Source: a bacterium (lineage in GTDB: Bacteria > SM23-31 > JAUVVT01). Taken from it: 33,971 bases of DNA. Below the pieces are notes generated by a model. That model ran no database searches and was not told the origin of the DNA. It saw nothing but the letters and a program-made list of their open reading frames with translations. This document shows, in pieces, positions 1 through 33,971 of this stretch. Both the position numbers and the translations under genes were made by a program. The first letter of the stretch is position 1. Every line of letters begins with the position of its first letter. Location of the stretch: assembly GCA_030616165.1 (NCBI GenBank), contig JAUWXV010000007.1:1-33971 (forward strand), written 5' to 3'.

Positions 1-111
1 ATATTTCTCCTGAGATAACTTCAATTGTAAAATATGGAATTAGGTTAATATTGTAGAGACATGCCATGGCATGTCTCTATTTTTTGCCGTGTCATCTTGT
101 AAAGAAAGTAG
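1..111. repeat. Right half of the same MITE-like repeat, cut by the window edge
   Basis: Near-identical to ~8799-8909, including palindrome GTAGAGACATGCCATGGCATGTCTCTA (53-79) and end 'gccgtgtcatcttNNaaagaaagtag'. Confidence 0.7.
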
Positions 112-197
112 TCAAAGAAACTTTAGACTTATTCCTTGCTCTGCACGGAATAAAAGTAAACAAATTTTTAGTGAGAGATTGCATAATAAACCTTAAT

Positions 198-1706
198 ATG
201 AAAATTTTAAGAATAATATTAATAATTTTTACCTTGCTAAGTTTTGTGAGCGAAAATAGCAATTCTCAAATAGTTCAGTTTGCGGATGTTTCCGCTGTTG
301 CGGGGGTTCAAGGAATTGAAGGTTCACCTTATTCAACAAACTGTGCGTGGGGCGATTACAATAATGATGGTTATCTCGACCTTTATGTTACTAACTGGGG
401 AAGTGCAGTGAGCGACGCTTTAAATGAACTTTACAAGAATAGTGTTGACGGAACTTTTATAGAAGTGGGGGCTTCTGCTGGTGTGAATAGTTCAAATAAC
501 AGCGTCTCCGCTGTATGGGGAGATTATGACAATGATGGATGGCTCGATTTGTATGTGGTTAATTTCTACGAGCAGGATGAACTTTATCACAATAATGGTG
601 ATAGAACATTTACATACGTTACCTCTCAAGCAGGAATAAATATTGTTCCTACTGGAAATGAGATAGAAGCAGTATGGGGAGATTATAACAATGATGGGTA
701 TCTTGATATATATCTTTGTAAATATTATGCACCGAATGAACTATATCATAATGATGGAGATGGGACTTTTTCTTTAGTAACAAACTCTGCCGTCAGGGAT
801 ATCAGGGATTCTGAAGGAGCGGTTTGGGTCGATTATAACAACGATGGTTACATTGACCTTTACGTTGTCAATAGAGAGCAGGATAATAAATTTTATAAAA
901 ACAATAAAGACGGAACATTCACAGATATCTCAGGAGAACTTGGATTGAATAACACTGAAATTGGGAAAAGTTGTGCTTGGGCTGACTTTGATAATGATGG
1001 AGACTTTGATGTATATATTGCAAATATTGGAGCAAACAATCTTTATATAAATAATAATTTTACAAACTTCGAAGACACGGGGCTTAAGAAAAATGCAAGA
1101 TACACTGGATATGGTTGGGAGAGTTGGGATACCTCATGGGGGGATTTTAATGGTGATGGAAATATTGACCTTGTTTCTGTGGGCGGTTCGGAATCAGAAT
1201 ACCAGGCTACCGCTCTTTTTATGAATTCCGGGGAAATTTATGGTTTTATTTTCGGGGATATTACACAAGCTTCTGGTCTATCAAGTGTATCATTATTTGC
1301 TACCTCCTGTTCGTTTGCCGATTATGATAATGATGGCGACCCGGATATATTTGTTACAACAAATCCGGTTTCATATATCCCAACATATAACGGTAATGTT
1401 CTCTTTAAAAATCAGAAAGAAGATGATTCGAATAGTTTTTTGAAGGTAAGAGTAAAAGGAAAAGGGAGTGGATTTACTAATAGATTTGGTATAGGGTGCA
1501 AGGTGAATGTTTTTAAGGAGAGTGAATCAATGCCTTCTTGGTTTAAGGAGTTCAGAAGTGGTTCTCAGCCCCCGGAACTATTATTTGGACTGCAAAAAGG
1601 TAAAACTTATACGGTTGAGGTTATCTTTCCGGGACCCGATAAAAGAAGTGTTACTGAATATGTTATTATCCCGAGAAGTGAACCTCTAATTATTGAAGAG
1701 CAATAA
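198..1706 (+). CDS. Secreted FG-GAP/VCBS repeat protein with ASPIC/UnbV-like C-terminus (CRTAC1-like)
   Basis: Repeated 'WGDYNNDGYLDLYV' FG-GAP/VCBS motifs; signal peptide MKILRIILIIFTLLSFVSENSNSQ begins at ATG 198. The ORF-track start at 66 lies inside an intergenic repeat, so it is unlikely. Confidence 0.85.
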   Translation: MKILRIILIIFTLLSFVSENSNSQIVQFADVSAVAGVQGIEGSPYSTNCAWGDYNNDGYLDLYVTNWGSAVSDALNELYKNSVDGTFIEVGASAGVNSSNNSVSAVWGDYDNDGWLDLYVVNFYEQDELYHNNGDRTFTYVTSQAGINIVPTGNEIEAVWGDYNNDGYLDIYLCKYYAPNELYHNDGDGTFSLVTNSAVRDIRDSEGAVWVDYNNDGYIDLYVVNREQDNKFYKNNKDGTFTDISGELGLNNTEIGKSCAWADFDNDGDFDVYIANIGANNLYINNNFTNFEDTGLKKNARYTGYGWESWDTSWGDFNGDGNIDLVSVGGSESEYQATALFMNSGEIYGFIFGDITQASGLSSVSLFATSCSFADYDNDGDPDIFVTTNPVSYIPTYNGNVLFKNQKEDDSNSFLKVRVKGKGSGFTNRFGIGCKVNVFKESESMPSWFKEFRSGSQPPELLFGLQKGKTYTVEVIFPGPDKRSVTEYVIIPRSEPLIIEEQ

Positions 1707-1763
1707 TTTATTTTTCAGGAAAGATATAATTTTAATTACTAAAAAATTTTATTTAATCTTAAT

Positions 1764-4106
1764 ATGTTCAACAATAAATATTCAACAATTAATATAATAT
1801 TTTTAATAATATTTTTATTATTTTCGATAGATTTATATTCCCAGGTTAATAATCGGATGGATGTGGGCACCAGACCGCTTGGAATGGGAGGTGCATATGT
1901 TGGAGTTGCGGATGATGCCAATTCTATATACTGGAATCCTGCTGGTCTTCCATTCCTTCAGAGGCAGGAATTAACATCAATGTACGCAAAGCCCTATGGC
2001 GGGGGTCTTGGTATAAGCAATAGTTATTTGGGATATGTGTTTCCGCTTTCCGACAGACAGGGGATTGGTATTGACTGGTTTCACTTTGGAATCGGTGATG
2101 ATGAACTCGGATACCGTATGGATAAATTTAATCTTTCCTATGGGATAAGGCCTATAAGAAGTTTCTCGTTAGGTATGAATTTAAAGATAGTTGATTCTGA
2201 CCTCACTCTTGATAAGAACTCTATTGGGAAATCAAGGGGTTATGGGTTGGATTTTGGTCTATTATTTACTCCGATAACCAATTTAAGATTTGGATTTACA
2301 AGTTATGACATAGGAGGCACATCTGTCAGATACGACAATGACGTGTCTGAGAAACTCTTTAAACAGCGGCTAAAATTTGGATTTGCATATCTGCCTATAG
2401 AAGACTGGCTTATTGCCTGTGATGTTGGCGATAGGTTTCACTTCGGGTCTGAATACTGGCTTTTTGGTCAAATAGCCTTAAGAGCAGGAATTCAGAAAAG
2501 TATAAATAAAGTGGGTGATTATTCTCAGGGAATGATATTTTCCGGTGGATTCGGATTCAAATACCGTTTCTTCCAGTTAGATTATGCCTATCAGGATGAC
2601 CCTGAACTTCCTAACACTCATCGATTTTCACTTTCATTTTTCTATAATCCTGCACTTGTTTCGATAAAGAATGCAGTAATTAAACCTGCTCCGCTTTTCA
2701 GGTCATTATATAGGAAATATGAAGAAGAAGAATTTTCTGAGGTAATTTTAAAAAATACCAGTCAGAAGGAGTTGCCCGTAAGTGTCAGCATAGATGTTCC
2801 TACTCTTATGGAGACACCGGCTGAGGTAAATCTAATTCTTCCACCTCAATCAACACAGACTTATCCTTTGAATGTTACCTTTTCTCCTGATATTCTTGCA
2901 TCTGACAGAGCGTCTTATGATAATCTTGTCCAGCCAGTTGTAAAAGTGTCATATATGCAGGACAGAAATCCAAAAGAAACAACCTATAATATAGATCCTG
3001 TATATGTTCTTGGAAAGGGCAAGATTTCCTGGAGTATACCCGAAAGAGTTGGTGCATTTATTACACTAACGGATGAAGCCGTTGATGGATTTGCTCGCAC
3101 CGTCATACAGGAGTATAATGATATAATTAGAGATGAGTTCAATAATTCAAATTTAGGAAGGGCTGTAGTATTATTTGATGCTCTTGGGAAACACGGAATA
3201 GTTTATCAGGCTGATGTAAAAACACCATGGTATAAAATAGCTCAGGACAGCACCATTTTCGATAATATCCAATACCCAAGTGAACTATTGCGTTCAAGAA
3301 TTGGAGATTGTGACGACTGTATGGCATTATTTGTATCTCTACTTGAAAATCTTGGGATTGATACAATTGTTTTGGATGTTTCTGCACCGGGTGCCGGGCA
3401 CATATATATGATGTTTGACAGCGGTATATCTGTTGAAGATGCCCCAAGAAACTTTTTGTCCGAAACAGAGTATATTGTTTATAATAATCGGGTCTGGATA
3501 CCGGTTGAGACTACTATGTATGGTTTTTCTTTTGCAGACGCATGGAGAAATGGTGCAGAGGAATATCATAGAAGAAAAGGGCAGGGCTACATTAAAGAGA
3601 TTGATATCGCAGTAGCTAAAATAGATTATAAATCGGGTGTTATTCCAACTCAGGAAATAAAAATTCCTCCCAGAGAGATAATCGACGAACTTGTAAATAC
3701 TGATATAAGTATAAATCAAGAAAGATTCAGGCAGATGACTCAGATAGCAGGTGTTCCTCTTGATAATCCTGATGGTCTTTATGATGCAGGGGCTACTTAT
3801 CTTAATTTTAACAGGCTCGATGATGCACTCGATATGATGCAAAAGGCTGTTCAATTGAGACCAGACTTTGCAGACGCTCTTAACACTATTGGTGTTATAT
3901 ATACTATGAGGAGACAGTATAATCAGGCTATTGATTATTATAATCGTGCTGTTGAGATTGAGCCCGATAATCCTCTTTTCAGAATGAATGTGGCTATCAC
4001 TTTGTTTTTGCAGGGGAAACTATCCGAAGCTCAAAAAGAATACGAAAAGGTCATCGAAACCGATAAGGATTATAAAGGATTGCTCGAATTCCTTGAACAA
4101 AAATAA
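1764..4106 (+). CDS. PorV/UPF0164-like outer-membrane barrel protein with transglutaminase-like segment and C-terminal TPRs
   Basis: N-terminal signal then 'GTRPLGMGGAYVGVADDANSIYWNPAGL' typical of PorV/FadL-like barrels; 'SRIGDCDDCMALFVSLLENLGIDT...HIYMMF' transglutaminase-like Cys/His region; TPR-like C-terminus. Confidence 0.75.
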   Translation: MFNNKYSTINIIFLIIFLLFSIDLYSQVNNRMDVGTRPLGMGGAYVGVADDANSIYWNPAGLPFLQRQELTSMYAKPYGGGLGISNSYLGYVFPLSDRQGIGIDWFHFGIGDDELGYRMDKFNLSYGIRPIRSFSLGMNLKIVDSDLTLDKNSIGKSRGYGLDFGLLFTPITNLRFGFTSYDIGGTSVRYDNDVSEKLFKQRLKFGFAYLPIEDWLIACDVGDRFHFGSEYWLFGQIALRAGIQKSINKVGDYSQGMIFSGGFGFKYRFFQLDYAYQDDPELPNTHRFSLSFFYNPALVSIKNAVIKPAPLFRSLYRKYEEEEFSEVILKNTSQKELPVSVSIDVPTLMETPAEVNLILPPQSTQTYPLNVTFSPDILASDRASYDNLVQPVVKVSYMQDRNPKETTYNIDPVYVLGKGKISWSIPERVGAFITLTDEAVDGFARTVIQEYNDIIRDEFNNSNLGRAVVLFDALGKHGIVYQADVKTPWYKIAQDSTIFDNIQYPSELLRSRIGDCDDCMALFVSLLENLGIDTIVLDVSAPGAGHIYMMFDSGISVEDAPRNFLSETEYIVYNNRVWIPVETTMYGFSFADAWRNGAEEYHRRKGQGYIKEIDIAVAKIDYKSGVIPTQEIKIPPREIIDELVNTDISINQERFRQMTQIAGVPLDNPDGLYDAGATYLNFNRLDDALDMMQKAVQLRPDFADALNTIGVIYTMRRQYNQAIDYYNRAVEIEPDNPLFRMNVAITLFLQGKLSEAQKEYEKVIETDKDYKGLLEFLEQK

Positions 4107-4193
4107 AATAAAAAAGTTAAATTCAATTAGAAATGTTTAATTAGTGAAAATTGAATTTAAACTTCCAAGTTTTAGCAAGGAGGTGAAAATTAT

Positions 4194-4688
4194 ATGATTA
4201 AATATAAAACATTAATAATAATTCTTTCATTGATTTTGATGTATTCTTTTTCTTTTGCACGACAGGCAAAACAAAAAGAAGAAACAGAATCAAGTGTAAA
4301 AGATAAATGGGCAAATACTGTATGGAAGAAGGTAGGCAATCTTACCAAGGTGAAGCGTTCGTTTAAGGTAGAAGTAGCTACTACGGTAGCAGGTGTTCGT
4401 GGTGTAGAAGCCGAAGATGCTATCTTGAAACAACTTTATTACAGGGGAAAAGGACAGTATCCTACACGGCTGGAATTAAAGAATGCTATTGAAATGCTCA
4501 ATCAGATAATAAAATCTGAACCGGAGGCTCCTAACGTTCACGAAACCATATTCTATATTGCACAGATCTATGAACAACTCGGTGAAAATCAAAGAGCAAT
4601 GGATACATACGAGGAGATTATAAAAGATTATCCCAATTCTGAGTCCGCAGCTGAGGCTTCAATTCAAATCGGCAACTTAAAAAAGTAA
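4194..4688 (+). CDS. Small exported tetratricopeptide repeat protein
   Basis: AAGGAGG RBS just upstream, signal peptide, TPR-like 'IFYIAQIYEQLGENQRAMDTYEEIIKDYPNSESAAEA'. Confidence 0.75.
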   Translation: MIKYKTLIIILSLILMYSFSFARQAKQKEETESSVKDKWANTVWKKVGNLTKVKRSFKVEVATTVAGVRGVEAEDAILKQLYYRGKGQYPTRLELKNAIEMLNQIIKSEPEAPNVHETIFYIAQIYEQLGENQRAMDTYEEIIKDYPNSESAAEASIQIGNLKK

Positions 4689-4716
4689 TAACTATTTAAG
4701 GATGTTTGTAAAATTA

Positions 4717-4750
4717 GACCCCGAATTTCGATTAGAAATCGGGGTTTTAA
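4717..4750 (+). terminator. Putative Rho-independent terminator
   Basis: Hairpin ACCCCGAATTTC..GAAATCGGGGT followed by a T-rich tail after the 4194-4688 CDS. Confidence 0.6.
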
Positions 4751-4774
4751 TTTAGTAACCGAACTTCGGTAAGT

Positions 4775-5002
4775 CCGCCTTCTTTGATAGGTGACATGGC
4801 AAAAAGTCTAAAAATTTTGTTTTTAAATCTTTTTGCTGAAAAAATTGCAATTGTAAAATATATATTCAGGTAGAGACGTGCCATGGCACGTCTCTACTTT
4901 AATTTATTGATTTACTTTAATTTCCACTATCATGTAGGGACAACCCTTGGGTTGTCCTTGATAAGTTTTCATTTTTTGCCTTGTCATCTTTTAAAAGAAG
5001 TG
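4775..5002. repeat. Composite MITE-like intergenic repeat containing two palindromes
   Basis: Ends resemble the inverted 'gataggNgacNtggcaaaaa ... tttttgccNtgtcatctt' termini of the 8747-8909 element; interior has GTAGAGACGTGCCATGGCACGTCTCTAC (4870-4897) and GGACAACCCTTGGGTTGTCC (4938-4957). Confidence 0.6.
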
Positions 5003-5086
5003 AATCAGACAGGATTGACTGACCAATTGTCTAAATTTTTGATGATAAAATTAATATAAAAAGTTTTACTTATTTTAGAGGTGAAA

Positions 5087-7765
5087 ATGCCAGAGAAAAA
5101 AGAAAAAAGAAATTTCAAGAAAATATTTACTCAACTCTCTATTGGTCTTTTGGTAAGTATCATTATAATTCTGTTTTCTCTAACCGGTCTTTATGAAACA
5201 ATAGAATTAAAACTCCTTGATGAGAGATTCAAGATAAGGGGACCTGTTTATATGAATCCTCGCATCTCTACTATTGATATAGATGGCTATACTCTTGGAA
5301 TTGAGGGAAGGTTCCAGGATTGGACAAGAGATAAGCATTATAAAATTGTTAAAATAGTGAATGAACTTGGTGCAGGGATGATAGGGTTTGACTTTTACTT
5401 TCCCGAGAAGAGTTCAAAAGTATTAAAAATTGAAGATGTTCCAGAAAAAGATATTAATAACAAAGATGACCTTTTAAACCTTTTTCAGGATTATGATAAG
5501 GAGATGTCTGAGACAATTAAAGAATCTGGGAATGTAATTCTTGGTCAAACCCTGAATGATAATGAACCTCCAAAGCCGGAGTTAATTCCTGAGGCTTTAA
5601 AAAGGCTTGCTCCATATTATATTGAATTTCCAGATTGGAACAAGTATAAGTTTGAGGTTAAATCAAACATAGAGCATCCCTTATTGGATTTTATCTCCAC
5701 TTCAAATGGTGTTGGGCTTGCAGAAACTTTTGCGGACATCGACGGTTCAGTGCGCAGATATCCATTGTTCAAGGTTTACGACGGAAAACTCTTTCCGGCA
5801 TTAGCATTAGTTATGTTCTGCGATTATATCGGTGTCAAAATTAAAGATATAAAAGTAATTCCCGGAGATAAAGTCGATATCCCTCCGGGTCATCTCCCTG
5901 ACGGTACACCTGTTGATATAGATATTCCAATTGATAACAAAGGAATGATGATGATGAATTGGGCTGGAAGTTACTGGGATGAAAATTTCCAGCATCTCCC
6001 GCACCTATCTATTTCTACATATTATGAACAAAGAAAAAGTGAAGTAATTGCAGAAAATATTAAGAAGATATTTAACAAAATCCCCGAATCTGTTAACAAC
6101 ACCGATATTTTAATTGAAGAACTTGAAAAAGCAGGAATTGAGATAACAGAACAGGTTGAATATGTTTATGGTGTTTTAAGTAATGGAGTATTATTTGATG
6201 AAGCTGTAAAAAATGGAGAAGAAGTACCAAAAGATTTAGTTCCACCTGATGTTTATCCAATTTATACTGAGATTCTTATAAATCATAAAATGTATGATTT
6301 ATTAAAGGAGAATTTGGAGATTTCTTATGAGGAAGCAAATGAGAAAATCGGAATTGATGATGAGGAAAAGGTACGTTTAAGTTATAAATTTATTAAGCAT
6401 AAACTTTCATCTGACGGAATAACGGAATTAGATTATCCGCTCTATTTTTTCCCGATTGAAATTGAAGGTAAATTAATAACTGATGATATGTTCAAAGATA
6501 AAATATTTTTCTATGGATTAACTGCAGCTGGAACGTGGGATTTAAATCCAATGCCTTATCTGGATAGATATCCTATGTTGGGACTTCACGCAAATGCCTT
6601 TAATACAATCCTTACTCAGAATTTTCTGAGAGAACTTTCAAATTGGTCAGTCATACTTATAATTTTGGGATTAGGTCTTCTGATGGGTTTAATAGTCCCG
6701 AGGCTCAGCCCGGTTAAGGGAGTAGTTATTGTTTTTGTTCTACTTGCTGGGTATCTCTTCACCGCACAGTATCTCTTCAACACAAAAGGAATTATTGTTG
6801 ATGTTCTTGGCTCGGTCACAACTCTTATTATCGGGTATCTGTCGGTTACTGTTTATAATTTCTTCTCAGAGGAAAAAGAAAAAAAGATGATTAGAGGAAT
6901 ATTCTCAAGGTATGTTACAAAGTCTGTTGTGGATGAACTAATAAAGAATCCTGATATGGTCAAACTTGGCGGAGAAAGAAAAATCCTAACCGTATTCTTT
7001 TCCGATGTAGCAGGATTTACTTCTGTTTCCGAAAAACTGACTCCTGAAGAACTTGTATCACTCCTTAATGAATATCTGACTGCGATGACGAATATCGTTC
7101 TAAAAAGTGATGGAATGATTGATAAATACGAAGGTGATGCGATAATGGCAGTTTTTGGCACACCGATTCCGATGCCAGACCACGCCACAAGGGCTTGTTA
7201 TGTTTCCCTTGAGATGCAGGAAAAACTTGTAGGAATGAGAGAAAAATGGCATCAGGAAGGTAGACCGGAATTAAAGGTAAGGATTGGGCTTAATACTGGT
7301 CCTATGATAGCCGGAAATATGGGTGCACAAGATAGACTTGACTATACTGTTATGGGGGACAGCGTTAACCTCGGTTCACGTCTGGAAGGGGCTAATAAAC
7401 AGTATGGTTCTTATATTATGATATCAGAATTCACCTATGAAATGGTAAAAAATGATATTGAAGCAAGATTCTTAGATTCTATCAGAGTTAAAGGCAAAAA
7501 ACTCCCTGTAAAGGTTTATGAAGTTCTTGAAAGAAAGGAAAAAGGGCTCCCTGAAAATAAAAAAAAGGTTATTGAAGCATATAATCAGGGAATGGAATGC
7601 TATCTCAAGCAGGACTGGAAAAAGGGAATTTTTTACTTTGAAAATGCACTCTCTAATGATTCGGAGGATGGACCTTCAAAGGTTTATCTTCAGAGATGTC
7701 AGGAATATACGATTAATCCTCCGGGTACAGACTGGGACGGAGTTTATACTATGACTACAAAATAA
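5087..7765 (+). CDS. CHASE2-type sensor adenylate/guanylate cyclase
   Basis: Extracellular CHASE2-like N-terminus, TM helices, class III cyclase domain 'VFFSDVAGFTSVSEKLTPEELVSLLNEYL...DKYEGDAIMAVFGTP'. Start at ATG 5087 preferred (AGAGGTG RBS) over GTG 5081. Confidence 0.85.
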   Translation: MPEKKEKRNFKKIFTQLSIGLLVSIIIILFSLTGLYETIELKLLDERFKIRGPVYMNPRISTIDIDGYTLGIEGRFQDWTRDKHYKIVKIVNELGAGMIGFDFYFPEKSSKVLKIEDVPEKDINNKDDLLNLFQDYDKEMSETIKESGNVILGQTLNDNEPPKPELIPEALKRLAPYYIEFPDWNKYKFEVKSNIEHPLLDFISTSNGVGLAETFADIDGSVRRYPLFKVYDGKLFPALALVMFCDYIGVKIKDIKVIPGDKVDIPPGHLPDGTPVDIDIPIDNKGMMMMNWAGSYWDENFQHLPHLSISTYYEQRKSEVIAENIKKIFNKIPESVNNTDILIEELEKAGIEITEQVEYVYGVLSNGVLFDEAVKNGEEVPKDLVPPDVYPIYTEILINHKMYDLLKENLEISYEEANEKIGIDDEEKVRLSYKFIKHKLSSDGITELDYPLYFFPIEIEGKLITDDMFKDKIFFYGLTAAGTWDLNPMPYLDRYPMLGLHANAFNTILTQNFLRELSNWSVILIILGLGLLMGLIVPRLSPVKGVVIVFVLLAGYLFTAQYLFNTKGIIVDVLGSVTTLIIGYLSVTVYNFFSEEKEKKMIRGIFSRYVTKSVVDELIKNPDMVKLGGERKILTVFFSDVAGFTSVSEKLTPEELVSLLNEYLTAMTNIVLKSDGMIDKYEGDAIMAVFGTPIPMPDHATRACYVSLEMQEKLVGMREKWHQEGRPELKVRIGLNTGPMIAGNMGAQDRLDYTVMGDSVNLGSRLEGANKQYGSYIMISEFTYEMVKNDIEARFLDSIRVKGKKLPVKVYEVLERKEKGLPENKKKVIEAYNQGMECYLKQDWKKGIFYFENALSNDSEDGPSKVYLQRCQEYTINPPGTDWDGVYTMTTK

Positions 7766-7772
7766 ATTGGTT

Positions 7773-7795
7773 GGGGCGACTCGGCGAGTCGCCCC
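7773..7795. repeat. Perfect palindrome GGGGCGACTC-GGC-GAGTCGCCCC
   Basis: 10-bp stem with 3-nt loop just after the cyclase stop codon. Confidence 0.7.
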
Positions 7796-7868
7796 TATAA
7801 ATTTCTTGATTAACCATAAAAGAATACATATATTATATAAAAAATTAATTTGAAAAAGGCATTCCATA

Positions 7869-8546
7869 ATGAATTATATTGACGTAATTATTATTAGTGT
7901 AATTCTTTTTTTTGTTTTAAAGGGAATATTAAAAGGATTTGCGCGTGAGTTAATGGGGATACTAAGTTTTATAATTTCGTTTGTTATTGCATTAAGCCAG
8001 ATGAAGAATGCAGCAAATTTTTTAGATAATTATATAGGGAATTACTGGATATCATTAATCGTGGGATATATAACTGTATTTTTGATAGTCTTTATAATTT
8101 TTCACATAATAGCCGGAGCAATTCATAAGTTATTAAAAATTTCGTCACTTGGATGGCTGAACAGGATTGGAGGTGCTGTATTTGGATTGTTTTTTAGTGG
8201 AATGCTGATAAGTATGGCTGTATTTTTGGTTTCGTTTATACCTTTAGAGGGAGAGATTCCTCCAGGGAAGAAAAATTCACAATTTTATCCTTACTTTGAA
8301 AAAATGGCTCCAAGAGTATATGACTTTTTTTCAAAAGCAATACCTGGTTCAAAATCAATCTATGATGATATACAAAATAAGATTTTATCAGAACAACTGC
8401 TTAAGTCGGGTGTAGATATAGATGATGTGAAAGAACTTTTGAAAGGTGGGTATGAAGAAGGGAAAAGCGGAATAAAATCGATCCTTGATTCAATGAAAGA
8501 CATAGAGCGTCTGAAAAATGTTGATATTGAAAAGCAGAAACGATAA
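7869..8546 (+). CDS. CvpA family membrane protein
   Basis: 'MNYIDVIIISVILFFVLKGILKGFARELMGILSFIISFVIA' matches CvpA architecture, four TM segments. Confidence 0.8.
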   Translation: MNYIDVIIISVILFFVLKGILKGFARELMGILSFIISFVIALSQMKNAANFLDNYIGNYWISLIVGYITVFLIVFIIFHIIAGAIHKLLKISSLGWLNRIGGAVFGLFFSGMLISMAVFLVSFIPLEGEIPPGKKNSQFYPYFEKMAPRVYDFFSKAIPGSKSIYDDIQNKILSEQLLKSGVDIDDVKELLKGGYEEGKSGIKSILDSMKDIERLKNVDIEKQKR

Positions 8547-8634
8547 GGGAATCAATGTTTCAAGCGGAGTTTATCTATATGTTATTAAAACAAAAGATTT
8601 TTTTGCATCAATGAAGATGGTTTTGCTTAGATAA
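8536..8634 (+). pseudogene. Remnant of a T9SS/FlgD-like C-terminal sorting domain
   Basis: The frame starting at 8536 reads RNDKGINVSSGVYLYVIKTKDFFASMKMVLLR*, resembling the end of FlgD-Ig-like/T9SS C-terminal domains; no upstream ORF in this frame. Confidence 0.6.
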
Positions 8635-8684
8635 GAAGTATTATGGATAATCATTTTTTCCTTTGATGGAGAAAAAATTTGAGA

Positions 8685-8728
8685 ATTTCTAATTCATCAC
8701 CCGAGTAATCGGGGGATGAATTAGAAAT
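8685..8728. repeat. Intergenic hairpin repeat ATTTCTAATTCATC..CCGA-gtaa-TCGG..GATGAATTAGAAAT
   Basis: Long inverted repeat; near-identical arms at 28845-28884. Confidence 0.7.
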
Positions 8729-8746
8729 AGTTTTAAGTTTTCTTTG

Positions 8747-8909
8747 CTACTTTCTTTACAAGATAGGACGGCAAAAATGCTAAAAAACTTGCTTTTTAAT
8801 ATTTCTCCTGAGATAACTTCAATTGTAAAATATGGAATTAGGTTAATATTGTAGAGACATGCCATGGCATGTCTCTACTTTTTGCCGTGTCATCTTACAA
8901 AGAAAGTAG
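8747..8909. mobile_element. MITE-like element with ~31-bp terminal inverted repeats
   Basis: CTACTTTCTTTACAAGATAGGACGGCAAAAA ... TTTTTGCCGTGTCATCTTACAAAGAAAGTAG (26/31 inverted identity by eye); the interior and right half are repeated nearly identically at 1-111. Confidence 0.6.
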
Positions 8910-8951
8910 AATAATGAAAAATAAAAATTTGCTAAAGTTCAATTAAAATAA

Positions 8952-11297
8952 ATGGATGCAAGGTCTGAAAAGGCACTCGAATTTGATAAAGTAAGAAAAT
9001 GTCTTTCCGAATCTACCATCTCTGAGATGGGCAAAAAACTTGCTCTCTCGATAACTCCTTATAAGAATAAAGATACAATAAAAAGAAAACTTCGGATAGT
9101 TTCACAGTTCCGGGAAATTATCGAAAAAAAGGAAGAATTCCCAATTTATGGGATAAAGGATATTTCATCCTCACTACAAAAAGCGCAGGTTGAAGGAGCG
9201 ATGCTCGAACCTTCCGAAATTTATGCAGTTGCCGTCAATCTGGAGATAGGAAAAAATATAAAGTCTTTTCTTTATGAGAGAAAAGATGAATATCCGGAAC
9301 TTTATCCGGTTGTTCAGGGAATTTCTGTATTGAAAAGACTTTTTGAAAATATAACACAATCTGTCGACAATGATGACAATGTTCTGGACAGTGCTTCGTC
9401 TGAACTAAAAAAGCTGAGAAAAGAGATAATCAGAAAAGAAGAAGAAATAAGAACCAAACTCAAGAAGATTCTTCGGCAGTTTTCGAAGTCGGGATATACA
9501 AGGGAAGATTTAGTTACAATAAAAGACGGAAGAGGTGTAATTCCTGTTAAAGAAGAATATGCCTCAAGGGTAAAGGGAATTGTTCACCACAAATCTTCAA
9601 CAGGAGCCACTCTTTTTGTCGAACCAATGGAAATTATCGAAATGAATAATTCTCTTGAAGAATTGAAATTGAAAGAGGATAGAGAAATAAGAAGAATATT
9701 AAGAGAACTGACAGACAAAATCAGGATAAATATAAGAGAAATCACAGAAAATTGTGAAATACTTGCCGAGGTTGATTTATACTTTGCTCAGGGGCTTTTC
9801 TCGATAAAGATTGACGGAACGGAACCGATGATTAATAACCAGAAAGTAATAGAAATAATAAATGGGAGGCATCCACTTTTACTTTTAAAGAAAAAAGAAA
9901 AGAGCAGCGTAGTTCCTCTTTCGGTTAAAATTGGAGACGGTTTTAGGACTCTAATGATTTCTGGACCGAATGCAGGTGGAAAGACTGTTGCTCTGAAAAC
10001 AATCGGACTTCTATCATTAATGGTTCAGAGTGGGATGCATATTCCTGCGGATGATAACTCGAGGTTTCCCGTTTTCCACCAGATTTATTGTGATGTCGGC
10101 GATGACCAATCTATTGAAAAAGACCTCAGCACATTCTCATCACATCTTGAGAGATATAACCAGTTTATAACTAATACATCAGAGTATAACCTTACCTTGA
10201 TAGATGAGATAGGTACTGGAACAGACCCAAAAGAGGGATGTTCCCTTGCGATGGCGGTTCTTGAGAGATTAACAGATTCAGGCGGATTGACTGTTGCAAC
10301 AACTCACCAGAGCACTTTAAAGGTTTTCGCATCCGACAAAAAGGGAATCGAAAACGGGTCTATGATATTCGATGAAAAAAATCTCAAGCCTACATATCAA
10401 TTCAAACAGGGAATTCCGGGGAGCAGTTATGCATTAGAAATTTCTCGCAGGCTTAACTTTCCTGAAGACATAATTGAAAAATCTAAGGAATTAATCGGAA
10501 AAGAGGAAAACAAAATCGAGGATATGATTAAAGACCTTCAGGAAAAGATAAAGAATATTTCTGAAGAAAAATACAGGATAAATATTAAAAAATCCGAACT
10601 TGAAGGGCTAATTAAATTATACAGGAACAAAGTTTCTCATCTGAAGGAATATTCAAGGAATAAAATGGAAGAGGCTTTAAAAGAAGCAGAAAAAATACTC
10701 GAAACCTCAAACCAGGCAGTTGAAAAAGCAATCAGGGAAATAAAAAATTATTCAGCAAAAAAGGAATCTATAAAAAAAGCAAAAGAAATTATCTCCGCGC
10801 AAAAAACATTTGTAGAGCAAAAATTAAAAGAAATAAGAAAACCTGTGACTATACATGAAAATCTCACCGTTGGTGATAAGGTCTTATACAAGGAATTAAA
10901 TTTGAAGGGCGAAATCATATCCAAACCTGATTCAATCGGAAAGGTTAGGATAGCAATCGGAGATAAAAAAATTGAAACAAATATTGAAAAATTGGAAAAA
11001 ATTGATAAATTAGATAAAGAAGAATTATTTATTGTTGATAAGATTCCAATTGTCAGAATAGAAGACCAGATAGATTTAAGAGGGATGGATTCCATAGATG
11101 CCTGTGATGCCATTGATAAATATCTTGATGAAGCGAGGATGATGGGTTTTAATGAGATAAGAATAATCCACGGAAAGGGAACAGGCGTCTTAAGAAAGAA
11201 GGTAAATGAATTTCTAAAAAATCACCCAAAAATAAAATCAAAAAGACCCGCCCAGTGGAATGAAGGGGGGGAAGGGGTTACCATTGTAGAGATATAA
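8952..11297 (+). CDS. mutS2: Endonuclease MutS2 (MutS-like ATPase with Smr domain)
   Basis: Walker A 'ISGPNAGGKTVALKT', 'LTLIDEIGTGTDPKEG', C-terminal Smr 'IDLRGMDSIDACDAIDKYLDEARMMGFNEIRIIHGKGTGVLRKKV'. Confidence 0.95.
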   Translation: MDARSEKALEFDKVRKCLSESTISEMGKKLALSITPYKNKDTIKRKLRIVSQFREIIEKKEEFPIYGIKDISSSLQKAQVEGAMLEPSEIYAVAVNLEIGKNIKSFLYERKDEYPELYPVVQGISVLKRLFENITQSVDNDDNVLDSASSELKKLRKEIIRKEEEIRTKLKKILRQFSKSGYTREDLVTIKDGRGVIPVKEEYASRVKGIVHHKSSTGATLFVEPMEIIEMNNSLEELKLKEDREIRRILRELTDKIRINIREITENCEILAEVDLYFAQGLFSIKIDGTEPMINNQKVIEIINGRHPLLLLKKKEKSSVVPLSVKIGDGFRTLMISGPNAGGKTVALKTIGLLSLMVQSGMHIPADDNSRFPVFHQIYCDVGDDQSIEKDLSTFSSHLERYNQFITNTSEYNLTLIDEIGTGTDPKEGCSLAMAVLERLTDSGGLTVATTHQSTLKVFASDKKGIENGSMIFDEKNLKPTYQFKQGIPGSSYALEISRRLNFPEDIIEKSKELIGKEENKIEDMIKDLQEKIKNISEEKYRINIKKSELEGLIKLYRNKVSHLKEYSRNKMEEALKEAEKILETSNQAVEKAIREIKNYSAKKESIKKAKEIISAQKTFVEQKLKEIRKPVTIHENLTVGDKVLYKELNLKGEIISKPDSIGKVRIAIGDKKIETNIEKLEKIDKLDKEELFIVDKIPIVRIEDQIDLRGMDSIDACDAIDKYLDEARMMGFNEIRIIHGKGTGVLRKKVNEFLKNHPKIKSKRPAQWNEGGEGVTIVEI

Positions 11298-11402
11298 GTA
11301 TAAAGTTTTCCCCGCCATAGGCGGGTCCTTCGGATTGCTTACTTCTTTTTCAAAAGAAGTAGGTTCTTTAAGAAAATAATTTAAATCATTTAAAGAAAAT
11401 CA

Positions 11403-13178
11403 ATGTACATCCCACAGGAAAAAATCGAGGAAATCAGGGAATCGGCTGACATTCTTGAGTTTATCTCCGGTTATGTTCAACTGAAAAAAAGTGGAAGAAA
11501 TTTTTTCGGTTTATGCCCGTTCCATATAGAAAAGACTCCCTCATTCAGCGTGAATCCCGAAAAACAAATCTTTCACTGCTTTGGATGCGGAGAAGGGGGG
11601 AACATATACTCATTCATTATGAAGATGGAGAGGGTCTCCTTTCCGGAGGCAGTTGAATTTCTTGCTGATAAACTCAGAATACATATTAAAAAGGAAAAAG
11701 CAAAACCCGGAATAAAAAGAGAAAACCTGTACAAAATAAACGAAAAGACAGCAGCGTGGTTTCACGACAATCTTGTTTCTGAAAAAATTGGTGAGGATGC
11801 AAGAAAATATCTTAAAAATAGAGGCATATTAGGCGAGATAATTGATAAGTTTACGATTGGTTATGCTCCTGATATGTGGGATGGGCTGATTAAACACTTT
11901 GGCAGAATTGTAGATAATAACAAACTTCTTGAAAAAGCAGGACTGGTGATAAAGAGTGAGAAAGGGGAAGGATATTACGATAGATTCAGAAATCGAATTA
12001 CGTTTCCAATAAGGAACGAATTCGGGAAGATAGTAGGATTTGGTGGAAGAAAACTTAACGAAGACGACCCCGGAGGGAAATATATAAATTCTCCTGAAAC
12101 CGAGATTTACAACAAAAGTAAAATCCTTTACGGATTATTTGAGGCAAAAGATAAAATCAGAGAAAAAAAGAGCATACTTATTGTTGAGGGTTATATCGAC
12201 CTTATATCATTATATATGGAAGGATATACAAATATCGTGGCACCTCTTGGCACTTCCCTTACCAGTGAACAGGCAAAGTCTTTATCAAGATTTACGAACA
12301 AAGTTGTAATGATTTTTGATGCTGATGAGGCTGGACTCAAAGCAACTTTAAGGGCTGCTGAGATTTTAATCGAGAATAACATAGATATGGAAATCGCTGT
12401 TATGACAAAAGGGGAAGACCCCGATAGTTTTATAAAAAAGTATGGCGCAGAACAATTTGATGATTTATTGAAAAAAAGAATCTTTCTTATAGACTTTCTT
12501 GTCAATCTTTACCATAGTCGGTATCATTCACCGATAGAAAAAATCTCTTTTTTGAATGAAATACTTACATTCTTCTCTAACATAACAGATAATATTAAGA
12601 GGGGATACTTAATTAATAAACTATCAGTTCCAATGGAGATGAACCCTGTTGAACTTCAACAAAAAACAATAAAATTAATTCAAAGGAAAAGAATAAATCG
12701 TGAAAAGCAAATAGAAAGAAAATACGATGAAGACGAAGATTTATTAAGGTTATTTTTTACTGATGAAAATGCAAGGGATTTAACTTTAAATGAACTTGAA
12801 TTAAATATGCTCGAGAATAAACGTATAGGGAGAATTTTTGAAATAATATTTCAGTTTTATGAAAATCAAAATAAGATTGATGTGGCTGGATTGATGGATT
12901 TTATTGAAGAAGAGGATTTAAAAAAATATTTATCGGAAATTATCCTCAAGCATTTTTATATATCAAAAGCGGTAGATGAAAGAATGCCGGGGAAAAGTCC
13001 TGAGAAAATTGTTTACAAAATAATTCTCGGTAGAAAAAAGGAAATGCTCCAGAAGGAAATCGACAAAGTCCGAATAAAATGGAAAGTTGATGAAAACAAC
13101 AAAGATATTTTTGAAAATTATAAAAATTTAATAAATAAAAAGTTGGAAATTGAAAAAGAGTTAGACGAAATGATGTAA
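11403..13178 (+). CDS. dnaG: DNA primase
   Basis: CHC2 zinc-binding 'CPFHIEKTPSFSVNPEKQIFHCFGCGEGGN', TOPRIM 'LIVEGYIDLISLYMEGYTNIVAPLGTSLT' and 'IFDADEAGLKA'. Confidence 0.95.
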   Translation: MYIPQEKIEEIRESADILEFISGYVQLKKSGRNFFGLCPFHIEKTPSFSVNPEKQIFHCFGCGEGGNIYSFIMKMERVSFPEAVEFLADKLRIHIKKEKAKPGIKRENLYKINEKTAAWFHDNLVSEKIGEDARKYLKNRGILGEIIDKFTIGYAPDMWDGLIKHFGRIVDNNKLLEKAGLVIKSEKGEGYYDRFRNRITFPIRNEFGKIVGFGGRKLNEDDPGGKYINSPETEIYNKSKILYGLFEAKDKIREKKSILIVEGYIDLISLYMEGYTNIVAPLGTSLTSEQAKSLSRFTNKVVMIFDADEAGLKATLRAAEILIENNIDMEIAVMTKGEDPDSFIKKYGAEQFDDLLKKRIFLIDFLVNLYHSRYHSPIEKISFLNEILTFFSNITDNIKRGYLINKLSVPMEMNPVELQQKTIKLIQRKRINREKQIERKYDEDEDLLRLFFTDENARDLTLNELELNMLENKRIGRIFEIIFQFYENQNKIDVAGLMDFIEEEDLKKYLSEIILKHFYISKAVDERMPGKSPEKIVYKIILGRKKEMLQKEIDKVRIKWKVDENNKDIFENYKNLINKKLEIEKELDEMM

Positions 13179-13226
13179 AAAGTTCTTGGAATTTTGGAAT
13201 AATTTTATTAAAATTAATTCTATAAT

Positions 13227-13300
13227 GGGCCCATAGCTCAGTTGGTTGGAGCAACTGACTCATAATCAGTAGGTCCGAGGTTCGAGTCCTCGTGGGCCCA
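13227..13300 (+). tRNA. tRNA with anticodon CAT (probably tRNA-Ile2 with lysidine-modified CAU; elongator Met not excluded)
   Basis: Complete cloverleaf: acceptor GGGCCCA/TGGGCCC, D-arm GCTC..GAGC, anticodon arm ACTGA-CTCATAA-TCAGT, T-arm CGAGG-TTCGAGT-CCTCG, discriminator A. Confidence 0.95.
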
Positions 13301-13302
13301 CA
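13255..13302. repeat. Left attachment-site direct repeat (inside the intact tRNA)
   Basis: ctgactcataatcagtaggtccgaggttcgagtcctcgtgggcccaca, identical to 17365-17412. Confidence 0.9.
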
Positions 13303-13331
13303 GTTAAAATATCAATAAAATCAATATATTA

Positions 13332-13366
13332 AAAAGCCCTTCTTTGACTTAAAGTAGGGCTTTAAT
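13332..13366 (+). terminator. Putative Rho-independent terminator after the tRNA
   Basis: AAAAGCCCT...AGGGCTTT hairpin followed by a T-rich stretch. Confidence 0.55.
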
Positions 13367-13399
13367 TTTGTAAGTTTTTGTAAATTTTTATACAAAATG

Positions 13400-13416
13400 C
13401 ATGTCGTTGTGCATGT
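13400..13416. repeat. Left internal repeat of the island (possible integrase arm site)
   Basis: catgtcgttgtgcatgt; 15/17 identical to 17284-17300. Confidence 0.4.
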
Positions 13417-13491
13417 CGAAAATTTTTTTATTTTTATTTCGTATAAATCGATTTTTATTATTGTCAATTTAATTATTAGTTCAATTCATGT

Positions 13492-13785
13492 CCGGTTCCA
13501 AAATTATATGAAACTGAAAATATTCCAGCAAGAGATAAGATTATTTATGAGCATTTTTTTATTTTTATTTCAGATTGGTATATAGCAGAATATTGTACGA
13601 AAGATCTGATTATGTTTGGTTTTGCAATTTTAAATAATGATTATCAAAATGCTGAATGGGGATATATAGATTATAAGGAACTTAAGGATTTAAATATTAA
13701 TGGATTTGAGGTTGAAAGAGATATTAATTGGGAGCCTAAAAAAGCAGGTTTGGTTGAGAAGATTGTGAAAAGTGGGGGGATTTAA
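13492..13785 (+). pseudogene. 5'-truncated DUF2958-like mobile-element protein
   Basis: Open frame PVPKLYETENIPARDKIIYEHFFIFISDWYIAEYCTKDLIMFGFAILNNDYQNAEWGYIDYKELKDLNINGFEVERDINWEPKKAGLVEKIVKSGGI*, resembling the DUF2958 pattern (KLY..D..v..kFF..W.w...E.d..d..FG......eWGY.s..EL.....g..veRD..w.Pk); no plausible start codon. Confidence 0.55.
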
Positions 13786-13900
13786 TATTTTGCTTGAAAA
13801 GTTTTAAAATATATGTTATTATTTATATAATATTATTTTTAAAAGAATAATATAGTATCTAAACACAATCTTTAAATATCTAAAGAATTTTAAAAACAAT

Positions 13901-14380
13901 ATGAAAAATAATCAAATTGAGAAGAAAGTTGTTATATGTGGAAGTATGAGTTGTTTTGATAAAATGCTTGAATTAAAGAGAGAGTTAAATAGTTACAAAA
14001 TTAATACTGTAATACCAGAAGATGAAGCGAAATATGAAAGTATAAAAAATGGAGAACAATATTTTAAATTTAAAAGAAAAGTCTCTGAAGAATATTTTAA
14101 AAAAATAAGGAAAAAAGAGGTATTTGCAATTCTTGTAATAAATAAAGAAAAAAGAGGTATCCCAAATTATATAGGTGCAAATACTTTTGCAGAGATAGCA
14201 ATAGCAATAAATGCTAAAAAAAAGGTATATCTTTTAAATGATATTCCTGATACATATTATGATGAGTTAATATCTTGGGAAGTATTCCCGTTAAATAAAA
14301 ATTTAAACAAGTTGATTAAAGATTATAACGACTTGATAAATTATGAAAAAAATCAACTAAATCTAAAATTTGAGGAATGA
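13901..14380 (+). CDS. Nucleoside 2-deoxyribosyltransferase-like Rossmann-fold protein
   Basis: 'KVVICGSMSCFDKMLELKRELNSYKINTVIPEDE' N-terminal Rossmann motif, 'FAILVINKEKRGIPNYIGANTFAEIAIAINAKKKVYLLNDIPD' typical of the NDT-like family with a conserved Glu in NTFAE. Confidence 0.7.
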   Translation: MKNNQIEKKVVICGSMSCFDKMLELKRELNSYKINTVIPEDEAKYESIKNGEQYFKFKRKVSEEYFKKIRKKEVFAILVINKEKRGIPNYIGANTFAEIAIAINAKKKVYLLNDIPDTYYDELISWEVFPLNKNLNKLIKDYNDLINYEKNQLNLKFEE

Positions 14381-14389
14381 AGATAAACA

Positions 14390-15535
14390 GTGTTTGAAAC
14401 GCCTTCTAAAAAAGATATTTGTAATGGTAAAATTTCTGATCACTGCAACTTATTATCTTTGCTTACTTTGGAGAAGATCCATAAAGAAAATAGTATTATT
14501 TGCTTGGAAGCTCATGTAAGTAATTTCCCTAATGAAATAGAAAAAGCACATTTTTTTGGATTGCATGACTTTATAAGATTGCTGAAAGGGAAAGATGTTC
14601 AAGTATATAGTATTGAACCGGGACATGAATTTTTTGAAAACGAGCCAGTAATTAATTTAATAGGTTATGCAAAAGATTTAGCAATGATTAAATCAACTTT
14701 AACAGGTATACTAGCATTTCATTCCACCGTAGTTACAAAATGTGCACACTTGAAAAAAATAGCTGGAAATAAACCTATTTATTTTTTTGGATTAAGAAAA
14801 TTGCATCCATCCCATATTATGCAGTATTTAGAAGCTACTTACGCTGGTGGTTTTGAAATTAATGCCACAGATTTAGCAAAACAAATTGATCCTAATTTAG
14901 AAATATCTGATTGTCAAGAGCATGTATCTAATATTATAGCTGATGATTTAATCGAAAGTTGGAGAGCTTTTATCAAAATCTCTGAACAATATGGTGGAAT
15001 ATATATTGTTTTGGATAATTTCTCTGATACAGTAACAGAAGCAAAATTTGCCATAGAAAAATTTAAACATGAAATAAAAGGATTCTTAGTAGATACTAGT
15101 AGAACAAGAAGAGGAGATATAGTTCAGATATTAAAAGAATTAAAATGGTATTTAAATCTTTATAGTAAAAAAGAAGTTAAAATCGGATTAACAGGTGGTG
15201 TTGATTCCAATATAATAAAAAATACTAAGGATATATTATCAAGTTTTGGAGTGGGGCTAAATATTGTAAGTGGTTATATATTTGATTTCTCATTTCAAAT
15301 AGTTGAAGTTGATTCAAAACCAAAATCTAAAATAGGCGTTTTCCCAGGTAGAAAGAACGTTTACTATTGTAAAAATTGTGGTAAAAGAGATGTAGACATT
15401 GATAGAGATGTTTATAAAAAAATGTGTTGTAATAATGAAATGGAAAAATTATTAAAAATAGTAGACCTAACTTCAACTAAGGAAAATATAGATTATATTA
15501 TGGAGTCACGTAATTATATACTATCATTGGTTTAA
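14390..15535 (+). CDS. Divergent nicotinate phosphoribosyltransferase-like protein with C-terminal Cys cluster
   Basis: NAPRTase-like signatures: 'STVVTKCAHLKKIAGNKPIYFFGLRKLHPSHIMQYLEATYAGGFE', 'GFLVDTSRTRRGDIVQILKELKWYLNLYSKKEVKIGLTGGVDSNII', 'FGVGLNIVSGYIFDFSFQIVEVDSKPKSKIGVFPGRKNVYYCKNCGKRD'. GTG start. Confidence 0.75.
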   Translation: MFETPSKKDICNGKISDHCNLLSLLTLEKIHKENSIICLEAHVSNFPNEIEKAHFFGLHDFIRLLKGKDVQVYSIEPGHEFFENEPVINLIGYAKDLAMIKSTLTGILAFHSTVVTKCAHLKKIAGNKPIYFFGLRKLHPSHIMQYLEATYAGGFEINATDLAKQIDPNLEISDCQEHVSNIIADDLIESWRAFIKISEQYGGIYIVLDNFSDTVTEAKFAIEKFKHEIKGFLVDTSRTRRGDIVQILKELKWYLNLYSKKEVKIGLTGGVDSNIIKNTKDILSSFGVGLNIVSGYIFDFSFQIVEVDSKPKSKIGVFPGRKNVYYCKNCGKRDVDIDRDVYKKMCCNNEMEKLLKIVDLTSTKENIDYIMESRNYILSLV

Positions 15536-15539
15536 TTAT

Positions 15540-17117
15540 ATGGATAATCCTATAAAAAAAGTATTCTTACATTATTTAGATAATGCAGTGATAGACCAAT
15601 ATGAACTTACTAAAAGATATAAAGAAGAAAAAATTATCGATGATTTTATATTAGCTACAAGAATTGCATTTTTATTGGTTGAAGAATATTTAATTATTCC
15701 AAATTCATTTTATTTTGAAAATAAAATAGCTTATGAAGTTATAAACAAATTAAAAGAAATTTTTAATGTTGATTTAATAAGATTTTCAGGAAAAGAACCA
15801 GACCCATATGATTATTTAGAAAAAAAGAGAGTACAATTTAGTAATAAGAAAGACAAATATCCGGGATATTATTCTAAAAAGATTTTTAGAAAATATTTAG
15901 ATCTTGAAGCCTCTTTATTAATAAGAAGAAAATATTTCAATATTGGAGAGTCAACAAGTGCTAAATGGATAGAAGACATAGAAAAAAATGAAAAAGAATG
16001 GATAACAAATATTATTATTAAAAACGGTAATATTGACCTTATAAAAGAATTAATTGAATTACCTTTAAAGCTTGAAGATAAACCCGTCTTGTGGGACTTT
16101 CTTATTGATTGTATACCTTCTCCTATATCATACAAGAATTCTAAATTTTTTATTCAGGATAAAATTAATTCATTTTATGCTGAATTATATTTAAATGAAT
16201 ACGATGCATATATTATAGGTGATTTCCCCAAATATGATTTAAGAATAGGGATTAATAAGTTTGAGTATAAAACTATTTCTCTATCAAAAATAATCAGAAG
16301 GCTGAGAAGATATGGAATATATGATATTATAAAAAATTCGTTGTTAGATAGACTAATTAAACTAAAATTTACAATAGGTGGAAGTTGGTTACTAGTAGAA
16401 CAAAATCCAAAACATTTACAAGTATTAATAGATTGCATAAATGAAATAATTAAAAGAGGTGTAATACCAAAAAAATGCTATCTATTAGCGTATGGCTTTG
16501 AGAAAATAAAAGAAAAAACTTATAAGGAAAAAAGAACAATGAAGATTGATATTTTTAAAGCATTAATAGAAGCATTTATAGTTGCAGTTGGGCCTGCTGC
16601 TGCACCAGTAAAGTTTTTATCAGAAATTAGAGACCAGCTAAAACAACAAGAGCAACATAATGTTGACCTAAGTATTGTAGCAATAAATGAAACTATTGTT
16701 AAAGAGAATAAACTGAATTTAAATCGGGAAGAGATACTATGGATTGAAAAATTAATTCAACCGCTTATTTCAGCAGATATGATAATAGATGAAGATAGCA
16801 TAAAAAGAGCTATCATAAAAGTCTCCGAAAATACATATGAATATGTCTTCAGTAACTATAGATTAATATTGGGCAAGTTAAGCGAGTATTATCCTGACAG
16901 ACGTGATATAATAACATTAATACGAAAAATTGGAATAAATGAGGGGCAAATTGAACTTGAAGGATCTTCAGAGTATATATGGAGTAATTTGTTAAAATAT
17001 TTAAAAGGAAATGATAAAATCATTACGTTGTTATTATTACTCGAAGTATCATCTCAAAAATCCGGAGAGAATGCATTTACTAAGCCTTTTAATAGATTTA
17101 AAAAATTGGATAATTAA
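15540..17117 (+). CDS. Protein of unknown function with putative C-terminal Effector-Associated Domain 1 (EAD1)-like module
   Basis: C-terminus 'YRLILGKLSEYYPDRRDIITLIRKIGINEGQIELEGSSEYIWSNLLKYLKGNDKIITLLLLLE' matches the EAD1 pattern (L..lYp.....r..i...Gi....i...gs....W..il..a.......Ll); follows gene B by 4 nt. Confidence 0.6.
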   Translation: MDNPIKKVFLHYLDNAVIDQYELTKRYKEEKIIDDFILATRIAFLLVEEYLIIPNSFYFENKIAYEVINKLKEIFNVDLIRFSGKEPDPYDYLEKKRVQFSNKKDKYPGYYSKKIFRKYLDLEASLLIRRKYFNIGESTSAKWIEDIEKNEKEWITNIIIKNGNIDLIKELIELPLKLEDKPVLWDFLIDCIPSPISYKNSKFFIQDKINSFYAELYLNEYDAYIIGDFPKYDLRIGINKFEYKTISLSKIIRRLRRYGIYDIIKNSLLDRLIKLKFTIGGSWLLVEQNPKHLQVLIDCINEIIKRGVIPKKCYLLAYGFEKIKEKTYKEKRTMKIDIFKALIEAFIVAVGPAAAPVKFLSEIRDQLKQQEQHNVDLSIVAINETIVKENKLNLNREEILWIEKLIQPLISADMIIDEDSIKRAIIKVSENTYEYVFSNYRLILGKLSEYYPDRRDIITLIRKIGINEGQIELEGSSEYIWSNLLKYLKGNDKIITLLLLLEVSSQKSGENAFTKPFNRFKKLDN

Positions 17118-17147
17118 TAAATAATAATAAAATATAATGCACCCCTT

Positions 17148-17279
17148 ATGGAATGTATTGATTTGTCAACTGTTCAAGAATTACTAGGACATGCATCTCC
17201 TGAAACAACAAGGAAACATTATGCAAACTTAGCAGATGAACATTTACAAAAATATGTTAAGAAATTGCCTTATAAATAA
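17148..17279 (+). pseudogene. C-terminal remnant of a tyrosine recombinase (integrase)
   Basis: Reads MECIDLSTVQELLGHASPETTRKHYANLADEHLQKYVKKLPYK*, the LGH...TT..hYa box with nucleophilic Tyr; upstream frame is stopped. Confidence 0.8.
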
Positions 17280-17283
17280 AAAT

Positions 17284-17300
17284 CATGTCTTTGTTCATGT
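17284..17300. repeat. Right internal repeat of the island (possible integrase arm site)
   Basis: catgtctttgttcatgt; 15/17 identical to 13400-13416. Confidence 0.4.
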
Positions 17301-17364
17301 AAAAGATATATTCTTGTCTAATATATATGATTAAATAACAAAGATATATGTGTTATGTAAGCAT

Positions 17365-17412
17365 CTGACTCATAATCAGTAGGTCCGAGGTTCGAGTCCT
17401 CGTGGGCCCACA
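17365..17412. repeat. Right attachment-site direct repeat (tRNA 3' fragment)
   Basis: Exact copy of 13255-13302 without the 5' half of the tRNA. Confidence 0.9.
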
Positions 17413-17699
17413 AGTAAAAACAAGAACTTATATCATATTTCTGACACAAAAGTCAGTTGTTCTCTATCCGGAACTTGCCGAATCTTGTCATTCTTGTGGC
17501 AAAATTTGTGTTTTTCTTCAACACTATTATATATACTCTTAAAATATAATTAAATATTCAACCTTTTTCAAGTAAAAATGTAAAAAATCTTTTAAAATGT
17601 ATTTTTACTTCAATTAAATATAGGGTCAGAAAAATGCCTGCACACTGTGTTCTGCCCTTTTTTATATTTTCAATCTCTTTATATTTCAACCAAATGTAG

Positions 17700-17790
17700 G
17701 GGTTCGATTTATCGAATCCGTTATAATATAAATTTTAAATTTAACGTAGGGGCGAACCGCCGGCTTGCCCGCCTATGGAGGGGTCGCCCT
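17700..17790. repeat. Cluster of intergenic palindromic repeats
   Basis: GGTTCGATTTATCGAATCC and TAGGGGCGAACCGCC...GGGGTCGCCCT, both preceded by 'gtagg', as in other palindromes in the window. Confidence 0.5.
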
Positions 17791-18445
17791 CTTTCCTAAT
17801 AGCCAACAGCAAATAGCTAAAAACCAAAAAAGTTCTTGCTTTTACGAACATTATTTATTATATTTATAATATGATATTATTATCAATAACAAATAATAAA
17901 TTCGTTTATAGTAAGTACACCCGTTATCGAGTATATTCAATGGGAAAAAAAATACCAGAGTTACAATCACAACAACTATATTTTATAATGATTTATCTAT
18001 TTTTTTCAGAAAAAAATATGGTTTTTCAGAAAAAAATAAATTTTAAATACACTCATAAATATTTGTATTTCAATGAATAACGGATGGTTAAAAAGATTTG
18101 AAAAAATGGAAAAAGTGGGAAAAATGGGAAAAATGGGAATTTTTTCCCACGAAATTAAGTAAATATTCCCACATAACGGAGTATTTTTACAGGAAAAGTA
18201 AAGAAAATACCAAAATGTAATAAAGTAAATCTCTATGATATTTAAATTGATTTTGTTTAAAAACATTCTTATTTTAAACATCAAGAAAATAGAAAATTCT
18301 GATGTTTATTGTATCTTGCCAATTCTTGCCACTTTTGATAATAAATAGTGTATTTTGTATGGTAGTTTTAATATAAAATACATGCTTAAGCCGGATGAGG
18401 TTTCTTTAAATTACAATTTTAGTTTAAATATCAAGGAGGCACATT

Positions 18446-19330
18446 ATGTATTCTTGGATAAAAAAAACAAATAAAATAATCGTTTTATTAGCAATAATTT
18501 ATTTATTGTTTTTAAAGACAGTTATTGCTGCAGAATTGAGTCCTGCTGTAGGAACCAATGGCACTTTCAATATACCTGATTACAGTGCAAAGGAAGATGG
18601 TGTTCAATTGTATACACAGGCTGTAAAATGGGTTAATAAGATGAAGAAGGTTAATTCGGCAGCACAGGAAGAGAGCCAGGCTGTGCTCAGGCAGCACGCC
18701 GATGAGTCAGCATTCCTAATCCTGCAGAAGGCAGTGAAAGAGGAGGACGAAGAAGGATTTGTACCTCTTTTCAATGGTAAAGACCTCAGCGGTTGGACAG
18801 GCGATACCATAAGCTACGTTGCTGAAAACGGAAAAATCGTTGTATACCCCAGGCGTGGTAGTGGTGGAAACCTGTATACGGAAAAGGAATACAGCAACTT
18901 TATACTGCGTTTTGAATTCAAACTCACGCCCGGTGCCAACAATGGACTGGGGATTCGCGCCCCTCTGTCAGGCGATGCGGCGTATGTGGGAATGGAGCTT
19001 CAGATACTTGACAACACCGCTGATAGATATAAGAACCTCAGACCGTATCAGTTTCACGGTTCTATCTACGGCGTCGTCCCGGCGAAACGAGGATACCTTA
19101 AGCCTGTCGGTGAATGGAATTTCGAGGAAGTCATCGCAAACGGCCCTCAGATTACCATCAAACTCAACGGTGTTACGATAGTTGACGCTGACATTGACAA
19201 AGCCAGTACACCTGAGACGATGGATGGAAGAAAGCACCCGGGATTAAAGCGAGACAAAGGTCATATAGGATTCCTTGGCCATGGCTCCAATCTTGAGTTC
19301 CGTAATATCAGGATTAAGGAATTAAAATAA
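18446..19330 (+). CDS. DUF1080 / 3-keto-disaccharide hydrolase family protein, exported
   Basis: 'FVPLFNGKDLSGWTGD...NFILRFEFKLTPGANNGLGIRAPL...GMELQILDN...GSIYGVVPAKRGYLKPVGEWNFEEVIANGPQITIKLNGVTIVDADI...KGHIGFLGHGSNLEFRNIRIKEL' is the classical DUF1080 pattern; signal peptide. Confidence 0.9.
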   Translation: MYSWIKKTNKIIVLLAIIYLLFLKTVIAAELSPAVGTNGTFNIPDYSAKEDGVQLYTQAVKWVNKMKKVNSAAQEESQAVLRQHADESAFLILQKAVKEEDEEGFVPLFNGKDLSGWTGDTISYVAENGKIVVYPRRGSGGNLYTEKEYSNFILRFEFKLTPGANNGLGIRAPLSGDAAYVGMELQILDNTADRYKNLRPYQFHGSIYGVVPAKRGYLKPVGEWNFEEVIANGPQITIKLNGVTIVDADIDKASTPETMDGRKHPGLKRDKGHIGFLGHGSNLEFRNIRIKELK

Positions 19331-19503
19331 AGTTAAATAATTAGCATTAAATCAAAAACAAGCGTTCACATACTCAGGCATACATTCGCAAATTACCTCG
19401 TAATGACTGAAGTTGATATTTATACAGATTCCAAATTATTTTTAACTTTTGACTGAATTTGTAATAACAATTATTGAAATTAATAAGACATAGAGGTTTA
19501 AAT

Positions 19504-20511
19504 ATGGATTATGTTTTACCAGACAAGTATAAACTGACAGAAGACTTTTTAAAACTTACCGAAGAAAAAACAAAATCAGGCGGCATCGGTATAATAATGC
19601 CCGGAGGAAAAGGGCATATCCCGGTATTATATGCAAAAGGGAAATGTCTTCCTGAGGCATGGGAGAATTCAATTATTGCACTATGGGCACACGGAACATT
19701 ATTAAAAACGCAATATGATAAAAAGGAAGACCCTCCGAGCAAAGACGCCGCAATGATAATGGTTATTGAAGACCCTTTATCAGAGCCGATGATTCACCTG
19801 TCATTTCCTGGAGGAGTCGAAGACCTGGAAGAATACCGACAGGAAGTTGTCGAAGGGACAAAGAACCACTGGATAAGAGACCCTGACAATCCAGAAGATA
19901 CGCGGTGGGAATATACCTATAATGAAAGAATGACTGGTTATAAAGTGCCGGGATTAGAAAAGCCGATAAACCAATTAGAAGAGATGGCACAAGCATTGGC
20001 AGATGTTCCCATAACGCGAAGAGCGCAAATAATAACATGGCAGCCGTGGATGGATAACGGCATAGACGACCCCGCCTGCTGGCAGTCACTGTGGGGAAGA
20101 ATCATGAGAGACAGTTCCGGAGCAGAACTGTATTCAGACGAGACAGGACAGGCACATCTCAATTTAAACATGAGATTCAGAAGCAGGGATGCCTATAAGG
20201 CAGCATTTATGAATGACTTTGCATTTATCCACCTCGCAAAAAACTTGACAGACAGAATATCTGAACTTAGAGGAGAAGAAATCAAACTCGGAAGGTTTGT
20301 AGATCAGTCAGACTCTTATCATATATACGGCAGTTATTTTGATGAATTTTCAAACCACTTTCTCAAACTATTATTTGCAAGAACCTTTGAAAAGAGAACA
20401 TGGAGACTGGATGCAGAGTTCGTTCAGGACATAATTGCTGAAGCAAAACCAAAAATTAAGGAGAAAATAGCAAATCAAGATGCAAAATATGCAAAATTCA
20501 AGCAAATATAA
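19504..20511 (+). CDS. Thymidylate synthase-fold protein (ThyA / dCMP hydroxymethylase superfamily)
   Basis: 'RRAQIITWQPWMDNGIDDPACWQSLWGRI...LNLNMRFRSRDAYKAAFMNDFAFIHLAKNLTDRISELRGEEIKLGRFVDQSDSYHIYGSYFDEF' keeps the TS-like Cys, RS.D, N and D.HIY motifs; ATG 19504 preferred. Confidence 0.7.
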   Translation: MDYVLPDKYKLTEDFLKLTEEKTKSGGIGIIMPGGKGHIPVLYAKGKCLPEAWENSIIALWAHGTLLKTQYDKKEDPPSKDAAMIMVIEDPLSEPMIHLSFPGGVEDLEEYRQEVVEGTKNHWIRDPDNPEDTRWEYTYNERMTGYKVPGLEKPINQLEEMAQALADVPITRRAQIITWQPWMDNGIDDPACWQSLWGRIMRDSSGAELYSDETGQAHLNLNMRFRSRDAYKAAFMNDFAFIHLAKNLTDRISELRGEEIKLGRFVDQSDSYHIYGSYFDEFSNHFLKLLFARTFEKRTWRLDAEFVQDIIAEAKPKIKEKIANQDAKYAKFKQI

Positions 20512-20655
20512 GTTTTGAAATTAAAAAATCCCTCCTTACTCCTTCTGGTGATGTTCCTAATCAATATCATCTTCTTGAACTGCTCTTATTTTATATTTGT
20601 TAATCCCGTTAATTCATATCATAATGTTATTATGGTTTTAAGTCTTTAGTAAATT

Positions 20656-20698
20656 CTCTGCACGGATGAGGTCGGCGGTTCAACCCCTCTCTGTTCCA
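20656..20698 (+). pseudogene. Degenerate tRNA-Ala-like 3' fragment (possible decayed att site)
   Basis: ctctgcacggatgaggtcggcggttcaacccctctctgttcca resembles the TGCAC anticodon region through T-loop and acceptor of a tRNA-Ala, but the T-stem does not pair well. Confidence 0.35.
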
Positions 20699-21086
20699 AT
20701 AATTTTAATAGTATATAATGTCTCAAGTCCCCACTTTTTGATAATTAACGATTTCCAGGATTATTTTATATAACAAGAATTTGATTTGAAAATTTTATTA
20801 ATTTTTTTTAAAAACATACCCCAATTCACAACCAATTAGAATTTATTTTCAAAATAAATTATTATTCCTTGATTTTTAAATTTAAAATATTAAATTTAAA
20901 AAAGTAAAATTATTACAAATCTCAATAGAAGTCGAGTTAACCTCTATTATTGCTGCTGAATGATACATTAAGTATGAAAGAAAGTTATTAGAAATTCCCA
21001 TTTAAAAATAAAGAAATATTTGTTGCAAATATAATAAGAATTATATTAAACATAATATTTAATCAAAAATTAATGTAGGAGGAATT

Positions 21087-22430
21087 ATGGAATCAATAAA
21101 TCGACGGGGGTTTTTAAAAAAATCTACAGTTGCCGCTGCAGGTATGATTGTGGCTGCTCCTGCAATAAAAAAAGGTTGGGCAAAGAACAGTCCTAATGAA
21201 ACAATTAACATTGCGGTCACAGGTATTCGGAGTCGGGGCAGAAGTCACTATAGAACCTTCGCCGCACTCCCTGATGTTAATGTTATAGCAATTTGTGATA
21301 TTGATGAGAGACTATTCCCCAAAGCAGTGGAATCGATAGAAAAAATGAGCGGCAAAAAACCGAAGACTTATGTGGATTTTCGGAAGATGCTCAATGATAG
21401 AGATATTGACGCTGTTTCGATTGCGACTCCCGACCACTGGCATGCGTTACAGACTATATGGGCATGTCAGGCAGGTAAGGACGTATATGTAGAAAAACCG
21501 GTTTCATATACGGTAGATGAAGGTCGAAAAGCGGTTCAGGCGGCCAGAAAATATAATCGCATTGTTCAAGCAGGTACACAGGGCAGAAGCAATAGGGTTA
21601 ACATTGAGGCTGTGAAACTTCTGCATGATGGTTATATAGGGGATGTTTACATGGCTAAAGGGCTTTGTTTCAAGCCTCGAGACAGTATAGGGCGTGTAAA
21701 GAATAGTCCAATTCCTGAGGGAGTTCATTGGGACATCTTTCTTGGTCCTGCACCATATCGTCCATTCAATGAAAACAGATTTCATTATAACTGGCATTGG
21801 TTCTGGGATACCGGAACTACAGATATGGGAAATCAGGGTATTCACCAGATGGATGCGGCACGATGGGGTATAAATAAACGTGTTCATCCCATTAGAATTC
21901 ATGGTACAGGAAACTATTATACATTTGATTCTGACCAGGAAACTCCCAATACTCAGATTACTACCTTTGAATATGAAGATGGCAAAATATTGCAGTTTGA
22001 AGTCCGCGGTTTATACACAAATGCTGAAGATGGTATCACGATAGGTAATCTATTCTTTGGTTCGGAAGGATGGATGCATTTTGCAAATGGTCAATTTAAA
22101 ACATATTTCGGGCGGAAAAATGAACCCGGTAAAAGTATGTCAAGGAAAGACCTTGCATCCGACCCAATGGACCTTGCAGGTCCGGTAGGTGACCCACATT
22201 TTAGTAATTTCATTGATTGCGTGAGGTCCCGAAAAATGGAGGACCTTAAATCGGATATCTTAGAGGGACACATGTCAACTGCTCTCTGTCATCTTGGTAA
22301 TGTTTCATACCGTACCGGACGAAAACTCATGTTTAATCCCTATGCTGAAAAATTCATCGATGATGACGATGCAAATTCATACCTGAAGCGAGTTTACCGT
22401 CATCCTTATGCGGCGCCCGATGAAGTATAA
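21087..22430 (+). CDS. Tat-exported Gfo/Idh/MocA family oxidoreductase, copy 1
   Basis: Twin-arginine 'NRRGFLKKSTVAAAGMIVAAPAIKKGWA', Rossmann 'INIAVTGIRSRGRSHYR', 'DVYVEKPVSYTVDEGRKAVQAARKYNRIVQAGTQGRS' (EKP motif). Confidence 0.9.
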   Translation: MESINRRGFLKKSTVAAAGMIVAAPAIKKGWAKNSPNETINIAVTGIRSRGRSHYRTFAALPDVNVIAICDIDERLFPKAVESIEKMSGKKPKTYVDFRKMLNDRDIDAVSIATPDHWHALQTIWACQAGKDVYVEKPVSYTVDEGRKAVQAARKYNRIVQAGTQGRSNRVNIEAVKLLHDGYIGDVYMAKGLCFKPRDSIGRVKNSPIPEGVHWDIFLGPAPYRPFNENRFHYNWHWFWDTGTTDMGNQGIHQMDAARWGINKRVHPIRIHGTGNYYTFDSDQETPNTQITTFEYEDGKILQFEVRGLYTNAEDGITIGNLFFGSEGWMHFANGQFKTYFGRKNEPGKSMSRKDLASDPMDLAGPVGDPHFSNFIDCVRSRKMEDLKSDILEGHMSTALCHLGNVSYRTGRKLMFNPYAEKFIDDDDANSYLKRVYRHPYAAPDEV

Positions 22431-22454
22431 GGAAAATTTATTTCCATATTTGTA

Positions 22455-22486
22455 ATAATCCCCGTTTTAATTATGGGATTTTTTCA
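22455..22486 (+). terminator. Putative Rho-independent terminator between the oxidoreductase copies
   Basis: AATCCC..GGGATT hairpin followed by a T-rich run. Confidence 0.5.
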
Positions 22487-22657
22487 TTATATTGTAAAAA
22501 TTTACTCATTAAAAGAAGGAAAAAAATTAGAATCTTCTTTACTTCATTAATAACACTGGGGGGAAATTTGTTTATTAAAAAAGTGTGTTTCTTACTCTTT
22601 GTTTTATCAAAAAAATAATATTAAATTAACTTTTATAAAAAAAATGGAGAATAAATT

Positions 22658-24031
22658 ATGGAATCAATAAATCGCCGAGGATTTTTAAAGAAATCCGCAG
22701 TTGCCGCTGCAGGTATGGTAGTTGCCGCTCCTGCGATAAAAAAGGGTTGGGCAAAGAACAGTCCAAATGAAACTATCAATATTGCTGTTACAGGTATCCG
22801 CAGTAGAGGTGGGGCTCATATTCGAAGCTTTTGTGGAATTCCGAATGTAACAGTCACTGCAATTTGTGATATTGATGAGAACCTGTTTCCTGAATCTGTG
22901 GCGCGAATAGAAAAATTGACCGGTAAAAAGCCAAAGACATATGTGGATTTTCGGAAAATGCTTGAGGATAAGGACATAGATGCAGTTTCGATTGCAACAC
23001 CCGACCACTGGCATGCATTACAGACTATCTGGGCTTGTCAGGCAGGCAAGGACGTATATGTAGAAAAACCGGTCTCATATACGGTTGATGAAGGTCGTAA
23101 GGCGGTTCAGGCAGCGAGAAAATATAACCGTGTTGTTCAAGCAGGTATGCAGAATCGAAGCAGTCAATCAGTCAGAGCGGCTATGAAGTTTCTTCATGAT
23201 GGAAACTTGGGTGAGATATATATGGCAAAAGGGCTTTGTTATAAACCGCGAGCAAGCATTGGCCACAAAAAAGACAGTCCAATCCCGAAGGGAGTCAATT
23301 GGGACCTATTTCTTGGACCCGCACCTTACCGTCCTTTTAATGAAAACAGGTTTCATTACAACTGGCATTGGTTCTGGGACACTGGTACAACAGACATGGG
23401 TAATCAGGGTATTCATGAAATGGATAAAGCCAGATGGGGTCTGAATAAGCGTGTTCATCCTGTGAGAATTCACGGTACCGGGCATTATTATGTCTGGGAT
23501 TCCGACCAGGAGACACCAAATGTACAACATGCTACTTTTGAATATGAAGATGGAAAGGTACTGCAATTTGAAGTCCGCGGCTTATTTACTAATGATGAAG
23601 GCGGCGAAACAATCGGTAATCTTTATTACGGTTCTAAAGGATGGATGACTTCGGCTGGAGATTTCCAAACCAATATTAGTGAAATTGTTTTACGACCGGA
23701 TGGATTTTCTAGATACGAGGAAAAACCTGGCCCTAACTTCTCTAAAGGAGCAATTAAAGATGACCCTTTGAACCTTGTGGGAACGGTAGGAGGCGGTCAC
23801 TGGGAAAACTTTATTGATTGTATGAGGTCAAGACGATGGCAGGACTTAAATGGTGATATATTAGAAGGACATATGTCAACCTCCCTTTGTCATTTGGGTA
23901 ATATAGCATGTAGATTAAGAAGAACACTCATCTTCAATCCATATTCGGAAAAGTTCGTTAATGATGATGACGCAAACTCATACCTGAAGAGAGTTTACCG
24001 TCATCCTTATGCAGTCCCCGATGAAGTATAG
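22658..24031 (+). CDS. Tat-exported Gfo/Idh/MocA family oxidoreductase, copy 2 (tandem paralogue)
   Basis: Nearly identical signal peptide and co-linear with 21087-22430; shared C-terminus 'DDDANSYLKRVYRHPYAxPDEV'. Confidence 0.9.
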   Translation: MESINRRGFLKKSAVAAAGMVVAAPAIKKGWAKNSPNETINIAVTGIRSRGGAHIRSFCGIPNVTVTAICDIDENLFPESVARIEKLTGKKPKTYVDFRKMLEDKDIDAVSIATPDHWHALQTIWACQAGKDVYVEKPVSYTVDEGRKAVQAARKYNRVVQAGMQNRSSQSVRAAMKFLHDGNLGEIYMAKGLCYKPRASIGHKKDSPIPKGVNWDLFLGPAPYRPFNENRFHYNWHWFWDTGTTDMGNQGIHEMDKARWGLNKRVHPVRIHGTGHYYVWDSDQETPNVQHATFEYEDGKVLQFEVRGLFTNDEGGETIGNLYYGSKGWMTSAGDFQTNISEIVLRPDGFSRYEEKPGPNFSKGAIKDDPLNLVGTVGGGHWENFIDCMRSRRWQDLNGDILEGHMSTSLCHLGNIACRLRRTLIFNPYSEKFVNDDDANSYLKRVYRHPYAVPDEV

Positions 24032-24070
24032 TAAGTGTCCGATTTATTGAACTATTTACTCTTAACTATT

Positions 24071-24106
24071 ATTCCCCATCCACCGAGTACTCGGGGGATG
24101 GGGAAT
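24071..24106. repeat. Intergenic hairpin repeat ATTCCCCATC..CCGAGTACTCGG..GATGGGGAAT
   Basis: Inverted repeat with the same CCGA-N-TCGG core as 8685-8728. Confidence 0.65.
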
Positions 24107-24298
24107 ATATATAAAACCTCTTTTCCGTTACAGGAAGACCCGCATGGACAGAGACTTCATCTTTCAAAGACAGTAGGGATTTCCTGTCCGCCTCCGGCGG
24201 GAATATATTGAACCCCTGTAATTTCCCCAAAAATTTAGGGGCAATCCTCGGGTTGTCCCTGCTGAATTTTCATTTTTTTCCGTGTCATCTTAATTGGT

Positions 24299-25750
24299 TC
24301 ATAAATTAGGCGAGGAAAAATCTAAATACTGAACGGCATTTTTTAATCTTCTTAAAACTGCCTCTTTTCCTAAAAGTTCCATAACCTCAAAAATTCCCGG
24401 ACTGATTCCGAATCCAGTTATAGCAAGTCTTGCCGGGTGAATATATTTACTTGCACTAATATTTTTTAATTCTGCTAATTGCCTTAAAGATTTTTCTATA
24501 GTATCTTTATTAAAAACTTTCAATTTTTCCAGAGAATTAAATAAATCCATCAGTCTCTCTTTTATATTATTTTTCCAGTATTTATTCTCAGCAGGTTGGT
24601 CGTAATGGGAGGGATCTTCAAAGAAGTAATATCCATACTCGGCAAATTCACTTAGTTTTTTTACTCTACTTTTGAGGATTTCTATTACTTCTAACAAATA
24701 AGACTTTTTTTCTTCCGCAATTTTTTCATCGATTATTCTCATTTTTATCCAGAATGGCAGGACAAACGGAAGAAGTTCATAATTTTCCTTTGATGAAATA
24801 TACTTTCCGTTCATCCATTCTAATTTTTTTATATCAAATATTGCATTGTTTTTTGAAATTCCTTTTAAGGAAAAAAGTTCAATTAATTCCGTTTTATTGA
24901 AAAGTTCGCGTTCATTTCCAGGAGACCAGCCAAGAAGAGCAAGAAAATTAAACATTGCTTCAGGGAGAATGCCAATATCTATATATTCATCAAGAGAGAC
25001 CGCTCCGAATCTTTTGCTCAGTTTTTTCTTATTCATTCCAAAAATAAGTGGGAGATGTCCAAAACTTGGAACTTCAAAACCAAGTGCTTTATGGAGTAAT
25101 ATCTGTTTCGGAGTGTTTGAAAGATGGTCGTCACCCCTTATTATGTGAGTGATTTTCATATCTTGGTCATCTGAAACAGCCGCAATTTGGTAAGTAGGTG
25201 TATTGTCAGACCTTGATATTATAAAATCGTCAATTTCAGAATTATTTACTTTAATTTTACCGTGTATAAGGTCATCATACTCGGTAATCCCTTCTAAAAT
25301 AAGAAATCTTACTACCCTTGGCAGCTCTTTTGATTCAAATTCCTCTTTTTGTTTTTCCGGGAGTTGAAGACAGGTTCTTGGATATTTGAAAGGAATACCT
25401 CTTTTCTCAGTCTCTTTTCGCATTTTTGCTAGCAGTTCAGGACTACAGTAACAATAATATGCCTTCTTTTCTTTCAGGAGTTTATGAATATTTTTATTGT
25501 GATTTTTGATATTTTTAGATTGAAAAACTGGTTCTTCATCCCAATCTATTCCGAGCCATTTAAGGTTATCAAATATCATTTGAGTGAATTCATCTTTTGA
25601 ACGCTCTTTATCTGTGTCTTCGATTCTTAGAAGAAATTTCCCTTTGTTTTTTCTGGCAAAAAGCCAGTTAAAGATTGCTGTGCGAATCCCTCCAGTATGC
25701 AGCGCTCCTGTTGGACTTGGTGCAAACCTCACTCTTATCTCTTGATTCAT
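24299..25750 (-). CDS. gltX: Glutamyl-tRNA synthetase
   Basis: 'RFAPSPTGALHTGGIRTAIFNWLFARKNKGKFLLRIEDTDKERS' HIGH-like region and 'KKLSKRFGAVSL' KMSKS-like motif. Confidence 0.95.
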   Translation of the reverse strand: MNQEIRVRFAPSPTGALHTGGIRTAIFNWLFARKNKGKFLLRIEDTDKERSKDEFTQMIFDNLKWLGIDWDEEPVFQSKNIKNHNKNIHKLLKEKKAYYCYCSPELLAKMRKETEKRGIPFKYPRTCLQLPEKQKEEFESKELPRVVRFLILEGITEYDDLIHGKIKVNNSEIDDFIISRSDNTPTYQIAAVSDDQDMKITHIIRGDDHLSNTPKQILLHKALGFEVPSFGHLPLIFGMNKKKLSKRFGAVSLDEYIDIGILPEAMFNFLALLGWSPGNERELFNKTELIELFSLKGISKNNAIFDIKKLEWMNGKYISSKENYELLPFVLPFWIKMRIIDEKIAEEKKSYLLEVIEILKSRVKKLSEFAEYGYYFFEDPSHYDQPAENKYWKNNIKERLMDLFNSLEKLKVFNKDTIEKSLRQLAELKNISASKYIHPARLAITGFGISPGIFEVMELLGKEAVLRRLKNAVQYLDFSSPNL

Positions 25751-25766
25751 AATTTATCTGACCTTC

Positions 25767-26129
25767 TTAAGTCTTCTCTAATTGTATTTTTTCTCCTGAA
25801 ATTTCAAATGATTCTTTGTTGACATTGAATTTAATACCACCTATAACTCCAGCGATAATATTATATAATCCAGTAAAAAATATTGAAATAATTGTTGAAA
25901 CTGTCGCATAAAAAAATGATAAAAATAAAACTAGAAAAATCCCTGCAAATCCAGTAAGTCTCACTGCCTCTTCTTCAAATTCGCCGATCTCGAAGGATTG
26001 GAGAAAATTCTGAAAAATACTAAAAATTACTACATAAAAAAGGGATAAAAGAAATCCAATTATAAGAAATATTATAAAAACAATTTTAGTCACTGACCAT
26101 ATGTTAAACCTCTTTATTTCGTATTCCAT
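25767..26129 (-). CDS. Small membrane protein, DUF3566-like
   Basis: 'IKRFNIWSVTKIVFIIFLIIGFLLSLFYVVIFSIF' and second TM 'FFYATVSTIISIFFTGLYNIIAGVIGGIKF'. Confidence 0.5.
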   Translation of the reverse strand: MEYEIKRFNIWSVTKIVFIIFLIIGFLLSLFYVVIFSIFQNFLQSFEIGEFEEEAVRLTGFAGIFLVLFLSFFYATVSTIISIFFTGLYNIIAGVIGGIKFNVNKESFEISGEKIQLEKT

Positions 26130-26490
26130 TGTCCGCTCCTTTTTTAAAATTTAACTATTATTTATTTCCGTTTTCTTAAAAATAATAAATCCTAAATGTT
26201 CGTTAAAATTTAATTATCTTATATTTTAAATTATTTTAATAGAAATATAATTAAAAGTCAAGAAAGAATTATTTTCATTTAAATGTATATTTTCCTTGAA
26301 ATATTTTATTTTAAAACTTATATTTATTAAAAGAAATTTTGCTCCGATTATTTCGTTACAGAATACTAACATCATCTTGATAATTTTATATTTCGTCTGC
26401 AATTTTGAGGATTTATCTACATCCTTTTAAATTTAATAAAAAGTCGATTCTTTATTTGTTTTAAAAAGAAAAGTCTGCATATTAAATATT

Positions 26491-27090
26491 ATGGGAAAAA
26501 TTTATAAGGTACCAAATAGAATAGTTTATTTGTATGGTTGGGTATTTTGTATGCTTTTTCTGGTCTGGTTTTTTACAAACAATATATATGTTGCTATTTT
26601 CACTGGAATATTAGGTGTGATTTTTTCTATAATAATGGTCGTAAAACCCCGGATAATGCCCAGGATGAAACTTCTATTTTCCGAAAAAGTACCTGATATA
26701 TTTTTTAATTTGTATCAAAGAGTATTTGGTTCAATTTTTGCCGTAATTTCGGTATTTATCCTGTTTAATTACCGAATTAGTAACTCTTTAGAAATTGGAG
26801 TGCTTTGTATCTTTGTTTTTGGTGGAATGTTAATAATCGATATTCTTTGGCTCATTTACTTCCGGAAAAGTCAGACTTCTGCCGCAAAGTCCTATGTAAT
26901 TTTTAGCTTGATAGTATGCCTGATATTCTGTCTCATTGGAACTGCAATGATTATATTAAACTTACCGTTTGCTATTTCAACAATATTGTTATTGCCAACT
27001 GTGATAGGTATCGCAGTTGTCTGTGGTATTTTTGCTTTATGGAGTAAAAAACAAAAGTCAAATTTGCAGACAGCAAATAATACTGTGTAA
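26491..27090 (+). CDS. Multi-pass membrane protein of unknown function
   Basis: Uninterrupted 199-aa ORF with about six hydrophobic segments. Confidence 0.65.
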   Translation: MGKIYKVPNRIVYLYGWVFCMLFLVWFFTNNIYVAIFTGILGVIFSIIMVVKPRIMPRMKLLFSEKVPDIFFNLYQRVFGSIFAVISVFILFNYRISNSLEIGVLCIFVFGGMLIIDILWLIYFRKSQTSAAKSYVIFSLIVCLIFCLIGTAMIILNLPFAISTILLLPTVIGIAVVCGIFALWSKKQKSNLQTANNTV

Positions 27091-27170
27091 AAGACTCAGG
27101 ACATAAATGCCCTTAGACCAAATTTGCCAGGGTTTTATAAAACAATAAATTTTAGAGAGGAGGTAAAATA

Positions 27171-27617
27171 ATGGATGGTAAGGTCTGGTTGATATGGATG
27201 GTTATCGCTGCAATCTTTATTATTGGTGAGATATTTACCGCAGGATTTTTTCTTTTGTGGTTTGGAATTGGAGCTGCGGCGGCTGGTATCCTGGCGATGC
27301 TTGATTTTGGTGCGGGTTGGCAGTGGGCAGCCTTTATAGTTGTCTCGGGTCTGCTTTTTATTGTTTCAAGAAGGTTCGCCGAAAGGATTACCAAAAAGCA
27401 GCCCCCGGGAATCGGTGCTGATAGGTTTATTGGTATGAAGGGCGTGGTGCTGGAAGAGGTCGATAATACGAAAAATACCGGGCGTGTCAGGATAGAAAAA
27501 GAAGAATGGAGGGCAGATAGCGATACCGGTGAAGTTATACCAGTAGATACAAAAGTTGAAGTTACCAGGTTAGTTGGAACACGTTTAATTGTCAAAACTT
27601 TAAAGGAAGGAGAGTAA
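27171..27617 (+). CDS. NfeD family membrane protein
   Basis: Two TMs then OB-like '[63 protein letters not shown]'; GAGGAGG RBS; immediately upstream of an SPFH gene. Confidence 0.85.
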
Positions 27618-27618
27618 A

Positions 27619-28509
27619 ATGATACAATTACTTATTGTCTTAGCAATTGTAGTATTTATAATTACTACTACAGGTATAAGAATTGTCAGGCCCTGGGAAA
27701 AGGGATTAATAGAGAGGCTGGGAAAGTATCAGCGCACAGTGGATAGTGGTCTTACAATTATCATTCCTTTTTTGGATAGAATGATAAAGGTAGATATGCG
27801 TGAGCAAGTGGTTGATGTTCCCCCACAGGGGGTAATTACCAAGGATAATGTGGTCGTAGAGGTTGATGCGGTAGTTTATTATGAGGTTACCGACCCGATA
27901 AAGGTCACTTATAATGTTGCCGATTTCTTTAGAGCTGCCACCAAACTTGCACAAACTAATTTGAGGAATCTTATCGGTGATTTGGCTCTGGACGAATCGC
28001 TTACTTCGAGGGAGTTAATAAACACCAAGTTGCGCGAGATTCTTGATACTGCTACCGACAAATGGGGCACAAAGGTCACCAGGGTCGAACTTCAGAGAAT
28101 AGAACCGCCCGAAGATGTTACTGATGCGATGCACCGCCAGATGAAGGCAGAACGAGAAAGGCGTGCTATGATCCTTGAAGCAGAGGGCCAAAAGAAGTCG
28201 GCAATACTTAAGGCTGAAGGAAAGGCGGAGGCGATAAAAAAAGTTGCCGATGCTGACAGATATCAGAAACTAACCGTGGCAAAGGGCGAGGCAGAGGCAA
28301 TCCAGACTGTCTTTGGAGCTATCCATGAGGGCAGACCGACAAATGACTTGATTGCTATAAAATATCTTGAATCTCTTCAGAAGATTGCCGATGGAAAAGC
28401 GACAAAGGTATTTTTGCCTTACGAGGCATCGGCAATTCTTGGAAGCATCGCCGGGATTGGCGAACTTTTTAAAGAGAAACTCTCTTCGGGGAAAGATGAA
28501 GAAAAATAG
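27619..28509 (+). CDS. SPFH/Band 7 (stomatin-like) protein
   Basis: '[72 protein letters not shown]'. Confidence 0.95.
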
Positions 28510-28844
28510 ACGTAATTAAAGAACGCTATCTGTAATTTTGTAATAAAGTATAAAGAGTAAAAATTACATTTTATAAAAAATTATTAATAGGATTAATTGA
28601 AATTTTTTGGTAAAATTAAAATCTTAAGTTTAATATAAATAAGTATATAAGTTTTTATATTAATATATACTATTGTTATTATTATACTTATCTATTTTAA
28701 GCCCATCGAATTTCTTCTTTTAATCAACTTTTTTATCCACTCTGAGTAAAAATAAAATACTTGTTTTTAGAAAATAAAATTTTAAATTTTGGTTTAATGA
28801 CAAAAACTTTGTTAAATTTCGATTGATTACTAAAAATATTGAAA

Positions 28845-28884
28845 ATTTCTAATTCATCCTGAATATTCGGGATGAATTAGAAAT
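28845..28884. repeat. Intergenic hairpin repeat ATTTCTAATTCATCCTGAATATTCGGGATGAATTAGAAAT
   Basis: Near-perfect inverted repeat; second copy of the 8685-8728 hairpin. Confidence 0.75.
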
Positions 28885-28902
28885 AGGTATAAAGTTTCTT
28901 TG

Positions 28903-28926
28903 CTACTTTCTTTTCAAAGAAAGTAG
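28903..28926. repeat. Minimal MITE-terminus hairpin CTACTTTCTTT-TC-AAAGAAAGTAG
   Basis: Both outer ends of the 8747-8909 element abutted as a palindrome. Confidence 0.55.
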
Positions 28927-28955
28927 ATTACTTTATTTTTAGGAGAATAGTATAA

Positions 28956-30752
28956 TTGCATAAACATTTTTTCAGTGAAGAGGATTCACTTGGGAAGGTA
29001 TATGATTCCCGATTAATGAAAAGACTCTTGAGGTATTTGAAACCTTATAAATGGGGCGTATTATTTGCATTAATACTTCTTTTGACATCGTCTGGATTAT
29101 ATCTTATTGGTCCACACCTGATTAAGATTGCAATCGATGAGTATATAATGAAGAATAATATGGGAGGGTTGTCATATATAGCTTTAATTTATCTTTTTAT
29201 ATTGATTTTTGGTTTTGTTATGAAATTTTTTCATACATACATCATGCAGATAATCGGTCAGAAGGTAATGTATGATATGCGAATGGAGATATTTACTCAC
29301 TTACAGGGACTTTCTGTATCTTTTTTTAACAGGAATCCAGTTGGAAGACTTATAACTCGAGTTACAACGGATGTGGATGCCCTAAATGAACTCTTTGCTT
29401 CGGGAGTTGTTACTATATTTGGTGACATTTTTACCCTATTAGGGATTATCGTTTTCTTACTTTATTATAATGTAAAACTTGCTCTTATCACTTTTTCGGT
29501 AGTCCCGATTTTATTTATTGCGGCCTTTCTTTTCAAAATCAAGGTCAGAAAAAGTTTCAGAGAGGTAAGGATAAGGATTGCAAGAATTAACTCGTTTTTG
29601 CAAGAAAGTATAACAGGTATGAAAATTGTCCAGATTTTTAATAGAGAGGAAAAAAACTTTGGGAAATTTGATTCCCTTAATAAAGACTATCTCGATGCTT
29701 ACTTACAGACAATTTTCTATTATGCCCTTTTTTATCCAGCAGTGGAGATTATCAGTTCTCTGGCTATCGCACTGATTGTTTGGTATGGTGGAATCAATGT
29801 ATTAAAGAATGCTTTATCTTTAGGTTCGTTAATTGCATTTATAACCTATGCCCAGAGGTTTTATCAACCTATTAGAGATTTGAGTGAAAAATACAATATT
29901 CTTCAATCGGCTATGGCTGCATCTGAAAGGATATTTAAACTCCTTGATACCAAAATATCCATTCCCGAATCACCAAAACCTGTGAAGATTAAAGAAATAA
30001 GTGGTGATATCGAATTCAAAAATGTATGGTTTGCCTATAATGAAGATTATGTATTAAAGGATATATCATTCAAAGTTAAACGGGGTCAGAGCATTGCTTT
30101 TGTTGGAGCAACTGGAGCGGGAAAATCGACTATTATAAATCTACTTGCCCGTTTTTACGATCCCGATAGGGGTGCTGTATTTATTGATGGTATTGATATT
30201 AAAAATATGAGTAAAAAAACTTTGAGAGAGAATATCGGTGTCGTTTTGCAGGACGTCTTTCTCTTTTCTGGGGACATAAAGTATAATATTTCTCTTGGTG
30301 ATAATAACATAAGTTTTGAAAAAATAAGGAAAGCCGCTGTTGAAGTGAATATCGAAAAGTTTATATCGAGATTGCCAAATGGATACTCGGAAGACATAAG
30401 AGAGAGAGGGAGTATTCTCTCATTCGGGCAGAGACAGTTGCTGGCTTTTGCCAGGGCGCTTGTTTATGACCCCCAAATACTTGTTCTTGATGAGGCTACA
30501 AGTAATGTAGATACAGAAACCGAAATTCTTATTCAAAACGCTGTGAAAAAATTGATGAATGGGAGAACCTCGATTATTATTGCACATAGACTCTCTACTA
30601 TTCAAAATGCTGATAAAATTATCGTTATACATAAAGGCGGAATCAGAGAAGTGGGGACTCACCAGCAGCTGCTTGCTAAAAGAGGAATCTATTATAAACT
30701 ATATCTCCTCCAATATAAGAACCAGGAGAGAATTTCTATAGGTGTAAAATAA
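28956..30752 (+). CDS. ABC transporter, fused permease/ATP-binding (MsbA/LmrA-like exporter)
   Basis: Six-TM domain, Walker A 'GATGAGKSTI', Walker B 'ILVLDEATSNVD', signature-like 'LSFGQRQ'; TTG start with AGGAG RBS. Confidence 0.9.
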   Translation: MHKHFFSEEDSLGKVYDSRLMKRLLRYLKPYKWGVLFALILLLTSSGLYLIGPHLIKIAIDEYIMKNNMGGLSYIALIYLFILIFGFVMKFFHTYIMQIIGQKVMYDMRMEIFTHLQGLSVSFFNRNPVGRLITRVTTDVDALNELFASGVVTIFGDIFTLLGIIVFLLYYNVKLALITFSVVPILFIAAFLFKIKVRKSFREVRIRIARINSFLQESITGMKIVQIFNREEKNFGKFDSLNKDYLDAYLQTIFYYALFYPAVEIISSLAIALIVWYGGINVLKNALSLGSLIAFITYAQRFYQPIRDLSEKYNILQSAMAASERIFKLLDTKISIPESPKPVKIKEISGDIEFKNVWFAYNEDYVLKDISFKVKRGQSIAFVGATGAGKSTIINLLARFYDPDRGAVFIDGIDIKNMSKKTLRENIGVVLQDVFLFSGDIKYNISLGDNNISFEKIRKAAVEVNIEKFISRLPNGYSEDIRERGSILSFGQRQLLAFARALVYDPQILVLDEATSNVDTETEILIQNAVKKLMNGRTSIIIAHRLSTIQNADKIIVIHKGGIREVGTHQQLLAKRGIYYKLYLLQYKNQERISIGVK

Positions 30753-30803
30753 AATAACTTTTTTAAAATATTTTCATATTCTTGATATTAATAAAAAACG
30801 GTA

Positions 30804-30825
30804 GGACAGACATTCTTGTCTGTCC
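30804..30825. repeat. Palindrome GGACAGACATTCTTGTCTGTCC
   Basis: Preceded by 'gta', like other palindromes in the window. Confidence 0.65.
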
Positions 30826-30863
30826 ACAATTCCTTGCCTGCTTTCTTTTCAAATAAAGTAGGA

Positions 30864-31002
30864 TCAATATATGAGTCAAGTTTAAAAAGATAAAAACCGC
30901 GAATTTCGCTAATCAAAACTAATTGTTTTTTATTAAATTGTGTAATGTTAAATTCGTGAAATTCGCGTAATTGGCGGTTTTTAGAGCGGGCTCATATATT
31001 GA
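30864..31002. repeat. Nested inverted-repeat element
   Basis: Perfect 12-bp outer inverted repeats TCAATATATGAG / CTCATATATTGA enclosing AAAAACCGCGAATTTCGC ... GAAATTCGCG..GGCGGTTTTT; flanked by 17/18 direct repeats 'ttcttt(t/c)caaataaagta'. Confidence 0.6.
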
Positions 31003-31041
31003 ACCCCCACGAATTTCTTTCCAAATAAAGTAAGTTCTGTT

Positions 31042-31635
31042 TTAAATATTTACTCTCCCGAGGAGTGCTCTTGCAACGGTTACTTTGTCGGAGTATTCCA
31101 GGTCGCCCCCAACCGGTATTCCCCTTGCGAGTCTTGAAATTTTAGGGACTTTTAATTTTAGAAGTTTTAATAGATAGTGAGTTGTTGCATCTCCTTCGGT
31201 GCTCGGATTAACCGCGATTATTATTTCCTCAGTCTCCTGTGTTATTCTATTAAGCAATTCTTTAATTCTTAAATTTTCTGGTCCGACTCCATCAAGGGGG
31301 GATAAAACCCCACCAAGAACATGATAAAGTCCTTTATACTCATTTGTTTTTTCAATTATTAGAATATCATTTGGCTGTTCTACGACGCATATCAAAGATT
31401 TATCACGCTGTGGATTTGAACATATACTGCAAATTTCCGATTCGGACATATTATAACAATGAGTGCAGTATCTAATCTTTTCTTTAATATTTGTTATAGC
31501 TTTTGCCAATTCAATACAGTTTTCTTTCGGTATTTTTAGCAGATGATATACAACTCTTCTTGCAGATTTTTTCCCTATTCCAGGGAGTTTTGAAAATTTT
31601 TCTATCAGATTTTCTATTGAATTTTGGGCTGACAT
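31042..31635 (-). CDS. recR: Recombination mediator protein RecR
   Basis: 'LIEKFSKLPGIGKKSARRVVYHLL', zinc finger 'CTHCYNMSESEICSICSNPQRD', TOPRIM 'ICVVEQPNDILIIE'. Confidence 0.95.
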   Translation of the reverse strand: MSAQNSIENLIEKFSKLPGIGKKSARRVVYHLLKIPKENCIELAKAITNIKEKIRYCTHCYNMSESEICSICSNPQRDKSLICVVEQPNDILIIEKTNEYKGLYHVLGGVLSPLDGVGPENLRIKELLNRITQETEEIIIAVNPSTEGDATTHYLLKLLKLKVPKISRLARGIPVGGDLEYSDKVTVARALLGRVNI

Positions 31636-31736
31636 ATTCTGAATTTTTTTTATTTATCAAAAATATTGAATTAAAAAATAAAATTATCTATTTTTAAAAA
31701 TATATTTTGACATTATAATCGAATTAATAGAGATAA

Positions 31737-32081
31737 TCAAGTAGTGAATCCAGGGAGTTTGAAATTTCTCGGCAAATTTGAAAGTAAACCGCCGGCAAGT
31801 TTAGATATATGTTCGGTAGCCATATCGTTTGATTTTTCAATCGCCTGGTTAACTGCTGCCATAATAAGGTCTTCTAACATTTCACAATCGTTAGAATTAA
31901 TAACTTCTGGGTCGATTTTTATAGATAAAATTTGCTGTTTTCCGTTTGCTGTTACAGTTACCATCCCCCCGCCGGAAGTAGCCTCAACCTTCATATGAAC
32001 GAGTTCTTCCTGTGCTTTTTCAAGATTCTCCTGCATTTTTGCCGCCTGCTTAAATATCCCTCCCATCTTATCTTTTGACAT
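31737..32081 (-). CDS. YbaB/EbfC family nucleoid-associated protein
   Basis: 'AKMQENLEKAQEELVHMKVEATSGGGMVTVTANGKQQILSIKIDPEV'; GGAGG RBS supports the start at 32081 rather than the longer ORF. Confidence 0.9.
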   Translation of the reverse strand: MSKDKMGGIFKQAAKMQENLEKAQEELVHMKVEATSGGGMVTVTANGKQQILSIKIDPEVINSNDCEMLEDLIMAAVNQAIEKSNDMATEHISKLAGGLLSNLPRNFKLPGFTT

Positions 32082-32120
32082 ATCTTTATCCTCCTTTAAC
32101 ATTTGATTTTTTCAAAATTT

Positions 32121-32190
32121 AACCACAGAGTACACAGAGTATTACTCTGCCTGCCCTGTGGGCCTGCCCTGTGGGTGGTCTCTGTGGGTT
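32121..32190. repeat. Intergenic inverted repeat AACCACAGAG..CTCTGTGGGTT with internal tandem (g)cctgccctgtggg x2
   Basis: Visible inverted arms and 13-14-bp tandem duplication. Confidence 0.6.
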
Positions 32191-32261
32191 CATATTTTAT
32201 CCTCGTTTTTCATAGAACTTTTGACAATACCTAACATTTATTTTAGTATAAAATTCTTTCT

Positions 32262-33941
32262 TTATTTTATCTCTTTTATTCTGCAATCAAATATTTTTAT
32301 AATGTCGTCTATAATGGGTTCTTTTTCTTTAATCTTCTCAAGAGATTTGATAAGGTTTTCATTAAGTGGATTATTAGATTTTTTCAATTCTTTCGTTTTT
32401 AGATATTTAATAATAAATTTTTTATGAAATGTTTCTTCAAATACTTGACTGACTAAGTTTTTATTATTTTTTAGTGATGTGACATGAAACCCATTTTTTT
32501 CTGAAAATGATATTTCAAGTTCATTATTGAATATTTTAGTCGGCTTTCCTTCTCTTAAGAAAGCGCCCACATAAGGCTTTTCTGATTCAACCTTTTTAAT
32601 TATTTCATCCCATTTATTAATTATATCATTTAGGGTTAGGTTTTCATAAGACGGTTCTAATATGCTCTCTTTTATGTGAGCCGTTCCTTCAGATTTTTCA
32701 CTATATTTTTTCTTTTCGGTCGTATTATGATTGTTACGTTTTCCAAAGAGGTCCAGAGTTTCTGGTTTTGGAGGAATGTGAACCTGTTCTGATTTTCCTT
32801 TCAAGTCCTCGTTAATTTCATCTATTTTCCTCACTATCTCTTCAATATCTACACTTCGGTCTATTCGGAACATTTTCATAAGAGCAGTTTCCATCCTGAT
32901 AACTGGCTGGGGACTCCTTTTAATGGATATTTCCGCTGAAGAGGCTATTGAAATTAACCTTAAAATATCATCTTCTTTAAAGTGGGATGCAGTCTGAACA
33001 TATTTATTTTTATAGTTTGCTGAAGTTTCTATTAAATCTGTGGAGTTTGTTATTTTTGCAACTAATAAATTTCTCAAATGTTCTATTAAACCAGCAAAAA
33101 ATTCTTGAAGGTCATAACCCTCGCTTATAATTTTTTCTGATAACTCAAGCCCCTTTTTCAGGTCTTTGTTTAAAATATTGTCAGTAATCTCAAAGAATAT
33201 TTCCTGTTGCACAATTCCAAGAACTTTAAAAATATTTTCTGTTTTGATTTCATCACCGCTGAAAGAGACTATCTGGTCAAGGAGACTTTGTGCATCACGC
33301 ATACTTCCATCCGCCTTTTTTGCAATTACTGAGAGAGAATCATTATCGATTGTTATTCCTTCGCTGTTGCATATATTTTTTAATTGTTTTATAATATCAG
33401 AGGTAGTAATTCTCTTGAAATCGAATCTCTGGCATCTTGATAGAATAGTAAGAGGGACTTGATACGGCTGCGTAGTTGCAAAAATGAAGATTACTTTATC
33501 GGGAGGTTCTTCTAATGTCTTCAAAAGGGCGTTAAAAGCCTGAAGGGTGAGCATATGCACTTCATCAATTATGTAAATTTTATAATTTCCTTTTACAGGA
33601 ACATATCTTACATTTTCTCTCAGGTTTCTTATCTCGTCAATTCCTCTATTTGAAGCACCGTCGATTTCTAATACATCCATACTTCTGCTTTCGGTAATTT
33701 CGATGCAGTTGGAGCAATTATTGCATGGTTCAGTAGTAGGACCATTAAAGCAGTTTAGAGATTTTGCCAGAATTCTTGCAGTGGATGTCTTTCCGATACC
33801 TCTTGGCCCCGAAAATATATATGCATGAGCAATTCGATTGAATTTAATTGCATTCTGGAGGGTTCTTATAACAGGTTCTTGTCCAATGACATCGTTAAAT
33901 GTCATTGGACGCCATTTTCTTGCAGTAACTGTGTAAGCCAT
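32262..33941 (-). CDS. dnaX: DNA polymerase III subunit gamma/tau
   Basis: 'YTVTARKWRPMTFNDVIGQEPVIRTLQNAIKFNRIAHAYIFSGPRGIGKTSTARILAKSLNC', zinc-binding CNNCSNC, 'IDEVHMLTLQAFNALLKTLEEPP'; dnaX-ybaB-recR order. Confidence 0.95.
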   Translation of the reverse strand: MAYTVTARKWRPMTFNDVIGQEPVIRTLQNAIKFNRIAHAYIFSGPRGIGKTSTARILAKSLNCFNGPTTEPCNNCSNCIEITESRSMDVLEIDGASNRGIDEIRNLRENVRYVPVKGNYKIYIIDEVHMLTLQAFNALLKTLEEPPDKVIFIFATTQPYQVPLTILSRCQRFDFKRITTSDIIKQLKNICNSEGITIDNDSLSVIAKKADGSMRDAQSLLDQIVSFSGDEIKTENIFKVLGIVQQEIFFEITDNILNKDLKKGLELSEKIISEGYDLQEFFAGLIEHLRNLLVAKITNSTDLIETSANYKNKYVQTASHFKEDDILRLISIASSAEISIKRSPQPVIRMETALMKMFRIDRSVDIEEIVRKIDEINEDLKGKSEQVHIPPKPETLDLFGKRNNHNTTEKKKYSEKSEGTAHIKESILEPSYENLTLNDIINKWDEIIKKVESEKPYVGAFLREGKPTKIFNNELEISFSEKNGFHVTSLKNNKNLVSQVFEETFHKKFIIKYLKTKELKKSNNPLNENLIKSLEKIKEKEPIIDDIIKIFDCRIKEIK

Positions 33942-33971
33942 TTTATTTTTAATAAAAACAACTAAATAAGA

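What the first reader, a model, noticed from the sequence alone, without database searches (positions are those of the whole stretch)
14390..15535. NAPRTase-like protein with eroded substrate motifs but retained DT..RRGD and Cys cluster
The fold-level signatures of NAPRTases are present: FGLRKLHP, GFLVDTSRTRRGDI, GLTGGVDSNII and a C-terminal CKNCGKRD..CC. Several motifs I recall as canonical look altered: the TD.YF.R-type N-terminal motif reads SDHCNLLS, DGxS reads EINATD, and GT.xH reads DCQEH (His kept). A mobile, diverged NAPRTase might be a sensor or use a different base or acceptor.
Basis: partly seen in the sequence, partly recalled or inferred. Interest (0 to 1): 0.6.

Follow-up and report, generated by a model that had tools for sequence, protein, structure and literature searches.

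The report
Island-borne, off-consensus nicotinate-phosphoribosyltransferase relative
A small foreign DNA island inserted at a tRNA gene carries three tightly packed genes, the middle one a very divergent relative of a vitamin-B3 salvage enzyme that has lost key catalytic residues and so probably binds or acts on something else, perhaps in a defence or nucleotide-handling role.

Summary
The ORF at 14390-15535 is an archaeal-type nicotinate phosphoribosyltransferase (NAPRTase) homologue: about 30% identical to its nearest relatives, and below the curated NAPRTase cut-off (223 vs 243 bits). It has lost 33 of 78 columns that are at least 90% conserved in 35 ordinary relatives; the worst ordinary relative lost 20 of 83. 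H178, R136, RRG and the glycine motifs are kept. Its tree branch is 5.8 against a median of 0.52. No other NAPRTase was found in the 90%-complete genome; nadA and nadC are present. The gene is in a 4.1-kb AT-rich island bounded by a repeat of a tRNA-Met 3' end, with integrase and DUF2958 remnants, between a deoxyribosyltransferase-like gene and an orphan. No close relative turned up. Most likely it is cargo that binds a phosphoribosyl compound as sensor or altered transferase; a defence role is untested. Losses are not concentrated at the active site (13/31 vs 20/47), so general rapid divergence remains a live rival.

The parts
13227..13301 (+). tRNA-Met (CAT), intact; chromosomal attachment site, left end of island
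   Evidence: ARAGORN
13250..13309 (+). left direct repeat (attL-like): 3' part of the tRNA
   Evidence: 95% to the right copy; the 48-nt core occurs exactly twice in the genome, here and at 17365
13490..13786 (+). N-terminally truncated DUF2958-like remnant (mobile-element gene), no start codon seen
   Evidence: sequence; PF11171 E=0.012, below its cut-off, (weak)
13901..14380 (+). ORF1, 159 aa, nucleoside 2-deoxyribosyltransferase-like small protein; Glu of TFAEI invariant in 4 relatives
   Evidence: a relative hits PF05014 at E=0.024, so the fold assignment is tentative
14390..15535 (+). ORF2, 381 aa, off-consensus archaeal-type NAPRTase homologue
15540..17117 (+). ORF3, 525 aa orphan, no confident family, no homologue found
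17148..17280 (+). C-terminal remnant of a tyrosine recombinase (LLGHASPETTRKHYANL)
   Evidence: PF00589 E=1.8e-5 matching the C-terminal end of the profile; translation
17360..17419 (+). right direct repeat (attR-like) of the tRNA-Met 3' end

Best explanation
Shown: a three-gene, tightly spaced cassette (gaps of 9 and 4 nt) sits as cargo in a small, partly decayed integrative element at tRNA-Met, and its middle gene encodes a NAPRTase homologue that lacks the base-stacking Tyr and the core catalytic Arg. Inferred: the protein folds as a NAPRTase-like dimer, keeps the phosphoribosyl/phosphate side of the pocket (R136, H178, GG153-154, RRG, GG269-270, GVG287-289) but not the nicotinate side. It therefore binds a different phosphoribosyl or nucleotide ligand, either as a ligand-gated partner (sensor) of ORF1/ORF3 or as a transferase with a changed base. 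ORF1, if it is a true deoxyribosyltransferase-like glycosidase, would act on N-glycosidic bonds of nucleotides, so the cassette would handle or sense nucleotides or NAD, most plausibly as host-conflict (defence) or accessory cargo.
For: Homology. Residue loss with leave-one-out control. Arg equivalence: E. faecalis H205 and R262 (VRIDS) read off the numbered alignment of 2f7f, residue roles from PMC4442680; in phage Namat R306A cuts activity about 11-fold and the Gly mutant abolishes it (PMC12774641). Isolation. De novo NAD synthesis present (nadC, nadA), so the gene need not serve NAD supply. Island. The three cargo ORFs are intact with coding-like GC by codon position, while int and DUF2958 are broken.
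Against: No ligand, activity or phenotype is known. Losses are not concentrated at the active site, which fits plain rapid divergence as well as retargeting. Human R318A and Y21A kept about half of activity with ATP (PMC4442680), so neither loss alone proves inactivity. ORF1 function is only weakly assigned. No PADLOC hit, and no second copy of the cassette was found to show that the three genes travel together.
Confidence: 0.45

Rival explanations
1. It is still a working NAPRTase (or nicotinamide PRTase), merely fast-evolving after transfer, giving the host a salvage route it otherwise lacks.
For: Catalytic His and the FGxR Arg are kept; it is the only NAPRTase found in the genome; ATP can partly rescue Tyr and Arg mutants of the human enzyme.
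Against: Tyr, Phe and Arg of TDxYFxR, GTMP and the core Arg are all lost together, whereas every ordinary archaeal-type homologue examined keeps the equivalents of positions 19, 20, 22 and 233. Even the substrate-switched phage enzyme Namat keeps the core Arg.
Confidence: 0.2
2. Relaxed selection: a captured NAPRTase drifting toward non-function in a decaying element.
For: Integrase and DUF2958 in the same island are already truncated; losses fall evenly over motif and non-motif columns; branch length 5.8.
Against: No stop or frameshift in 381 codons, operon spacing intact, in-frame codon signal intact; 45 of 78 conserved columns kept, including most glycine and phosphate-loop motifs.
Confidence: 0.2
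3. NAD+-reconstitution or anti-defence enzyme in the manner of phage NARP (Nampt/Namat), with a changed donor.
For: Same enzyme superfamily; carried on a mobile element; Namat shows the fold can take ADP-ribose pyrophosphate (PMC12774641).
Against: Namat keeps the Nampt catalytic core; this protein does not. No Adps-like (PRPP-synthetase-like) partner was recognised in the cassette.
Confidence: 0.08

Closest known systems
Archaeal-type NAPRTase (PRK08662 / NF006415; PDB 2i14, 1ytd)
   Same: Same length, collinear motifs, FGxRxxHP, DT..RRG, GG.D, FGVG, catalytic-loop His, C-terminal Cys cluster
   Different: Below curated cut-off; lost TDxYFxR, GTMP, the R of RxDT, ET, the T of GVGT; 26-33% identity to the archaeal-type relatives found
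Namat/Nampt of phage NARP1
   Same: Type II PRTase fold, mobile-element context
   Different: Namat keeps the catalytic core Arg and changes the pocket entrance; here the core is changed and no Adps partner was recognised
Nucleoside 2-deoxyribosyltransferase superfamily (PF05014), for ORF1
   Same: N-terminal CGSM and a conserved Glu before a helix; relatives 32-41% identical
   Different: Does not reach the Pfam cut-off; no structural confirmation
tRNA-integrated small genomic islands/satellites
   Same: tRNA 3'-end repeat, tyrosine recombinase, AT-rich cargo
   Different: Integrase reduced to a C-terminal remnant; cargo genes not matched to any described system

Membership tests
NAPRTase (NF006415/PRK08662 equivalog) | score at or above the curated cut-off | tested here: not met
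   223.1 vs 243 bits
NAPRTase (NF006415/PRK08662 equivalog) | base-stacking Tyr of TDxYF | tested here: not met
   C19; Tyr in all 35 relatives
NAPRTase (NF006415/PRK08662 equivalog) | core Arg of RxD[ST] (human R318, E. faecalis R262) | tested here: not met
   L233; Arg in all 35 relatives; role from PMC4442680
NAPRTase (NF006415/PRK08662 equivalog) | catalytic-loop His | tested here: met
   H178; the preceding GTMP is lost
NAPRTase (NF006415/PRK08662 equivalog) | FGxR Arg (human R171, E. faecalis R163) | tested here: met
   R136
NAPRTase (NF006415/PRK08662 equivalog) | C-terminal four-Cys cluster | tested here: inconclusive
   C327, C330, C346, C347; second pair is CC instead of CxC/CxxC
NAPRTase (NF006415/PRK08662 equivalog) | PRPP + nicotinate turnover | not testable with these tools
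   needs an assay
Nampt/Namat | core Arg (Namat R306, human Nampt R311) | tested here: not met
   L233 by the family alignment; role
Nucleoside deoxyribosyltransferase (ORF1) | Pfam PF05014 match | tested here: not met
   no hit for ORF1; a relative at E=0.024
Nucleoside deoxyribosyltransferase (ORF1) | conserved catalytic Glu | tested here: inconclusive
   E98 invariant in 4 sequences; role not shown
tRNA-integrated mobile element | direct repeat of the tRNA 3' end at the far side | tested here: met
tRNA-integrated mobile element | intact integrase | tested here: not met
   only about the last 43 aa remain
Known anti-phage defence system | PADLOC family match for any of the three genes | tested here: not met
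   no hit

The most novel reading that the evidence does not exclude
A new three-gene nucleotide- or NAD-centred conflict system in which a NAPRTase-fold protein has been turned from an enzyme into a sensor (or into a transferase for another base), working with a deoxyribosyltransferase-like effector and an orphan partner.
Probability: 0.13. Interest if true: 0.75.

Novelty: new variant of a known kind. Interest (0 to 1): 0.4.

Why it matters
Type II phosphoribosyltransferases are known as enzymes, and even the Namat enzymes recruited to phage-host NAD conflict keep their catalytic core. A mobile member without the core Arg and stacking Tyr would be a test case for a pseudo-enzyme or retargeted pocket in this fold, and would point to NAD or nucleotide sensing as island cargo. 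At present it is one sequence without close relatives.

Tried and rejected
Relatives: single-protein, alignment and steered core-motif scans of viral contigs and genome contigs gave none; the steered queries used rows altered by hand or masked with X, only to choose the scan patterns. Pattern scans can miss relatives that share none of the exact 8-mers. tblastn of plasmids and phages gave only distant NAPRTases. 386 genomes gave none closer than 32-33% identity. ORF1 as a linkage marker: relatives in Rhizobium and two genomes stand alone, without an adjacent NAPRTase-like gene. AlphaFold without an alignment failed (mean pLDDT 38 and 33), so no fold search was run. Promoter matches are at chance level. 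'Selective loss of the active site' was considered and rejected. An empty-site comparison was not possible: the relatives' dnaG contigs are too distant or short.

Full report
Observation. The ORF at 14390-15535 exists as described. It matches the archaeal-type NAPRTase model NF006415 with E=4.8e-66, but at 223 bits against a cut-off of 243. The best solved relatives are 2i14 (E=1.4e-44) and 1ytd.

How far it departs. I aligned it with 33 relatives from other genomes plus 2i14 and 1ytd. Of 78 columns at least 90% conserved in these, the window protein departs at 33. In a leave-one-out control the worst ordinary member departs at 20 of 83, the next at 15 of 81, and most at 6 or fewer. The residues Y, F, R, E, T, G, T, P and R at window positions 19, 20, 22, 101, 102, 174, 175, 177 and 233 are 100% conserved in the others and are C, N, L, K, S, D, C, E and L here.

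Active site. The paper on human NAPRTase lists Y21, H213, R318, S214, K396, R171 and L170 as active-site residues, equivalent to E. faecalis Y17, H205, R262, S206, K333, R163 and T162 (PMC4442680). In the numbered phmmer alignment to E. faecalis 2f7f, chain residues 201-205 are GTHAH and 261-265 are VRIDS, so H205 and R262 are identified directly. phmmer itself slides this stretch, because most archaeal-type enzymes carry an insertion after RxDT; the family alignment, in which L010, L036 and L039 read RLDTK, RLDSK and RIDTK without the insertion, places the Arg opposite window L233. So H178 and R136 are kept, and the stacking Tyr (C19) and core Arg (L233) are lost. [quoted passage not shown] In phage Namat the equivalent R306A drops activity about 11-fold and the Gly mutant abolishes it (PMC12774641). 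Caution: in human NAPRTase, R318A and Y21A lose all activity without ATP but only about half with ATP.

Phylogeny. In a maximum-likelihood tree of 42 proteins the window has an end branch of 5.8 changes per column against a median of 0.52, belongs to no supported group, and has at most 30% identity to any row. Its exact position is therefore not resolved.

Is the loss targeted? No. Among conserved columns, 13 of 31 in ligand-motif segments and 20 of 47 elsewhere are lost (Fisher p=1.0; segment limits are mine). The pattern is general rapid divergence, within which the nicotinate-facing residues went and the phosphoribosyl-facing glycine and RRG motifs mostly stayed. This keeps relaxed selection alive as a rival.

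Genome. No second NAPRTase was found with the protein or with TIGR01513 (that model rang in 8 of 14 control genomes, so it is a fair but not perfect detector), in an assembly 90% complete. nadC (C227) and nadA (C200) are present, so NAD can be made de novo.

Island. tRNA-Met lies at 13227-13301. Its 3' 53 nt recur at 17360-17412 with one mismatch, as part of a 60-nt repeat at 95%; the 48-nt core occurs exactly twice in the genome. GC in between is 24-29%, against mostly 31-43% elsewhere in the window apart from one other dip to 25% at 26-27 kb, and third-position GC of the three ORFs is 0.16-0.17 against 0.26-0.45 for five neighbouring genes. Next to the right repeat is the C-terminal end of a tyrosine recombinase (PF00589, E=1.8e-5), and next to the left a truncated DUF2958-like stretch (E=0.012, weak). 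The three cargo ORFs follow each other with gaps of 9 and 4 nt and are intact.

Neighbours. ORF1 (159 aa) has relatives at 32-41% identity in a Rhizobium plasmid and two genomes, all standing alone. Its Glu98 is invariant in the four, and one relative touches Nuc_deoxyrib_tr at E=0.024. I call it deoxyribosyltransferase-like as a lead, not as a test. ORF3 (525 aa) found no convincing match in Pfam, NCBIfam, PADLOC, PHROGs, PDB, phages, plasmids or 386 genomes. It has one borderline hydrophobic stretch near residue 342.

Mechanism. From the anatomy, the most likely role is a cassette that senses or processes a nucleotide. ORF2 would bind a phosphoribosyl compound in a remodelled pocket, ORF1 would act on an N-glycosidic bond, and ORF3 is the unknown partner. 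Defence is a reasonable guess for short island cargo, but no match to any described defence gene was found and there is no phenotype. All functional steps are inferred.

Verdict. It is a new variant of a known fold, found once, in mobile context, with function open.

Noticed in passing
19474-20511 (+): 345-aa ORF with a sub-threshold match to thymidylate synthase (PF00303, E=0.0013, 18.4 vs 24.3 bits), next to sugar-related genes.
   Followed up: no
21087-22430 and 22658-24031 (+): Two tandem, closely similar proteins with twin-arginine-like N-termini that look like Gfo/Idh oxidoreductases (from sequence, not searched), beside a 3-keto-disaccharide hydrolase (18446-19330): apparent recent duplication.
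   Followed up: no
5081-7765 (+): 894-aa protein that from its sequence looks like a CHASE2-type sensor joined to an adenylate/guanylate cyclase domain; not searched.
   Followed up: no
L051 and L052: ORF1 relatives sit beside a glutathione-S-transferase-like gene and Nudix-like genes (named from sequence), with an ordinary TDLYELTM-type NAPRTase about 4 kb away, in two genomes of one family: possible loose link of this small family to nucleotide or NAD metabolism.
   Followed up: partly
15540-17117 (+): 525-aa orphan protein with no detectable homologue in any collection searched.
   Followed up: partly
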